From the NCBI GenBank assembly GCA_949841045.1, contig CATKXS010000007.1, positions 1 through 58,221 of the forward strand: a stretch of 58,221 bases of DNA. Reading direction: 5' to 3'. This DNA is from an uncultured Clostridia bacterium (lineage in GTDB: Bacteria > Bacillota > Clostridia > Christensenellales > UBA1242). A model generated the notes under the pieces. That model did no database searches and had not been told where the DNA came from. It saw nothing but the letters and a program-made list of their open reading frames with translations. Shown here piece by piece: positions 1 through 58,221 of this stretch; the stretch's first letter is position 1, and each line of letters begins with the position of its first letter. Both the position numbers and the translations under genes were made by a program.

Positions 1-1630
1 TATAACCTTTCCCGTCGTATGTTCCTCTGAAAGGATTTTGTGATTCTCCTATTGGCTCCCAGTAATATGCACCCAAGTCTATATTTGTAACTTGCTCGCA
101 CTCGCCTTCAAAATTGGTTTGCACACCCAGCCACGCTAGGTTCTCAGCCGAAGCTATTTGATATATGCCATTCTTAACTTCTGGTCTGATAGCATGGTTT
201 AACCAGGTTTCTTGCCATACACCATTGAATTCAAGCACTGCCCCATTCGTAGCAGAAAGTCTGTTAACGGACTCGCCTTCGTAGTACTTTTCGCCGTTCC
301 ACTGCCAGTATAGTAGCTGATGTCCAAACTTTGTAACTCCACTTTCTATCACATACTCCTCTGTAAACTGGAGCGTCTTTGACGCTTGGCAGTCAAAACT
401 TATTGTATATTCATTCTCTGTCCACTGTGCAATTAGTAAATGATTTTCTGCGGTCGTCATTTTAGTAGTTGAAGTTAATATTTCTCCGTTTACACTATTC
501 TTCCAGCCTGCAAAGGTATATCCAGTTCTTGTCACTGTTGGCAGTGTGTCATAATTTGTGCCAAATGTAATCGTCTTTGAATTCCAACCATTAACTTCTC
601 CTCCATTTCCGTCTACTGTTACGAGGTAGGAGTTCGCCGTCCACTTAGCATAAAGTTCTATAGTTTGTGTAGTAATTTTATCCCAGTTGCGAGCACTTTT
701 ACCATCTGCAGTATAGTACTGCGTTCCCGTTCCATTACTATTTGTCCAGTAACCGCCAAAATCATAACCAGTTTTTATAGGCAATGAAATAGCTGGCATT
801 GGATTGCCATAGATAGCTTTAATAGTTTTAGTACCAGAAGTTGTGGCGCCCATATCATTTAGTGTAATTTCACTCGCCTTTGCTGTCCACTGAGCATAAA
901 TTGTAATATCGCTTTTTCCCATTCTTGATGAAGAGGTAATCTGAGTTCCGCCACTTGGCGAAGTAAACCAACCTTTAAAATCATAGCCAGTACGCGACAC
1001 TGTTGGAAGTTTGTAATAATAATATTCATTATTTCCAAACAATCTATTTTTGTTTAGACCACTACTGCTCCAACCGTCATAAGAGTCAAATGTTCCCCCC
1101 TGCGGATTGACAGTTAATAAATTTGGCGCAATTTCAAAAACAGGAACAGGATATACATGCCAATTAACCCATTGTGTATATATGTCCATGCTTGTTGATG
1201 TAGAAATTCTATAATAACGATATTCATCATTAGCGTCATCGCTATAGTCTTCATAACGCCACCAACCAGCAAATCTATATCCAGACGGAGCACTAGCCAC
1301 AGTAAAAGTAAGCGTCGTTTTTATAGGTAAATTTATGGCGGTGCTACCTGATATACTATATGAGGTTCCATTTATTCTCATAGAGAAAGAAGGAAATTTA
1401 ACTATATAAGAATTGTCACTAAATTCATCTTCTTCCAGCCATGTATCAACTGAACGTCCAGATACATAAACCGTTCCATTTTCAGCATAGGCAGTATCTT
1501 GTTTTAAATTTGTGTCAGTACTTTGCTGATTCCCCCCCCCCGAATTAGGTAAGGTTAGGGCAAGAGCACCAAATAAGCCAAAGACAAGAGCTACAAAAAT
1601 ATACAAACCAAATCTTTTAATTTTATTCAT
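1..1630 (-). CDS. Large secreted/surface protein with InlB-type repeats (5' part; continues past the left edge)
   Basis: I translated this directly: the frame stays open from the ATG at 1630 to base 1. The N-terminus (MNKIKRFGLYIFVALVFGLFG) is a signal peptide or membrane anchor. About four InlB/Listeria-Bacteroides-type units follow, recognisable by GYxFxGW...YAxWT (GYDFKGW, YAQWTAK, GYDFGGYW, LYAKWTA, GYTFAGW, IAQWTE). The last visible part (NPFRGTYDGKGY) looks like a GLUG-type beta-helix repeat. Such proteins are usually cell-surface adhesins. Oddity: codons 31-34 contain ten consecutive G (C10 on the + strand near 1542-1551), in frame as written, so a one-base slip would abolish the protein. 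An SD (GAGGGG) precedes the start, with a good promoter at 1655-1682. No function beyond surface location can be assigned. Confidence 0.85.
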   Translation of the reverse strand, partial: MNKIKRFGLYIFVALVFGLFGALALTLPNSGGGNQQSTDTNLKQDTAYAENGTVYVSGRSVDTWLEEDEFSDNSYIVKFPSFSMRINGTSYSISGSTAINLPIKTTLTFTVASAPSGYRFAGWWRYEDYSDDANDEYRYYRISTSTSMDIYTQWVNWHVYPVPVFEIAPNLLTVNPQGGTFDSYDGWSSSGLNKNRLFGNNEYYYYKLPTVSRTGYDFKGWFTSPSGGTQITSSSRMGKSDITIYAQWTAKASEITLNDMGATTSGTKTIKAIYGNPMPAISLPIKTGYDFGGYWTNSNGTGTQYYTADGKSARNWDKITTQTIELYAKWTANSYLVTVDGNGGEVNGWNSKTITFGTNYDTLPTVTRTGYTFAGWKNSVNGEILTSTTKMTTAENHLLIAQWTENEYTISFDCQASKTLQFTEEYVIESGVTKFGHQLLYWQWNGEKYYEGESVNRLSATNGAVLEFNGVWQETWLNHAIRPEVKNGIYQIASAENLAWLGVQTNFEGECEQVTNIDLGAYYWEPIGESQNPFRGTYDGKGY

Positions 1631-1654
1631 ACCCCCACCCCTCTTTTTTATTAT

Positions 1655-1682
1655 TGTATATCTTTTTTAAATTTTAAGTCAA
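1655..1682 (-). promoter_or_regulatory. Sigma70-type promoter of the surface protein gene
   Basis: Read on the reverse strand, TTGACT (1677-1682) is followed by a 16-nt spacer and TATACA (1655-1660). The start codon at 1630 lies about 25 nt downstream with a G-rich SD. Confidence 0.6.
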
Positions 1683-1696
1683 ATTATTTAATTTGT

Positions 1697-1746
1697 TTTT
1701 TAAAAAAAATAAAAGGACTGATAAACTAAATCCTTTATTTTTTTTA
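1697..1746. terminator. Bidirectional terminator after plsY
   Basis: An A-run, AAAGGA, a short loop, TCCTTT and a T-run form a hairpin with A/T tails on both sides. It lies immediately downstream of plsY on the reverse strand. Confidence 0.65.
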
Positions 1747-1747
1747 G

Positions 1748-2554
1748 CTAAACATCTAATTCACTATTAGTGCTTTGATTATCTTCACTGCTCTCGGCAG
1801 TTTCTTCAACTACGATTTCACTTTCAGCCTCGTTTTCTACCTGCTCTTCGTCAATGATAACTTCACCCTTTTTATGGCAAAATACCTTTTTGACTTTAGC
1901 CCTAAACCCAGCCTTATTTTCAGTTCCGTTAAACAGCCTCTTGAAATTTGTGCGATGCTGAAATAAGATTAAAGCATAAAGTACCCAAACCATTATGGTA
2001 ATATAAATTGATACCCAATTTGATGATTGCATAATCCAAGTGTAAACAGTTGTTGCAATAGTAAGTCCGCCAATATAAGTCAGCGAAATTACAGAACCAT
2101 AATCTATAAATAAGAAAAGTATGAAACATAGAACAAACCAAGAAAGTGAAACATACCAAATTGACGAAAAGATATAAATTCCCGCAAAGCAGGCAACACC
2201 TTTTCCGCCCTTGAACTTAGTCCAAACAGGGAAATTGTAACCAATCATGAGGAAGAAGCCTGCAAGGAAATATACAAAATCACCGCCACCCCAGACATTA
2301 AGATGTTCATATAAGAGTTTAAACGCAAGACAAACAAGCCCCGCCTTTAAAACTTCTGCCACAAAGGTAAGGAAAGCAAGCCCAAACCCAAAATTTCTGA
2401 GCATGTTCATAGACCCAGGGTTATGACTACCAAGTTTGGTAATATCCTTTTTACGAGCCTTCCACGCAATAATTTTGGAGAAATTGATTGTGCCAATAAA
2501 GTAACAAACAAATCCCGCAAGTACCAACAAAAGCACAGATTCTAACATACCCAT
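1748..2554 (-). CDS. plsY: Acyl-phosphate:glycerol-3-phosphate acyltransferase PlsY
   Basis: PlsY transfers an acyl group from acyl-phosphate to glycerol-3-phosphate, the first step of phospholipid synthesis in most Gram-positives; it is an inner-membrane enzyme. Family motifs are clear: GTINFSKI near residue 21, the GSHNPGSMNMLRNFG loop near 42-56 and KFKGGKGV near 113, among several hydrophobic segments. At 268 aa it is longer than the usual ~200: the last ~55 residues are an acidic, Glu/Ser-rich cytoplasmic tail I do not know from typical PlsY. The ATG directly follows the stop of der (TAAATG), so the two are translationally coupled, with the SD (GGGGGAAG) inside der. Confidence 0.93.
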   Translation of the reverse strand: MGMLESVLLLVLAGFVCYFIGTINFSKIIAWKARKKDITKLGSHNPGSMNMLRNFGFGLAFLTFVAEVLKAGLVCLAFKLLYEHLNVWGGGDFVYFLAGFFLMIGYNFPVWTKFKGGKGVACFAGIYIFSSIWYVSLSWFVLCFILFLFIDYGSVISLTYIGGLTIATTVYTWIMQSSNWVSIYITIMVWVLYALILFQHRTNFKRLFNGTENKAGFRAKVKKVFCHKKGEVIIDEEQVENEAESEIVVEETAESSEDNQSTNSELDV

Positions 2555-3865
2555 TTATTCTTCCCCCTTTCCTTTAATAACAAACCTAACAGGAGTTCCC
2601 GAAAAATCCACACGCTCTCTAAATCGGTTTTCGAGATAACGCTTATAGGAAATCCCAATAAGCTTTGGATTATTCACGAAAAGCACAAAAGTAGGAGGAC
2701 ACGAAGACGCCTGCGTAATATATCTAATTTTAACCCTCGCCCCATTATGTGCAGGCGGTTCAAAATTAAGTATGGCGTCATGTAATAAATCATTGAGTTG
2801 ACCAGTCGGAATACGTTTTGAGGTGTTTTCATACGCCTCTTCTACAAGCCCCATAACCTGCCCAACACTCGCTCCGGTAAGCGCTGAAACAAAGATAACT
2901 TTAAAATAACTCATAAACGCAAAGTTCTCTTGAAGAAGCCTCATATACTCTTCCTTTGAACATGCTTTTTCGTCCCATTTGTTGACGACTATCACGCTCG
3001 CCTTTCCAGCCTCGTCCACATAGCCAGCAACCCTAAGGTCTTGCTCTGAGATAAGCGCCTTGCTTCCGTCAAGGACAATAAGGACAACATTCGCCTCATC
3101 AATCGCCGACATTGTACGAAGAACACTATATCCCTCAATGGACGCCCTTTCAACAGAACGCTGACGCCTAAGCCCAGCCGTATCCACAAGTGCATAATCT
3201 TTTTTGTTGTATTTGAATGGAACAAGCACCGCATCCCTCGTTGTACCCTCAATATTGCTTACAACAACGCGCTCGTTTCCAATAAGTTTGTTGACAAGAC
3301 TGCTCTTTCCAACATTTGGTCTACCAACAATGGCAATTTTGGTAATATCCTCACCCTCGTCAGTTGTCCTCTCTTTAAAAGATGCAACAACTGCGTCAAG
3401 TATGTCGCCAATGCCTTTACTTTGGTGAACAGAAAGTGGATATGGCACTCCAAGTCCAAGACTATAAAAGTCGTAAGTCTCGCTAACTTCAAAATTGTCA
3501 AGTTTATTGACAACCAAAACAATAGGCGTCTTATATCGTTGAAGTATTGACGCAATCTCTTCGTCGTTTGTAGTCACACCAACTCGTCCGTCTACGATAA
3601 AGACAATGACATCAGCCTCTTGCGCAGCAAATAACGCCTGCTTTTTGATGTCCCCTTGAAAGTGGTCGTCACTGCGGTTGTCAATACCACCCGTATCAAT
3701 CAATGTAAAATCATGACCAGCCCAATTTGCGTCAGCATAAATTCTATCCCTAGTAACACCAGGGGTATCATCAACAATGCTAATTCTTTTCCCGCAAATT
3801 TTATTAAAGAAAGTGCTTTTGCCTACATTAGGCCTACCAAGTACTGCAACAACCGGCTTAATCAT
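2555..3865 (-). CDS. der: Ribosome assembly GTPase Der (EngA)
   Basis: Der is a double-GTPase needed for 50S subunit maturation. Both P-loops are intact: GRPNVGKST near residue 10 and GRPNVGKSS near 180. DTPG/DTAG switch motifs and NKLD/NKWD specificity motifs are present, and the C-terminal KH-like domain ends the 436-aa protein, a normal length. I chose the ATG at 3865 because GAGGT precedes it at the right distance and the protein then starts MIKPVVAVLGRPNVGKS; an in-frame upstream start at 3910 would add 15 residues unlike the family. It forms an operon with plsY. Confidence 0.95.
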   Translation of the reverse strand: MIKPVVAVLGRPNVGKSTFFNKICGKRISIVDDTPGVTRDRIYADANWAGHDFTLIDTGGIDNRSDDHFQGDIKKQALFAAQEADVIVFIVDGRVGVTTNDEEIASILQRYKTPIVLVVNKLDNFEVSETYDFYSLGLGVPYPLSVHQSKGIGDILDAVVASFKERTTDEGEDITKIAIVGRPNVGKSSLVNKLIGNERVVVSNIEGTTRDAVLVPFKYNKKDYALVDTAGLRRQRSVERASIEGYSVLRTMSAIDEANVVLIVLDGSKALISEQDLRVAGYVDEAGKASVIVVNKWDEKACSKEEYMRLLQENFAFMSYFKVIFVSALTGASVGQVMGLVEEAYENTSKRIPTGQLNDLLHDAILNFEPPAHNGARVKIRYITQASSCPPTFVLFVNNPKLIGISYKRYLENRFRERVDFSGTPVRFVIKGKGEE

Positions 3866-3925
3866 AAATACCTCAAAATATATATTAACATAAAATAAAT
3901 AAAAACACAAATAAAATATGGAAAA

Positions 3926-4000
3926 AAAGAAAACGTTCGATAAATCTTACGTTTTTCTTGCGTTCCTAAAAAAAAGATTAACCAAAGCGGTCAATCTTTA
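3926..4000 (-). terminator. Two tandem terminators behind the XRE cluster
   Basis: On the reverse strand AAAGATTGACC, a short loop and GGTTAATCTTT run into eight T (about 3968-3999). A second stem (AAGAAAAACGT/ACGTTTTCTT) with a T-run lies at about 3926-3958. The first stem begins at the stop codon of the last XRE gene. Confidence 0.7.
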
Positions 4001-4204
4001 AAAGTCTGATAAACAAATAAGATAATCAGCGGTTACATTAAAAAACTTACATAGAATCTTTATTTCTTTACTTCTAATATCTGTTAGTCCATTCTCCCAC
4101 CTACTTATAGAAGCATGAGCCAGCCCTGTCAACTCTGCTAATTTTTCAACCGATAATCCTCTATCTTCTCTTAACTCTTTAATTCTATTTACGACTTCTT
4201 CCAT
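3998..4204 (-). CDS. Small XRE-family transcriptional regulator (tandem paralogue 1)
   Basis: A 68-aa single-domain Cro/C1-type HTH protein. Helix 2-turn-helix 3 is LAELTGLAHASISRWENG, and the C-terminus NVTADYLICLSDF is the tail that ends in DYLLG in relatives. It is the most diverged of three tandem paralogues: recognition-helix residues are HAS instead of KTS or RTS. A TATACT box (4212-4217) ends 7 nt before the ATG and there is no SD, so the mRNA may be leaderless. An 18-bp palindrome (4244-4261) lies just upstream and is a plausible cognate operator. Single-domain proteins like this usually act as dimeric repressors; that role is inferred. Confidence 0.85.
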   Translation of the reverse strand: MEEVVNRIKELREDRGLSVEKLAELTGLAHASISRWENGLTDIRSKEIKILCKFFNVTADYLICLSDF

Positions 4205-4243
4205 ATCAGTTAGTATACTTAATTTATCTCATAAATGGGCGAC

Positions 4244-4261
4244 TCGCTCAGGATTGAGCGA
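4244..4261. promoter_or_regulatory. Perfect 18-bp palindrome, candidate operator A4
   Basis: TCGCTCA-GGAT-TGAGCGA has a 7-4-7 layout identical to that of the palindromes at 4772 and 4813 but a different sequence. It lies between XRE genes 1 and 2, upstream of the TATACT box of gene 1. No T-run follows, so it is not a typical terminator. Confidence 0.6.
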
Positions 4262-4262
4262 T

Positions 4263-4469
4263 TTAGTAATCTGTCTCTCCAAGCAAATAATCCGTAGAAA
4301 CTTTAAAATATCTACTGAGTTTTACAAGTTCGTCACTCTTAATATCTGCAAATCCATTTTCCCACCTACTCAAAGATGTCTTTGATAAACCAGTCGCATC
4401 ACTCAATTCTCTTAAAGTCATTCTCTTTTCAGTTCTTAGTTCTTTCAATCTTTTGCTAAATTCTCTCAT
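4263..4469 (-). CDS. Small XRE-family transcriptional regulator (tandem paralogue 2)
   Basis: A 68-aa one-domain HTH protein (MREFSKRLKELRTEKRM; HTH LSDATGLSKTSLSRWENG; tail STDYLLGETDY). It is closely related to the next gene: the last ~30 residues are nearly the same, while the recognition helix differs (KTSL versus RTSI). I took the ATG at 4469 because it aligns with both paralogues. An upstream in-frame start (4523) would add 18 unrelated residues and overlap the neighbour by 20 bp. A weak SD (AGGGA) precedes it. Confidence 0.85.
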   Translation of the reverse strand: MREFSKRLKELRTEKRMTLRELSDATGLSKTSLSRWENGFADIKSDELVKLSRYFKVSTDYLLGETDY

Positions 4470-4503
4470 ATTTTTCCCTATAAAAAATCTTGGTTTAGAA
4501 AAA

Positions 4504-4710
4504 TTAATAATCACTCTCTCCAAGCAAATAATCCGTAGATACCTTAAAATATCTACTTAATTTTATAAGTTCATCTCCTTTGGCATCTGCAAGACCGTTT
4601 TCCCAACGCCAAATACTTGTCCTTGAAACCCCTGTTTCTTTTTCAAGTTCTAGCATTGTCAAACCTCGCTCAGTCCTTAATTCCTTAACTCTTGTTGCTA
4701 ATTTTCTCAT
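4504..4710 (-). CDS. Small XRE-family transcriptional regulator (tandem paralogue 3)
   Basis: A 68-aa one-domain HTH protein (HTH ELEKETGVSRTSIWRWENG; tail STDYLLGESDY), first gene of the tandem array and facing the small HTH gene at 4858. There is no SD; a TAAAAT box at 4717-4722 ends exactly 6 nt before the ATG, so the transcript may start at or next to the start codon, as with lambda cI from PRM. The divergent region holds three operator-like palindromes, so autoregulation and control of the facing gene are likely (inferred). Confidence 0.87.
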   Translation of the reverse strand: MRKLATRVKELRTERGLTMLELEKETGVSRTSIWRWENGLADAKGDELIKLSRYFKVSTDYLLGESDY

Positions 4711-4748
4711 GAAAGAATTTTAGCCATATAATTTCATTTTTACCCCTC

Positions 4749-4766
4749 TATCACGGTTTAGAGATA
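4749..4766. promoter_or_regulatory. Operator-like site A1 (degenerate)
   Basis: TATCACG-GTTT-AGAGATA: the left arm equals that of the perfect palindrome at 4772 and the right arm matches at 5 of 7 positions. Centre-to-centre distance to that site is 23 bp. Confidence 0.5.
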
Positions 4767-4771
4767 GAAAA

Positions 4772-4789
4772 TATCACGTTTCCGTGATA
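4772..4789. promoter_or_regulatory. Perfect palindromic operator A2
   Basis: TATCACG-TTTC-CGTGATA is a perfect 7-4-7 inverted repeat. It lies between the XRE array and the -35 box of the divergent gene at 4858. Confidence 0.7.
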
Positions 4790-4806
4790 AAATTTATTAA
4801 CTTTGT

Positions 4807-4836
4807 TTGACTTATCCCATTTCTGGGATATATAAT
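4807..4836 (+). promoter_or_regulatory. Promoter of the small HTH gene with operator A3 filling its spacer
   Basis: TTGACT (4807-4812) and TATAAT (4831-4836) are separated by exactly 18 nt. Those 18 nt (4813-4830) are a perfect palindrome, TATCCCA-TTTC-TGGGATA, with the same layout and TTTC centre as A2. A protein bound there would exclude RNA polymerase. Confidence 0.75.
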
Positions 4837-4857
4837 TTAGATATAAAAGGAGTACCT

Positions 4858-5127
4858 ATGCACATTCTTGATAATTATCAAATCACCGAAATTGAAGTAA
4901 AAAAGGTTAACTGCGAATTTATCGTTAAATATATTAAAGACAAAAACCTCACACCAAAAGATTTTGCCAAAAGATGCGGCGTCAAAATTTCTGACCTCAA
5001 CAAAATACTGAACTACACTGTTCCAATAGAGTGTATTTTAAAAATCGAGAGATTAATCGGGCTTGAAAAATATAGCCTAATAGAAAAGCCTAATCTTTCA
5101 AAAGGCAATGTCTTTTATTTCGATTAA
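4858..5127 (+). CDS. Small degenerate HTH-like protein (divergent partner A)
   Basis: 89 aa from the ATG at 4858, chosen because AAAGGAG ends 5 nt upstream and a strong promoter precedes it. Residues ~20-60 (FIVKYIKDKNLTPKDFAKRC...ISDLNKILN) look like a degenerate Cro/C1 helix set. The same pattern, I-x3-Y...L(S/T)K-x2-F(C/A)K...L-x2-IL, occurs in the partners of the other two XRE loci (24791 and 44588), so the three form one small family. Function unknown; by context it could be an antirepressor, co-regulator or the regulated effector. Confidence 0.75.
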   Translation: MHILDNYQITEIEVKKVNCEFIVKYIKDKNLTPKDFAKRCGVKISDLNKILNYTVPIECILKIERLIGLEKYSLIEKPNLSKGNVFYFD

Positions 5128-5130
5128 CGA

Positions 5131-5271
5131 ACCAATTGTTCGACGAGTATCGTAAATTGTATTTAAAATTTTTAAGAAAATTGTGTTCCCGCAACCAAAT
5201 GTTCGACGAGTATCGTAAATTGTATTTAAAATTTTAAGAAAATTGTGTTCCCGCAACCAAATGTTCGACGA
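5131..5271. repeat. Tandem copies of a dispersed ~62-bp intergenic repeat
   Basis: Two copies of 63 and 62 bp start at 5131 and 5194, with a partial third from 5256. Each contains ACCAAATGTTCGACGAG, TATCGTAAATTGTATTT and TTGTGTTCCCGC. Related copies lie at about 6361-6460 and 57000-57150, some carrying an extra 15-bp palindrome. Confidence 0.75.
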
Positions 5272-5321
5272 TGTGGCTTAGCTACTTATTGTTTATTTTT
5301 TATTTCAATCAAATGTTCGGC

Positions 5322-5354
5322 AATAAAAAAAGGCGGATAATCCGCCTACTTTTT
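5322..5354. terminator. Bidirectional terminator (holA)
   Basis: AGGCGGAT/AATCCGCCT is a perfect stem flanked by an A-run on one side and T-rich sequence on the other. It sits just downstream of holA on the reverse strand. Confidence 0.8.
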
Positions 5355-5363
5355 CTTTGTTGT

Positions 5364-6308
5364 TTAAATGTAAAGTATAGACAAACCCAAATAGTACAAC
5401 GCATTTTCTTGCAACATTGCCCCACTCTTGATTGAATAGTCAACCTCTTCGAGTAGCGCATATATTTTTTTGAGTTGCATTTTTGAAAAGTTTTTGACTT
5501 GCGCCCTCTGTTTTGTTATGGCATATTCTTTCACACCAAGCAGAGAGGCAAGTTCTTTATCTGGCAGGTCTGAAATTGAAATGAAGAAAAGCCTTCTAAA
5601 ATGGTTTACAATAAGCCCTAAAATTCCCTGCTCTTTTTTGAGTGCGTCCAAGATTTTGAGAGCCTTATCCGCCTTTCTTTGACCCAGCGCCTCAGTCAGT
5701 TCATAAATTACAATTTCACTATCTTTTGTGACAAGTTTGTCAACAATATTTTTTGTTATCAGTGTGTCATCAATATTATAATAAACAAGCTTATCAAGTT
5801 GCGTAATTATGCGTGTCAAATAGCCGTTGCAATAGTCAATGAGAGTATCAAGTGCCTCACCGCTTATTTGTTTATTTTTTTTCTTGAGTTCACTCACAAC
5901 AACGGCTGAAAGTGTCGCCTTATCAAAGCGGTTGCAATCTACAAAAGATGTATCATTTTTAAAACTTGAAAATTTATTAAAAAAGTCAAAAATAATCAAA
6001 ATTGAAGTCAAAACTGGGTTTTTTAAGTAATTTTGGAGCATTTTTTTGTCATTTTCGCTTATTTTTTCGATATTTTTAAGAATTACCACTCTGTACTCAT
6101 CGCCCATAGGCATAACCTGGCAAGCGTCAATAACGGCTTGCATTGAGTAGTTATCTTCGTCAAATTTGACAAGATTAAAGTCTGGCAAATTGATATTTGC
6201 GGATCTTAGAATCATGTTATAACCGCGTGAAAAAAGTTCATAGTCGTCACCTTCCATGAGATAAAAGTTTTCAATTTTCTCTTTCAGTTTTGTCTTTAAC
6301 TTTTTCAT
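5364..6308 (-). CDS. holA: DNA polymerase III delta subunit (HolA)
   Basis: HolA opens the beta clamp as part of the clamp-loader complex. The 314-aa protein has the usual length and layout: an N-terminal domain (FYLMEGDDYELFSRGYNMIL; RVVILKNIEKISENDKKMLQNYLKNP), a middle AAA+-like lid and a C-terminal collar with GILGLIVNHFRRLF and ALYYLGLSIL. Identification is by overall pattern, as delta subunits are poorly conserved. The start has AGGT upstream. It stands alone between a terminator and a copy of the intergenic repeat. The partner delta-prime subunit is at 51697-52662. Confidence 0.88.
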   Translation of the reverse strand: MKKLKTKLKEKIENFYLMEGDDYELFSRGYNMILRSANINLPDFNLVKFDEDNYSMQAVIDACQVMPMGDEYRVVILKNIEKISENDKKMLQNYLKNPVLTSILIIFDFFNKFSSFKNDTSFVDCNRFDKATLSAVVVSELKKKNKQISGEALDTLIDYCNGYLTRIITQLDKLVYYNIDDTLITKNIVDKLVTKDSEIVIYELTEALGQRKADKALKILDALKKEQGILGLIVNHFRRLFFISISDLPDKELASLLGVKEYAITKQRAQVKNFSKMQLKKIYALLEEVDYSIKSGAMLQENALYYLGLSILYI

Positions 6309-6360
6309 GTTTTTACCTACTAATTAATTAAAACGCAATCCGCTTAAAATTCAAATACAA

Positions 6361-6462
6361 TTTACGATAGTCGCATGAGTGTAAGGCTCAATCGAGCAAA
6401 CTTAGTTTGCATCGCTATCGTAAACTATATATCAAATTCAAGCGTATTACATTCCTATAAAA
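6361..6462. repeat. Dispersed intergenic repeat with 15-bp palindrome
   Basis: Contains GCAAACTTAGTTTGC (6396-6410, a 7-1-7 inverted repeat) followed by ATCGCTATCGTAAACTATAT, matching the copies at 57002 and 57080. A second, reverse-oriented trace (TTTACGATAGTCGCAT) lies at 6361. It fills the holA-comEC gap. Confidence 0.65.
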
Positions 6463-6471
6463 ATCATTTGT

Positions 6472-8589
6472 TTAATCCAGGAACTTCAATTTATATCCGC
6501 CACCAGATTTAAACTTGAACATAAGATTGCCCTCTTTCTGATAACTATAATCACCGCCGCTTTTTAGCACTGTTGTTAGCACATAATCTTTGTTATCGAC
6601 CCCGCTATAATAATCGCCCGCGAAAACATAGTCTGGATTATAACGCTCTTGCACCTCGCTAGCAATATTATAACTTATTTCATCGTTTCCCGCAACAAAA
6701 ATCTTAATATTGTCCATTAAAACATAAAGTCCAACAACTTCGTCAGCATATTCCATATATTCAAAGACAAATTCACCAGCTTGCAAACGGTAGCCTGGCA
6801 AGACCTTTTTGACAATATCATTATTTGTCATTGACTGGTAAGTTATGAGAGTTTTTACACCAAGACTTGTCATATTTTCAACTTGATACTCGCTTGTCCT
6901 TCCATCAAGAGAAATGCCCATTTCAAAACTGCCAGTATTATAGGCACTTTGATAACGTGGCAGATAGTAGTCATACCCTATCACCATTTTTTGACGCTGT
7001 GAATTTGTCAGCACCACTGAATATGTTGAACCAGAGCTTATAAACGCCGCACTCGGATAATTCTTTGATGGGATATGATAACAGCCAAGTGTTACTGCAA
7101 ACAAGAATGAACTTACTGCAATCATGGAAAACTTTTTGAGCGTACTTGTCATAACATAACCGCTCATAGCAAACATTACGATAAAGAGAATTACCACAAG
7201 GGCAAAGAATTGAGCGGAGACTGGCAGGGTTAAATTGGACCAATCAAAGAATATGACAATGCCATTTATGAGTTTAAACACTAAATCGGCAGGGAAAAGC
7301 AGAAATCCAAGAAATGGCATAAGAGCGCCAAGCATACTTACAACAAAAAGGTATGGATAAAGGACGCTAAAGATAGGCACTACAAGTAAATTAACAAGAA
7401 AACTTAAAAGATGAACACTTGAGCCAAAGTAAGCTAAAAATGGAAGCACGCCAAGTTGCGCCGAAATTGAAAGTGCGATAAGCCCCGCAATCTTCTTTGG
7501 CAAGAATTTTGATAAAAACTTTGTGAAAACTGGACAAATTGTCACGATTGAGAAAACGCAGAAGAAGGACATTAAAAAGCCTAAATCAAGTGGACTGAGT
7601 GGTTTTATAAGACAAATGATAAATCCTGCCAAACCTAAACTATTCAAACTGTCATAATTTCGCATAAGAAGCCGAGACAGCATAAGGACAATTGCCATTA
7701 GCCCCGCTCGCATGACGGACGGTGCAAAACCGCATAGGTAAGCATAGAAAATTATCAATATTGTGGTCAGAACAAAGCGAACATATTTGTTGACCTTACA
7801 TTTTTTAAGTAGTCCATAGAATACCGCCACCAAAAATCCTATATGTAAACCACTTACGGTGAGAACATGAATTATGCCAGAATTTCGATATGCACTTACA
7901 ATTTCTGTGTCTATCTCATTTTTATCACCAAAGAGAACAGCGTAAGCAATCCCAGCATTTTTCTCCGACATATTTTCGTAGAGTAGATTTTTAACCGACA
8001 ACCTCACCTTCTCATCAAACTTGACATAGCCACCTTTAACTTCAATATCTGCAAGCTTAACCGAGGCATTGTATCTCGCCCCACTTCTATAAAAGGAAGA
8101 GTTAAAACTCTTGAATGTAAAGGGTTTAATATTTGTAAGTTCGGCAGTAAATGAAATCACCTCACCCACTTTTGGCGTTGACAAACCTTGAATATAGAGA
8201 TTTATTTTACTTTCTGCTCGGCCATTGACCTTGACATTGTCAAGAAGAATGGTATTACCGTATCTTCCCTCTTTTATATCGTCACTGACTCGCCCCTCAA
8301 CTTGTACGGCTTCGGTATAAACCCGCTTATCAAAAGACAGCGCGCCAAGATAATAAAAACCGTTTCCAACAAAAAATAAACACAGCATAACTACAAGAGG
8401 TACAAATCTTTTGCTTAAACACATTATGATAATCACTGCAAGAATTACCGCAATCGTCGTCAAAATGTACTCAATGTTCCCTCTGTAAAGCTGTCTTGAA
8501 ACAATTATTCCAAACATAAACGCCAAAAACGGAAAGAATATGTAACGAAAATGAATGGTCTTTTCCCTTTTAGCTTCAGAATTTTCCAT
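6472..8589 (-). CDS. comEC: ComEC/Rec2-family membrane channel protein, degenerate C-terminal domain
   Basis: ComEC forms the inner-membrane DNA-uptake channel in transformation. The 705-aa protein has an N-terminal hydrophobic DUF4131-like part, then the competence domain with the signature GIIHVLTVSGLHIGFLVAVFYGL near residue 240 and about ten membrane segments (CGFAPSVMRAGLMA; LGFLMSFFCVFSIV). The soluble C-terminus (from ~515) sits where the metallo-beta-lactamase domain should be but lacks HxHxDH (SLGVKTLITYQSMTNND stands in its place). Either this domain has lost its nuclease function or the protein has another job. A TAATAT box 9 nt before the ATG, with TAGACA 17 nt further up and no SD, suggests a very short leader. 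Confidence 0.85.
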   Translation of the reverse strand: MENSEAKREKTIHFRYIFFPFLAFMFGIIVSRQLYRGNIEYILTTIAVILAVIIIMCLSKRFVPLVVMLCLFFVGNGFYYLGALSFDKRVYTEAVQVEGRVSDDIKEGRYGNTILLDNVKVNGRAESKINLYIQGLSTPKVGEVISFTAELTNIKPFTFKSFNSSFYRSGARYNASVKLADIEVKGGYVKFDEKVRLSVKNLLYENMSEKNAGIAYAVLFGDKNEIDTEIVSAYRNSGIIHVLTVSGLHIGFLVAVFYGLLKKCKVNKYVRFVLTTILIIFYAYLCGFAPSVMRAGLMAIVLMLSRLLMRNYDSLNSLGLAGFIICLIKPLSPLDLGFLMSFFCVFSIVTICPVFTKFLSKFLPKKIAGLIALSISAQLGVLPFLAYFGSSVHLLSFLVNLLVVPIFSVLYPYLFVVSMLGALMPFLGFLLFPADLVFKLINGIVIFFDWSNLTLPVSAQFFALVVILFIVMFAMSGYVMTSTLKKFSMIAVSSFLFAVTLGCYHIPSKNYPSAAFISSGSTYSVVLTNSQRQKMVIGYDYYLPRYQSAYNTGSFEMGISLDGRTSEYQVENMTSLGVKTLITYQSMTNNDIVKKVLPGYRLQAGEFVFEYMEYADEVVGLYVLMDNIKIFVAGNDEISYNIASEVQERYNPDYVFAGDYYSGVDNKDYVLTTVLKSGGDYSYQKEGNLMFKFKSGGGYKLKFLD

Positions 8590-9032
8590 ATATCTAAAAT
8601 ATTACATTTTTCGCGCCTATTTGTCTACTTATTTTTGTAAAAAAATAAAAAAATATTTACATAATATGCCATATGTCTTGACTGTTATTTCATAAAAGTT
8701 AAGCCTAGCTTTAACTTTAAAACGTACTTAACACTGCATCAATTACGTTTTATCATTATTTATTTTTTGTCATTATTTTCGTTTTATCATTATTTTCGTT
8801 TTATCATTATTTTCGTTTTATCATTATTTTCGTTTTATCATTATTTTCGTTTTATCTTCGCTCCGCTCGCACCCCTCGCCCTACCCTTGACAGGGCGAGT
8901 GACGCTCGCTCGTCCAACAAACCAGCCCCACCTTACAATAATCAAACCTAATTTTTACCCAATTTAAGAAGCTAAACTTAATAACACTTAAAATTTTCTA
9001 AATATTTTTTTATTATATTTTTAATTTATATA
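8590..9032. other. Non-coding gap of ~440 bp before the lipoprotein promoter
   Basis: Very AT-rich. It holds an imperfect hairpin (GTTAAGC-CTA-GCTTTAAC near 8699), the 17-bp tandem repeat at 8746-8856 and a GC-rich hairpin (CTCGCCCT...AGGGCGAG, about 8876-8900). Reading frames here only translate the tandem repeat and I do not count them as genes. Confidence 0.6.
8746..8856. repeat. 17-bp tandem repeat
   Basis: Unit CGTTTTATCATTATTTT. Perfect copies start at 8780, 8797, 8814 and 8831, with partial or degenerate copies at 8746 and 8848. Confidence 0.9.
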
Positions 9033-9061
9033 TTGATTTTCTAAATTTCTTATGCTATACT
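9033..9061 (+). promoter_or_regulatory. Promoter of the first lipoprotein gene
   Basis: TTGATT (9033-9038), a 17-nt spacer, TATACT (9056-9061). The SD AAGGAGG lies at 9078-9084 and the ATG at 9094. Confidence 0.75.
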
Positions 9062-9093
9062 GAAAAAAAATAATTCCAAGGAGGATACTTTCC

Positions 9094-10620
9094 ATGAAAA
9101 AAACTGAAGGTACATTAAAATCAAAAAAACCAAGAGCACTTCTTAAAAAATTAGGTGCTTTTCTCGCTATCGCTGGAATCGGCGTTGCATCTGCTTTAGG
9201 CTTTGTTGGTTGCGTAGACAGCTCATCACCTACACCAACCCCTACTCCAACACCAGGTCCAGGACCAGTAGTGCCACCTGTTACAATCACTATGACTTTT
9301 GATGACTTTATCAATGACCACTCTTCTGATGCAGTAAGATTCTTTGAAGATAACATCAGACCAGCCGTTGTTGAAAACAAAGATGTTAAAGCTGAAAACT
9401 GGCACCTTAACGATAAGGACGGAGATAATAAAGTTGAAAGCGCAAGCATGAGCTTTGTTTACAGCCTTAACGACACTGAACGCGCAGTTCAAGTTGCAAA
9501 CGTAACATTTAACCCAGTTGATGTTCAAGATATTGTTGACGGAAAAGTAACTTCAGTAAACACAACCGTTTCACGTGAAGATGTATTCACCTTTGACGCA
9601 AAAGTTAACTATCAAAATCAAGACCTCGCCACTGCACTCTATAATGCAGCAAATATCAACTCTGACACAAAATTATTCCAAGATACTGGTATCGGCAATA
9701 GTATTAGACAATTTATAGTTTTAGATATGTCTGATACAGACATTAAATTAAGTTATGTTGCCTCAAATGCTGGCGACGGTTCAATAGACGCTTTCCTTGA
9801 GAATCTTGCCAAAAACCCTATGGTTGCAACAAAATCTGAAACAAAGCTTGATGGCGCTACACTCTATAGCACAGGTTATACTCTTGAAAAGTTTGAAGAG
9901 ACTGAAAAACCAGGTCCAGGACCAGAAATCCCACCAGAAACAAATATAACAAATGCCGAAATCATCTCAGCTCTTGAAGAAAACTGCATTGATGGAATTG
10001 TTGATGCAACATTCATTGGTGGTTTAAAACAAAATAAGGAAAAAATAACTGACGGAACTTGGTATTTAACTACAAACACAGACGGAAATATAACAAAAGC
10101 AGAATACGCTTATACTTACCAATTGAGCAGTGATTCTTCATATTATGTAATCACCGAAGTAAACTTTAGTAGTCCTTTAACTGCTGATAATATTAAAGAT
10201 GGCGATATAAATGGAATTGCTAATAATACTTATACATCTAAAGGATATAAACTTTCTATTCAAGACACTAATGCAGAACTTACACAAGCAATCTGCGACA
10301 AAGCTTTTGGCGAAAGCAACACTGCAACTAGATATATTATTGAAGGAGTTGATGGAAATGATTCTCAATTGGGAATTACTCATTCTTTCACAGTTATTCA
10401 AATTGAAGACGGCAATGTAAAAGAAGCAACTATTATTATTAAAAATGATAGTGCCGGTTATGTTGCAAATATAAACAACGGAAAGCATAAAGACGTAACT
10501 TATGGCAAATCTTATGAACTTTCTGGAGAAAAAGTGTCAGTAGAAGCAAATGATAATACTCAAGAATCAAATTATCGTTATGCTGTTGAATTTGGTGATG
10601 ATGAATTATATTATCTTTAA
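9094..10620 (+). CDS. Secreted lipoprotein with duplicated domain
   Basis: 508 aa. A basic N-terminus, a hydrophobic stretch and FVGC (Cys ~41) form a lipoprotein signal. A Pro/Thr linker (TPTPTPTPGPGP) follows, then two related ~200-aa domains separated by a second PGPGPEIPPE linker. Both contain a helix, NWHL/TWYL followed by DGDNKVESA or DGNITKAE, a YSLN/YQLS strand, and then V(T/S)FNP or VNFSSP with I-x-DGxxxxxxN-T. This points to an internal duplication. I do not recognise the family. It is probably anchored outside the membrane; substrate unknown. Its own promoter and terminator make it a single-gene unit. Confidence 0.85.
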   Translation: MKKTEGTLKSKKPRALLKKLGAFLAIAGIGVASALGFVGCVDSSSPTPTPTPTPGPGPVVPPVTITMTFDDFINDHSSDAVRFFEDNIRPAVVENKDVKAENWHLNDKDGDNKVESASMSFVYSLNDTERAVQVANVTFNPVDVQDIVDGKVTSVNTTVSREDVFTFDAKVNYQNQDLATALYNAANINSDTKLFQDTGIGNSIRQFIVLDMSDTDIKLSYVASNAGDGSIDAFLENLAKNPMVATKSETKLDGATLYSTGYTLEKFEETEKPGPGPEIPPETNITNAEIISALEENCIDGIVDATFIGGLKQNKEKITDGTWYLTTNTDGNITKAEYAYTYQLSSDSSYYVITEVNFSSPLTADNIKDGDINGIANNTYTSKGYKLSIQDTNAELTQAICDKAFGESNTATRYIIEGVDGNDSQLGITHSFTVIQIEDGNVKEATIIIKNDSAGYVANINNGKHKDVTYGKSYELSGEKVSVEANDNTQESNYRYAVEFGDDELYYL

Positions 10621-10621
10621 T

Positions 10622-10651
10622 AAAAAAATGACCATTACGGTCATTTTTTTT
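10622..10651 (+). terminator. Terminator of the first lipoprotein gene
   Basis: AAAATGACC-ATTAC-GGTCATTTT followed by a T-run, directly behind the stop codon. Confidence 0.9.
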
Positions 10652-10680
10652 GTGTTTAAAACAAATCTTTTTATTTTAAG

Positions 10681-10709
10681 TTGATTTTTATATAAAAAAA
10701 GGTTAAAAT
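10681..10709 (+). promoter_or_regulatory. Promoter of the second lipoprotein gene
   Basis: TTGATT (10681-10686), a 17-nt spacer, TAAAAT (10704-10709). The SD (AAAGGAGG) lies just before the ATG at 10751. Confidence 0.55.
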
Positions 10710-10750
10710 AAATTATATTAAATATATAAATGAAATAAAAGGAGGAAGAA

Positions 10751-12754
10751 ATGAAGCGAAAACTTTCACGTATTCTTGCTTGTATGATGATATGTCTTGT
10801 CACAATTCTTTTTGTCGGTTGTGGAATTAGTCGAGATGAATTTGAAGATGGAGACGGAGTTGGCGAAAACTCCATAATTGAAATGTTTGGCACAAAAGTT
10901 CTTTACCGCCCTGACAACTACGACTATGATGCAGGTTCTGGTGCCGAGGAAGGCAAAAAAAATAATTACTATGGTAAATATGCATACCTAATATTGGCAG
11001 ATTTATATAGCCTCTATGGCATTACTTACACAGAAGAGGAAGGACAAAGAGATATATATTTCCCTAAGGAAAAATTCCATGACAAAGACAATGTCGGAAT
11101 TTATTCTAATCAAGAAGAATACATTAAGGAAACCTCAGACGGCAAAACTTACTACTATTTACCTTACCTGTATGATAGCATTCGTTATCAAGTAAATACA
11201 ATAGGTATGGTTGATGACGACTATTATGTGCTTGGCGCGGACACGAGCAAGGCTTGGAATTGGTCTTTTGAATATACAAATCCTGACGCTTATATTTATA
11301 CTAATTATATATTAAATTCGAACAATAATGTTTATACAAAACAAAAAACTAATAAAATAAATGATTATTTAAATAATTTAAGCAATTATTATAATATACC
11401 TGACTTAGTAATAGAGCCTTATCAAAACGCCTTTCTTGGTGATGGTGCTGATGTTGATAACGAAGATACTTACTCTCCTTTTGTAAAAGCTCTTGAATAT
11501 GTAGTTTATAGTTATGCTCTTGACCTTGAGCCTCGTCAAATCACTGTTGACAAAACAAAGTCATCTAATGGTTACCCTTACACAGTAAATATTCTTGGAT
11601 ACACTGACGTTGATGAGGCGCTAGAAGATATACAAGCACTCTTTAAACAATTAGGTTCATATGTTGGACTCATGCAAAGACAGATTACAAAAATTTCCAA
11701 CTATATAAAGACAAATGTTATCGGCGGAGACCTTGAAGAAAAAGGTGGGCTCACAATCTATGATAATATTACAGAGATAGTTGACGGAGACGGCAATGTA
11801 ATAGGCTATGATTTTGACATAAGAAATTCAAGCACAAATGATATAAGACATTACGACAGAGTTGTAGACGAAGTAGTAAAAAATGTTTGTGAAAACGTTC
11901 CTATCGGAAAAGACGGCGACAATGACGTCACTGTTGATGACAGATTCCTGGCCTCAGAAATTGTAGAATATGCAGGCTCAACCTTCATGCAAGCTGATGA
12001 CTCATACTTCCCTGCTCCTGGTGAAGTGAGCGGAGACGCACCTTACATGCTTCCACTTGAATATCAATCTGCGGTAATTATGCTCAGTAAGCCAACAATT
12101 CTTTCTGAGGTTCGGGTTGCTCTCAAATATGATGCCGACCTTGACGGAACAGAAGAAGGCATTTACGACGAAAACAAATTTATCGACATAATTGTCGAGC
12201 TTAATTATTACAACAATGAAGCAAATAGATTTATTAACCTTGCATCTCAGCAAGCCCGCGTTTACGATGGACCTTACGATTGGAACGTTAAATCTGACCA
12301 CCCAGACACATTAGGCTTCCTCCCTGATGACCATGGTCTAGTAAGGCTTTCAATAGACGATAACCTACTTGGTGATTTGGTTGTTGAAGGCTCATCAAAC
12401 ACAGGTGTAAAAATTGGTGCATTCAAGCCTGATATTGGCGACGGTATATTAAAAACAGATGTAGGCCGAAACAATTACAACGGAAGCCCAATTGTTTCAG
12501 AAGACCCACTTGTTCTTGTTGGAACAACAGATGTAAGAAAATATTATTCAATCATTGAGCCATCTGACAACGAACTTCCAAGCAGTGACTATACCTACAC
12601 TACTGGCAGACTTAACAACAAAATGTTTGCAGGTTCAAATGGTTGCGATTATCTTGAAATAACTTACAAAGTTCTAAAGAAGACTGGTGACACAAAGACA
12701 AATTACAAGTTCTATACAAGTCTTGCATATGTTTTCAACACCGACCCAAAGTAA
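10751..12754 (+). CDS. Secreted lipoprotein, unknown function
   Basis: 667 aa with a clear lipoprotein signal (MKRKLSRILACMMICLVTILFVGCG; Cys 24). The mature part is acidic and Tyr/Asp/Asn-rich with no motif I recognise. A section near residues 280-330 (DVDEALEDIQALFKQLGSYVGLMQRQITKISNYIKTNVIGG) is predicted helical, with beta-rich sequence behind it. Codon use matches its neighbours, so I see no sign of recent transfer. It may assemble or work with the lipoprotein upstream (same strand, similar signals), but that is only inferred from adjacency. It lies next to the 3' end of a phage cassette on the opposite strand. Confidence 0.8.
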   Translation: MKRKLSRILACMMICLVTILFVGCGISRDEFEDGDGVGENSIIEMFGTKVLYRPDNYDYDAGSGAEEGKKNNYYGKYAYLILADLYSLYGITYTEEEGQRDIYFPKEKFHDKDNVGIYSNQEEYIKETSDGKTYYYLPYLYDSIRYQVNTIGMVDDDYYVLGADTSKAWNWSFEYTNPDAYIYTNYILNSNNNVYTKQKTNKINDYLNNLSNYYNIPDLVIEPYQNAFLGDGADVDNEDTYSPFVKALEYVVYSYALDLEPRQITVDKTKSSNGYPYTVNILGYTDVDEALEDIQALFKQLGSYVGLMQRQITKISNYIKTNVIGGDLEEKGGLTIYDNITEIVDGDGNVIGYDFDIRNSSTNDIRHYDRVVDEVVKNVCENVPIGKDGDNDVTVDDRFLASEIVEYAGSTFMQADDSYFPAPGEVSGDAPYMLPLEYQSAVIMLSKPTILSEVRVALKYDADLDGTEEGIYDENKFIDIIVELNYYNNEANRFINLASQQARVYDGPYDWNVKSDHPDTLGFLPDDHGLVRLSIDDNLLGDLVVEGSSNTGVKIGAFKPDIGDGILKTDVGRNNYNGSPIVSEDPLVLVGTTDVRKYYSIIEPSDNELPSSDYTYTTGRLNNKMFAGSNGCDYLEITYKVLKKTGDTKTNYKFYTSLAYVFNTDPK

Positions 12755-12787
12755 AATCTTTAAGTTAATCATAAAATTTAACAACAA

Positions 12788-12893
12788 GCGGATAATCCCA
12801 AAATATGATAATCCACTAAAAAAGAAGGCGGATAAACCGCAAAAGAAAGTGGATAATCCACAAAAAAAACACCCCAAAAGGGGTGCTTTTTTT
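12788..12893. terminator. Array of hairpins ending in a strong terminator
   Basis: GCGGATAATCCC, GCGGATAAACCGC (12828-12840), GTGGATAATCCAC (12849-12861) and CACCCCAAAAGGGGTG (12870-12885) plus a T-run follow one another. The last, with an A-run before and a T-run after it, should stop transcription from both sides. Confidence 0.75.
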
Positions 12894-13203
12894 AGTCCTT
12901 GTCAATTTTTTCATCATTATCAATTTTAGCATCTTTACTAAGTAACTCTTCTTTCTTGAGCTTATCTTCTTCGCTTTCATCATTTTTTTCGATGTCAGTT
13001 TTGTCATTTTCTTCTTTATTCTCATCTTTTTTTGGCATTATGACCACTCCAAGTACGACGAGCAGTCCCGCAAAGGCCATAATAATTTCAGTAATAAGTT
13101 CGTTATCAACTGAAAATCCAACATATTTGCCAATACTTGCAAGAAGCATAGTCAAAGCACCAGCAAGCGCAGTCCAAAAACCGTATGACCTAAATCTCTT
13201 CAT
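12892..13203 (-). CDS. Phage holin (phi-LC3-like)
   Basis: 103 aa from the ATG at 13203. Two hydrophobic helices (SYGFWTALAGALTMLLASIGKYVGF; EIIMAFAGLLVVLGVVIM) are followed by a long charged Glu/Lys/Asp tail, typical of small phage holins, which make membrane holes for lysin release. I chose this start because AAAGGA lies 9 nt upstream; an in-frame ATG at 13212 directly abuts that SD. The tail is longer than in most relatives. It overlaps the BhlA-like gene and is the last gene of the phage cassette. No lysin gene follows. Confidence 0.75.
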   Translation of the reverse strand: MKRFRSYGFWTALAGALTMLLASIGKYVGFSVDNELITEIIMAFAGLLVVLGVVIMPKKDENKEENDKTDIEKNDESEEDKLKKEELLSKDAKIDNDEKIDKD

Positions 13204-13420
13204 AATCGTCATTCCTTTCAAGATAGTTTTTGAGCTGAGCGACCTCCTCTTTAACCTCTTCAATAGCGGTTAAATGTTTAGCAAGCTCATCAATGGTTTT
13301 TCTATAAGCGTTTTCTCTCTTTTGACTGTCTTTGAGCTGATAAAACAAAAGATAAACAAAAAGTACAGCAAAAATGCCATTGCTGACAATAATTTTAACA
13401 AGTTCTGACCAGAAATCCAT
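13190..13420 (-). CDS. BhlA/UviB-family holin-like protein
   Basis: 76 aa: one N-terminal membrane helix (LVKIIVSNGIFAVLFVYLLFYQL), then a charged coiled coil (KDSQKRENAYRKTIDELAKHL). This is the standard pattern of BhlA/UviB proteins encoded next to holins and lysins in Firmicutes phages and bacteriocin loci. It overlaps the following holin by 14 bp. Proposed role: membrane permeabilisation or holin partner. Confidence 0.8.
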   Translation of the reverse strand: MDFWSELVKIIVSNGIFAVLFVYLLFYQLKDSQKRENAYRKTIDELAKHLTAIEEVKEEVAQLKNYLERNDDYEEI

Positions 13421-13422
13421 AT

Positions 13423-13533
13423 TTAATTCCTCCCCATTCTAGCAATCATTTTGTGCAAAAGGGCCTCTTCAATCAAAGCCTCTCTTCTGCGCATTTTTTC
13501 AATATGATTTCTGAGCTGTCTATTTTTAGCCAC
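13423..13533 (-). CDS. Small phage protein, 36 aa
   Basis: GTG start overlapping the stop of the upstream gene (TGTGGCTAA). The product MAKNRQLRNHIEKMRRREAL... is Arg/Lys-rich and helical, ending ALLHKMIARMGRN. Its stop is followed 2 nt later by the ATG of the BhlA-like gene, and it supplies that gene's SD (GGGAGG). The tight fit suggests it is real, but I know no homologue. Confidence 0.5.
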   Translation of the reverse strand: MAKNRQLRNHIEKMRRREALIEEALLHKMIARMGRN

Positions 13534-15019
13534 AACTTACCGTCAAGACGAAATTGCTTATATAAACATTTTCGTTTTGCTCGCATTCAATTTTTACAGT
13601 AAACTGATTACCGAGTACATTTGCTTTCACCTTTTGTACGCTATCTTTGCCCTTAACAATAAAAGATTTTGTCTGCTTTTCGCTTATAAAAGTGACCTTG
13701 CAATCTGTTTGAGATTTAATATTAAAAGACTTTACTCTTTTAAGCTTTCCGCTATAACCAAAATCGGTTTTTCCACTTTCCCAACTACCTTTTTGATTCT
13801 TGCCAAACAATTCACCGTCAGTTGTAAGTTCGCCAATTTTACCTTTATTTTGATTATAAAAGCATGCAACAAGCTTGGATTTATATCTATTTGTTAAAGC
13901 CAAAAGTTTGTTTATATCAACCCCACGCATAATATCAACGTGACCTGTTAAAGTGTCAAGAATTAAAAGCATGTTGTTTTTAAATCCATAACCCTCACAG
14001 CCAATTAGCTGTCCATCATTAAAATTGCCCCGACAAGCAAGATAATATTTCCCGTCAAAGCATTCACCATACGCGTATCTATTGTCGCAACCTTTCAAAA
14101 GATTCAAACAGTCAAGTTCAACAGTTTTGATTGAAGAACCATTAAAAACGTTAATCTTACTACCTTCAAGGAAGTAAATCTTATCGCCAGTCTCGGCTAT
14201 TGTGTTTGGATTAATATAACTATCCGCTTGATATAAATGACTAATTTCAAACAAATCATCTTTACCATATTCTGACACCTTTGTAATGCCAAAATCGCGA
14301 AAGAGATAAAGATAATCGTTAAAAGAAATAATCTTGTTTAAATCGCCTCTTGGGTCGCCAAAGTCAAGGTCTTTGGTCTTTTCATCTTCCCAAATAAGCA
14401 CATCTGGATTTTCGTTGTAAATGAGACTACCTCTCGCCTTTGCTGTAATTGCAAAAAGTTTTCCATAATGACTGCAACAAGATATAATATTTGGAGCATT
14501 ATCACTTGTTTCGCGATAACTTCCTGTCACAACCATTAAATTTCCACCTTCACCCGACAAAAGTAGTGCGTCTTGCGAATCTTTTCTATAATATGTCGCA
14601 TAAGGAGTTGCAGTATAATTTGTTGGAATAAAAAATGTAGATATTCTGGTATTAAATATATTATCATAGCAAAGTTGTTGCAGGTCATTGAAGTAGAAAA
14701 GATAATAATTGTTTTTATCAGCGCCTTCATCGTACCATTTAAGCTTCCACAACGCCCGAACCTCATTTCCTTTTATAGGAATAATAACATCATTTCTAAT
14801 ATCTTCTGTTGAAACTGGCATAGCAAGAGTTTTAAATCCATAGCCCGTTTTAAGCGTACCATCAGCAGAAATAAAATTGTAAACCATTCTTGGCTGACCA
14901 ACCTTAAGTTTAGTTTTATCATCTTCAAGGTTTTGCGTACAGGCAAACATATCAAATTCAAATTCTTTTTCGACTCCTTTTTTGACAGACAAAGCCTTTT
15001 TGTTGAACATTAAATCCAC
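13526..15019 (-). CDS. Phage tail-hub/DNA-stabilisation-like protein, beta-propeller-like
   Basis: 497 aa, rich in short beta repeats (NNYYLFYFNDLQQL; DALLLSGEGGNLMVVTG; GDKIYFLEGSKINVFNG; GKYYLACRGNFNDG; NNMLLILDTLTGHVDIM). The blade-like repeats and the position right after a gp4-like connector resemble P22 gp10, which closes the head after packaging. The assignment rests on gene order and fold pattern, not on a motif. It ends in a beta-sandwich-like domain (KSFIVKGKDSVQKVKANVLGNQFTVKIECE). It overlaps its neighbours at both ends (10 bp upstream, 8 bp downstream), as in a compact phage operon. Confidence 0.6.
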   Translation of the reverse strand: MDLMFNKKALSVKKGVEKEFEFDMFACTQNLEDDKTKLKVGQPRMVYNFISADGTLKTGYGFKTLAMPVSTEDIRNDVIIPIKGNEVRALWKLKWYDEGADKNNYYLFYFNDLQQLCYDNIFNTRISTFFIPTNYTATPYATYYRKDSQDALLLSGEGGNLMVVTGSYRETSDNAPNIISCCSHYGKLFAITAKARGSLIYNENPDVLIWEDEKTKDLDFGDPRGDLNKIISFNDYLYLFRDFGITKVSEYGKDDLFEISHLYQADSYINPNTIAETGDKIYFLEGSKINVFNGSSIKTVELDCLNLLKGCDNRYAYGECFDGKYYLACRGNFNDGQLIGCEGYGFKNNMLLILDTLTGHVDIMRGVDINKLLALTNRYKSKLVACFYNQNKGKIGELTTDGELFGKNQKGSWESGKTDFGYSGKLKRVKSFNIKSQTDCKVTFISEKQTKSFIVKGKDSVQKVKANVLGNQFTVKIECEQNENVYISNFVLTVSCG

Positions 15020-15561
15020 CTCCTACGAGGCAAAACTGTTTCCCCTTTCTTTCTTGCAAAGTTCTCAATGCTTGCTAAAAAACGTTCATCCCAAACTTTG
15101 GCATCTTCATAAAGAGTTTGAAGAAAATAATATTCTCTCACTACCGCATAAGCATAAACTCTTGCTGGCAATGAGGTTGAAAACTCATCGTCAATTGTAA
15201 GCTCATTAGGCAAAGAATTGTACCAAATTTCAACTTCATATTCACTTGTCATTATATAGTTTTCAAACTTGTCATACTTAATATTGTCGCCAAGCACATC
15301 TTTAACAGCTATTATATGACTAATTTTTGCCTTTAAAAAGTCAAGTTTTACTCTTCCATTTTCAGTTTTTACTCGCTCAACATTTAACACAGGCAAATAT
15401 TCGCTCACAATCTCTTCATGAACAAGGTTGAAGCATTTGATAAGCCTCTCGAGATTATTTTGCATTTCCTCTGTCAGTTCTCCTTCTTGCAAAAGTGCTT
15501 TAGATAACTCATCATTTTCTGTAAAATCGCAAGCCTTAATAATAATTTCTTTTACTTGCAT
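15010..15561 (-). CDS. Phage head-tail connector (gp4-like adaptor)
   Basis: 183 aa, mostly helical, starting MQVKEIIIKACDF and containing PNELTIDDEFSTSLPARVYAYAVVREYYFLQTLYEDAKVWDERF. The helical bundle with an (L/A)P-x-R-x-x-x-Y-(A/G)-V segment is typical of adaptor proteins that dock below the portal. It stands between a conserved 105-aa phage protein and the propeller-like gene, overlapping both. No catalytic residues are expected. Confidence 0.6.
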   Translation of the reverse strand: MQVKEIIIKACDFTENDELSKALLQEGELTEEMQNNLERLIKCFNLVHEEIVSEYLPVLNVERVKTENGRVKLDFLKAKISHIIAVKDVLGDNIKYDKFENYIMTSEYEVEIWYNSLPNELTIDDEFSTSLPARVYAYAVVREYYFLQTLYEDAKVWDERFLASIENFARKKGETVLPRRRWI

Positions 15562-15869
15562 AACGCCTCCCTAAGTAAATTCATTTGATTTTTGATATTT
15601 TTTTCATATAAAAGATGATTATTTTTCTCAATTTCTTCAATTATTTTATCTCTATTTTGAGCTCTAGTCTTTATTGCATAAACAAGTGTACGCTCATCAA
15701 GCTCATCAAAAGGCACTTTAAAACAATAACTGTTTCTTGCCTGCTCGTTTGAATGAACCTCATACGCCTGGTCATCTAAGTTATAATAAACTTCATAACT
15801 TCTGTCTATTTCTTTAAGTCTCTTACAAATGAAAAAATTGTCGCATTCTATTTTAATTAAGTTCTTCAT
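15552..15869 (-). CDS. Conserved phage protein of unknown function, 105 aa
   Basis: Contains FFICKRLKEIDRSYEVYYNLDDQAYEVHSNEQARNSYCFKVPFDELDERTLVYAIKTRAQN, then a coiled coil. The pattern (K-x-IDxSY-x-(I/V)YYN...FEVH...YC...LDERT) recurs, as far as I recall, in capsid-module genes of Firmicutes phages, where it is annotated hypothetical. It lies behind the capsid terminator and overlaps the connector gene by 10 bp. Confidence 0.65.
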   Translation of the reverse strand: MKNLIKIECDNFFICKRLKEIDRSYEVYYNLDDQAYEVHSNEQARNSYCFKVPFDELDERTLVYAIKTRAQNRDKIIEEIEKNNHLLYEKNIKNQMNLLREALCK

Positions 15870-15910
15870 ATTTCACCATCTTTTATGTTTAATTTAATAA
15901 AAATTTAAGA

Positions 15911-15951
15911 AAAAAGGCAAAAATTTTGCTTTTTAAGCTGTTTTTTTGCCC
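15911..15951 (-). terminator. Terminator behind the capsid gene
   Basis: On the reverse strand GGCAAAAA...TTTTTGCC is followed by a T-run. It could lower expression of the connector genes relative to the capsid. Confidence 0.7.
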
Positions 15952-15990
15952 ATTTTACATAAATTCCTTTCAGTTATTTACAATGTTAGG

Positions 15991-17181
15991 TTAAGCTTTT
16001 GTAGCAAAAGGATTTGTTACAGTAGATTTAATTCCGCTAATTTTAGCTTGTCCGCAGGGCTTATCGCAAATAAGTTCAGCATATTTAACAAGAGTTGCAC
16101 TGTAAGTTGGATAACCTTGATTTTGTTTCAAGATACGTCCATCTTCGCCTTCAAGCCATTGCCAGTCACAAAGTTGATGCAAAGCAAAATCATTTGTATT
16201 AAGAAGATACATTGTATCGTCATCAACAAATCTATCAGCAACAACAGGGATACCGTTATGAGTGATAGTCTTGTATCCACCTTCAAGTTCGGCAACTTCA
16301 ATGTTTCTTCTATAAGCTCCAAGATATTCTTGATATGCTCTTCTTACTTGACTTGAACAAGAAATAAAGTTGATTTTAGAATCGCAGTTCATGTCAAGGA
16401 AGTCAACAGCCTGTTGAATTAAAATATCAGAAATCTCAGTAGAAGCAGTTGAAGTATAAGGATTGAGCCAAGGGAAGCTTGCCTTGCTTACACCATAGAT
16501 AGATGTTGCACTGCTGTCAAAGATTTTACCAAGACCGCTTATTTCATGGTCTTTTGAACCTTGAACATATAATTTATCACCTGCTGTAATAGTAACGGCT
16601 GTATCAGTTACATAATTGAAAGATTTGTTCACTCTATCAACATAGGTAATTTTTAATGGTGAAGTGCTAGTTTTTGAATCTGCAGTATAAACGTCAACAA
16701 GCATACCTTCAATAAGATTGTTTACTTTATCACAAACAACTTTATTGTCAGACGCAGAAGCAACTGTTGCAAGAAGACCAGTTCCGTCACCATACAACAT
16801 TCTGCCAAGGTTGAAAGAACTTGCTCTAACAAGACCTTCCATTTCATCAGAAAGAAGATTTACAAACGCACCTATGTTGTTTGCAGAAGCTCTAACAGCC
16901 TTATCAGAAATTTCAATTTTACCATAAAGGTTTTTAAGGTCGGCTATAAATTGAACATAGCCATTTGAAGAAGAGTTTGGAAGAGCATCAGTTTCGCTTC
17001 CAGCTCCAATTCCGCCGTTAATACCGAAAGGAGCAAGTTTTCTAATTTCTTTACCCCAAACATCTTTAGTTGATTGTTTAATTCTTGCTAAAAGTGGATT
17101 AGCATTAGTGTTTAATTGATTTGCAACAACACCTAAATACACGTTTTTTAAAGCACTTTCAGCTGTTTGTAATGTTACCAT
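15991..17181 (-). CDS. Phage major capsid protein
   Basis: 396 aa, normal for an HK97-fold coat protein. Typical features: a helical N-terminus (SALKNVYLGVVANQLNTNANPLLARIKQST), GAGSETDALPNSSSNGYVQFIADLKNLYGKIEISDKAVRASANNIGAFVNLLSDEMEGLVRASS, and RMLYGDGTGLLATVAS near residue 130. The C-terminal half has an inserted beta domain (VYTADSKTSTSPLKITYVDR...AVTITAGDKLYVQG) and ends with a P-domain-like section (ILIQQAVDFLDMNCDSKINF...AYQEYLGAYRRNIEV). The start is backed by GGAGGAAAA. It is the best single marker that this is a phage head module. Confidence 0.85.
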   Translation of the reverse strand: MVTLQTAESALKNVYLGVVANQLNTNANPLLARIKQSTKDVWGKEIRKLAPFGINGGIGAGSETDALPNSSSNGYVQFIADLKNLYGKIEISDKAVRASANNIGAFVNLLSDEMEGLVRASSFNLGRMLYGDGTGLLATVASASDNKVVCDKVNNLIEGMLVDVYTADSKTSTSPLKITYVDRVNKSFNYVTDTAVTITAGDKLYVQGSKDHEISGLGKIFDSSATSIYGVSKASFPWLNPYTSTASTEISDILIQQAVDFLDMNCDSKINFISCSSQVRRAYQEYLGAYRRNIEVAELEGGYKTITHNGIPVVADRFVDDDTMYLLNTNDFALHQLCDWQWLEGEDGRILKQNQGYPTYSATLVKYAELICDKPCGQAKISGIKSTVTNPFATKA

Positions 17182-17284
17182 TTTTCCTCCATAATTAATG
17201 TTTTTAAAAGATTTTTAATCAATATTTCATAAATTTTGAAGAAAATTGTTTAATTTTTCAAAAAATTTTCCATTTTCACACGCC

Positions 17285-17983
17285 TTAACTAAACATTTTG
17301 TTTACCAGACGTTTAGCATCAGCAAGCGTTTTAGGGCTGTCAGTCATGACGCCTGACAACCTTTCTCCGCTCTTTGATGACATGATAAGTGGTGGCTTTG
17401 AATTATTTAAACTTGTAAGATAATCTTCGATAACTTTATTTCTTACATTTTCATCAGATAAAACATATTGATTTATAATTGGGTCGCTTACTTTTTCTCC
17501 TTCTTTTAAATGACTTAAAAGAACTTCAGCCCACGCGACCTCAATAGGGCTTGATTTTTTATCACTTGCAGAAAATCTATTTTTTATCTCTTCCACATAG
17601 TTTGATGCTTCGCTATTATTTTCAAGGAATAAATTAAGATGTTCATCAAAATTTTCTTCATTAATATCATTAATTAATGATTTTTCAATATTTTCAGCAT
17701 TAATTTCAGCATTTTTCATTGAATTATCATCATTTGCCTTGATATTATCAATACTTTCATTCACATCCTCTTCTACTTTGTCTTTCTGTAATTCGCTTAG
17801 CTTTTGACACTTTTTGGTAAATTCAGCCTGCAAGTTGTTGTATGCGTCCATAAGAGCTTGCACACTTTTGAATTTACCCAAGTCGTCATGTTGAGAGCCG
17901 ACTTCGCTCATAGCACTTTCATCATCTGCTGGGTTTAAAGCGGTTGCTGGCATTATAATCGGTTGTTCTCTAGTATCTTCCAT
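17285..17983 (-). CDS. Phage scaffolding protein
   Basis: 232 aa, acidic, strongly helical with a coiled coil (KSVQALMDAYNNLQAEFTKKCQKLSELQKDK). Position directly between portal and capsid is that of a scaffold, which shapes the procapsid and then leaves or is cleaved. The C-terminus (LADAKRLVNKMF) is basic, as expected for the coat-binding end. It starts 6 bp behind the portal gene. Sequence alone would not identify it. Confidence 0.7.
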   Translation of the reverse strand: MEDTREQPIIMPATALNPADDESAMSEVGSQHDDLGKFKSVQALMDAYNNLQAEFTKKCQKLSELQKDKVEEDVNESIDNIKANDDNSMKNAEINAENIEKSLINDINEENFDEHLNLFLENNSEASNYVEEIKNRFSASDKKSSPIEVAWAEVLLSHLKEGEKVSDPIINQYVLSDENVRNKVIEDYLTSLNNSKPPLIMSSKSGERLSGVMTDSPKTLADAKRLVNKMFS

Positions 17984-17989
17984 AATTTT

Positions 17990-19846
17990 TTAATCCTCCA
18001 TTTTTAAAAACTCTTTGTGTTTCTTAATATGAGCAAGAAAATTTTGCTCTAACTTGTCATTATCTTTACATGCCTTTTCAAAGTCCATACCAAGCATAAA
18101 AGCAATATGCTCATTGATATGAAGGTCATGATTGTCAATTTCTCTAACTTTAATTTCTTCTCCACTCAGCATTTTAAGGTTTTCATTGCCTGCTCTTTTA
18201 ACATGAAGTTCATTTACATCTTGAGCATTTTCCCAAATGCCCATTCCAAGCATTTCGAGGATTTTACATTTCATTTTGTTTGAAATTTTGTCATTTTCAT
18301 CATTTAAAATCCCGTTTTCAAGAAGAGTCATAATCATCTCTCTTCTTTGAGTTAATGTTTGAAGTCCATCAGATTGATTTTCGATTACGATGTCATCACT
18401 TGAAATATCACTTGATGAGAAATAGAACATTTCTACTTGCCCATTCTCGCCAATAACTCTTGCTAAACGTGGAATAGATGCAAATTGTTTATATAACTGG
18501 AGAATTTTTCTCGCAATAAGCCTATTAGCTGAATTGATACTTTCAACTGAAGCGTTAAGTCTTGTCTCATCCTGTCCTATCATAAGTTCAAGAGCTACAC
18601 CACTCATTTGTGAAGATACAGAGCCAGCACTTACAAGGTCGCTTACTCCACTGATAGTTTTAAATTCCTCAATAAGGTTGGCTTCTTCTGTTTCAATACC
18701 ACTAGGCAAAGCCTCGCTTTCAAGATATTTAGGTTCACTTGAACCCTGCCTATAAACAAGGACTTTTCCAGGACACAACCCCTCGTCTTCTAAATTATCA
18801 AGGTCGACAGAACCATCTTCAACACTAAGCACACCAAGAGAAAGACGATTTATGAACTCATGTTTACGATTTTTAACAGCATTATATGCTCTTTGTACAG
18901 GAATAAGCCTTTCTATTACACTTGTTCCCCAGAAACAGCCAGGCTCAGAAATACTGGTCTGCCTAACAAATGGGAAATCTCTCTTGTCTTCATCAAATAA
19001 ATAAGGAAGTTCACCATCATAAACCAGCCTATCTCCTGCAACAATTGTAAGCCTTCCATTAGGATAATCTTCACTTGGGCGATTATATCTTTCAATAACA
19101 ACTGCACTGTTTTCTTTAACACTCTCAATCATTTTTGGTACTGTACCATTAAAGCCAAGCCCGCCAACTCCTGCACTGACATTATCAAGAGAATAAGTAT
19201 TGATTTTCCCACCTTGAACATCAACGCCATACATATTTTTAATCTGTTCTACGCTGAAAGCCTTTGCATGAATTAAACTGTTACACTCTTCAAGATTTTC
19301 ACAAACAGATGAATCAGGATAAATCTCAAAAGGACTGACAACAGAGAAGTCAATTTCGCCCCCTCGAATAGACTTGCCTTTTTCATCTTTGGCAAGAACT
19401 TGCCCTTCACTAGAATTCCAGCCTACTTTGTAAAATACAGTGCCACAAACTTCTGACCATTTAATTGCCTGATTCATTTTGCTGTCAAGTTCAAATTTAT
19501 TTTTTACCGAATTATAAATCTTCTTAGACACTTTTGCTGACTCTTTATCGCGCTCATCATTGGTCGCTGGAATTATATTGATAGCAGGCTTAATTTTAGA
19601 TAATTTAGCATATCTTATATCAAAAATAGGTGCAATATGGTTAAAAACTTCACGTTCTTGCCAAAAGAACTGCCTATCAGCTTCTTCCAAACTGCCACCA
19701 TAACCAACATTACAGTATTGATTTCCCATAAGAAAATTCATGTTAATTTGCCATATAAGGTCAAAACTTTTTCTCATTTCTGCTCTGCGGTTAAAGTCAT
19801 CTAAGACCTCTTTCACAATACTTTTTTCTTTTTCATTATTCTTCAT
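17990..19846 (-). CDS. Phage portal protein (P22-like)
   Basis: 618 aa; forms the dodecameric ring through which DNA enters the head. N-terminal markers: FDLIWQINMNFLMGNQYCNVG, then WQEREVFNHIAPIFDIRYAKLSKIKPAINIIPATND. These W/N/G...RE-x-FN-x-I-x-P and L-x-P-x-x-D patterns are usual in P22-type portals. Later PFVRQTSISEPGCFWGTSVIERLIPVQRAYNAVKNRKHEFIN and SGVALELMIGQDETRLNAS match the crown/stem region. It overlaps the upstream small gene by 11 bp. Length and frame are intact. Confidence 0.82.
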   Translation of the reverse strand: MKNNEKEKSIVKEVLDDFNRRAEMRKSFDLIWQINMNFLMGNQYCNVGYGGSLEEADRQFFWQEREVFNHIAPIFDIRYAKLSKIKPAINIIPATNDERDKESAKVSKKIYNSVKNKFELDSKMNQAIKWSEVCGTVFYKVGWNSSEGQVLAKDEKGKSIRGGEIDFSVVSPFEIYPDSSVCENLEECNSLIHAKAFSVEQIKNMYGVDVQGGKINTYSLDNVSAGVGGLGFNGTVPKMIESVKENSAVVIERYNRPSEDYPNGRLTIVAGDRLVYDGELPYLFDEDKRDFPFVRQTSISEPGCFWGTSVIERLIPVQRAYNAVKNRKHEFINRLSLGVLSVEDGSVDLDNLEDEGLCPGKVLVYRQGSSEPKYLESEALPSGIETEEANLIEEFKTISGVSDLVSAGSVSSQMSGVALELMIGQDETRLNASVESINSANRLIARKILQLYKQFASIPRLARVIGENGQVEMFYFSSSDISSDDIVIENQSDGLQTLTQRREMIMTLLENGILNDENDKISNKMKCKILEMLGMGIWENAQDVNELHVKRAGNENLKMLSGEEIKVREIDNHDLHINEHIAFMLGMDFEKACKDNDKLEQNFLAHIKKHKEFLKMED

Positions 19847-20060
19847 TCTGTTTTCCCAACCTTTTATTCAATTTAAATGGACTTTTAATGCCCTTAGGAG
19901 TTTGCATTTTTGCAATAGTCTCATACATGCCTTTCAAACATTCCTCGCAAAAGCATAAATTTCTCTTAATAAGGCCTTTTGTCGAGAAATTATACTTTGC
20001 GACATTATTACAACCATAAAAATCACATTTGGTCATATATTTGCATTCATTAATCTCCAT
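19836..20060 (-). CDS. Small Cys-rich zinc-binding phage protein
   Basis: 74 aa from the ATG at 20060 (a GTG at 20063 is also possible), with GGAG close upstream inside the preceding gene. Cys residues in CDFYGC and CFCEEC are spaced like a treble-clef zinc site (CNNVAKYNF between them). It overlaps both neighbours by ~11 bp, so it belongs to the cassette. Function unknown; such proteins often sit beside terminase genes. Confidence 0.6.
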   Translation of the reverse strand: MEINECKYMTKCDFYGCNNVAKYNFSTKGLIKRNLCFCEECLKGMYETIAKMQTPKGIKSPFKLNKRLGKQNEE

Positions 20061-20337
20061 CACTCTCCTCCTTTATTTCACTGATTAGGCGCTCTTTTTC
20101 TTCAAAAAGCACTTGGTCAGACATGGAATGAACATCTTCCTCGTAGGTCTTATAATATCTCTCAAGTAGCACTTTGACTGCTGAAATATCAGGACTATAA
20201 TGCTTTTTAGTGACCTTTTTCTTGGAAAGTTGTTTTTTGCCAGTTGCGTCAATCGTGTATTCTACAATCACCTCATTCGCGTTATATCCAAGAGCTTTTT
20301 TCATAAGAGCTTTTTTAATTTTCTCTTGCTCTTCCAT
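20050..20337 (-). CDS. Terminase-small-subunit-like protein
   Basis: 95 aa. The segment KKALGYNANEVIVEYTIDATGKKQLSKKKVTKKHYSPDISAVKVLLERYY matches the C-terminal pattern of phage small terminases (ALGYE-x-x-E...K-x-TK-x-H-x-PPD-x-x-A-x-x-x-x-L-x-x-R), which bind packaging DNA and recruit the large subunit. The N-terminal DNA-binding HTH of full-length TerS is missing, so it may be truncated or a related packaging factor. It is first in the cassette, with a good promoter and an AAAGGAGAG SD. No large terminase is found on either strand. Confidence 0.5.
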   Translation of the reverse strand: MEEQEKIKKALMKKALGYNANEVIVEYTIDATGKKQLSKKKVTKKHYSPDISAVKVLLERYYKTYEEDVHSMSDQVLFEEKERLISEIKEESDGD

Positions 20338-20364
20338 ATCTCTCCTTTATTAGCTAACACGTGT

Positions 20365-20394
20365 ATTATAAAACCGCTTAAAAGCAAACTTCAA
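20365..20394 (-). promoter_or_regulatory. Promoter of the phage head cassette
   Basis: Reverse strand TTGAAG (20389-20394), an 18-nt spacer, TATAAT (20365-20370). The SD and ATG of the first cassette gene follow within 35 nt. Confidence 0.65.
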
Positions 20395-20518
20395 TGTTGA
20401 CTGACAAAAATTTAAAAAAAATCAAAAATTTAATGATAATATATATTAAATAAAGTAATTTTAATTAAATATAAGGTAAAAAATAAAAAATTTAAAAAAT
20501 CATCTTTATTTGTAACAT

Positions 20519-20546
20519 TTGACTTTCTAATTGCTAAACTGATAAT
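20519..20546 (+). promoter_or_regulatory. Promoter of the ABC importer genes
   Basis: TTGACT (20519-20524), a 16-nt spacer and GATAAT (20541-20546), 15 nt before the ATG at 20562. The rest of the 20395-20518 gap is AT-rich with nothing else I can name. Confidence 0.5.
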
Positions 20547-20561
20547 GTAGAGGTCATAAAA

Positions 20562-21317
20562 ATGAAAATGCTACTCGAATTTAAAAATGTAAATTACTTC
20601 TATCAAACAAAAGAAAATGAGATTAATGCTCTTGACGGAGTAAATTTTTCGATAGAACATGAATCTTTTACATCACTTGTTGGTCCAAGTGGCTGTGGTA
20701 AAACAACAATACTTTCCCTAACCGCAGGTTTGCTTACCCCATCAAGTGGTGAAATTCTACTTGATGATAAGCCAATTGAAAAGAATGACAGCCGAATAGG
20801 CTATATGTTTCAACGCGACCATCTTTTTGAATGGCGTACTATTTGGCAAAACATAATTTTGGGATTAGAACTTCAAAAAATGAAAAAAGACCCTAAAAAA
20901 CTGGCTTTTGCAGAAGAATTACTCAAAAAATATGACCTTTACAACTTCAAAAACAAAAAGCCTCGCCAGTTAAGTGGTGGAATGCGACAGCGTGTAGCCT
21001 TGATTAGAACCCTTGTGTTAGAACCAGCTCTGTTACTCCTTGATGAGCCATTCTCGGCACTCGACTTCCAAACAAGACTGAAAGTTTGTGATGACGTATA
21101 CGAGATAATAAAGTCAGAAAAAAAGACAGCGCTCCTCGTCACTCATGACATTTCAGAAGCACTAAGTATGTCTGACAAAGTAATTATCTTAACAAAAAGA
21201 CCGGCTTCAGTAAAGACGGAAATTAAGCTTCCGTTTACAGAGGCCTCACCACTTGCAAAACGTGAGGATAAAGAATTTGGCAACTATTTTGATATGATAT
21301 GGAGAAATCTCACCTAA
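20562..21317 (+). CDS. ABC importer ATPase, nitrate/sulfonate/taurine (SsuB/TauB) type
   Basis: 251 aa. Walker A GPSGCGKTT at residues 41-49, Q-loop MFQRDHLFEW, signature LSGGMRQR, Walker B LLLLDEPFSALD and switch His in LVTHD are all intact. FEWRTIWQNIILGLEL is typical of the SsuB/TauB/ThiZ-like group that powers uptake of small organic anions or vitamin precursors. Its stop overlaps the permease ATG (TAATG). No substrate-binding protein gene is nearby, so the substrate cannot be inferred and the binding protein must be elsewhere or lost. Confidence 0.9.
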   Translation: MKMLLEFKNVNYFYQTKENEINALDGVNFSIEHESFTSLVGPSGCGKTTILSLTAGLLTPSSGEILLDDKPIEKNDSRIGYMFQRDHLFEWRTIWQNIILGLELQKMKKDPKKLAFAEELLKKYDLYNFKNKKPRQLSGGMRQRVALIRTLVLEPALLLLDEPFSALDFQTRLKVCDDVYEIIKSEKKTALLVTHDISEALSMSDKVIILTKRPASVKTEIKLPFTEASPLAKREDKEFGNYFDMIWRNLT

Positions 21318-22120
21318 TGAAAAAAAGAACAGTAAATTACTCCAAAGCAAGAAAATTGTACTTAAAACGCCAAAGAAACGATAAAATACTTGTAATTTTC
21401 TTTCAAATTGCAGTAATAGTCGCTTTTCTCGGCATTTGGGAACTGCTTGCTTACACTGGAGCTTTAGACCCCTTCTTCTTTTCAAGCCCTTCTCGAATAG
21501 CCGTAACAATAGTAGACCTAGCAAAGACAGGCAATCTGTTTTTGCATATATGGACATCGCTTTATGAGACAATAATTGGCTTTGTGCTTGCAACAGCAAT
21601 CGGATATATACTCGCCATAATACTATGGTGGAGCGAAAAAGTGAGAAGAGTGCTCGAGCCTTATCTCATCATTCTCAACTCACTGCCAAAAATCGCACTC
21701 GGCCCTATGATAATTTTCTGGGTTGGCTCAGGTACAGGCGCTACAATTGTAATGTGTATACTAATTTGCGTAATTATAACAACTATTTCAATGCTAAACG
21801 CTTTCATTTCATGCGATAATGATAAAATATTACTCATGAAATCAATGCACGCAAAGAAATATCAAATATTATTCAAACTGATAATACCAAACTCGCTACC
21901 TGAGTTTGCAACTGCACTAAAGATAAATGTCGGTATGAGTTGGGTTGGAACAATCATGGGTGAATACCTTTCAAGTCGCGCCGGACTTGGTTATTTAATA
22001 AACTATGGCAGTCAAATATTAAAACTAGACATAGTCATGGCAAGCATCGTAATCTTATGTATTCTTGCCAGCGGAATGTACTTTCTTGTAAGCCCTCTTG
22101 AAAAGCGGTATAAGAAATAA
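21317..22120 (+). CDS. ABC importer permease, SsuC/TauC type
   Basis: 267 aa with about six membrane helices (FFQIAVIVAFLGIWELLAYTGAL; LYETIIGFVLATAIGYILAIILWW; ATIVMCILICVIITTISMLNAF; IVILCILASGMYFLV). The EAA-like loop that contacts the ATPase is MKSMHAKKYQILFKLIIPNSLPEFATALKINVGMSWVGTIMGEYLSS. I chose the ATG that overlaps the ATPase stop, with GGAG 13 nt upstream; an in-frame ATG at 21299 is possible. The 3' end overlaps the convergent gene at 22055 by 66 bp. Confidence 0.88.
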   Translation: MKKRTVNYSKARKLYLKRQRNDKILVIFFQIAVIVAFLGIWELLAYTGALDPFFFSSPSRIAVTIVDLAKTGNLFLHIWTSLYETIIGFVLATAIGYILAIILWWSEKVRRVLEPYLIILNSLPKIALGPMIIFWVGSGTGATIVMCILICVIITTISMLNAFISCDNDKILLMKSMHAKKYQILFKLIIPNSLPEFATALKINVGMSWVGTIMGEYLSSRAGLGYLINYGSQILKLDIVMASIVILCILASGMYFLVSPLEKRYKK

Positions 22121-23056
22121 ATCACCAAGAAGATAAATACCAAGCACACTGGCAAGCGGATAAAGATATTCTACGATGAAATTAAACCCAAGTAGGCTAA
22201 TACAAAGTGGCAGTATTACGCTTGTAAAAAAAATTAAAAATTCATTTTTGCACAGCCCTCGCATTGAAGATGATAATGTAAAGACAAGTGTAAGAAGCGA
22301 CGTCAAACAGCCTATAAAGATAACAAACGTCATAACCATGTGCATTGATGCAGAAAAAATGCTCGCGAGTGGCATAGCATAAACTATAGAAGTAGGGTTT
22401 AACAGCAAAACCAAGTTTGCAATCAGCAAAATAACGAAAAGCGCGAGTGCCGAAAAAAAGGCTACTTGCGTTTTTTGCCTATTTGTAAGTTTTTTACCAA
22501 GACTCGCAATCAAAACTCCCCCGTTCGCGGTATTTAATATGACATATAAAATGCCGTAAATAAAAGAGAGCCAACTGTATGAAAAACTGTCTAATTTAAT
22601 TGATTGAAAACTGATTTTGCTGCAAAGTGCCCCGACAAATACAACAATCATAAGCGGAACTAAAATGGCGTTGATTTTGTTCAGACTCCCCATTCCAAAC
22701 TTATAGACTATAAAAGATAACGCCAAAATTAAGAAAAATAGGCATAAATTCACGATTTTTTTGTCAAAAATAAGCAAATTTGATATTCCAGCGAACATAG
22801 CGGAAGAAAATATCAAGCAAATAATAAGGTTTAATAAAAACAAAACTTTTGAATTTTTCATTCTGAGCATCGCCTGCTCTCCACTGTTTAATATAACCTT
22901 AAAAAGGAAGAAAAAGAGTAAAAATGCGACAAAAATGCTAGGTAATGACATAATCCCAAATCGCGAAAAGAACACTCCGACTTCTTTCCCGCTTATAAAC
23001 CCAGAGCCAATGACCGTACCCAAAATAGCTAAAACTGCAAGAAGACTATTTCTCAT
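22055..23056 (-). CDS. YkvI-like LeuT-fold membrane transporter
   Basis: About 333 aa with roughly ten hydrophobic helices. It starts with LAVLAILGTVIGSGFISGKEVGVFFSRFG, the broken first helix (GTxxGSGFxSGxE) of the YkvI/branched-chain-permease-like branch of the APC superfamily. This family has no established substrate. The ATG at 23056 follows a TTG; there is no SD, and TATAAAAT-type sequence lies close upstream. The C-terminal 66 bp are shared, antisense, with the ABC permease gene; the two mRNAs could interfere. Confidence 0.8.
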   Translation of the reverse strand: MRNSLLAVLAILGTVIGSGFISGKEVGVFFSRFGIMSLPSIFVAFLLFFFLFKVILNSGEQAMLRMKNSKVLFLLNLIICLIFSSAMFAGISNLLIFDKKIVNLCLFFLILALSFIVYKFGMGSLNKINAILVPLMIVVFVGALCSKISFQSIKLDSFSYSWLSFIYGILYVILNTANGGVLIASLGKKLTNRQKTQVAFFSALALFVILLIANLVLLLNPTSIVYAMPLASIFSASMHMVMTFVIFIGCLTSLLTLVFTLSSSMRGLCKNEFLIFFTSVILPLCISLLGFNFIVEYLYPLASVLGIYLLGDLFLIPLFKRAYKKVHSAGKNT

Positions 23057-23106
23057 CAATATATTTTATTTTATAAATATAATTTTTAGAATATTTAGGA
23101 GGATAT

Positions 23107-23613
23107 ATGTTTTTTAATAATAAAAATAACTGCCAATCAAACTGCAACTGTTGGCAAAATATTCAAGGTTCTTTTGACCAAATGAATGGCGAAAGATTTG
23201 AATTCGATGACTGTTGGGATAATTTTGACCAAAGAAATTATAACCAAAACTCTTGGGACGAAAGATATGGCAACATGGACAATAGTCGTGAACGCAAGGA
23301 AGAAAGAAAAAACTGCGACTGCTGGGATAACAAACAATCAAACTGCTGGGACAATAATCGTTGCCACTGCGGTAACAATAGACCATGCTGGGATAACCAT
23401 GACAAATGCCATGACAAGTGCTGGAAAAATGTGAATAGACCATGCAGACCAATTGTTTGGGAAAATCCAAACTACAATTGCAGACCAAACTGCTCTGACA
23501 ATCATAACTGCTCATGCAGACCAAACTGCAATCATCAAAACAACTGCTGTTTCAACAGATGCTCACTCTGCCTACTCTTAGGTTGCTGCTTAGGTAAAAA
23601 CTGCAAACGCTAA
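23107..23613 (+). CDS. Cys/Asn/Trp-rich protein with CWDN repeats
   Basis: 168 aa with about 30 Cys, many Asn, and recurring CWDN (CWDNFD, CWDNKQ, CWDNNR, CWDNHD, CWKN), plus NCRPNC/SCRPNC in the second half. The end is CSLCLLLGCCLGKNCKR. No signal peptide. The SD (AGGAGG) and ATG are excellent and a terminator follows, so expression is likely. The composition suggests a metal-binding, disulfide-crosslinked or coat-type structural protein; I cannot assign a family. It is divergent from the YkvI-like gene with only 50 bp between them. Confidence 0.75.
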   Translation: MFFNNKNNCQSNCNCWQNIQGSFDQMNGERFEFDDCWDNFDQRNYNQNSWDERYGNMDNSRERKEERKNCDCWDNKQSNCWDNNRCHCGNNRPCWDNHDKCHDKCWKNVNRPCRPIVWENPNYNCRPNCSDNHNCSCRPNCNHQNNCCFNRCSLCLLLGCCLGKNCKR

Positions 23614-23637
23614 AAAGATTATAAAAATCAAAAATAA

Positions 23638-23672
23638 AAGGTTGACTTAAATTTAAGTCAATCTTTTTAATT
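23638..23672 (+). terminator. Terminator of the Cys-rich gene
   Basis: TTGACTTAAATTTAAGTCAA is a perfect 20-bp inverted repeat followed by TCTTTTTAA. Confidence 0.8.
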
Positions 23673-23689
23673 ATTAAAGTACAAAAAAT

Positions 23690-23718
23690 TTGCCAAATTG
23701 ATTATTACATGGTATAAT
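23690..23718 (+). promoter_or_regulatory. rsmE promoter placing the start at the ATG
   Basis: TTGCCA (23690-23695), a 17-nt spacer, TATAAT (23713-23718). Only 6 nt separate the -10 box from the ATG at 23725, so the mRNA should be leaderless or nearly so. Confidence 0.65.
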
Positions 23719-23724
23719 AATGCT

Positions 23725-24420
23725 ATGAAAAGATTTTTTGGAGAAAGTCAAGGCGACAACATAAAACTTGACGGAAGTGAATTTAACCACTTAAAAAAGG
23801 TGCTTAGAATGAAAGAAGGCGATAAGGTAATCGCCTGCATCAATGACGAATACGATTACTACTGCACTGTTGTTTCAATGGGCAAAAACGACTGCCTACT
23901 TGAAATAAATGAAAAGAAAATTTGCGAGGCTCTGCCTACCCGAGATATTACCCTTTTTCAAATGCTTCCTAAAAAAGATTATCTTGACAATATAATCGCA
24001 AAAAGCATTGAACTTGGTGTAAGCAAAATCGTTCCTTTCACAAGCGAATATACAATGATTAAAGATATAAAAAAAGAGCGTGTAGACGCTCAAATTATGA
24101 CAGCTTGTAAACAATGTGAACGCTCAAAACTGATTGAATTTGCACCCATTACAAAGCTAGAAAAACTTCCCCAAATGCTTTCCGAATATGACCTTGTCTT
24201 ATTTGCTTATGAAGACGAAAATAACTTATTTAACCCAAAATTACTAGAAAATAAGCAAAAAATCGCAATAATTATAGGAAATGAGGCTGGTTTTTCACAA
24301 AAAGAGGCTGAATTATTAAAAAACTATTCAACTTCAATAAGTCTTGGCAAACGCATACTTCGTTGCGATACTGCCGTAACAGCTACCCTCGCCCTTGTCT
24401 CAATACTCACAAAAAACTAG
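23725..24420 (+). CDS. rsmE: 16S rRNA (uracil1498-N3)-methyltransferase RsmE
   Basis: RsmE methylates U1498 of 16S rRNA using SAM. 231 aa, typical length. The N-terminal PUA-like domain (MKRFFG...GSEFNHLKKVLRMKEGDKV) is followed by a SPOUT domain with QMLPKKDYLDNIIAKSIELGVSKIVPFTSEYTM, AIIIGNEAGFSQKEAELL and SLGKRILRCDTAVTATLALVS, the knot motifs of the family. I chose the ATG at 23725 because it begins the conserved MKRFF; an upstream in-frame start (23698) would lie in front of the -10 box. No SD is present. Confidence 0.93.
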   Translation: MKRFFGESQGDNIKLDGSEFNHLKKVLRMKEGDKVIACINDEYDYYCTVVSMGKNDCLLEINEKKICEALPTRDITLFQMLPKKDYLDNIIAKSIELGVSKIVPFTSEYTMIKDIKKERVDAQIMTACKQCERSKLIEFAPITKLEKLPQMLSEYDLVLFAYEDENNLFNPKLLENKQKIAIIIGNEAGFSQKEAELLKNYSTSISLGKRILRCDTAVTATLALVSILTKN

Positions 24421-24497
24421 CATTTTGAAAAAATGCTAAATATTATTAAATAAAAAACAAGACCGCATAAACAAAAATGATGTTATGCGGTCTTTTT
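24419..24497. terminator. Terminators between rsmE and the reverse-strand XRE gene
   Basis: AGCATTTT-GAA-AAAATGCT directly behind rsmE, then AAGACCGCATAA...TTATGCGGTCTT with T-tails on both strands. Confidence 0.75.
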
Positions 24498-24702
24498 AAA
24501 AATCTTTTATGCCAAGTAAATAATCAGCACTTTCACCTAAGACATTACAAATCGTAATTAAGCCATCAAGTGTAGGCTCTCTTTTTCCCGTACAATAATT
24601 ATTTACTATAGTTCTTGACATGCCAATCATTTTTGCAAATTGATATTGTGATATACTCTTCTCTTTTAATATTTCTGTCAATCTCTCACTAAATTTATTC
24701 AT
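24496..24702 (-). CDS. Small XRE-family repressor, locus B
   Basis: 68 aa from the ATG at 24702 (MNKFSERLTEILKEKSISQYQFAKMIGMSRTIVNNYCTGKREP...ESADYLLGIKDF). A single Cro/C1 domain with the same DYLLG tail as loci A and C. A TTG two codons upstream is an unlikely start. TATAAT (24709-24714) ends 6 nt before this ATG and no SD exists, so translation is probably leaderless. An operator (24715-24727) abuts that -10 box, which suggests autoregulation. Confidence 0.87.
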   Translation of the reverse strand: MNKFSERLTEILKEKSISQYQFAKMIGMSRTIVNNYCTGKREPTLDGLITICNVLGESADYLLGIKDF

Positions 24703-24714
24703 ATTCAAATTATA

Positions 24715-24727
24715 TGGCTAATAGCCA
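24715..24727. promoter_or_regulatory. Operator B1
   Basis: TGGCTA-A-TAGCCA, a perfect 13-bp palindrome touching the -10 box of the reverse-strand XRE gene. Confidence 0.75.
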
Positions 24728-24735
24728 ACAAAAAC

Positions 24736-24764
24736 TTGACAAGTGGCTAATAGCCAACTATAAT
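24736..24764 (+). promoter_or_regulatory. Promoter of the small HTH gene B with operator B2 in its spacer
   Basis: TTGACA (24736-24741), a 17-nt spacer and TATAAT (24759-24764). The second perfect TGGCTA-A-TAGCCA copy (24744-24756) lies wholly inside the spacer, 29 bp from B1 centre to centre. Confidence 0.8.
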
Positions 24765-24790
24765 TAGTTATATTCAAAAAGGAGAAAAAT

Positions 24791-25009
24791 ATGAAAAAAT
24801 TTAAAAAAAAATTATTTGTAAATACAGACATTATAAGAAAATACTTATTTGATAATTCACTTTCAAAACGTAAATTTTGTAAAATTAGCGAAATTAAACT
24901 TCGAAATCTTAGAAGTATTTTAAAAAATAGTTCAAAAATTAATTTAAATGACCTTATTAAAATTCAAAATGTAATAGATATAACTATTGACAAATTAATG
25001 ATTATTTAA
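24791..25009 (+). CDS. Small degenerate HTH-like protein (divergent partner B)
   Basis: 72 aa, very basic (MKKFKKKLFVNTDIIRKYLFDNSLSKRKFCKISEIKLRNLRSILKN...LIKIQNVIDITIDKLMII). It shares the pattern I-x3-Y...LSK-x2-FCK-x3-I...L-x2-IL...L-x-KI with the partners at 4858 and 44588. The SD is AAAGGAG. The basic N-terminus and HTH-like helices suggest nucleic-acid binding; role unknown. Confidence 0.75.
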   Translation: MKKFKKKLFVNTDIIRKYLFDNSLSKRKFCKISEIKLRNLRSILKNSSKINLNDLIKIQNVIDITIDKLMII

Positions 25010-25032
25010 GAATAAATTAATTTCATTATCAC

Positions 25033-25067
25033 ATGAAAAAAAGCGGATGACTCCGCTCTTTTTTATT
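25033..25067. terminator. Bidirectional terminator (locus B / dnaJ)
   Basis: AGCGGA-TGAC-TCCGCT stem (25042-25057) with A-run and T-run tails, serving both converging genes. Confidence 0.8.
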
Positions 25068-26184
25068 TCATGTTCTTTAAGAAATTGTTATACTTCGTGT
25101 ATGAATTATCGCCAATCTTTGAAGCAAGTTCAGTGATTTTTGCCTTTGTTTCTTTATCAAGACTCTTTGGCACTTCTGCTTTAATTGTTACAAGCAAATC
25201 ACCATAAGAGTCACGATTTAGCATTTTTACACCCTTATTCTTAAGCTTCATAAGTGTTCCACTTGCTGTAAGCTCTGGAATATTCAAGGTATAATTTCCA
25301 TTAAGTGTAGGAATATCCACTTTCCCACCTAAAAGTGTTGTTGTGAAAGGCACATATAAATCAAGATACAAATCATTTTCCTTTCTTACAAGAAGTTTAT
25401 GAGGTTTGACAGATACCTTTATGTTGAGGTCGCCATAAATTCCAGAACCTGCAGGAGCATTACCCTCTCCACGCATTCTGAGGGTCTGACCATTGTCAAT
25501 ACCTGCTGGGAATTTGACTTTGAGCGTTTTTGAGGCTTTTTTATCACCTTTGCCATTGCAATCTTGACATTTTTCTTTAATTATTTTTCCTGTTCCGCTA
25601 CATTTTGGACAAGCAGACTCGCGAATAGTAGTTCCAAACAAAGTATTTTGTTGGAAACGCACTCTACCAGTACCGTTACATTCACGACAAGTTGTAAACT
25701 CCTTGCCATTTTTCGCACCAGTGCCGTTGCAACTTGAACATTTTTCTTTTTTAGTAAGGGTTATATTTTTTTCACAACCAAAACAAGCCTCTTCAAACTC
25801 TAAAGTAACTGCAATATTTATATCCTGTCCCTTTGTTTGAACACGAGATGACTGACCTCGACCGCCAAAAGCAGAGAATATATCTGAGAATATATCTGAA
25901 AAACCACCTCCAGCTCCACCGCCAAAGAAATCACCAAAACCGCCTCCGCCGTTGCCAAATGGGTTGCCTTCGGCAGTGCCAAACTGGTCATAGTTCGCCC
26001 TCTTTTGAGAGTCTCCTAAAACCTCATAGGCCTCATTGATTTCTTTAAATTTGTTGGCGGCTTCTTCGGTCTTGTTAAGGTCTGGGTGATACTTTTTTGC
26101 AAGTCGTCTATATGCCGATTTTATCTCGTCATCACTTGCATTTTTTTCGACCCCTAAAATCGAATAATAATCTTTATTTGCCAT
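25063..26184 (-). CDS. dnaJ: Co-chaperone DnaJ
   Basis: 373 aa, typical type I DnaJ. J domain with HPD in [12 protein letters not shown] (about residue 33), a Gly/Phe-rich linker ([20 protein letters not shown]), four CxxCxGxG zinc motifs between ~140 and 210 ([32 protein letters not shown]) and the C-terminal peptide-binding domain. It delivers unfolded protein to DnaK and stimulates its ATPase. Last gene of the hrcA operon, about 190 bp behind dnaK; that gap is AT-rich with no clear promoter. Confidence 0.97.
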
Positions 26185-26377
26185 ATTTTTCCTTTATTTT
26201 TGCATTTTTAACGCAATTTTGCTGATTTTTTAATGATTTTTGCTTAATTTTTCACTATTTTTATCAAATTATCCAAAAATCAAAATAGATTTAAGGAAGA
26301 CAATTTCATGCCTTCCTACATATCTAATTTATATTATCTACTTCCGATAGTTTATAACATGATTAACACCAAGCGTC

Positions 26378-28195
26378 TTATTCAACAACAACTTCTGGGT
26401 CGCTGTCTCCGCCATTATTGCCACCATTTGGGTCGCCGTTAGGGTTGCCATTTGGGTTAGCAGCTTGATACATTTTTGTTACAATACCGTTTGAAACATT
26501 TGTAAGTTCATCAATACCCTTCTTGACAACTTCAATGTCATCACTCTCGAAATCTTTCTTAGCTTTCTCAATGGCTTCTTCAAGTTTTTTCTTGTCGTCA
26601 TCATTGAGTTTGTCGCCGTTTTCTTTAATCATCTTCTCAAGGCCATAAACAAGGTTGTCAGCTTGGTTCTTAGTTTCAACAAGCTCTTTTCTCTTCTTGT
26701 CTTCTTCAGCGTGTGCTTCAGCCTCTTTGATAGCCTTTTCAATGTCCTCTTCTTTAAGGTTTGAAGAAGCAGTGATTGTTATATTTTGTTCCTTGTTTGT
26801 TCCAAGGTCTTTTGCAGATACTTTTACAATACCGTTTGCGTCAATATCAAAAGTTACTTCAATTTGTGGAACGCCTCTTGGTGCTGGTGGAATATCTGTA
26901 AGTTGGAATCTTCCTAAAGTCTTGTTTTGACTAGCGAATTCGCGTTCACCTTGAAGAACATGAATGTCAACACCTGACTGTCCGTCAGAAGCAGTTGAGA
27001 ATACTTGAGATTTTCTTGTAGGAATAGTAGTGTTTCTTTCAATAAGTTTTGTAAATACACCGCCCAAAGTCTCAATTCCAAGAGAAAGTGGAGTTACGTC
27101 AAGAAGAAGAACGTCTTTAACTTCTCCGCCAAGAACACCCGCTTGAATAGCCGCACCAACAGCAACGCATTCGTCTGGATTAATTCCCTTGTATGGGTCT
27201 TTGCCAGTAAAGTTTTTAACAGCTTCTTGAACAGCTGGAATACGAGTTGAACCACCAACCAATACTATTTTATTGAGTTCATTCTTGTCAAGTTTAGCGT
27301 CAGAGAGCGCTTTTACTGTGCAGTCGATTGTCTCTTTAACAAGGTCCTCAGTGATTGCATCAAATTTAGCTCTAGTAAGTTCAAGTTCCATATGTTTTGG
27401 ACCAGTTGCATCAGCAGAGATGAAAGGAAGAGAAATTGTAGTTTTTGGAGTAGCAGAAAGGTCAATCTTAGCTTTTTCAGCAGCTTCTTTAAGTCTCTGC
27501 ATAGCAAGTTTGTCAGTTGTAAGGTCAATATTGTTTGTTTTCTTAAATTCTTCTACTAAGAGGTCGATAATTCTGTTATCGAAGTCATCTCCACCAAGAC
27601 GTGTGTTACCATTTGTAGCAAGAACTTCAAACACGCCGTCACCAATTTCAAGAATTGATACGTCAAATGTACCACCACCAAGGTCATAAACTAAAATCTT
27701 TTGGTTTGCGCTTTCCCCTTTATCAAGACCATAAGCAAGAGCGGCAGCAGTTGGCTCGTTGATAATTCTAAGAACTTCAAGACCAGCAATCTTACCAGCG
27801 TCTTTTGTTGCTTGACGTTGTGAATCGTTGAAGTAAGCAGGCACAGTAATAACCGCTTGGCTAACTGTTCCACCTAAATAACTCTCAGCATCAGCTTTAA
27901 GTTTTGCAAGTATCATTGCAGATACCTCTTGTGGAGTATAATCTTTGCCATTTAAAGAAGTTTTATAATTGCTTCCCATTTCACGTTTGATAGATTGAAC
28001 AGTGTTGTCAGCATTAACAATAGCCTGTCTTTTTGCCACTTTACCAACTAGTCTTTCTCCCTCTTTAGTATAAGCAACAACTGAAGGTGTAGTTCTGTCT
28101 CCCTCAGCATTTGCAATAACGGTAGGCTTTCCGCCTTCCATAACAGCAACACATGAATTTGTTGTTCCTAAGTCAATTCCAATAATCTTTCCCAT
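26378..28195 (-). CDS. dnaK: Chaperone DnaK (Hsp70)
   Basis: 605 aa. The ATPase domain starts [22 protein letters not shown] and contains [53 protein letters not shown] and [13 protein letters not shown]. The substrate domain has [13 protein letters not shown] and the linker region LLLDV. The C-terminal lid ends in an Asn/Gly-rich stretch ([18 protein letters not shown]) before EVVVE. Start with SD GGGAGG. It lies 3 bp behind grpE. Confidence 0.98.
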
Positions 28196-28198
28196 TTT

Positions 28199-28813
28199 TT
28201 AATCCTCCCTTTTATTGACTATGACTTTTGCATATCTCAGCACTTTATCATTGAATTTATATCCAGCTTGGTATTCGTCCAAGATGATATCGTTTTCTTT
28301 TTCGTCATCACGCATTACCGCAATAACATTATGAATGTGTGGATTGTAAACTTCTCCAATAGAATTTATCTTTTCCACACCAAGTTCTTTTAGCGCATCA
28401 TTAATTTTGTTCTCAATCATTTCAACGCCCTTAAGCACAACCTCATCAGTTATACTCTTTTTTGCCTCTTTAAATGTATCGAGGCAAGGCAAAAATACCT
28501 CAATAACCGAAGCCTGCCCCTCTAGTTTAGCCCTCTTGACATTCTCAGCGGCATGCCGTCTAAAGTTGTCAAAATCGGCTTGAACTCGCCTTGCCATATC
28601 AAGATATTCGTTGATAGGCATAGCTTGACTAGACTCCTCTTTTACATCTTTTTCACCAAATTCTTCATTTTTTTCATCATTTTCAGTGAAAATTTCAGTA
28701 TTTTCATCTAAATTAATACTATTTTCTTGATTTTCAGTCGCCTCGTCTATTTCTGAAGAACACTCATCGAATTCCTCTTCGTTTTCAGGTTCGTTATAAA
28801 ATCTGCCCCTCAT
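28199..28813 (-). CDS. grpE: Nucleotide exchange factor GrpE
   Basis: 204 aa. An acidic, disordered N-terminal ~75 residues (ENEEEFDECSSEIDEATENQ...), then the coiled coil (ARRVQADFDNFRRHAAENVKRAK) and the beta domain (GVEKINSIGEVYNPHIHNVIAV...DIILDEYQAGYKFNDKVLRYAKVIVNK). It releases ADP from DnaK. The ATG immediately follows the hrcA stop (TAGATG), so the genes are coupled. Confidence 0.96.
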   Translation of the reverse strand: MRGRFYNEPENEEEFDECSSEIDEATENQENSINLDENTEIFTENDEKNEEFGEKDVKEESSQAMPINEYLDMARRVQADFDNFRRHAAENVKRAKLEGQASVIEVFLPCLDTFKEAKKSITDEVVLKGVEMIENKINDALKELGVEKINSIGEVYNPHIHNVIAVMRDDEKENDIILDEYQAGYKFNDKVLRYAKVIVNKRED

Positions 28814-29812
28814 CTATTCTCCTTTTAAGTCATTTATGCTGTCAATCACAACCTTGAGTGCACTTGCAATTCCGGCATAATCCATTCTTTGTGGTCCAAT
28901 AACCCCAATCGAAGCAAGTTGTTTTCCATTAACGCAAAGCGGTGCTTTGACAACCGAACAATCAGCACTGTCATCTGCAACCGACACCTCAATGTCACCC
29001 TTGCCTTCAAGTTCGAGAATGCTCGAAAGCTCTTTTTCATCATCAAGAACATTTAAAACTTTCTTTGCCTCTTCAAGGTCGCGTTTATCCTCAAGTAGTT
29101 TAGAACTGCCCTCTCGCTGAACATTTAAGTAACGCTGTTTGTTAAGTTTAACCAGTCCGTCAATAAGCGAATTGACAACTCTACTAAATGCGTTTATTTC
29201 ATCCTGCATTCCACCCTTAAGCTCACGAATGTTTTCAATCATATATCCAATCGTTTCACCTCTAAAGTGGTTTGTAAGATAATTTGTCGCGTCAATGCAT
29301 TCTTCGTTTGTCGCCTGCTGGTCAAGTGTCTGGTGAATATACCCCGTTTCTGTTCCAATCAGCACCATAATCTTATCTTCAAGAAGTGGAATGATTTTAA
29401 ATTCCTTCAAAATCAAATTCTCATATCCGTCAACCATTATGACTGTTGGATAACTTGTCGCTTCACTGACAATCTTGGCAATTCCCGAAACAATATCGTT
29501 AAGCGTACTAGTTCGAGATGAAATTACATCTTTAACCTGCTTAAGCTCTTTATTAGTTGCACTTACGCCTGATAAAAGCTTTTCAACATAATACCGATAG
29601 CCTTGAGCCGTTGGCACTCGTCCACCCGAAGTGTGCAACTGCCTTAAAAATCCCATAGCTTCAAGCGCGTTAAGTTCATTTCTAAGCGTAGCCGTTGAAC
29701 ATTCAAGAGAAGCAATATCTTTTATTCCGCCCGAAGTAATAGGCGTGCAACCTCGAATGTACTCTTCAATAGCCATACATAGAATTTTTTGCTTACGCTC
29801 TGACAATTCCAT
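28814..29812 (-). CDS. hrcA: Heat-inducible transcription repressor HrcA
   Basis: 332 aa. An N-terminal winged helix (LSERKQKILCMAIEEYI...LECSTATLRNELNALEAMGFLRQLHTSGGRVPTAQGYRYYV) is followed by the GAF-like dimer domain ending GVIGPQRMDYAGIASALKVVIDSI, all family-typical. HrcA binds CIRCE and represses the chaperone operon; GroE normally keeps it active. SD AGAGGT. A CIRCE-like site lies just upstream, so it is autoregulated. Confidence 0.96.
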   Translation of the reverse strand: MELSERKQKILCMAIEEYIRGCTPITSGGIKDIASLECSTATLRNELNALEAMGFLRQLHTSGGRVPTAQGYRYYVEKLLSGVSATNKELKQVKDVISSRTSTLNDIVSGIAKIVSEATSYPTVIMVDGYENLILKEFKIIPLLEDKIMVLIGTETGYIHQTLDQQATNEECIDATNYLTNHFRGETIGYMIENIRELKGGMQDEINAFSRVVNSLIDGLVKLNKQRYLNVQREGSSKLLEDKRDLEEAKKVLNVLDDEKELSSILELEGKGDIEVSVADDSADCSVVKAPLCVNGKQLASIGVIGPQRMDYAGIASALKVVIDSINDLKGE

Positions 29813-29836
29813 AACAACCTCTAATTTTTCGACTTT

Positions 29837-29863
29837 TTAGCACTCTTTTAACACAAGCGCTAG
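29837..29863. promoter_or_regulatory. CIRCE-like HrcA operator (one degenerate arm)
   Basis: TTAGCACTC, exactly 9 nt, then AAGCGCTAG (expected GAGTGCTAA; 6 of 9 match). It sits between the -10 box and the hrcA start. Confidence 0.8.
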
Positions 29864-29867
29864 CAAT

Positions 29868-29897
29868 AGTATATGCAACTTTCAAAATAAAGTCAAC
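29868..29897 (-). promoter_or_regulatory. Promoter of the hrcA-grpE-dnaK-dnaJ operon
   Basis: TTGACT (29892-29897), an 18-nt spacer and TATACT (29868-29873) on the reverse strand; the CIRCE-like site covers the start point. Confidence 0.75.
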
Positions 29898-30068
29898 TAA
29901 AACTGACAATTTTTTGAAATTTTTTTTAGAAATATAAAAGTTCTCATTCCTTAACCTCACTACTCTATTTTTTACTCAAAGACAACAGCAACTTAACACC
30001 AACAAGAAATGTCATAAAGAACCTAAAATTATTAAAAATTAAAAAATTATAAAAAAATGAAAAAAAGA

Positions 30069-30253
30069 TTGACATAAAGGTAAAAAGTATGATAAGATAA
30101 ACTGTCGGAAGCAAAATTTGAAACAAGTTTAAATTTTCAAAAATTGATATTTTTGATGCTGACGCATAACTTCCTTGTTATGTAGTATCATCAGCCTCAC
30201 TCAAATACTAACGCGCTCGGTTCGGCTTTCGATATTATAAAAGAGCAATAAAT
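30069..30253 (+). promoter_or_regulatory. Promoter and structured ~150-nt leader before tRNA-Ser
   Basis: TTGACA (30069-30074) with TAAGAT (30093-30098) at 18 nt spacing. The region up to the tRNA holds inverted repeats, for example AAATTTGAAAC/GTTTAAATTT and CATAAC-TTCCTT-GTTATG. I could not match it to SRP RNA, 6S RNA or tmRNA. It may be processed off or be a small RNA. From 29898 to 30068 I see only AT-rich DNA. Confidence 0.35.
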
Positions 30254-30344
30254 GGGGAGATACTCAAGAGGTCGAAGAGGCGGCCCTGCTAAGGCTGTAG
30301 GTCGGGCAACCGGCGCGAGGGTTCAAATCCCTCTCTTCCCGCCA
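30254..30344 (+). tRNA. tRNA-Ser (anticodon GCT)
   Basis: 91 nt including the encoded CCA. The acceptor GGGGAGA pairs with TCTTCCC (one GU), the anticodon loop CTGCTAA gives GCT, and a long variable arm (GTAGGTCGGGCAACCGGCGC region) and T-loop GTTCAAAT are all class II/tRNA-Ser features. It marks the left edge of an accessory island. Confidence 0.95.
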
Positions 30345-30350
30345 AATATA

Positions 30351-30388
30351 TTGTATAAAAAGTCTTTTTTAAGAAAGGCTTTTTTCAT
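30351..30388 (+). terminator. Terminator of tRNA-Ser
   Basis: AAAAAGTCTT-loop-AAGAAAGGCTTTTTT: an imperfect stem with a T-run. A similar segment recurs at about 31640. Confidence 0.5.
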
Positions 30389-30533
30389 TGCAAAAACCAC
30401 AATATACAGTGTTATTTGAGCAAAATATCATTGTATACAGATATGGCATTTTTTGAGATTTGAAATTTGGCAATTTCAAGTCTTTTTTCAAAATGCAAAA
30501 GTTTTGATTTTTTTGATTTTTTGCCCAAAATTT

Positions 30534-30586
30534 TGATTTTTTATCAAAAAATTGGCTGTCGCAAAATCAAAATAAAAAAATCAAAA
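30534..30586 (+). repeat. Island repeat R1 (direct copy of R4 at 33010-33062)
   Basis: 53 bp, about 94% identical to 33010-33062, with the core TCGCAAAATCAAAA and the inverted sequence TGATTTTTT/TCAAAAAA. The surrounding gap (30389-30672) consists of similar TTTTGATTTTT and ATCAAAA runs and holds no gene. Confidence 0.75.
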
Positions 30587-30672
30587 CTGGCCGCCGAGAA
30601 AATCAAAAAAAAATCAAAAAATCAAATACAGAACTGAAAAATGTATGCTATAATAACTTTGAGGATTATAAA

Positions 30673-31548
30673 ATGAAAGATATAAAGTTGTATTGTTTTG
30701 CAGAAAAAGAGACATTTGAAAATAAGCTTGATTTCATTTATCCAAACCTTATTTGGCTGAAGAATGAGTATGGATTATTAGATAACAATTTTAATAAGCT
30801 TATTATTTACGATCCAGATTATGCTGGTTGGGAGTTTCCTAATCAAATATTAAAATATAAAAATATTAAAGGTATTTGTTTGGGAACTACATCTAAAAAT
30901 TATATTGACGAAGATCTTTGTAAAAAATTAGATATTCCAGTTTTTAACATACCAAAATATTCAACAGATAGTGTAGCGGAATATATGATAATGTTGATGT
31001 TTGCAATTGCAAAGAAAATTCCATTACAAATGAAAAATAATTTTAAACAAGATTTTGATGATAAATACACTCAGATTCAACTTGTAGGGAAAAATGTTGG
31101 AATTGTTGGTCTTGGTAATATTGGCTTGCGGTTTGCAGATATATGTAATGGCATTGGAATGAATGTAAGTTATTGGAACAGAACAAAAAAAGATACGAAA
31201 TACCAATATAAGGATTTAAAGAACTTATTTTCTGAATCTGATGTAGTTTTCGTTGCATTGCAAATAAATAAAGAAACACAAAAAATTGTTACAAATGATT
31301 TATTGAAGGCAATGAAGGATAGCACAATATTGCTTAGTGTTGGAGGAACGAATTTATTTGACCATAATTTAGTAATGAAATTGATACAAGAGAAAAAATT
31401 ATTTGGCTATGGTTTAGAGATAGAAGATAGAGGGGTTTTTGATTTTACAGGCAATGTTATGGTGACAAGTGAGTATGCTTGGTTTACAAAAGAATCTCAG
31501 CAAAAACGAATTGAATTATGGGTGGAGATTATTAAATCATTATTATAA
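30673..31548 (+). CDS. D-2-hydroxyacid dehydrogenase-like protein, catalytic residues missing
   Basis: 291 aa. The NAD-binding fold is clear: VGKNVGIVGLGNIGLRFADICNGIGMNVSYWNRT (GxGxxG near residue 145) and SDVVFVALQINKETQKIV. In this family a catalytic Arg sits in NxxRG and a His in TPHxAW; here the corresponding sites read LLSVGGTNLFD and TSEYAWFT, and the Glu region reads GYGLEIEDRG. Arg and His therefore seem to be gone, so it may bind NAD(H) without the usual reaction. SD GAGGA. First gene of the tRNA-Ser island. Confidence 0.8.
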   Translation: MKDIKLYCFAEKETFENKLDFIYPNLIWLKNEYGLLDNNFNKLIIYDPDYAGWEFPNQILKYKNIKGICLGTTSKNYIDEDLCKKLDIPVFNIPKYSTDSVAEYMIMLMFAIAKKIPLQMKNNFKQDFDDKYTQIQLVGKNVGIVGLGNIGLRFADICNGIGMNVSYWNRTKKDTKYQYKDLKNLFSESDVVFVALQINKETQKIVTNDLLKAMKDSTILLSVGGTNLFDHNLVMKLIQEKKLFGYGLEIEDRGVFDFTGNVMVTSEYAWFTKESQQKRIELWVEIIKSLL

Positions 31549-31862
31549 CTTTTGATTATCGCAAAATCAAAATTGCGATCGCGAAATCAAAAAGTAAAAA
31601 TCAAAAAAAAGACTTCGTTTAGTGTTGACACAAATATATTATATAAAAAGTCTTTTTTTTAGAAAGACAAATCCATACTGCATGCAGTGGGGGTTAAAAG
31701 ATTTTGATACTGGATATAGTCTTGGAAGCAAGAGCGAAGCGAAAGATATGGAAGAAATGCAAATTCGGTGTCTTTTTTAGGAAAGTGAAATTTTGATTTT
31801 TAAAAAAAATCAAAATAATCAATCCTCAAAATTTAGAAATTAAATTGAATGGAGCAATGTTG
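31549..31862. repeat. Island repeat R2 and gap
   Basis: Holds ATCGCAAAATCAAAATTGCGAT (near-palindromic), AAAAAAAGACTTCGTTTAGT, GTTGACACAAATATATTATA and a second copy of TATAAAAAGTCTTTTTTT seen after the tRNA. The 12-bp palindrome ACTGCATGCAGT lies at 31677-31688. No gene in this 314-bp stretch. Confidence 0.55.
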
Positions 31863-32423
31863 ATGGAAATTAAATGGTCAAAAACAATTAAATCTATGCC
31901 TCATCGTATTTTTAAAAAATACACAAATAAATTATCCAATCAGATTGGTGAGTATAGTCGAATAAACAACATAAAAATAGATTATGTCGTACCAATTTTA
32001 CGTAGTGGCGCCGTTCCCGCAGTTTATATTGCGAATAAACTAAATTTGATTAAATTTGCACCTATACAAACAAAGTGGATAACCAATAATGAAAAGCGAG
32101 AAACAAAAATATTATTGAATTCATTAGAGTTATTAGATAAAACTAAACCATACAATTTGCTATTAGTAGAAGGAACTTTTAGTTCTGGAGAAACTGTTCA
32201 AGTGACTGTAGACGGAATCAAGAAGATTTTGCCATATGCGAAAATACTTTTTGCTTGTGTTGTTGCGAGGATGCCAGAATCTTTACCGAAAAATGTTGAT
32301 AAAAATTTTTATGCAAAAGGTTTAAGTGGTAGAAAGGCAGGACAGTTATTTGTTTACCCATGGGAGTTTAAGCATGAAAAAGAAGACCACTGGGACAGAA
32401 AACCTGAAAATATTTTCTATTGA
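31863..32423 (+). CDS. Type I phosphoribosyltransferase-like protein
   Basis: 186 aa from the ATG at 31863 (GGAG 8 nt upstream; a TTG at 31845 precedes the SD). DYVVPILRSGAVPAVYIANKLN matches the pyrophosphate loop region and NLLLVEGTFSSGETVQVTVDGIKKI the PRPP loop of type I PRTases. The PRPP loop normally reads VVDDxxxTGxT; here the second acidic residue is replaced (VEGTFSSGET), so the substrate or activity may be altered. The C-terminus LSGRKAGQLFVYPWEF is like the hood of purine PRTases. It is followed closely by the GNAT gene. Confidence 0.7.
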   Translation: MEIKWSKTIKSMPHRIFKKYTNKLSNQIGEYSRINNIKIDYVVPILRSGAVPAVYIANKLNLIKFAPIQTKWITNNEKRETKILLNSLELLDKTKPYNLLLVEGTFSSGETVQVTVDGIKKILPYAKILFACVVARMPESLPKNVDKNFYAKGLSGRKAGQLFVYPWEFKHEKEDHWDRKPENIFY

Positions 32424-32446
32424 TAAATATGATATTAGGAGATTTT

Positions 32447-32878
32447 ATGAAAATTAGAAAAGCAACATATGACGATGAATCATTTATTTTAAAAGCAAAC
32501 GATGAAGTAAACATGGTTTCTGGTATAACAAACAAAAGCATGCTTGAAACAAATTTAAACAAAGATTTATTCTGTAAATCTCCAAAATTCAAATGTTTAA
32601 TTGCGGAAGACGATGGGAAAAAAGTTGCTTATTGTGCTTATTCCTATATTTATTGGGTTAATAAAGGTCGAGGCATTTATCTATCTAACATTTATGTTGT
32701 TCCTCAATGCAGAAGGAAAGGCATTGTAAACTTTTTAATGAAATATATTCAAACTCATGAAAAAAATGTAAAATTCATAACTGGGTTAGTTGGCAATGAA
32801 AATGAAATAATGCAGAAGGTATTTGCTAAATTAGGGGCAGAAGATGTGAATATGTTGACTTACTATTTAAAGTTTTAA
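32447..32878 (+). CDS. GNAT-family N-acetyltransferase
   Basis: 143 aa from the ATG at 32447, with GGAG 6 nt upstream. GNAT features: MKIRKATYDDESFI, GIYLSNIYVVPQCRRKGIVNFLMKYIQTH (acetyl-CoA loop QxRxxG), KFITGLVGNENEIMQKVFAKLGAE (beta6-alpha4). Acceptor unknown. It lies 23 bp behind the PRTase-like gene and probably shares its transcript. Confidence 0.85.
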   Translation: MKIRKATYDDESFILKANDEVNMVSGITNKSMLETNLNKDLFCKSPKFKCLIAEDDGKKVAYCAYSYIYWVNKGRGIYLSNIYVVPQCRRKGIVNFLMKYIQTHEKNVKFITGLVGNENEIMQKVFAKLGAEDVNMLTYYLKF

Positions 32879-33062
32879 TTTTCGCAAAATCAAAAATTCG
32901 TCGCAAAATATAAGATATAAGTCTGCTTCACTCACTTAAACTTGCAAACAAGTTTGCGGTTAGTTCGTTCATTGACTTATCAAAGTTTGATTTTTATTTT
33001 GATTATTTTTGATTTTTTAATCAAAAAATTGCCGTCGCAAAATCAAAACAGAAAAATCAAAA
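32879..33062 (+). repeat. Island repeats R3/R4
   Basis: TTTTCGCAAAATCAAAAATT (R3) directly behind the GNAT gene and R4 at 33010-33062, a 53-bp near copy of R1. R4 is followed by AAAAAGACTTCGTTGTCTGT and GTTGACACAAG, also present in R2. Confidence 0.7.
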
Positions 33063-33089
33063 AAAAGACTTCGTTGTCTGTTGACACAA

Positions 33090-33127
33090 GAAAAACCCAA
33101 TCCGAACCATTTGGATTGGGTTTTTTA
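33090..33127 (+). terminator. Strong terminator ending the repeat island
   Basis: AAAACCCAATCC...GGATTGGGTTTTTT: a perfect 12-bp stem with a T-run. Confidence 0.85.
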
Positions 33128-33171
33128 TATTTCAACCAAACAAATTTTTAATAGTATGTAAGGAGTTTAAT

Positions 33172-34143
33172 ATGTCATATGGATTTAAAGAATACGCAAA
33201 AGAGGTGCTAGAAAAAGTCAACAAACCTTTAGGCAAAATGGATATATGGAAAGAGGGGCAAAAATTGGGACTTGATGTCAAACTTGATACTGAAGGAAAG
33301 ACTCCATGGTATAGCATAGGCGCACAAATTTATTCAGAGATAAAAAATAAAGGTGATAAGTCAAGGTTTAAACAAGTTTCAAAAAGGCCCGCTTTATTCG
33401 CACTAGCAAATCAAAAAATAACAACAACTGATATTGTTAATGCTGAATCACACATGGAGACAATTGAAGAAAGTAATTTAAACGAAAAATATGAAAGAAA
33501 ACTACATAAAGCGCTAGTTCAATATTTGTATTCAAATCTATATTTCAATTGCCTAACAAAAACAATAATGCATGAAGTTTCATCGCGCTCAAAGAAAAAT
33601 GTTAACTACTGGATTCACCCAGATTTAATTGGCATTCATTTCCCTTTTGATGATTTTGAACCAACCACCCTAAATTCATTAGCAATATTAAATGAAAAAT
33701 CTTATAAAATATTTTCATTTGAGATGAAAGTTAATATAACCCTATCAAACTTAAGAGAATATTTTTTTCAAGCTGTTTCTAATTCAAGCTGGGCAAATGA
33801 AGGTTATTTAGTTGCTCCAAACATATGCGAAGATGATGAATTTTTAAATGAAGTGTCGCTATTAAATAATGCTTTTGGTATAGGTCTCATAAAATTAAAT
33901 ATAGACATTCCAGAGCAGAGCGAAATCTTATTCTATTCTAGGAAAAGAAATGATTTAGATATAAATATGCTTGACAAACTCATAAGCAAAAATCAAAATG
34001 TTAGAGAAATTTTTAACTGTATTATTGAAAGTAATAAACTATCAAGAATTGTAAACAAGGAAAAATTTGACGAAGTATTAACTGAAGATGAATACAATAG
34101 ATATAAAAAAGAAAATCTACTGAAAAATATAGATAACTTATAG
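33172..34143 (+). CDS. HARE-HTH / HrgA-like putative restriction-type nuclease
   Basis: 323 aa. N-terminal HARE winged helix (residues ~1-78: YAKEVLEKVNKPLGKMDIWKEGQKLGL...GKTPWYSIGAQIYSEIK...FALANQ), which recognises (often modified) DNA. The C-terminal part (ERKLHKALVQYLYSN...WIHPDLIGIHFPFDDF...KIFSFEMKVNITLSNLREYFFQAVSNSSWANEGYLVAP) matches the COG2958/HrgA type. HPDLIG and FEMK give a D...ExK pair as in PD-(D/E)xK nucleases. Together this suggests a stand-alone DNA-targeting defence or repair protein. SD AAGGAG. No methyltransferase is nearby. Confidence 0.75.
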   Translation: MSYGFKEYAKEVLEKVNKPLGKMDIWKEGQKLGLDVKLDTEGKTPWYSIGAQIYSEIKNKGDKSRFKQVSKRPALFALANQKITTTDIVNAESHMETIEESNLNEKYERKLHKALVQYLYSNLYFNCLTKTIMHEVSSRSKKNVNYWIHPDLIGIHFPFDDFEPTTLNSLAILNEKSYKIFSFEMKVNITLSNLREYFFQAVSNSSWANEGYLVAPNICEDDEFLNEVSLLNNAFGIGLIKLNIDIPEQSEILFYSRKRNDLDINMLDKLISKNQNVREIFNCIIESNKLSRIVNKEKFDEVLTEDEYNRYKKENLLKNIDNL

Positions 34144-34230
34144 CACAATAAAAGATTTAATTAAAAACCAACCTAAGGTTAAAAATACATAAAAACCAAT
34201 TTTTATTAAAAGCATTAGGAGAATTAACAA

Positions 34231-34659
34231 TTGAAAGTATTTATTAAACTTGTGCTACTTGCCGCAATCACTTTATTTGCACTTTTTAATTATAGAATAT
34301 TAAATTTCGATAAAGGCATCAGCAAAACAAGCATGGAAGATAAAAGCGTTACAGAAGTTTTGACAACGGTTGCTGGAATTACAAAAGTCGAATATTATAA
34401 ATTACCTTTTGCATCAGAAGATTCTGATTCATTGGAGGACTATATTTATAATGTTTATATTGTTACCAATAATGACGCATACTTACTTAAAGCTACCAAA
34501 GCCGATATTACAGCTTTCAACACTCTGTCAATATTCAGCAAAAATTTAAAGCCTAATAAAATCAAGCCAATACCTTTTTATGTTGAAATAATTTTGGGAA
34601 TAATCATTATATTTATCCCATTTGGACGAAGAAAAAATAAACGACAAGGTGCAGAATAA
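34231..34659 (+). CDS. Small membrane protein, unknown
   Basis: 142 aa, TTG start with AGGAG well placed. N-terminal helix (FIKLVLLAAITLFALFNY), an ~80-aa extracytoplasmic loop (VTEVLTTVAGITKVEYYKLPF...YIYNVYIVTNNDAYLLKAT) and a C-terminal helix (PFYVEIILGIIIIFIPFG) with a basic tail. No family recognised. It is the last forward gene before a pair of terminators. Confidence 0.65.
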   Translation: MKVFIKLVLLAAITLFALFNYRILNFDKGISKTSMEDKSVTEVLTTVAGITKVEYYKLPFASEDSDSLEDYIYNVYIVTNNDAYLLKATKADITAFNTLSIFSKNLKPNKIKPIPFYVEIILGIIIIFIPFGRRKNKRQGAE

Positions 34660-34675
34660 ACATTTAATTCAGCCT

Positions 34676-34718
34676 TGTCTAAAACTCTAATCCACTCTTG
34701 TGGTTTAGGGTTTTTATT
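34676..34718 (+). terminator. Terminator of the 34231 gene
   Basis: AACTCTAATCCAC-TCTT-GTGGTTTAGGGTTTTT, a stem with small mismatches and a T-run. Confidence 0.7.
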
Positions 34719-34765
34719 TTATGCAAAGTCATCAAATGCTCATTTCATCTACTCAAACAACAAAA

Positions 34766-34801
34766 AATACGGAAGCATATTTTCGACCTCCGTATTTTTT
34801 A
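34766..34801. terminator. Bidirectional terminator
   Basis: AAATACGGA...TCCGTATTTTTT with an A-run on the other side; it can serve the reverse-strand repeat gene. Confidence 0.75.
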
Positions 34802-34867
34802 TTTTTCATTTTTTAACAGCTTTTGTACTCTTTAAACACGCTTAACTTTTCCCTACTTTTATAGTCT

Positions 34868-36754
34868 TTAAACACGTTTAACCTTTCCGCCTGTTAAGAC
34901 AATCATCTTGACTGCTTCGATTGAGTAGTCTTGTAATTCCACCTCAAGTGGTTTATCAAGAACTCCTCTTGCAAGCACCTTAACATGCCCTACATTTTTG
35001 TTGACGAGTTTTTTTGCTTTAAGTTCTTCAAGAGTTACCCTGTCATTTGGGCCAAAATTTGTCGAAAGCATATCAATATTGATTATGCCCTTCTTTCCAG
35101 TATATGTTGACTTACTAACTGCGCTGCCTGCTTTGCTTAAGTTTGGTTTATATGTATTTCTTGTCTTACGTACGTCTTCTACGAGCGAAACAGCAACCTC
35201 ATCTGAAATCATCGCATTAACTTCAGCCGCCGAAACAAACTCGCGGTGAATTTTGTCAACAGTTGCCTGATTCTTTCTGCGCATGTATTCCTCATACGCC
35301 TCCTCAGAAATAAGTTCTTTGATAAGTTCTTTCTTGATGAGTGCTTCCGTTGTTTCATAAGGCATTACAAAATCTTCGTTAGATTCAGACCCTCTATTAA
35401 GTCCATATTTTTCAGCTACATCTGCAATTAATTCCATTGCATATTTTAATCTTCTAGGGTTTGTTATTTTGTACATACAAGGTACTTCCTCATAACGCTT
35501 ACTTTCAGAGCGTTCCACCTTGTACTTGCTATCTGCATAATCGTCTGGATTAAGTGCAAGATAAAGTTTTAACGTTTTTCCTCTAACATTGAATTTTGCA
35601 ATCTTAGTTCTTCCAGCATTTAAACTGTCATAGTTCCAAGAGATACGGCTCTTTACTTTTTTGTATGACAACAGTTCATTTTTAAGTGCAGAATAGTAAT
35701 TCTTTGTTTCATCACTAGACTGAATAAGTCTTGCCAAAAATGATTTTTTATAACGTGCTACAATTCCAAATCCTTCAACATATTTTACCTCTGTCTCATC
35801 TCCCTCATCTTCTGCAAATTCATCAGCTTCATTGGTAAGCGAAACAGCACCCTTGTCTGAAAGCATTGCAATTATATCAGCTGCTGAAACAAATTCGTTG
35901 CTGATTTTTTCATTTCCCGCCTGATTCTTTCTGCGCATGTATTCCTCATACGCCTCCTCAGATATAAGCTCTTTGATAAGTTCTTTCTTTATGAGTGCTT
36001 CAGTTGTTTCATAAGGCATAACGAAATCTTCATTAGATTCAGCCCCTCTATTAAGTCCATATTTTTCTGCTACATCAGCAATTAATTCCATTGCATATTT
36101 AAGTCTACGAGGATTTGTTATCTTGTACATGCAAGGCACTTCCTCATAACGCTTACTTTCTGAGCGTTCCACCTTGTACTTACTATCAGCATAATCATCT
36201 GGATTAAGGGCAAGATACAATTTAAGTGTTTTTCCTCTAACATTGAATTTTGCAATCTTAGTTCTTCCAGCATTTAAACTGTCATAGTTCCAAGAGATAC
36301 GGCTCTTTACTTTTTTGTATGACAACAGTTCGTTTTTAAGTGCAGAATAATAATTTTTCGTCTCATCACTAGACTGAATAAGTCTTGCCAAAAATGATTT
36401 TTTATAACGTGCTACAATTCCAAATCCTTCAACAATTTTAACCGTTGTTTCTTCATCTTCTTCCTCAGACTCAACTTCTTCAATAATTTCTTCTGCTTCA
36501 TCCAAAACTGCAACTTCGCTCTTCTCGATTTCTACTTTTTCTTCGCTGACCTTATTATTAGCCTTATCCTTTTTAACAGACTTTTTCTTCCTTTTGTCTT
36601 CTTCATCATCGCCTGGATTTTTCTTTCTGCCAATGATAAACGCCACAGCCATAATTAGTCCAGCAACAACAACTATGCCAACAATCCAAGCCCACCATGG
36701 AATGGTTGACCACTGCAAATCAGCAAGCATACTTTTACTTAAAATGTAACTCAT
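34868..36754 (-). CDS. Membrane-anchored protein with duplicated ~200-aa domain and C-terminal uL15-like domain
   Basis: 628 aa from the ATG at 36754 (SD GAGGAGAGG). Order: one membrane helix (residues ~19-41, WWAWIVGIVVVAGLIMAVAFI), an acidic/basic linker, two nearly identical domains (106-305 and 324-525, period 218 aa) starting VEGFGIVARYKKSFLARLIQS and ending EEYMRRKNQA, then a C-terminal ~75 residues (INIDMLSTNFGPNDRVTLEELKAKKLVNKNVGHVKVLARGVLD...YSIEAVKMIVLTGGKVKRV). That tail resembles the C-terminal domain of ribosomal protein uL15 (VTLETLK...VKILG-G-L...A-x-x-x-I-x-x-x-GG-x-V). This is not ribosomal L15 itself. The DNA of the two domains is also almost identical, so the duplication is recent or maintained by conversion. 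Function unknown. Confidence 0.8.
   Translation of the reverse strand: MSYILSKSMLADLQWSTIPWWAWIVGIVVVAGLIMAVAFIIGRKKNPGDDEEDKRKKKSVKKDKANNKVSEEKVEIEKSEVAVLDEAEEIIEEVESEEEDEETTVKIVEGFGIVARYKKSFLARLIQSSDETKNYYSALKNELLSYKKVKSRISWNYDSLNAGRTKIAKFNVRGKTLKLYLALNPDDYADSKYKVERSESKRYEEVPCMYKITNPRRLKYAMELIADVAEKYGLNRGAESNEDFVMPYETTEALIKKELIKELISEEAYEEYMRRKNQAGNEKISNEFVSAADIIAMLSDKGAVSLTNEADEFAEDEGDETEVKYVEGFGIVARYKKSFLARLIQSSDETKNYYSALKNELLSYKKVKSRISWNYDSLNAGRTKIAKFNVRGKTLKLYLALNPDDYADSKYKVERSESKRYEEVPCMYKITNPRRLKYAMELIADVAEKYGLNRGSESNEDFVMPYETTEALIKKELIKELISEEAYEEYMRRKNQATVDKIHREFVSAAEVNAMISDEVAVSLVEDVRKTRNTYKPNLSKAGSAVSKSTYTGKKGIINIDMLSTNFGPNDRVTLEELKAKKLVNKNVGHVKVLARGVLDKPLEVELQDYSIEAVKMIVLTGGKVKRV
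35180..36439 (-). repeat. 654-bp direct duplication inside the uL15-like gene
   Basis: Codons 106-305 (36439-35840) and 324-525 (35785-35180) encode almost identical sequence, also at nucleotide level (for example TAAAGAGCCGTATCTCTTGG and the SFLARLIQSSDETKNYYSALK segment). The difference near the C-terminal end of each copy marks the boundary. Confidence 0.85.
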
Positions 36755-36941
36755 AATTCCTCTCCTCTTATGTAAGCCTATGGTTAGTATTATAACTCTA
36801 TTAAAACAAAAAATCAAGGTAATTTTTCAAACAAAAAATTAAAATTTATCACTCTCAAAAAAACAAATTTAAAACTTATTTACTAAAAAAATAACACAAA
36901 TTTTCACAATATGTGTTATACTAAATTAAAGGAGAAACATT

Positions 36942-37664
36942 ATGAAAAATATAACAATAATCACAGGCGCATCGAAAGGCGTAGGCAAAGAACTTGCAAA
37001 AGAGTTTTTACTTAAAGGAGAAAATGTTTGTTTAATTGCAAGAACAAAAAATGAACTCATTAAAACGCAAAAAGAATTATCTAAATTAACAAACAACGAC
37101 ATTGTCGCTTATAACGGAAATATTAGTGATGAAAAATTTGTTAAAGATTTTTATCAAGATTTGACTAAAAAATATAACATAACCTGTCTAGTAAATAATG
37201 CCGGCGTTGGAAGATTTGGCACAATATATGATAATAATAAAAAAATGATAGACGAAGTCTTTCCTGCAATTGTATATGGTACAATTCTAATGACCACTTA
37301 CGCTTTACCATATCTCAAGAAAAGTAAAGAAATAGTAAAAGTGGTAAATATAATTTCACAGTCTGGAATAAGAGCATTTAAATTTGAAAGTGTATATTGC
37401 TCAGCTAAATGGGCTCAAGAAGGATATGCTCAGTGTTTAAGAGCCGAAACTTTTGGAACAAATATAAAAGTTATAAATGTCTATCCAGGAGGCATCAATT
37501 CTGAATTTTGGAAAGATAATAGAAATTATGTTCCAGCTGGAATTGAAAATACTTTTGCTACAACAGAAGAAGTCGCAAAAATTATAGTAGACAATCTATA
37601 CAATAAAGAAAGCTTGATATTAAAAGATTTAGTCTTTGAGCAAACTCATATGAATTTAGAATAA
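36942..37664 (+). CDS. Short-chain dehydrogenase/reductase
   Basis: 240 aa, classical SDR. Cofactor motif TGASKGVGKELA (residues ~8-19), NNAGVGRFG, catalytic Ser in NIISQSG, and YCSAK as YxxxK; PGG after the active site. The Arg in LIARTKNEL favours NADP(H). Substrate unknown. SD GGAG; TATACT lies at 36917. Confidence 0.9.
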   Translation: MKNITIITGASKGVGKELAKEFLLKGENVCLIARTKNELIKTQKELSKLTNNDIVAYNGNISDEKFVKDFYQDLTKKYNITCLVNNAGVGRFGTIYDNNKKMIDEVFPAIVYGTILMTTYALPYLKKSKEIVKVVNIISQSGIRAFKFESVYCSAKWAQEGYAQCLRAETFGTNIKVINVYPGGINSEFWKDNRNYVPAGIENTFATTEEVAKIIVDNLYNKESLILKDLVFEQTHMNLE

Positions 37665-37729
37665 ACTCATTTTTCTTTAAATATAATATCCTTTTAAAAA
37701 TATTTAACTAATATTAATTTGGAGTAGAA

Positions 37730-38404
37730 ATGAGTAAAAGAGAACAACTATGCCTGCAGATGCGAAATAAAAACGGACTATATGATGAGAGTTATTGCAA
37801 ACACTATATCAAAAATAAATGGGGATAATTACGCTTTTTATTTTTTAGATTTCAATCGATAAGCGTGTTTATACTTGGTGCAATTTCAGCCGTTGTTTCC
37901 TGGCATGAATTAAAATCACAAGAAGCAAGCCTTCTTAAATACATTCCTCTATTAATTGCCGCAATTTTAGGATTTGCTTGGATATTTATGATTATAAAAG
38001 GCTTATGGTACTGGAAATACACCAAACATGTCTTTGTATCAAATGAGGGAATATGGGTGATGAGTTGCAGTACTCTTTGGTAGAAAGGAGCCCCTGATTT
38101 TATGGGGAAACGACGTTTTATTGCACCTTCTTGGTCACTCTACTCATGGAGTGAATTAAAAAGCATTTCCTCCACTCGCCTAGAAAAACAAAAGAAAGAA
38201 TTATATGACCTGTTTGAAGCTTTTGATTACATGGTTCTAAAATCATCAAAACTCGCCTCCATTTATCCAACCCGCTGGGACGGCGTGGAAAGAGTAGACT
38301 TTCTAACTAAGACGGAAGTCGAAGATATAATTGAGTACGGAAAAATGCAAAAGAAAATAAAGAAGAAAAAACACCAAACAGAATCAGAGGACTTAATCGT
38401 GTAA
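37730..38404 (+). pseudogene. Membrane-protein gene interrupted by two in-frame stop codons
   Basis: One continuous frame of 225 codons from an ATG with SD (GGAG, 6 nt upstream) contains TAA at 37826-37828 and TAG at 38081-38083 and ends at 38404. The parts are MSKREQLCLQMRNKNGLYDESYCKHYIKNKWG; two membrane helices (ISVFILGAISAVVSWHEL; YIPLLIAAILGFAWIFMIIKG); and a soluble section with GKRRFIAPSWSLYSWSELKSISSTRLEKQKKEL. Because all pieces share one frame with no indel, I read this as one gene with two recent nonsense mutations. Separate expression of the last part (an SD-like AAAGGAG lies before the ATG at 38102) cannot be excluded. Confidence 0.65.
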
Positions 38405-38502
38405 ATTTGTGGATTTATAATTGAAAAATCTGAGTTAATAAACAATACTGATAATCTATATATTTATGCCAAAGGAATAATGGCAATATACGCCTCAGTA
38501 TC

Positions 38503-38532
38503 TTGACTTTTCTACTGACTTAATGATATAAT
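38503..38532 (+). promoter_or_regulatory. Promoter of the ABC exporter (leaderless layout)
   Basis: TTGACT (38503-38508), an 18-nt spacer, TATAAT (38527-38532), then only 7 nt to the ATG at 38540. Confidence 0.75.
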
Positions 38533-38539
38533 CTTCATT

Positions 38540-40351
38540 ATGAAAAAATCAAACAAAAGCGTAAAAGAAAAAAGTAAACAATATTATTTTTTTAAATCTC
38601 TCACATATTTAAAACCATACAAGGGTTGGGGCTTTATTTGCATTCTAAGTTGCATTCTCGCCTCAGCCCTTTCTGTCATGTTTCCAATTTATACCGAAAA
38701 GACACTCACCGCTTTTACAAATCAAGACGGGAAAGGGCTACTTATCAGTGCCAGCCTTCTGCTTCTCTTCCAAATAGCCCATTCGGTGTCACACATGCTC
38801 CTATGGGGAACAACTGCTGATAAACTTCGTGCACGCGTCACAAAGGATATTAGATACAATGCCGTAAACAGCATTATGAAATTAAGAACGCGAAATTTTG
38901 ACCTCTATGGCAGTGGAAAACTTTTGCAAGTAGTATCAAGCGACACAGCATCTCTTTCCAGCATATATACCAGCATAGTAGATGTATTTATGAGCTTAAT
39001 GGCAAAAGTAGCCGTTTTCGTTTACATATTTGCTGCAAACTATATCTTAGGTTTTTATTGCATTTTTGAATTCGCAGTCGTATGCTGGGTATATCACTTC
39101 AGAATCCGAACAAGAATGAAAGACCAACTTAAATTAAAAAAGGAAAATGATAAAAATCTTGGCTTCATAAACGAAACCATAAGAGGCGTACGTGATATAA
39201 AAAACTTCAATATCCAAACCTCAATGATGGGAAAAACAGATGAATCCTTAAAAAGTCTCGAAAGAGCTGATTACAAATATGGAAGCAAACAATATCAACT
39301 TTTCCGCGTTACCGTTATAACAAAAAACATCATGGCCTTTCTATTTATCCCCCTAGCTCTCCTGCTAATACATTATAACCTAGCGACTTTTCCAGTAGCC
39401 TTCACTATCTTCGTCTTTAGAAATGACGCTACTTCTGTTATCGACTGGATTATGAACACTTGGGAACACATTAAGGACGGCGGAATTTACGCAGAACGTA
39501 TATTTAATGTTATCGAGGGCTACAAGGAAGGCTTTGAACAATTTCCTGAAAAAGATAATTTTGAAAGTCTGCCAAAACAACTTGATATTGAAATAAAAGA
39601 TTTGACTTTCAGTTATAATAATTCTGAAGCGGTGCTTAAAAATTTCAATTTAAATATAATGCATGGAAACAAGATTGCAATCGTAGGCGAAAGCGGAGGC
39701 GGTAAAAGTACTATCTTAAAACTATTAAACAAAACTTATGATATTGAAAGAGGAAAAATATTCATAGGCGGACAAGACCTCTGCGACTTCTCAAAAGAAA
39801 CTTTAAGAAATGTGATTACTATCGTTTCGCAGGACCCATACATATTCAATTTCTCAATACTCGAAAACCTTAAAATTATAAATCCAACAGCAAGCAAAAA
39901 ACAGATTGAAGACGCTTGCAAAAAAGCTCAAATTCACGACTTTATAATGTCACAACCTGACGGATATGACACAGTTCTTGGCGAAGGCGGAACAAGACTG
40001 TCTGGCGGACAAAAACAACGCCTTGCAATCGCTCGTGCCTTTTTGAAAGATAGCCCAATCTTGATATTTGATGAAACAACAAGCGCACTCGACAACGAAA
40101 ACCAAAACAAGATTAAGGACGCAATCGACAATATCGGTCGAAACAAAATTGTCATCATTGTCGCACACCGCCTCTCAACCATAGTTGACGCAGATACAAT
40201 ATATTTTATGAAAGGCGGACAAATCTTGACAAGCGGAACTCACCAAACTCTCCTCACCTCTTGCCAAGAATATAAACGCCTTTACGAACACGAAAGCACA
40301 AGCCAAGAGGAAATCGAATCACAACAAAAATCTGAAGAAACCGAAGATTAA
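38540..40351 (+). CDS. ABC exporter half-transporter (membrane domain + ATPase)
   Basis: 603 aa. N-terminal six-helix export domain (to ~310), then an ATPase: Walker A GESGGGKST, Q-loop VSQDPYIFNFSILENL, signature LSGGQKQR, Walker B ILIFDETTSALD, H-loop VAHRLST, all intact. It should work as a homodimer exporting a lipid, drug or peptide; no peptidase domain and no adjacent precursor gene, so the cargo is open. The C-terminus is an acidic Gln/Glu tail. No SD; the promoter puts the RNA start at or near the ATG. Confidence 0.92.
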   Translation: MKKSNKSVKEKSKQYYFFKSLTYLKPYKGWGFICILSCILASALSVMFPIYTEKTLTAFTNQDGKGLLISASLLLLFQIAHSVSHMLLWGTTADKLRARVTKDIRYNAVNSIMKLRTRNFDLYGSGKLLQVVSSDTASLSSIYTSIVDVFMSLMAKVAVFVYIFAANYILGFYCIFEFAVVCWVYHFRIRTRMKDQLKLKKENDKNLGFINETIRGVRDIKNFNIQTSMMGKTDESLKSLERADYKYGSKQYQLFRVTVITKNIMAFLFIPLALLLIHYNLATFPVAFTIFVFRNDATSVIDWIMNTWEHIKDGGIYAERIFNVIEGYKEGFEQFPEKDNFESLPKQLDIEIKDLTFSYNNSEAVLKNFNLNIMHGNKIAIVGESGGGKSTILKLLNKTYDIERGKIFIGGQDLCDFSKETLRNVITIVSQDPYIFNFSILENLKIINPTASKKQIEDACKKAQIHDFIMSQPDGYDTVLGEGGTRLSGGQKQRLAIARAFLKDSPILIFDETTSALDNENQNKIKDAIDNIGRNKIVIIVAHRLSTIVDADTIYFMKGGQILTSGTHQTLLTSCQEYKRLYEHESTSQEEIESQQKSEETED

Positions 40352-40373
40352 ACAAAAAACATTTTAATACATA

Positions 40374-40406
40374 AAAGACCTTGACAACAAGTCAAGGTAT
40401 TTTTTT
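40374..40406. terminator. Terminator between ABC exporter and the 40411 gene
   Basis: ACCTTGAC-AACAA-GTCAAGGT followed by a run of seven T. Confidence 0.85.
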
Positions 40407-40410
40407 AAAC

Positions 40411-41679
40411 TTAAATTTCCATTTCATCATCAGACGATTTAATAATCTCACCGAATTCACTAAATTCTGGCACATCCACACCTAGCTTAGAATAAACCGC
40501 CTTCTTTTTTTCATATGAATCTTTTAATTCTTTAAAACTATCAATTTCCTTTATGCCAAGCATTTTAATTGCATATTTCAATAATGTATCAAAATCTTTT
40601 TCTCCATTTTTAGAGTTGCCTTTTAAAGATTCGTCTAGCATTTCACAGAAATTGTTAAACCAGCTCATGGTGTTTTCTGCTTTTTCTTCAATTTTTGCCA
40701 ATTCTTCATCACTGTCTTTGATTGCAACTTGACAATTTACAAATTCCATATCAGCAATGTATTTTTCAATCGCATTAGTTATAACACTTGGCAAAAGCAT
40801 ATCTTGCAACAAAAAATGAATTTTGGACATACGAACGTTATCAAGTTCATCGACATCGTTTTCAGACTTATAAAACTCGCTAAAAACATAATGTTGCAAC
40901 CAGTTTATATCATCTAGCGCCTCAACAGTTTTTAAAACAGATAAATCGTCATTATTATGGTTATCTATATAATCCTTAATTTTACAACCAAAAAACCTAT
41001 CAAAAAATTTCAAATAAAAGGATTCTTCTTCGCATGAAAATTTTATTTTTATTTTTGTATAAAAACTGCCAAAAGGATTACTACTCTCCCCTGCCTCTCG
41101 CAATTTATCATCAAGCGGTGGGTCAATTTCTATCTTCCAATTTTTCCCCGTTTGCTCATTCATAATTTCAAAAAGACGATTATTATCCAATTTATATTCT
41201 TTTAACTTTTCAGCATAATAATAATTTTGCTGATTTAAAATACTTTCACAAACAATTGTATAAATGTTACTCAATAAATTACTTAAATTAGTAAGCCTGT
41301 GATTTTCTACAAAAGTCAACTCATATATAAATTCAGATTTTGCATCGCCGAACTTTCTATAACCAAAATCCTTACGCAATTCTTTTCTATGCTGCTCATA
41401 AGCATACTTTGCCACCTCAGGATTTTTATTTTTCTCAAAATATTCCTCAAAATCACCAATTTTAATAGTAGCAAACTTGCTATTTTTTGCTATTGACTTA
41501 AATTCTTCAATCGCATTATGAAGTGCTGAAAAATATTCTTTTGCTATATGTTGAAAAGCAGCAGGATACTGGTTACGATTTTCTTTTGCAAGACGACCAG
41601 CCAAACTCTCTAACTTCATATTGCGTTTGTCTTCTCTTATCACATGCTCTTTGAACTTTTCAAATTCTTCTCTGGTCAT
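40411..41679 (-). CDS. Unknown, helical cytoplasmic protein
   Basis: 422 aa from the ATG at 41679 (SD GGGGAG, 7 nt; TATACT box ~20 nt upstream). Highly charged and mostly helical; coiled-coil stretches at both ends (MTREEFEKFKEHVIREDKRNMKLESLAGRLAKENRNQ; EELAKIEEKAENTMSWFNNFCEMLDESLKG). The middle has FYTKIKIKFSCEEESFYLKFFDRFFG. No signal, membrane helix or catalytic motif that I recognise. An in-frame start 22 codons upstream would precede the -10 box. Confidence 0.65.
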   Translation of the reverse strand: MTREEFEKFKEHVIREDKRNMKLESLAGRLAKENRNQYPAAFQHIAKEYFSALHNAIEEFKSIAKNSKFATIKIGDFEEYFEKNKNPEVAKYAYEQHRKELRKDFGYRKFGDAKSEFIYELTFVENHRLTNLSNLLSNIYTIVCESILNQQNYYYAEKLKEYKLDNNRLFEIMNEQTGKNWKIEIDPPLDDKLREAGESSNPFGSFYTKIKIKFSCEEESFYLKFFDRFFGCKIKDYIDNHNNDDLSVLKTVEALDDINWLQHYVFSEFYKSENDVDELDNVRMSKIHFLLQDMLLPSVITNAIEKYIADMEFVNCQVAIKDSDEELAKIEEKAENTMSWFNNFCEMLDESLKGNSKNGEKDFDTLLKYAIKMLGIKEIDSFKELKDSYEKKKAVYSKLGVDVPEFSEFGEIIKSSDDEMEI

Positions 41680-41741
41680 GTTATGCTCCCCTACAAAAAT
41701 AGTATAACATAACTCAAAATATTTTTCAATACAAAAGTGAA

Positions 41742-42331
41742 TCATAGTTTAAAATCAAAAATATTGTTAAAATCGTCATAAATCTCAATATTACTTTGAA
41801 TATTTTGATGAATTTTTGAAATAAAGTCAAAATTCTTTTTGTTTAAATTTTTATTGCTCATTTTCCTTTTCTTGCTTTTCTTCTGTTTTACGTTTTTTTG
41901 TTTCTCGAGCTTCTTTTTCTGAGCAAAACCAAGTCGAATTTGCTCGACATCAGAAAAAGAATTTGCAAGATATTCCAAATATTCTTTTAAGTTCTCGCAT
42001 ATTTCCATTTCACGTTGACTAATAAGATAAAAATAGCAACCTCTTCACCTTTTCTCTTGTCCTCGCAAAGACACATTTTTTTAACTGTTTCAGCCTCTTC
42101 TTTTGTTAAAAAGTTTTTGCCAATTTGACCATAAGGCCTATCAGCATTGTCATACTTAAAAACTCTTAAAACATTTATAAAACTCCTCACAATTTTCATC
42201 ACGGTTTTTTACGACAACAGGACTATTCTTTAAAACTTCAATATAATTTTTTTCATTTTTCTTATAATCATTTTTATTATATAAAAGTTTGTTATTTAGG
42301 TCTAATAATTTTACTTTGTTTAAATATTCAT
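41742..42331 (-). pseudogene. Frameshifted gene of unknown function
   Basis: An ATG at 42331 with AAAGGAG is followed after two codons by a stop, but the +1 frame is open for ~60 codons (YEYLNKVKLLDLNNKLLYNK...NRDENCEEFYKCFKSF). That frame breaks in an A/T5 run (42158-42162), continues as KYDNADRPYGQIGKNFLTKEEAETVKKMCLCEDKRKGEEVAIF, breaks again in a T5 run (42029-42033) and resumes as LISQREMEICENLKEYLEYLANSFSDVEQIRLGF to a Lys-rich end. Three breaks, two of them in homopolymers, suggest decay or sequencing errors. The pieces at 41742-42008 and 41987-42202 look like separate small genes but read better as one. Confidence 0.5.
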
Positions 42332-42379
42332 AACTCTCTCCTTTAACTTATTAAACGCGTTTATTAAATATTAGTCTAA

Positions 42380-43051
42380 TTAATGTGCCATATTATAACT
42401 TTCATTGGTTCGTTTTACTATCTCTTCAAAAGGCACATCTCCCTCAAGGCTAATCGTAATCCAATGCTTTTTATTCATATGATAACCCTTGAAATATTTT
42501 TGATTATCAACAAGCATTTCAATATCCTCTGCAACCATTCTTAAATCAATAGCCTCAATAATTTCATCGCAATCACAACCTAGCTTACACTTTGAAATCG
42601 CAAATATCACTCCATACCATTTTCGATTGTCCTTTCTTCGGACAACAGCAATATCTGGGAATTTATCCCATAAAAATTCAAGTTCGCCGCCATAAAACTC
42701 TCGAATATAAGAAATAAGCCTCTTTGTATAATCTCTTTTGAAAATTTCTTTATCAAAGCATTTACAAGCAATGTCCATTAAAATAGCCTCATACTCCATT
42801 CTTAAATTCCCCACGAACGCCCCGACAGCACTCTCAGATAAAAATAAAGTATATGGCTCCTTTGTTTCTAAATCGTTTATCTCCGCCGAAATCTCGCTCT
42901 GCTTATTGACACAAACTGTCAACAGCATATTAAAATCGGTTAAATTTTTATGAAAATAAAATTTATTCCCCTCTTCCACAAAACCATATTTTAAAAGTTC
43001 TTTAGTATTGACCTTTTTAAATTTAAATATTTTCTCAATTAAGTTGTCCAA
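42380..43051 (-). CDS. MmcQ/YjbR-family protein with N-terminal extension
   Basis: 223 aa. The C-terminal ~115 residues (YTKRLISYIREFYGGELEFLWDKFPDIAVVRRKDNRKWYGVIFAISK...YFKGYHMNKKHWITISLEGDVPFEEIVKRTNESYNM) are a clear MmcQ/YjbR double-wing domain; the last part is the usual H-M-N-K-x-H-W-x-x-x-x-L. The family has a DNA-binding-like fold but no proven biochemical role. The N-terminal ~100 residues hold a second beta-rich domain. Confidence 0.82.
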   Translation of the reverse strand: MDNLIEKIFKFKKVNTKELLKYGFVEEGNKFYFHKNLTDFNMLLTVCVNKQSEISAEINDLETKEPYTLFLSESAVGAFVGNLRMEYEAILMDIACKCFDKEIFKRDYTKRLISYIREFYGGELEFLWDKFPDIAVVRRKDNRKWYGVIFAISKCKLGCDCDEIIEAIDLRMVAEDIEMLVDNQKYFKGYHMNKKHWITISLEGDVPFEEIVKRTNESYNMAH

Positions 43052-43180
43052 GACTTACCTCAAAAATTATAATATCATTAAAAATTAAGAAAAGCAATAA
43101 ATGAAAACAAATAAATAAAAATTAAATGGTAAAATATTTGAAATTAACAAAAGATTTGTTATAATTATAAAGAGATAAAC

Positions 43181-43789
43181 ATGAAAAAACTGGTAAAAGA
43201 ATACACGCATTTTCGCAAAAATTATAATTTTAAATCACTGCCACTTGAAAAGAATGAAAATGGCATATTCTTTCAAGGCGAACTCGTAGAAGACGAAAAT
43301 CACAAGGTCGGTGAAAGCGAAAAGTTTATAAACATCGGTTATAATTTCAAAAATAGTAAATCAAGAGTTCTTAGCAACCTTTACCCGCTCTCATTTACAT
43401 TTCGTGGCAAAAAAGTCAAAAGTATTGAAGGCGTTCTTCAAGGAAGCAAATACCAGGATAAGAGAATACAAAATCTCATTTTAAAATATTCAGGACTCGA
43501 CGCCTATCACACTCGCGCTTGCAACACAGATGACTATTGGGGCGACAATATGCTTTTATACTGGCAAGGCAAGAAAATGGAACGTGACGGCGAAGAATAT
43601 CAACTTTTCTTAGACGAGTTATATGTCTCTGCACTTTCAAACCCTATATATAAACGCGCTCTTCTTGCAACTAGTGATAAATACCTTCTTCACCACATCG
43701 GCAAAGAGAATACTAACGAAACAGTTCTCACCCGAGGCGAATTCGAGTATAGACTGAATACTCTAAGAGAATTTGTTAAAAAGAAATAG
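43181..43789 (+). CDS. NADAR-like (YbiA-type) protein
   Basis: 202 aa. The segment SRVLSNLYPLSFTFRGKKVKSIEGVLQGSKYQDKRIQNLILKYSGLDAYHTRA has the NADAR pattern (LSNFYP...SxExxLQxxK), followed by DDYWGDNMLLYWQGKKMERDGEEYQLFLDELYVSALSNPIYKRALLATSDKYLLHHIGK. NADAR proteins remove ADP-ribose-type modifications or cleave N-glycosidic bonds of riboflavin precursors; which one applies here is unknown. Stops 8 bp before the EFR1 gene, so the pair is probably an operon. Confidence 0.7.
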   Translation: MKKLVKEYTHFRKNYNFKSLPLEKNENGIFFQGELVEDENHKVGESEKFINIGYNFKNSKSRVLSNLYPLSFTFRGKKVKSIEGVLQGSKYQDKRIQNLILKYSGLDAYHTRACNTDDYWGDNMLLYWQGKKMERDGEEYQLFLDELYVSALSNPIYKRALLATSDKYLLHHIGKENTNETVLTRGEFEYRLNTLREFVKKK

Positions 43790-43797
43790 AGGAGTCT

Positions 43798-44541
43798 ATG
43801 ATAGGAATATTTTATTTTAGTTCAACTGGCAATAGCCTGCAAATTGCAAAACAAACAAAAGAAAAACTTGGCGGAAAGATAATCTATATACCTTCTTATC
43901 AAGGTGACGGAAGCGAGTTTGACAAAATTATTGTTGTGACACCTATACACTCATACGGCCTACCCGCTCTCGTGTATGACTTTTTGCCAAACCTTGACAA
44001 ATCAAAACCGCTAATCATTCTACTAAACTATGGCGGTATGGTTGCCGGCGCAGACTATTTCACATATAGTTATGCAAAAGACTTAGGACTAAACATAATA
44101 CACATCTCCACTATAAAAATGCCTGAAAACTTTACACTATATCTCACCGTACCAAAATATATAACAAATCGCGTTCTCAAAACTTCCACAAAAAGGATTG
44201 ATAAAATTCTAGAAGACATAAAAAACGAAACATACTCTCTTCCTAAAAAGAAGAAAACAAAAACTGAAAAGTATAACAAGAATAAATCTAATTGGCATTT
44301 AATCGGAAATGATTTCAAGGCAAATTCAAATTGCACCAAATGTCAAAAATGCGTAAACCTTTGCCCTACACATAATATAAGCATGGTTGACGGAAAAATT
44401 GTGTTTGGCGACAAATGCGTAGCCTGCCTCGGCTGTTATCATAGATGTCCAAACAAGGCAATCGAATTTAAAAATAAAAAGAAAAAATATAGATACACAA
44501 ATCCATACATTAATGAGGACGAAATCGGAAAAAATCAATAA
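43798..44541 (+). CDS. EFR1-type flavodoxin-ferredoxin fusion
   Basis: 247 aa. N-terminal flavodoxin-like half (IFYFSSTGNSLQIAKQTKEKLGG; VVTPIHSYGLPALVYDFL; LNYGGMVAGA), C-terminal bacterial ferredoxin with two 4Fe-4S sets (CTKCQKCVNLCP and CVACLGCYHRCP). This fusion is common in anaerobic Firmicutes as an electron carrier of unknown partner. It supports an anaerobic host. Confidence 0.88.
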   Translation: MIGIFYFSSTGNSLQIAKQTKEKLGGKIIYIPSYQGDGSEFDKIIVVTPIHSYGLPALVYDFLPNLDKSKPLIILLNYGGMVAGADYFTYSYAKDLGLNIIHISTIKMPENFTLYLTVPKYITNRVLKTSTKRIDKILEDIKNETYSLPKKKKTKTEKYNKNKSNWHLIGNDFKANSNCTKCQKCVNLCPTHNISMVDGKIVFGDKCVACLGCYHRCPNKAIEFKNKKKKYRYTNPYINEDEIGKNQ

Positions 44542-44554
44542 ATTTACTTATTTT

Positions 44555-44586
44555 AAACAAAAAACACGATAATTTCGTGTTTTTTT
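44555..44586. terminator. Bidirectional terminator between EFR1 and locus C
   Basis: AAAACACGA-TAAT-TTCGTGTTTTTTT: AACACGA/TCGTGTT stem with a T-run on the + strand and A-run on the other side. Confidence 0.8.
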
Positions 44587-44587
44587 G

Positions 44588-44791
44588 TTAATTTTTAAAT
44601 ATTTTATATAATTCAATCTTTGTGTAATAGGCTATCTTTACAATACTCATAGTATTAATATCCATACTTCCCCTAAGGATTTTTTTATAAGTCTGACAAC
44701 TGATTTTACAATTTTTGCAAAACTCAGTTTTTGACAGCCTATTCCGTATTCTATAATCCTCTATTAAATCAACATTAAATATATTTTCCAT
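44588..44791 (-). CDS. Small degenerate HTH-like protein (divergent partner C)
   Basis: 67 aa (MENIFNVDLIEDYRIRNRLSKTEFCKNCKISCQTYKKILRGSMDINTMSIVKIAYYTKIELYKIF). It shares YR-x-x-N-x-LSK-x-x-FCK...I...KIL with partners A and B. SD AGGAGGG. Its promoter (44827-44855) has operator C2 in the spacer. Looks like a Cro/C1 domain with an imperfect turn (CKISCQTYKKIL). Role unknown. Confidence 0.75.
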   Translation of the reverse strand: MENIFNVDLIEDYRIRNRLSKTEFCKNCKISCQTYKKILRGSMDINTMSIVKIAYYTKIELYKIFKN

Positions 44792-44803
44792 TTTCCCTCC
44801 TTT

Positions 44804-44821
44804 TGATGCTTTTTGGCATCA
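44804..44821. promoter_or_regulatory. Operator C1
   Basis: TGATGC-TTTTTG-GCATCA, a perfect 6-6-6 inverted repeat near the predicted start of the reverse-strand transcript. Confidence 0.75.
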
Positions 44822-44826
44822 GTTAT

Positions 44827-44855
44827 ATTTTATGATGTTTTTACGCATCAGTCAA
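44827..44855 (-). promoter_or_regulatory. Promoter of partner C with operator C2 in its spacer
   Basis: Reverse strand TTGACT (44850-44855), a 17-nt spacer, TAAAAT (44827-44832). TGATGT-TTTTAC-GCATCA (44833-44850) fills the spacer, 29 bp from C1. Confidence 0.75.
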
Positions 44856-44861
44856 GCTTTT

Positions 44862-44879
44862 TGATGCTTTTTGGTATAA
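44862..44879. promoter_or_regulatory. Operator C3 (degenerate right arm)
   Basis: TGATGC-TTTTTG-GTATAA, 29 bp from C2, overlapping the likely -10 region (TATAAA) of the forward XRE gene; suggests autoregulation. Confidence 0.6.
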
Positions 44880-44901
44880 AATATTTATAAAGGAGTTTTT
44901 T

Positions 44902-45108
44902 ATGAATAAATTTGGCGAAAGATTAAAAGAACTAAGACTTGAAAAAAGATTAAGCCAAAGACAACTTGCCAATGATGTAGGATATAAACAATCTTCAATA
45001 GTACGTTGGGAAAAAGGATTGCAGACACCAAACATTGATGTTGCAATTGTTTTTGCAAAATATTTTAAAGTTACAACAGACTATTTGTTAGGATTAGAAG
45101 ATTATTAA
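44902..45108 (+). CDS. Small XRE-family repressor, locus C
   Basis: 68 aa (MNKFGERLKELRLEKRLSQRQLANDVGYKQSSIVRWEKGLQTPNIDVAIVFAKYFKVTTDYLLGLEDY), same size, domain and DYLLG tail as the XRE proteins of loci A and B. Unlike loci A and B it has a good SD (AAAGGAG, 5 nt). Three regularly spaced operators (29-bp steps) separate it from its divergent partner. Confidence 0.9.
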   Translation: MNKFGERLKELRLEKRLSQRQLANDVGYKQSSIVRWEKGLQTPNIDVAIVFAKYFKVTTDYLLGLEDY

Positions 45109-45140
45109 AAAACCGCATTTTGTAAATGCGATTTTTTTAA
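45107..45140. terminator. Bidirectional terminator
   Basis: AACCGCATTT-TGT-AAATGCGATTTTTTT, between the converging XRE and YhhN-type genes. Confidence 0.85.
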
Positions 45141-45141
45141 A

Positions 45142-45891
45142 TTATTCTTTATTTTCTTTGGCAATTGTACACTCTTTTTTCTCTCCATAAATAAAAATCG
45201 AAAATGCAAGGAGACACTGCGCTGGATAGTAAGTAGCAAGGCACAATATATCAACCACTCTTGGAAGTGAAGCAAACACATTGAGAAGTAACATGAGGTC
45301 TGAGAAGAAGAAAAGTGCACTTCCAATTACGATAAGAAGATTTAATAGATTTCTCTCGCGAACTAGGTTTGAAATTGCTTTCCCAACCATGCAAGAAATG
45401 ATAATTGCATAAACTACACAAACAACTTCCATAAGCACATCAAATTTAAAAATCGGTGCAAGAGTTATAAACAATACTGACGGAACAAATATGATAGCCC
45501 CATATAATAAATCTATCCATTTAAACTTTGACAAAAAGCAGTAACTTGCAAAGTAGAATACATGTCCAATAGCAAATAGCACTGCTCCGCCAATAAAGTG
45601 TACATTTAATACAATGTCACCCGCCATAGCGAATACTAGGCCAACAAGCATAATTATCGGAAAGAGGCTTAGCCTCTTTTTATTTATAGACGCAAAGCCA
45701 GCTTGTGATTTATCGAAAATATTCTTATTTAAAATAAGGTAAGCAAGGTTTATTCCACCAATTATAACAAAGCCTGCACTCGTAACACCTTTAAGCCAAA
45801 GTTCGCCAAACTTAATATAACATGCGTCACCCACTAAGACTAGGAGTGCTAAAATAATGTTAGCAATCAAAAAATATTTTTTATTATTCAT
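45142..45891 (-). CDS. YhhN-family membrane protein (lysoplasmalogenase-like)
   Basis: 249 aa with about eight hydrophobic helices. Family pattern: AGDIVLNVHFIGGAVLFAIGHVFYFASYC (GD...F..G...F..GH..Y) and IVIGSALFFFSDLMLLLN (G...F..SD). Eukaryotic members hydrolyse lysoplasmalogen to an aldehyde; aldehyde- and alcohol-dehydrogenase genes lie directly upstream, which would fit removal of the fatty aldehyde. That link is inferred from order only. Confidence 0.83.
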   Translation of the reverse strand: MNNKKYFLIANIILALLVLVGDACYIKFGELWLKGVTSAGFVIIGGINLAYLILNKNIFDKSQAGFASINKKRLSLFPIIMLVGLVFAMAGDIVLNVHFIGGAVLFAIGHVFYFASYCFLSKFKWIDLLYGAIIFVPSVLFITLAPIFKFDVLMEVVCVVYAIIISCMVGKAISNLVRERNLLNLLIVIGSALFFFSDLMLLLNVFASLPRVVDILCLATYYPAQCLLAFSIFIYGEKKECTIAKENKE

Positions 45892-45898
45892 TATTCAC

Positions 45899-47275
45899 CT
45901 ACTTTAAGAACATCTTAATAAGTCTAAATTTAGTTTTTGTGTAAGGTTGGTATCTCATAGGCAAATCAAGCCAAGTCTTTTTATCAACAATGCTCTTTTT
46001 ATGTGAGAATGTATCAAAGCCGACCTTGCCGTGATAGCCACCTATTCCACTTTGCTTAAGTCCGCCAAACGCCATGTTTGAAGTTGCAAGATGAATGATA
46101 GTATCATTGACGCAACCACCGCCAAAATCGCAAGCAGACATAATCCTCTTTTGATTTTTCTTAGACGAAGAGAAGAGGTAAAGTGCGAGTGGTTTTGAGT
46201 GTGAATTGACATAACTAATCACCTCGTCAAGTTCCTCAAAAGTCACAACAGGCAGAATAGGAGCAAAGATTTCCTCTTGCATTTCGTCAGAGTCAAAAGT
46301 TGAATCTAACACTGTTGGTTCGATTTTTAAGGTATTTTCGTCATATTTTCCGCCAAAAATCACATTATTTTCTTTAATTAACCTAATTCCATTGTCAAAT
46401 TGCTTTTTGTTAATCATTTTTGGATAGTCTTTATTTCCAAGTGGGTCAACCGAATATTGAAGAACAATTTGCCTTTCAACTTCTTTGATAAGTTTACCTT
46501 TTATAGAATTATGGCAATATAGATAATCAGGAGCAACGCAAGTCTGACCGCAGTTTAAATATTTGCCAAATACAATTCGTTTAGCCGCAAGTTCAAGGTT
46601 TGCAGTCTTGTCAACAATGCAAGGACTTTTGCCACCAAGTTCAAGCGTGACAGAGGTAAAATGTTCTGCCGCCTTTTGCATAACAATCTTGCCAACTCTT
46701 GTACTACCCGTAAAGAAAATATGGTCAAAGTCAAGGTCGAGTAAAAATTCACATTCACTTCTCCCCCCAAGCACAGTACAAACTTCATTTTCAGTAAAGG
46801 TTGCCTTAATAAGTTTATCTATAACCCTGCTGACATTCTCAGAAGTCTCACTTGGTTTAAGCATAACCGCATTTCCAGCCGCAATCGCGTCAACAAGGGG
46901 TTCGATTGAAAGCATGAATGGATAGTTCCAAGGACTTATAATTAGAACCTGTCCAAGCGGACATGGCATAACATAAGATTTTGACGCAAACTGCGCTAGA
47001 GGCGTTGCCACCCTTTTTGGTTTTGAGTAGCGCTTGCAATGTTTAATCATGTGGGTAATTTCACTAAGTACAAGCCCTATCTCAGTCATGTACGCCTCAG
47101 TTTCGCTCTTGTTTAAATCTTTTTGTAATGCCTCAACAATCTCGTCATTCATAAGTCTGATGTTTTTATATAGTTTTTTGAGTGCTTTGATTCTGTTTTT
47201 GTAATATCTAAGTGGATTATTAAGTAAATTATTTCTTTGCTTATTATAACATTCTAAAACATACTCTTTATCCAT
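45899..47275 (-). CDS. Aldehyde dehydrogenase, class 3 (fatty aldehyde type)
   Basis: 458 aa. Family motifs: SPWNYPFMLSIEPLVDAIAAGNAVMLKPSE, FTGSTRVGKIVMQKAAEH, catalytic Glu in TLELGGKSP and catalytic Cys in GQTCVAPDY. The short class-3 form ends with a basic-hydrophobic tail (YQPYTKTKFRLIKMFLK), as in membrane-linked fatty aldehyde dehydrogenases. It overlaps the upstream alcohol dehydrogenase gene by 8 bp, with SD AGAGGTGA. Confidence 0.93.
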   Translation of the reverse strand: MDKEYVLECYNKQRNNLLNNPLRYYKNRIKALKKLYKNIRLMNDEIVEALQKDLNKSETEAYMTEIGLVLSEITHMIKHCKRYSKPKRVATPLAQFASKSYVMPCPLGQVLIISPWNYPFMLSIEPLVDAIAAGNAVMLKPSETSENVSRVIDKLIKATFTENEVCTVLGGRSECEFLLDLDFDHIFFTGSTRVGKIVMQKAAEHFTSVTLELGGKSPCIVDKTANLELAAKRIVFGKYLNCGQTCVAPDYLYCHNSIKGKLIKEVERQIVLQYSVDPLGNKDYPKMINKKQFDNGIRLIKENNVIFGGKYDENTLKIEPTVLDSTFDSDEMQEEIFAPILPVVTFEELDEVISYVNSHSKPLALYLFSSSKKNQKRIMSACDFGGGCVNDTIIHLATSNMAFGGLKQSGIGGYHGKVGFDTFSHKKSIVDKKTWLDLPMRYQPYTKTKFRLIKMFLK

Positions 47276-48470
47276 TTTTCACCTCTCTATAAATCTCTTC
47301 AAGCTGTTTGCGTGTCCAAAGTACTGGCACCGGATAAAGCGGATTTGCCTCATGCTCGGCCGTCCTAGCAAGCGCTTTTATATCCTCTTCATTTATGCAG
47401 TCAAAACTCTTGCCAATGCCCATTTTCTCGTTCATGCCTTCTATTTTCTCTATAAAAATCTTAGCCCCAACTTCAATAGGAGTTGACTTGTCAAATAGCC
47501 CAGCATATACTCCCATTTTCCATAATTTCTTAAAGATTTTTCTTCCATATTTTTTGAGAACAACTGGAAGTAAAATGGCATTTGCAAGTCCGTGTGCAAC
47601 GTTATACTTTCCGCCAAGCGAGTGTGCAACAGCATGCACATAACCTACATAAGACATAGTAAATGCAACACCCGCTTTATATGACGCATGTAGCATGTTT
47701 GTCCTTGCTTCAAGGTTTTTGCCGTCACTCACTGCCCTTTCAAGATTTTCAAATATCATTTTGACAGCATCAAGCGCATATTTTCTCGTTTTCTTTGTTG
47801 TGCTTCTTCCTATGTACGCCTCAACAGCATGCGTAAGCGCGTCCATGCCTGTTGTTGCCGTTATGCTTGCAGGCAGACCAAGAGTAAGTTCTGGCATAAG
47901 AGAGGCATAAGCTGGAATAAGCGGAAAATCATTTATCGCATACTTGTGTCTTGTTTCGCTGTCAGTAATCACTGACGCAAGTGTGGTTTCACTGCCCGTT
48001 CCCGCAGTCGTTGGAATTGCAATCAAAAGTGGAAGTTTCTTTCTGACCTTAAGCACACCTTTCATTTTTCCAAGCGATTTTTTAGGCTTTACAATTCTCA
48101 CCCCAACGCCTTTTGCACAGTCCATAGCTGAACCGCCACCAAAAGCAATAAGTCCCTGACAAGCGTTTTCTTTATAGACCTTGACCGCGTCCTCAACATT
48201 TTTAGTTGTTGGATTTGCAACTGTTTCATCAAAAACAGTCACCTTAATATCATTTTTAGTCAAACATTCTTCAAGACTTTTGGTAAGCCCTAAACCGCGT
48301 ATTCCCTTATCAGTAACAAGCAACACGCTAAGCGTGCCTTTTTCTTTTAATACAGAAACAATAGCCTCGTTACTATCTAATAATTTTGGTTGTCTATATG
48401 GCAAAACTGGCAAAAGTGCTCTAAACACTCCTTGATAAGTCCTGCAATATAATTTTTTAAATATATTCAT
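47268..48470 (-). CDS. Iron-containing alcohol dehydrogenase
   Basis: 400 aa from the ATG at 48470 (SD AGGAGAG; a start 14 codons upstream lies in front of it). NAD motif GGGSAMDCAKGVGV, TTAGTGSETTLASVIT, metal-binding His in GMDALTHAVEAY and VAHSLGGKYNVAHGLANAILLP. Reaction: alcohol/aldehyde interconversion with NAD(P)H. With the aldehyde dehydrogenase behind it, an alcohol could be oxidised to acid or the reverse. A palindrome like a Rex site overlaps the promoter. Confidence 0.93.
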   Translation of the reverse strand: MNIFKKLYCRTYQGVFRALLPVLPYRQPKLLDSNEAIVSVLKEKGTLSVLLVTDKGIRGLGLTKSLEECLTKNDIKVTVFDETVANPTTKNVEDAVKVYKENACQGLIAFGGGSAMDCAKGVGVRIVKPKKSLGKMKGVLKVRKKLPLLIAIPTTAGTGSETTLASVITDSETRHKYAINDFPLIPAYASLMPELTLGLPASITATTGMDALTHAVEAYIGRSTTKKTRKYALDAVKMIFENLERAVSDGKNLEARTNMLHASYKAGVAFTMSYVGYVHAVAHSLGGKYNVAHGLANAILLPVVLKKYGRKIFKKLWKMGVYAGLFDKSTPIEVGAKIFIEKIEGMNEKMGIGKSFDCINEEDIKALARTAEHEANPLYPVPVLWTRKQLEEIYREVKNG

Positions 48471-48551
48471 TACTACTCTCCTATTTTTTACTCTTGTGCA
48501 ATGAACACTCAAATCATTCCTTCCTCACACTTTTATTTTTTAACCAAACGT

Positions 48552-48581
48552 ATGTTAGCATAAAATATGTTGATTTGTCAA
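48552..48581 (-). promoter_or_regulatory. Promoter of the alcohol/aldehyde dehydrogenase operon
   Basis: Reverse strand TTGACA (48576-48581), an 18-nt spacer, TAACAT (48552-48557). Confidence 0.65.
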
Positions 48582-48584
48582 CAA
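48569..48584. promoter_or_regulatory. Rex-like operator over the -35 box
   Basis: TGTTGA-TTTG-TCAACA is a perfect 6-4-6 inverted repeat covering the -35 box. Rex sites have TGTTAA-N4-TTAACA arms, so one base per arm differs. Rex commonly controls alcohol dehydrogenases in anaerobic Firmicutes. Confidence 0.5.
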
Positions 48585-48631
48585 AATACGAATGCAATAA
48601 ATAGTAAATCTTCATACACTATTCAAATGCT

Positions 48632-48666
48632 AAAAAAAATACCACCTTTAATTCAAAGTGGTATTA
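48632..48666 (-). terminator. Terminator of the PIN-toxin operon
   Basis: Reverse strand TACCACTTT-GAATT-AAAGGTGGTATTTTTTTT: strong stem and T-run. Confidence 0.8.
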
Positions 48667-48686
48667 ATTAAACTAAGTATTCATAG

Positions 48687-49769
48687 CTATGATAACAATA
48701 ATTCTCTTTCAAAAGCTTCACGTTCGCTATCTTGAGTGACAATCTCAAATCCGCTTTGTTTTTGTGGAAGCGAGAAAATTCCAGCTACAAGCTCCTCAGC
48801 AGACACGACAGTTGCGTCAGAAGCATATTCATGGTTTGCGTTTACTTCACTGATATGTTTTCTTATTTTGTCATTTTTAGTCTTTGTGCTTTTGTCAAAT
48901 ATGAAATCTTTTCCATTATTAGTAACGAGAGTCATTCCTGAAAGAGAAGCAATTGCAGCGATTTTTGAGTCGCCATACTCGCCGACTGAATTTATGTCCT
49001 CAGCCATTTCTTTAAAATCATCAGAATTCCCCCCCCCAACAAGTTTTGTGCGGTATTTTTTTGCAAGGTCATCAATAATTTTAGTTACCATTTCAGAATT
49101 TGTATCAACAATAGTGCAATAATTCTTTGCAAGAGAATCTATATCGCCCTTTCTCCAAACAGCCCAACCATTATAATCTCTTGGTTTAGTATGTTCAATA
49201 ATTTCATCAAAAGAAGTGCCACACACATGAAGGTTGTACTTTCCCTCAAGCGCATCTCTATAAATAATTCCGTCATTGATAGAGTCACGAAGTAATTTAT
49301 ACTTATTTTTGTCTGACTTAATATCATCATACTTAGTCATGTTTTTTAGCACTTCACCAAGTCTTTTCACTTCGTCTCTTGCCTTATTTCTTGTAGCCTG
49401 AGGAATTTTATCATTTTTTCTATAAACAGGTTTTTCAACCTTAACGCCATTTTCATAAACAATATTCTTGTGGTCAAAAACTTCACCCTTACTTAAATGC
49501 TTGTTCTTTACAATATCACTCAAAATGCTATTTTCAAGATTAGTAGAATAATCCTTAAATTGGCTTAATTTCTCATCAAAAGAAAGGTGTGCATATTTTT
49601 TATTAAATTCATCACCAAAAGAATTTGTGAGCTTTTCTTCAAGTTCTTTTAATTTCTCTACTCTTTTTTCAATAAATTCACCTAAATTTTCCTTTCCATA
49701 ATCATTTACGAAATTGTTATAAGTAATCATATTGAAAAATACACATGAATCAACCATTATATTTATCAT
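48687..49769 (-). CDS. Large PIN-domain protein, candidate toxin nuclease
   Basis: 360 aa. It starts MINIMVDSCVFFNM, with the first PIN Asp in MVDSCVFF; the C-terminal third holds GEYGDSKIAAIASLSGMTLVTNNGKDF, the usual last PIN segment (acidic D, then LVTNN-x-x-DF). Between them lies a ~220-aa helical insert (EKRVEKLKELEEKLTNSFGDEFNKKYAHLSF...), so it is far longer than a VapC (~130 aa). Oddity: GGG in KLVGGGNSDDF is encoded by nine consecutive G (49029-49037); a slip would remove the last acidic residues. SD GAGG. The gene upstream is a likely antitoxin. Confidence 0.65.
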   Translation of the reverse strand: MINIMVDSCVFFNMITYNNFVNDYGKENLGEFIEKRVEKLKELEEKLTNSFGDEFNKKYAHLSFDEKLSQFKDYSTNLENSILSDIVKNKHLSKGEVFDHKNIVYENGVKVEKPVYRKNDKIPQATRNKARDEVKRLGEVLKNMTKYDDIKSDKNKYKLLRDSINDGIIYRDALEGKYNLHVCGTSFDEIIEHTKPRDYNGWAVWRKGDIDSLAKNYCTIVDTNSEMVTKIIDDLAKKYRTKLVGGGNSDDFKEMAEDINSVGEYGDSKIAAIASLSGMTLVTNNGKDFIFDKSTKTKNDKIRKHISEVNANHEYASDATVVSAEELVAGIFSLPQKQSGFEIVTQDSEREAFERELLLS

Positions 49770-49771
49770 AG

Positions 49772-49981
49772 TTATTTCCTCTTTTTATCAGTAATTTCCA
49801 CCTTTTTCATGCCTATTTCATCTGCATATTTTCTTGCTCTTTCAAGTTGCTTATTGTAATCATGTTCTTCGTTACTTTGCTCACGCAGTTGCTCATTAAG
49901 CCTCTCTTGAACATCAAGCATGTCGTCAGCTTCTTTCATGACCTTTTCCCAATCAATGTTACTATTCTTTTTATTTTCCAT
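49772..49981 (-). CDS. Small acidic/helical protein, candidate antitoxin of the PIN protein
   Basis: 69 aa from the ATG at 49981 (SD AAAGGAGGGGGAG). Sequence MENKKNSNIDWEKVMKEADDMLDVQERLNEQLREQSNEEHDYNKQLERARKYADEIGMKKVEI: charged, helical, without a recognised DNA-binding domain. It stops 2 bp before the PIN gene and shares its promoter, which is the order antitoxin-toxin. Role inferred from context. Confidence 0.55.
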   Translation of the reverse strand: MENKKNSNIDWEKVMKEADDMLDVQERLNEQLREQSNEEHDYNKQLERARKYADEIGMKKVEITDKKRK

Positions 49982-50068
49982 GCTCCCCCTCCTTTCTATA
50001 ATTACGCACGCCCAACCAAACGCCAACAGCATTTAAGTGAGGCAGATGATATTATATATCTTTATTTT

Positions 50069-50096
50069 ATTATACCACATAAATAAAAAATATCAA
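50069..50096 (-). promoter_or_regulatory. Promoter of the candidate toxin-antitoxin pair
   Basis: Reverse strand TTGATA (50091-50096), a 16-nt spacer, TATAAT (50069-50074); ~85-nt leader to the SD. Confidence 0.6.
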
Positions 50097-50147
50097 GAGT
50101 TTATTAAAAAATCAAAAACTCTCGACATGTTTCGCATTAAATTAAAT

Positions 50148-50867
50148 TTAAAAATATTTTGTATGGAGCAGTTCCAAATAGTTTCCATCTTTATCATTTG
50201 TGACTAGCTCTGGCAAAACCTTGACGCCATGCCTGCCACCTTTGACGGCTTCAATCACAACCCTTTTGACTTCACCTTTGCCATTGCTCGTAAAAAACAT
50301 GCGTTTAGGTTCGAGCCTGTTTTTTATAAGTTCACTTATAAGTACACAGCTTCGCTCTCCGCCATAAATTACATAAAAGCGTCCACCCTCTTTCAATAGA
50401 TTATTTGCACACTTGCAGAGCTTATCCATACTAAGAGTGCTATCATGTCTAGCAATATCTCGCGCCCGATTTTTATTTTCACCACTCGTGCTCATATATG
50501 GTGGATTTGAAAAGACACAATCAGCGCTTCCACTCCCAAGATATTTTTTAAAGTTACCAATGTCGTCATTGACAATTTCAATCTTATCTTTAAGACTATT
50601 AAGTTCAATATTTTTGTCGGCTAAATCGGCCATTTCTTTTTGAAGTTCAAAAGCAATGATTTTATTGAACTTATTTTTAGCGGACAATAAAATTGAAATG
50701 ACACCCGAGCCAGCACCAATTTCAACGCAGTTTTCTTTTGCGTAAAGTTTTATAAAATTTGCAAGCAACACTGAATCGGAAGTAAAAGTATAAAGATTTT
50801 TATTTTGAATTATTTTAAGTCCATTGCACTCTAGGTCTTCAAGCCTCTCACCTTCTTCAAGTTCCAC
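50148..50867 (-). CDS. tRNA1(Val) A37 N6-methyltransferase-like (TrmN6/YabB)
   Basis: 239 aa, class I SAM methyltransferase. FTSDSVLLANFIKLYAKENCVEIGAGSGVISILLSAK (SAM site E-x-G-x-G-x-G) and VFSNPPYMSTSG (NPPY, N6-adenine type). GTG start with AGGAG upstream. In Bacillus its counterpart yabB also follows holB and yaaT, and here too the order holB-ricT-trmN6 is kept. Confidence 0.88.
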   Translation of the reverse strand: MELEEGERLEDLECNGLKIIQNKNLYTFTSDSVLLANFIKLYAKENCVEIGAGSGVISILLSAKNKFNKIIAFELQKEMADLADKNIELNSLKDKIEIVNDDIGNFKKYLGSGSADCVFSNPPYMSTSGENKNRARDIARHDSTLSMDKLCKCANNLLKEGGRFYVIYGGERSCVLISELIKNRLEPKRMFFTSNGKGEVKRVVIEAVKGGRHGVKVLPELVTNDKDGNYLELLHTKYF

Positions 50868-50884
50868 ATTCGCTCCTATTCTAT

Positions 50885-51706
50885 TTATTTTGTTTTATCT
50901 CTGATTTTAAGTTCTTCCAAACCAAACTCTTTTATTTCACTTTCATTCTCATTAGAAAACTTTACTGAAACAGTCTTTTTTAGAAGGTCGTTATACATAA
51001 CTTTGCCTTCACCTTCTGGTGTCATAATTATGCTGTTTACCTTTGGCATAACCTTTAACACTTCTTCATAATATGGATTTTCATAAGCAAGGCAACATAA
51101 AAGTTTGCCACAAAGGCCACTAATGTTGTTTGGATTTAACGATAAATTTTGGTTCTTTGCCATTTTGATAGACACATGGTCATTAATACCAAAACCCTGT
51201 CTGCAACAACATTCCTTACCGCAAACACCAAGTCCACCTAAAAGTCTAGTTGCATCACGAGGTCCAATTTGCCTAAGCTCAATTCTAACTTTATACTTCT
51301 CAACTAGTTTTTTTACAAGTTCGCGGAAATCCACACGATTTTCAGCAGTAAAATTGACAGTAAGTCTAGAATAATTATAATTACATTCAACTGAAATAAC
51401 TTTCATGTCAAGCTTTTCTTTTCTTACAAGAGCCTTAACTTCAGATAAAAGCCCTTCAGCCTTTTTGTAATTTTCCTCTGCCATTTGCCTGTCCTCTTCA
51501 GTCGCCTTTCTAAGAACGTTTTTAAGTGGCTCGACAAGCTCGTTTGGCTCGAGTCTTTTTACAGAAGAGGTCACCCTAACAAGGTCATGTCCCTTTTCAG
51601 TATCAACAATAACATACTCGCCGACATTAAGTTCCAGCCCGTTTGGACTGAAAGAATAGCTATGCACTCCATTTCTAAATTTTGCCTCGATAGTCTCTAT
51701 CTGCAT
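50885..51706 (-). CDS. ricT: RicT (YaaT), PSP1-domain protein
   Basis: 273 aa. PSP1 domain with the Cys set characteristic of RicT: LLGGLGVCGKECCCRQGF and GLCGKLLCCLAYENPYYEEV. In Bacillus RicT joins RicA and RicF in a Fe-S-containing complex that stimulates RNase Y-dependent mRNA processing and affects Spo0A phosphorylation. It overlaps holB by 10 bp. Signal- and membrane-free. Confidence 0.92.
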   Translation of the reverse strand: MQIETIEAKFRNGVHSYSFSPNGLELNVGEYVIVDTEKGHDLVRVTSSVKRLEPNELVEPLKNVLRKATEEDRQMAEENYKKAEGLLSEVKALVRKEKLDMKVISVECNYNYSRLTVNFTAENRVDFRELVKKLVEKYKVRIELRQIGPRDATRLLGGLGVCGKECCCRQGFGINDHVSIKMAKNQNLSLNPNNISGLCGKLLCCLAYENPYYEEVLKVMPKVNSIIMTPEGEGKVMYNDLLKKTVSVKFSNENESEIKEFGLEELKIRDKTK

Positions 51707-52662
51707 AAGTATTTAACCTCCAAAATATTAAGTAAAAGATTTTCAAAGACAAGCGTGAGGTTGCAATTATAACTTACCTCTTTAACCGCATTGTCAATAA
51801 GTTTATTGATTTCGATAATTGCTTTTATCGTGAATTCATCGCTAATATTTGTCAATATATCTCGCTGCTCTATTAAGTGTAAATCTTTCAAATTTGCCTT
51901 AATATATAATAAATCTTCAAAAATAAGCGATAAAATCTTAATAATTAAGTCAAAATCACCAAAATATGCACTCACAGCTTTTGAATAAAACAAAATTTCT
52001 TTGCTAGATTTGAGTTTGGCAACAAGTGCAAAAACATCTCTAAATAGGCTTTCAAGGTTGTCCATATTCATAAGCTTTTCAGCCTGACCAATATAGCCTT
52101 CGCTTAGAGCCAAAATAAGTTCGCGATTTTCACATTCTACAAGATATGCTTTAAGCTCGCCTTTGCCAAGCTTGCCTAGCTCAACCTTATTACACCTAGA
52201 ACGTATGGTTGGAAGTACTGCATTTATATTTGAAGATGTCAAAATAAAATAGACATTATTTTCAGGCTCTTCCAAAGTCTTCAAAAGTTTGTTTTGTGAA
52301 GCCTCCATACTATTTTCAATGTTTTTAATTATAAAAACCTTTCTATCTGAAAAGATAGGTTTAACCGAACTTTCAAATACAATATTTTCACTGTCTGCCA
52401 CAAGAAGTTTGTCTTTTGTTGGATAAATTTTGAGGTCTGGGTGACTATCCGCCATGACCTTGACATAATTGTCACTGCCCTTCAAATCGCCACTAATTCC
52501 ATTTAAGATTTTTGAGCTTAAAAGTCTTGCAAATTCAAAAACATATTTTTCATCTTTTGACAAAAGCAGTAAGGTTTTAGCCATCTTGCCATTGTCAAAT
52601 TCCTCACAAAGTCTTTTAAATTCAGCTGAAGAAGAAATAATCTCCTCTAATTTTTCATTCAT
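51697..52662 (-). CDS. holB: DNA polymerase III delta-prime subunit (HolB)
   Basis: 321 aa. Clamp-loader subunit; markers are KVFIIKNIENSMEASQNKLLKTLEEPENNVYFILTSSNINAVLPTIRSRCNKVEL (sensor 1 SSN-x-x-x-V-L-P-T-I-x-SRC). The Walker A region is degenerate (MAKTLLLLSKDEKYVFEF) and the zinc-binding Cys set is missing, as is common in divergent delta-prime subunits. It heads the holB-ricT-trmN6 operon. Confidence 0.9.
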   Translation of the reverse strand: MNEKLEEIISSSAEFKRLCEEFDNGKMAKTLLLLSKDEKYVFEFARLLSSKILNGISGDLKGSDNYVKVMADSHPDLKIYPTKDKLLVADSENIVFESSVKPIFSDRKVFIIKNIENSMEASQNKLLKTLEEPENNVYFILTSSNINAVLPTIRSRCNKVELGKLGKGELKAYLVECENRELILALSEGYIGQAEKLMNMDNLESLFRDVFALVAKLKSSKEILFYSKAVSAYFGDFDLIIKILSLIFEDLLYIKANLKDLHLIEQRDILTNISDEFTIKAIIEINKLIDNAVKEVSYNCNLTLVFENLLLNILEVKYLCR

Positions 52663-52742
52663 AACAATATAATAACATAAATTATATATAAAAGTAAAAT
52701 ATTTTTTTCTAAATAAAAATTTATAGATAGTATTGCCCTAAA

Positions 52743-52770
52743 GAAAAAAGAGGCACCAGCCTCTTTTTAA
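52743..52770. terminator. Bidirectional terminator
   Basis: AAAAGAGGC-ACCA-GCCTCTTTTT, directly behind the reverse-strand 197-aa gene. Confidence 0.85.
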
Positions 52771-52791
52771 TAATCAATGTTTTTAGCTAAA

Positions 52792-53385
52792 TTACATTGT
52801 AGCTTCGTCTTCAGTTTTTGTTTCAACAACGTCATCTCTCTTCATGTGCAATGATTTGCCATATCTGTCAACGATTTTAAGACGAGCAGTTGGATGCTTT
52901 TCAATCATGACAAGAGCGCATTCTCTAGCAACTTCTTTAGAAACGAATAAGCCTTTGTTAAGTTCAATTGTGTCATTATAACGACCTACTCCGAACTGGC
53001 CAATAGCAACAGTTTTCTTGATAGCATAGTATTTTCCAAGATGTCTAGATGCATGTTTAATCATATCCTCTCTTACGCGAGTTTTTTCTTCATGAATAAA
53101 TCTGTGAGCTCTATTTTTAAACTCATGCATAGCAACATCTTCACCATGTTCCCAAAGTTTTAATTCTTTCAAACTTGGAGTAAGCGTAGTGTTGCCATTT
53201 CTCAATTCTCTAATATTTTCTTTAGATGCGTCAAACATTGATTGAGCAAGTTCTTCTTCATCTAGCTTTACGCCATAAAATTTATATTTAATAAATTCCT
53301 CTCGGTTTTCAAACACATGTACTTTTCTACCTTCAGAAATTTGACCAAGATTAGCTTTAATTTCTTTAAAATAAATGTATTTCAT
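52792..53385 (-). CDS. Unknown basic cytoplasmic protein, 197 aa
   Basis: Charged, with many Lys/Glu/His. Regions: MKYIYFKEIKANLGQISEGRKVHVFENREEFIKYKFYGVKLDEEELAQ, then helical HEFKNRAHRFIHEEKTRVREDMIKHASRHLGKYYAIKKTV, then ALVMIEKHPTARLKIVDRYGKSLHM. No motif recognised. Good SD (AGGAGG). Own terminator; the upstream gap to the Ca-ATPase (53386-53533) is AT-rich with nothing else visible. Confidence 0.65.
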   Translation of the reverse strand: MKYIYFKEIKANLGQISEGRKVHVFENREEFIKYKFYGVKLDEEELAQSMFDASKENIRELRNGNTTLTPSLKELKLWEHGEDVAMHEFKNRAHRFIHEEKTRVREDMIKHASRHLGKYYAIKKTVAIGQFGVGRYNDTIELNKGLFVSKEVARECALVMIEKHPTARLKIVDRYGKSLHMKRDDVVETKTEDEATM

Positions 53386-53533
53386 GTTTTTCCTCCTTGA
53401 ACTCGCACTATAATATCACACTTTTTTTGGCAAGTCAAGCAATTTTGCAGTTTTTTTCAAAAAAATAATATTTAATTGATAATATCATCTTGTTTGTTTA
53501 AAAAATGACACATTTACATGATATACATTTAAG

Positions 53534-56152
53534 CTATTTTGTGTTACTTTTTCTTAAAAGTTTTTCAAATATTTTATAAATTTCACTAAACACAAACATC
53601 GAAGCAGACAGTCCAAACACTATTCCCCACTGCTCGGCAGTCAGTTTTGCTAGAGTTAAGAGACTTCTCAAAGGTGTAAAGGCAAATAGAGCAATCAGGC
53701 CAAAACAAAATGCAAGCGCAAGCAAGAAGAAGATATTTTTGTGAGGCTTTGATTTATAGAATGGAGCATTTGTACGCATTGAAGCAAGATAGAACATTTG
53801 CACAATATTAAGACAATAGAACGCCATCGTGACAGCAACATTTTCATCAAATACCTTAATGCCAATCACATAACTTGCAACGACAAGCGCTGTTTGAATA
53901 AGCCCAAGAATGACAATTGACACACCAATTCCGTCAGCAAACAACCCCTTTCGCCTATCTCGCGGTTTTTGACTCATAAGGTCAGCTTCTGGCTGTTCAA
54001 CACCAAGCGCGATTGCCGGCAACGAATCTGTAATAAGGTTTACAAACAAAATCTGAACTGGAAAAAGAAAAACATATTGAGGAAAGATTATTGTCACAAT
54101 AAAGAGAGATAGTAATTCTGCCAGATTGGCAGAAAAAAGAAATTTGACAGTCTTTTGTATGTTGCCATAAATCTTTCGTCCCTCTTCGACCGCAATCACG
54201 ATAGTGGCAAAATTGTCATCAGTGATTATAATATCAGACACCTCTTTGGCAACATCTGTTCCGCTCATGCCCATTCCGATACCAATGCTGGCTCGTTTTA
54301 AACTTGGTGCATCATTAACCCCATCTCCCGTCATGGCAACAACTTTTCCTGCACGCTTAAAAGCCTCAACAATTCTTACCTTGTCTTCTGGACTAACTCT
54401 AGCAAAGACAGAACAAAATTTTATCTTTTCGTCCAGTTCTTTGTCGCTTAACTTTGCAAGTTGGTCACCGGTGACAACCTCCTCCATACTGCTTGCAAGC
54501 CCAATCTCTTTTGCGATTGCAAGAGCAGTGTTTGAATAATCACCAGTAATCATAACGGGTCTCATGCCCGCACGCTTGCACTTTTTGACTGCACTTTTGA
54601 TTTCCTTTCTAGGCGGGTCAATCATGCCCATAAGTCCCAAGAATATGAGGTCGCTCTCCTCCATTTGTCCTTGACAAGGTTTATATGCAAAGCCCATTAC
54701 CCTAAGCGCCCTTCCGCTCATATCCTCGTTTGCACTCATAATCTGGTTTTTCATTTCAATATTAAGCGGAATAACTTTTCCGTTTAACAAAATTTTACTA
54801 CACCTATCAAGAAGTTTGTCAGGCGCTCCTTTTGTAAACATAATCAAGCCTTCATAGTCACATTGCACTGACATAAGCTTTCTGTTTGAATCGAAAGGTA
54901 TTTCATTGTTTCTAGGATATTTTTTTTCAAGTTCAAACTTATTAAATTTGAGTTTTTTTCCAAGTTCTGTTAGTGCAATTTCGGTTGGGTCGCCTATAAT
55001 TTTACCTTTAGACATATTGGTATCATTACAAAGAAGCCCAGCTATCACCATTTTATTGCATTCATCATCAAGTATAAATTTCTCATTTTGCATTTTTCCG
55101 TTTGCGTAAATAGAAGTGACTGTCATTTTATTTTGAGTGATAGTTCCAGTTTTGTCAGAACAAATCACCTCACAACACCCTAGTGTCTCCACCGAGTGCA
55201 TTTTTCTTACTATCGCTCTTTGCTTTGCAAGCCTTGCCACGCCTAAACTCATAATAATGGTAATAACAGCAGGCATGCTCTCAGGTATCGCCGCCACCGA
55301 AATAGCCACCGCTGTCAAGAAAGCGTCCATAATTTGAAGCGGTGACATGCAAATTTCAATTATGAATGTTATGATTGCAACTCCCAGAACTAAAAATGTT
55401 AAAATTTTGCCAACATCTTTAATGCTCTTTTGCAGTGGCGTCATTTCATTCTGAGTATCTGAAATAACTTTCGCAATCTTGCCAAGTTCGGTATTTTGCC
55501 CAAGTGCAACCACAACGCCAAGTGCTCTACCGCAACTTACAGTTGAACCTTTATATGCCATATTTTTACGCTCACCCAGCAGTGCGCTTTCGTCAAAAAT
55601 ACTTTCTGCATTCTTTTCAATTTCATGACTTTCGCCCGTAAGCGATGCCTCGTCAATTTTAAGCTGATGAGTCTCAATAAGACGCATATCTGCCGGAACA
55701 ATAGAGCCCGCTTCAAGCATGACAATATCTCCAAGCACAAGGTCTTTTGTGTTGATTTTCTTAATTGTTCCATCTCGCATTACAAAACATTCAGGTTGAG
55801 TCAGTTTGTTAAGAGCTTCCAGCGATTTCTCTGCCTTATACTCCTGTGCAACACCAAAGATAGCATTCATAAGCACAATAAAAAGAATGATAAGTCCGTC
55901 AACAATTTCTCCAATTGTATTTTCAATCACGCCTATTATTATTGACACAGCAGACGCAAGAAGAAGAATAACAATCATTAAATCACAAAATTGACTAAAA
56001 AAGCGACTAACAATGCTATGCTTTTTTGTCATGTTTCCTTCTTCATTCTTGGTATTAAATCGGGCAGTAACCTCGTTTTCGCTTAACCCGTTTTTGGTTA
56101 CATTAAATTCTAATAAAACTTGTTTAATACTTTTATTATGATAACTTTTCAC
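53534..56152 (-). CDS. P-type Ca2+-transporting ATPase
   Basis: 872 aa, P2 type. TGES (actuator), phosphorylation site CSDKTGTITQNKMT, KGAPD (nucleotide binding), MTGDGVNDAPSLKRASIGIGMGMSGTDVAKEVSD (hinge); membrane segment 4 has AAIPESMPAV and segment 6 NLITDSLPAIALG, matching the Ca2+ site pattern (PE..P; N..TD). About ten membrane helices. It should export Ca2+ from the cytosol. GTG start with AAAAGGA. It lies 23 bp behind uppP on the same strand. Confidence 0.92.
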   Translation of the reverse strand: MKSYHNKSIKQVLLEFNVTKNGLSENEVTARFNTKNEEGNMTKKHSIVSRFFSQFCDLMIVILLLASAVSIIIGVIENTIGEIVDGLIILFIVLMNAIFGVAQEYKAEKSLEALNKLTQPECFVMRDGTIKKINTKDLVLGDIVMLEAGSIVPADMRLIETHQLKIDEASLTGESHEIEKNAESIFDESALLGERKNMAYKGSTVSCGRALGVVVALGQNTELGKIAKVISDTQNEMTPLQKSIKDVGKILTFLVLGVAIITFIIEICMSPLQIMDAFLTAVAISVAAIPESMPAVITIIMSLGVARLAKQRAIVRKMHSVETLGCCEVICSDKTGTITQNKMTVTSIYANGKMQNEKFILDDECNKMVIAGLLCNDTNMSKGKIIGDPTEIALTELGKKLKFNKFELEKKYPRNNEIPFDSNRKLMSVQCDYEGLIMFTKGAPDKLLDRCSKILLNGKVIPLNIEMKNQIMSANEDMSGRALRVMGFAYKPCQGQMEESDLIFLGLMGMIDPPRKEIKSAVKKCKRAGMRPVMITGDYSNTALAIAKEIGLASSMEEVVTGDQLAKLSDKELDEKIKFCSVFARVSPEDKVRIVEAFKRAGKVVAMTGDGVNDAPSLKRASIGIGMGMSGTDVAKEVSDIIITDDNFATIVIAVEEGRKIYGNIQKTVKFLFSANLAELLSLFIVTIIFPQYVFLFPVQILFVNLITDSLPAIALGVEQPEADLMSQKPRDRRKGLFADGIGVSIVILGLIQTALVVASYVIGIKVFDENVAVTMAFYCLNIVQMFYLASMRTNAPFYKSKPHKNIFFLLALAFCFGLIALFAFTPLRSLLTLAKLTAEQWGIVFGLSASMFVFSEIYKIFEKLLRKSNTK

Positions 56153-56175
56153 TATAACGTCCTTTTATTTAAATT

Positions 56176-56931
56176 TTACCAAAGCAGAAATGCAGAAATT
56201 ATTGCAATTATCACAAGATAAATGGCGAAAAACTTGAATTTAAGCCTCTTTGTAAGTTTGAGCATATAGTTTATTGTCAAAGCCCCTACCACGAAGGCAA
56301 CAACGAAAGCAATTCCAAGTCCAAGCCAATTTACGCTTATAGGTTCTTTCAAAACGACAACTTTGACTATCTCGAGTAGTAGTGACCCCATAATCACTGG
56401 CAAACTAATGAGGAAAGAAAACTTTGCACTGTTTTCCTTACCTGCTCCGCTCATTAGTCCAGCAGAAATGGTAGTTCCCGACCTTGAAAGGCCAGGAAAT
56501 ATTGCGAGTCCTTGCGCAAGTCCCATTATGCCTGCCTTTTTAAAGTCAACATCACCTTCTTTTTTAGATAATTTTTCAGCAAGGAATAGTAGAACTGCAC
56601 TTGCCAAAAATGCAATAGGAAGGAATAGTCCTTCAAACGAGGCGGTTATAAAAGGCATTAAAATACAAGCAATTAGGCAAGTCACAATCGTTGCAACCAC
56701 GATAGTCATAGCTTCTTTTGAAAATGGGTGTTTAATCAAATGCCAAATTTCCTTTCTCATTACAACCACAAGTGCAAGAAGTGTCGCCACATGAAGAATA
56801 ATGCTGACAAAGAGGCTGTCCTCTATGCCGAAAAGTTTTGACAAAAGAACTAGATGTCCACTAGAAGAAATTGGTAAAAATTCACAAAGGCCTTGAACAA
56901 GGCCCAAGACAACAAGAACTAGAATTGACAC
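56176..56931 (-). CDS. uppP: Undecaprenyl-diphosphatase UppP (BacA)
   Basis: 251 aa with ~8 membrane helices. QGLCEFLPISSSGHLVLLSKLFG (residues ~13-35) and GLAQGLAIFPGLSRSGTTISAGL (~135-157) are the two catalytic motifs (E-x3-E-like and PGxSRSG). It recycles undecaprenyl pyrophosphate for peptidoglycan synthesis; also linked to bacitracin resistance. GTG start with GGGAGGG. Confidence 0.95.
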   Translation of the reverse strand: MSILVLVVLGLVQGLCEFLPISSSGHLVLLSKLFGIEDSLFVSIILHVATLLALVVVMRKEIWHLIKHPFSKEAMTIVVATIVTCLIACILMPFITASFEGLFLPIAFLASAVLLFLAEKLSKKEGDVDFKKAGIMGLAQGLAIFPGLSRSGTTISAGLMSGAGKENSAKFSFLISLPVIMGSLLLEIVKVVVLKEPISVNWLGLGIAFVVAFVVGALTINYMLKLTKRLKFKFFAIYLVIIAIISAFLLW

Positions 56932-56999
56932 TTTTCCCTCCCATTCCCAAAAGGCTGTCCTTCTAGTTTAAATATATAAATGGACAATCAATAATATTA

Positions 57000-57150
57000 C
57001 AGCAAACTTAGTTTGCATCACTGTCGTACACTATATTTTTAAATTAATCCTGTTACGTTCCCAAGCCAAATGTTTGACGGCAAACTTAGTTTGCATCAGT
57101 ATCGTACGCTATATTTGTTAAAAAATCTTCTTTCGTTCCCAAACCAAATT
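57000..57150. repeat. Dispersed intergenic repeat, two units with 15-bp palindromes
   Basis: GCAAACTTAGTTTGC at 57002-57016 and 57080-57094, each followed by ATCA, (G/C)TGTCGTACACTATAT or GTATCGTACGCTATAT, and then ...CGTTCCCAA-CCAAAT. The unit from CCAAATG to CCAAATT is 77 bp, i.e. the 62-bp unit of 5131-5271 plus the 15-bp palindrome. Confidence 0.75.
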
Positions 57151-57155
57151 AATGA

Positions 57156-57184
57156 TAATAAAAAAAGGCGAATAATTCGCCTTA
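57156..57184. terminator. Bidirectional terminator of the SIMPL gene
   Basis: AGGCGAAT/AATTCGCCT stem; on the reverse strand it runs into TTTTTT. Confidence 0.8.
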
Positions 57185-58000
57185 ATTAAACTCGACTAAA
57201 ACTTGCGCCTCTATTTCCACCTTCCCTACAAGGTCAGAAGCAGATAAATCATCGGCATAATTTCTATAAAGATTATTGCAAGAATAAACATACTCTTCTT
57301 TAACTTTAACCATTTGAAGGTCATCTCTGCCTAAAATTTTAGTTGCCTTAATTTTAGCATTTTCAACGGCACTTAAAAGAGCATTGTTATATTCTTCATC
57401 AATGTTTGTAACTTTGTAATTAATATTACATATATCAGTCACACCATTTTCTGTTAAAACACTTACACATTCCTTGATTTTGTCAAGAGCACTAACATTT
57501 ACGCTAAATCTTGTTGTACTTTCATATCCTAAAATTTTGTGACCATGACCGCATTCATGTTGTGGATAACAATTAAAATTGTCAAGCACAATATCTTCTT
57601 CACTTATACCAATTTCTTTAAGTGCGGAAATCACCTTTTCAAAAATTTCAAAGTTGTCCTGTTTTGCCTTGACCATATCCCCGTCAAAGTTTTCAATCAT
57701 GGCACAAATTTTGGCTTTATCAGGACTTAAACTAATTTTAGAATTTCCAAAAACACAAATAGAAATTTTTTCAACTTCCTCGTTTTTGTCATCCATTGCC
57801 ACATCAGCAGATGTTTCAACATTTTCATTAACGTCTTCAGTTTCTAGTTTTTCATCTTCTTCATATTCGATAATCTCAGCATGCGACATCTCTCTTGCTT
57901 CAATAGGACGTTTTCTTACGCCAGAATATACTCCGCCAAGAATAAGTAGACACACTAAGCAAACGATAAATGATGAAAATAATAATTTTTTGATTTTCAT
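57182..58000 (-). CDS. SIMPL-domain (DUF541) membrane-anchored protein
   Basis: 272 aa from the ATG at 58000 (SD GGAGG; 12 codons shorter than the longest reading). One membrane helix or signal anchor (KKLLFSSFIVCLVCLLILGGVYSG), acidic linker, then the SIMPL domain (ISICVFGNSKISLSPDKAKICAMIENFDGDMVKAKQDNFEIFEKVISALKEIGISEEDIVLDNFNCYP...AKIKATKILG...). SIMPL proteins are secreted or periplasmic with unclear function, sometimes linked to oxidative stress. Insert with His/Cys (YPQHECGHGH) could bind a metal. Confidence 0.88.
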   Translation of the reverse strand: MKIKKLLFSSFIVCLVCLLILGGVYSGVRKRPIEAREMSHAEIIEYEEDEKLETEDVNENVETSADVAMDDKNEEVEKISICVFGNSKISLSPDKAKICAMIENFDGDMVKAKQDNFEIFEKVISALKEIGISEEDIVLDNFNCYPQHECGHGHKILGYESTTRFSVNVSALDKIKECVSVLTENGVTDICNINYKVTNIDEEYNNALLSAVENAKIKATKILGRDDLQMVKVKEEYVYSCNNLYRNYADDLSASDLVGKVEIEAQVLVEFN

Positions 58001-58082
58001 TTCAGCCTCCATTTTTAGACTGCCTAATAAAATCAAAATTATTTAAGCCTTACAAAAATAGACAAAATAATTTAAATTATTC

Positions 58083-58221
58083 CTACCAATATAAGCCTTT
58101 TGGCAAATCTCTGCCACCAACAACATTCCAGTTACCAGGAGTAATCAATCCAATCTTTACATCATTTGCAAAGCAGTCTGATATATTCTCTCCTCCTATT
58201 CCTTCGCCTGTCGCCTTGCCG
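58083..58221 (-). CDS. C-terminal end of an unidentified protein (starts beyond the right edge)
   Basis: Reverse-strand frame open from 58221 to a TAG at 58083-58085; product ends ISDCFANDVKIGLITPGNWNVVGGRDLPKGLYW. The beta-type composition with aromatic end resembles cell-surface proteins such as the one at the left edge, but 46 residues are too few for an assignment. Confidence 0.5.
   Translation of the reverse strand, partial: GKATGEGIGGENISDCFANDVKIGLITPGNWNVVGGRDLPKGLYW

Follow-up and report, generated by a model that had tools for sequence, protein, structure and literature searches.

Locus A (positions 3998 to 5127) of the window, the 58,221-nucleotide stretch of DNA from an uncultured Clostridia bacterium that was analysed as a whole, is probably a self-contained regulatory cassette in which mini-repressors and a divergent partner are placed under their own dyad operators, repressors and operators having diverged together. 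In the proposed mechanism, three tandem mini-repressors of the Cro/C1 type, related to P22 C2, are accompanied by a divergent gene for an HTH-like partner; repressor dimers would sit on operators over the promoters of their own array and of the partner and would repress both. The positions of the operators and the overlap of one with the partner promoter were read from the sequence, and from these we infer binding and repression. Following duplication, repressor and site would have changed jointly, with residue 31, taken as the first of the recognition helix, reading half-site positions 2 and 3, residue 32 reading position 5, residue 36 reading position 6 and residue 42 reading position 7. The same design, with other operator sequences, would recur many times in the genus and order. 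Sequence comparison places locus A in a family that extends across the genus and the order and consists mostly of stand-alone putative XRE repressors with repeated 18-bp dyads upstream, and its anatomy is more general than an earlier note on this DNA could tell.

Three open reading frames on the minus strand each encode an XRE protein of 68 aa, as the earlier note had described: gene 1 (3998..4204; recognition helix A-H-A-S-I-S-R), gene 2 (4263..4469; S-K-T-S-L-S-R) and gene 3 (4504..4710; S-R-T-S-I-W-R), the last being the head of the array. The products matched Pfam HTH_3 well over its cutoff of 23 bits, with scores of 58.4, 57.7 and 56.1 bits, respectively (the gene 2 query carried one extra codon before the ATG). 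Genes 3 and 2 are separated by 34 nt, and a terminator-like hairpin (3973..3999, minus strand) lies where the XRE array ends, ahead of der. The divergent partner gene (4858..5127, plus strand) encodes 89 aa, with an HTH-like core and a C terminus ending in NVFYFD. A statement that the three XRE proteins differ mainly in the recognition helix was wrong. Genes 2 and 3 were identical at 46 of 68 residues and at 8 of 12 in aa 28 to 39, while gene 1 shared 29 and 30 of 68 residues with genes 2 and 3, respectively (8 and 7 of 12 in aa 28 to 39).

Three perfect palindromes with 7-4-7 geometry were found where they had been reported. These candidate operators are TCGCTCA-N4-TGAGCGA (4244..4261), upstream of gene 1; TATCACG-TTTC-CGTGATA (4772..4789), between gene 3 and the partner; and TATCCCA-TTTC-TGGGATA (4813..4830), which occupies precisely the 18 nt between TTGACT and TATAAT in the promoter-like sequence of the partner (4807..4836, plus strand; 11 of 12 consensus letters), again as claimed. 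The whole window contains 14 perfect 7-4-7 palindromes, 6 of them with at least two G/C per arm, and three of these 6 fall within the 1,130 bp of locus A; among 20,000 shuffles of the locus, none reached three such palindromes and 30 reached two. The degenerate TATCACG copy was also recovered, as an imperfect candidate operator upstream of gene 3 (4749..4766; 12 of 14 arm letters; TATCACG-GTTT-AGAGATA, with halves TATCACG and TATCTCT). A second imperfect candidate operator, TCGCCCA-TTTA-TGAGATA (4225..4242, minus strand), adjoins gene 1 and had been overlooked. Sites are spaced by 23 and 41 bp before gene 3 and by 19 bp, start to start, before gene 1. In the source genome (1.16 Mb, 34 contigs, 95% complete), exact TATC[AC]C[AG] sites were present only at 4772 and 4813, and allowing one mismatch gave three matches, inside open frames of 137, 345 and 460 aa. 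The TCGCTCA operator was present only at 4244, with no other match at up to one mismatch and one match with two. This search covered the perfect operator types of locus A; the predicted circuit looks closed on itself.

Relatives of gene 3 (E ≤ 0.001) were detected in 106 of the 112 genomes of the genus, with a maximum of 31 per genome. Stretches around the best matches listed yielded 236 distinct XRE genes, three duplicate loci of the source genome and matches below 40 bits having been left out of the sample. Although no length filter was applied, 227 of the 236 genes encode 90 aa or fewer. Repeated-dyad calling was performed on 233 of these genes with a site caller that reads DNA alone and seeks repeated 18-bp dyads, with significance set at p ≤ 0.05. 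Significant upstream sites were obtained for 102 of the 233 XRE genes among the matches listed, comprising 97 of 195 array heads and 5 of 38 tandem followers. In locus A, 18-bp dyads adjoin genes 3 and 1, and gene 2, for which the caller found no upstream site of its own (p 0.39), is among the 33 of 38 followers without a significant one. A rerun of the same caller with 40 shuffles gave sites in 94 of 195 upstream regions versus 8 of 195 gene bodies.

Successive sites of the family were 26 to 30 bp apart in 75 of 107 intervals. Complementary pairing at positions used in calling was 0.76 to 0.91 at 3 to 8 from the dyad centre and 0.59 at 9; at positions unused in calling, it was 0.49 to 0.57 in the 4-bp centre and 0.30 to 0.45 outside the dyad. 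The family dyad has arms of 6 to 7 bp around a weakly paired 4-bp centre. Spacers of 0, 2 and 4 gave significant sites in 89, 99 and 94 of 195 heads, and spacers of 1, 3 and 5 in 35, 48 and 42. The even spacers score similarly because such dyads are nested, and the exact 7-4-7 cut is therefore a convention. Operators of the P22/434 type have the same dyad geometry as the locus A palindromes. The equal geometry of these palindromes is unsurprising, since it is common to the whole XRE family analysed here and to operators of that type. Short XREs of the order had significant sites in 16 of 25 cases and long ones in 0 of 2; in a sample of the phylum, the corresponding values were 0 of 7 and 4 of 29, so the layout is demonstrated only within the order.

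The relationship between repressors and operators was analysed with a set of 86 genes with convincing sites, from which 12 genes sharing sites with a divergent XRE were removed before thinning to 64. In these 64 genes, operator similarity was correlated with recognition-helix identity (Mantel 0.312, or 0.281 once the remainder of the domain was taken into account; p 0.0002). The remainder of the domain also tracked operator similarity, though less closely (0.158 with the helix taken into account), and shared descent is therefore part of the signal. Half-site bases tracked individual columns of the protein alignment: column 31 for positions 2 and 3, column 32 for position 5, column 36 for position 6 and column 42 for position 7. 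When the set was thinned at 60% identity, which left 32 clusters, column 31 was still top for positions 2 and 3, column 32 for position 5 and column 42 for position 7; for position 6, column 22 came first and column 36 second, and positions 1 and 4 had no clear column in these clusters. A C at position 6 was present in 25 of 31 genes with R36, gene 3 included, versus 1 of 33 without it, and A3 was present in 10 of 11 genes with Q31 versus 14 of 53 without it. His31 combined with Ala or Val at 32 was accompanied by G3 in three of three genes, three other His31 genes being without G3; this base occurred in 7 of the 64 genes, and gene 1 with its TCGCTCA arm lies outside the 64. Contacts made by Gln28, Gln29 and Gln33 of the 434 repressor agree with columns 31, 32 and 36. 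In our numbering, these columns correspond to recognition-helix residues 1, 2 and 6, positions named for HTH proteins in the accessible part of an earlier study (PMC5045206). Column 42 seems to have an inner-position role like that of a residue outside the helix that sets an inner operator position in a model of the 933W repressor, as given in an excerpt of PMC3317979. As recognition-helix residues and operator bases co-vary, the proposed co-divergence of repressor and operator is well supported across the family.

The predictive value of the code was examined with held-out genes. Within the genus, with relatives of at least 60% identity excluded, the own operator of a gene had a mean rank of 0.146 versus 0.512 for controls and fell in the top tenth for 40 of 64 genes, ranks that are partly circular because these genes had also served to choose the contact columns. 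With columns fixed beforehand, the genus-trained code placed true operators at a mean rank of 0.177 in 18 out-of-genus genes versus 0.458 for the control, and none of 3,000 permutations was as low; these 18 genes were unthinned and include near copies, at least L303 and L306. For 15 of them, from other families of the order, the mean rank was 0.107. Repressors of viral contigs gave a borderline result (0.335 versus 0.474; n = 10; 0.05 of permutations as low). Avoidance between operators within a genome was not found, with 2.33 versus 2.48 of 7 expected (0.133 of permutations as low). Operators of one genome are thus not more different than chance would give, and selection for insulation within a genome was not supported. 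The tracking of bases by residues also bears on a rival reading of the palindromes, as RNA hairpins or terminators instead of operators. A scan flagged those at 4772 and 4813 as terminator-like, but family-wide the bases vary with the DNA-reading residues of the adjacent repressor, the palindrome at 4813 lies inside a promoter spacer and such sites were present in only 8 of 195 gene bodies. A hairpin or terminator function is very improbable and was rejected on these grounds.

The code, applied to locus A, resolved gene 1 but not genes 2 and 3. Arg36 is present in each of the three proteins and C6 in each of the three palindrome arms. Gene 1 (His31-Ala32) scored +2.87 on TCGCTCA versus −1.29 and −0.72 on the other two arms, and its predicted tie to TCGCTCA is supported by the code. 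Gene 2 scored 1.56 and 1.40 on TATCACG and TATCCCA, respectively, and −4.42 on TCGCTCA; gene 3 scored 4.24 and 4.08 on the first two arms, with a top score of 6.33 on TCGCTCA, its Arg31 being rare in the family. Because the code cannot part TATCACG from TATCCCA for genes 2 and 3, an assignment of one protein to one palindrome is unsupported. The earlier observation of locus A was partly confirmed as real, and its interpretation, that duplicated repressors are diversifying together with their operators, appears partly right: it was borne out for the family by the co-variation and was unsupported as a wiring of one protein per palindrome at this locus, where co-divergence seems partly resolved. 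In the likeliest wiring, gene 1, which has His31 in place of the Lys31 found in the relatives, would act on TCGCTCA. Gene 2, which like the relatives has Lys31 followed by Ser/Thr32, would act on the TATCCCA site of the partner promoter, and gene 3 on TATCACG upstream of itself; the wiring of genes 2 and 3 follows from the relatives and from elimination. Cross-binding between genes 2 and 3 would be likely.

Such cross-binding is carried further in a reading with redundant paralogues of one specificity: the products of genes 2 and 3, possibly as heterodimers, would recognise every TATC.C site, and gene 1 alone would differ. This is quite possible, if on balance doubtful. Two of the seven letters separate TATCACG from TATCCCA, and the code gives these arms similar scores with genes 2 and 3. 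Both proteins have Ala at residue 42, and a match at 24 of 29 residues in aa 40 to 68 makes heterodimers possible. The site at 4749 is a hybrid of TATCACG and TATCTCT, and the tandem XREs of two related genomes, G076 and G099, have a common operator type. Set against these points, residues 31 and 35 (numbering of the family alignment) are Arg and Trp in gene 3 but Lys and Ser in gene 2, and of 39 pairs of tandem neighbours in the genus just 3 have the same residues at columns 31, 32 and 36. With one specificity, the palindromes would be variants tuned for affinity.

In G076 and in G099, the interval between holA and der holds a partner together with three XREs, and a search for the palindrome geometry in related genomes detected it at these homologous places in both of the relatives found to keep the locus. 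Conservation of the operators was partial: the geometry was the same and four of the six XREs share one operator type, the other two being without it. The four are XREs with an S-K-S-(A/S/T) helix, two per genome, and are preceded by sites of the TTTCCCA/ATTCCC/TATCTC type. In a directed scan, with half-sites chosen after reading of the G076 and G099 regions, the best matches for these four had 13 to 14 of 14 letters, and 5, 0, 0 and 0 of 2,000 shuffles were as good; the two XREs with other helices had no such site (637 and 1,722 of 2,000 shuffles as good). The general caller found two of the same four (p 0.03 and 0.04) and missed the other two, which are the array heads of these genomes (p 0.19 and 0.07, other motifs being called); the sites of these heads rest on the directed scan. 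The TATCTCA half of the 4225 site equals the start-proximal half in three of the four matching XREs, the fourth having TATCTCT. Gene 2 (S-K-T-S, TATCCCA) looks like the shared state, with genes 1 and 3 as probable departures, a direction of change that we infer from three genomes. Genes 2 and 3 were sisters (85/85) and gene 1 had a long branch in an XRE tree built on 67 columns, in which 5 of 36 inner branches were well supported and most forks were weak.

Locus A is located between der and holA. Pfam matches identified four of the five neighbouring genes as housekeeping genes, encoding a glycerol-3-phosphate acyltransferase, the EngA/Der GTPase, the DNA polymerase III delta subunit and a competence protein, and the fifth (9094-10620) was without a Pfam hit. 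No phage or element gene was found among these five with Pfam, in agreement with the earlier note. This setting bears on whether the locus is a remnant or domesticated lysogeny or immunity switch (cI/cro-like) of a phage or mobile element, now a host regulator or selfish, an origin that is possible but rather unlikely. The sites at 4749, 4772 and 4813 lie between gene 3 and a weakly HTH-like partner, resembling phage phi11, for which several operators between divergent regulator genes are described in the available portion of PMC3991615. The best PHROG was the transcriptional regulator phrog_8, a relative of gene 3 is encoded in 590 phage records, and the divergent gene of L055 encodes a recombinase with Resolvase and Recombinase domains. 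The distribution points the same way, as the locus is present at holA-der in three genomes and missing elsewhere where der and holA nearly abut (G006, G008 and G025; L239, L241, L243 and L244, sets that possibly overlap), in a survey of der loci with holA within reach in part of them; G099 also has a second, identical copy of the partner, the two copies facing two different XREs. Against such an origin, locus A is without phage genes, none of 305 pattern matches to the partner in viral contigs was confirmed and repeated sites were significant in only 11 of 78 viral-contig XREs. At the same place, G052 has an HTH gene of the partner kind (by reading). L251, which has the closest Der (81%), carries other small frames there, and one of 79 aa resembles the helical partner group by eye and had no Pfam hit.

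The kind of regulator is already known from phage-type repressors and controller proteins. Locus A shares with the P22 C2/434 class an HTH domain equal in size (P22 C2, E 3.3e-5; ICEBs1 Xre 7t8i, E 7.1e-8), a dyad with a 4-bp centre and several sites between divergent genes but differs in the absence of a C-terminal domain from its proteins, the absence of phage around it and the many paralogues per genome. Lambda operator sites are 23 to 24 bp apart, whereas sites of the present family are mostly 26 to 30 bp apart, though 23 and 41 bp occur in locus A. Controller (C) proteins are likewise small XRE autoregulators, with predicted sites in ten motifs (Sorokin et al. 2009, as summarized in part of PMC6237814), but locus A has no restriction or methylase gene among its five neighbouring genes, and a restriction-modification controller was rejected on this ground. 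Correlations of the same kind between residues and bases are reported in the accessible parts of factor-site studies on MerR, GntR, IclR and LacI; those concern other families, whereas the present case involves paralogous XRE cassettes with sites beside the gene. Co-divergence of repressor and operator after duplication was argued by Poelwijk et al. 2006 (PMC1464816), according to the part available, from a simulation on lac data, in contrast to the natural sequences used here. Judged by a limited search of the open-licence literature, paralogous XRE cassettes whose code can be read appear to be a new form of this kind of regulator.

How a repressor and its site can change jointly after duplication without loss of control is an old question. 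One genus provides 102 XRE genes with significant sites among the matches listed, with the operator beside the gene, and the residue-base code can be used to predict operators in further families of the order. Locus A and its two relatives at the same place form a compact test case, the lineage of locus A having three different palindromes and the two relative lineages mostly one shared type. The repressor-operator pairs would also supply small repressors with different sites for synthetic circuits. A broader and rather doubtful extension is that this lineage holds a large, diversifying family of mini-repressors and partners with readable rules, in which the arrays are the birthplace of specificities and the partner is an effector or antirepressor. 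A repressor gene would be duplicated and altered at residue 31, 32 or 36, dragging its operator along, and the partner would be swapped among unrelated small families, some with a C-terminal -[FYH]FD tail.

The claim of a small HTH partner in locus A was upheld in that the divergent 89-aa protein is HTH-like, but it fell below every Pfam cutoff, the best match being to HTH_37 (E 9.5e-5), and had no NCBIfam hit. An AlphaFold model based on three sequences was of modest quality (pLDDT 68), and its fold matches were weak, with yeast Mbf1 the best (E 0.013), followed by SinR and HipB. The partner may serve as an effector, an antirepressor or a second repressor. No recognisable toxin was detected in the partner with Pfam or NCBIfam, only the HTH-like features. 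These results make it improbable that the locus encodes a toxin-antitoxin-like or antirepressor pair in which the partner is toxic or titrates the XRE: XRE antitoxins of the PezA and HipB types are distant relatives and a small partner would be under XRE control, but the partner lacks an NCBIfam hit and looks HTH-like, unlike known toxins.

Divergent frames with a ribosome-site-like start were present at 140 of 195 array heads, 129 of them of 150 aa or less. One HTH-like cluster contained 75 of these frames, among them the locus A partner and also 21 proteins matching the XRE profile itself; a second cluster of 17 was helical by eye. The -[FYH]FD tail was present in 11 of 135 complete divergent frames, two of which were identical copies in one genome, and a tail shared among partners is a lead only. 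A genus-wide search for [IV][FY]FD-stop was discarded as unspecific, with matches in 94 of 112 genomes and many for reversed-pattern controls too. Among 30 tail matches that were fetched, 27 end frames of 4 to 75 aa, two of these having an XRE elsewhere in the locus; one ends a 203-aa frame, and two end frames of 96 and 98 aa located next to an XRE.

Other short XRE genes are present in the window. One of these, at 44902-45105 on the forward strand, forms a second cassette, with an HTH-like divergent partner of 67 aa and three TGATGC-type candidate sites located about 98, 69, and 40 bp upstream of the gene. A further short XRE gene lies at 24499-24702 on the reverse strand; by eye, TTGGCTATTAGCCA is present twice upstream of this gene and is a dyad with an odd centre, a geometry other than that of locus A or of the family type, in which arms of 6 to 7 bp surround a 4-bp centre.

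The partner gene of locus A is adjoined by a direct repeat (window 5139-5265), consisting of two copies 63 bp apart that both start with TTCGACGAGTATCGTAAATTG. A genome-wide search with this 21-mer detected no match elsewhere in the genome at two or fewer mismatches. The same partner ends in an [FYH]FD-COOH tail (window 5109-5127), as do divergent partners in the sampled loci L003, L020, L024, L061, L064, L089, L097, and L151. This ending was observed in 11 of the 135 complete divergent frames across the sampled XRE loci, in partners not all of related appearance.

Between holA and der, other genes were found in L237 (1615-5001) and L249 (1862-5001). The three frames code for about 190, 200, and 450 aa; a Pfam search of two of the L237 frames gave no match. 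Further arrangements were detected in other sampled loci. Two identical 105-aa partner copies are present in one genome (L235, 2581-2898 and 3247-3564, both reverse strand), each divergent from a different XRE gene. In L055, a serine-recombinase-type gene with Resolvase and Recombinase domains (1-1404, reverse strand) is divergent from an XRE gene with three CATTCCT/TATTCCT-type candidate sites. Divergent XRE pairs, with the same candidate operators called between both genes, were observed in L060, L116, L126, L136, L149, and L186.
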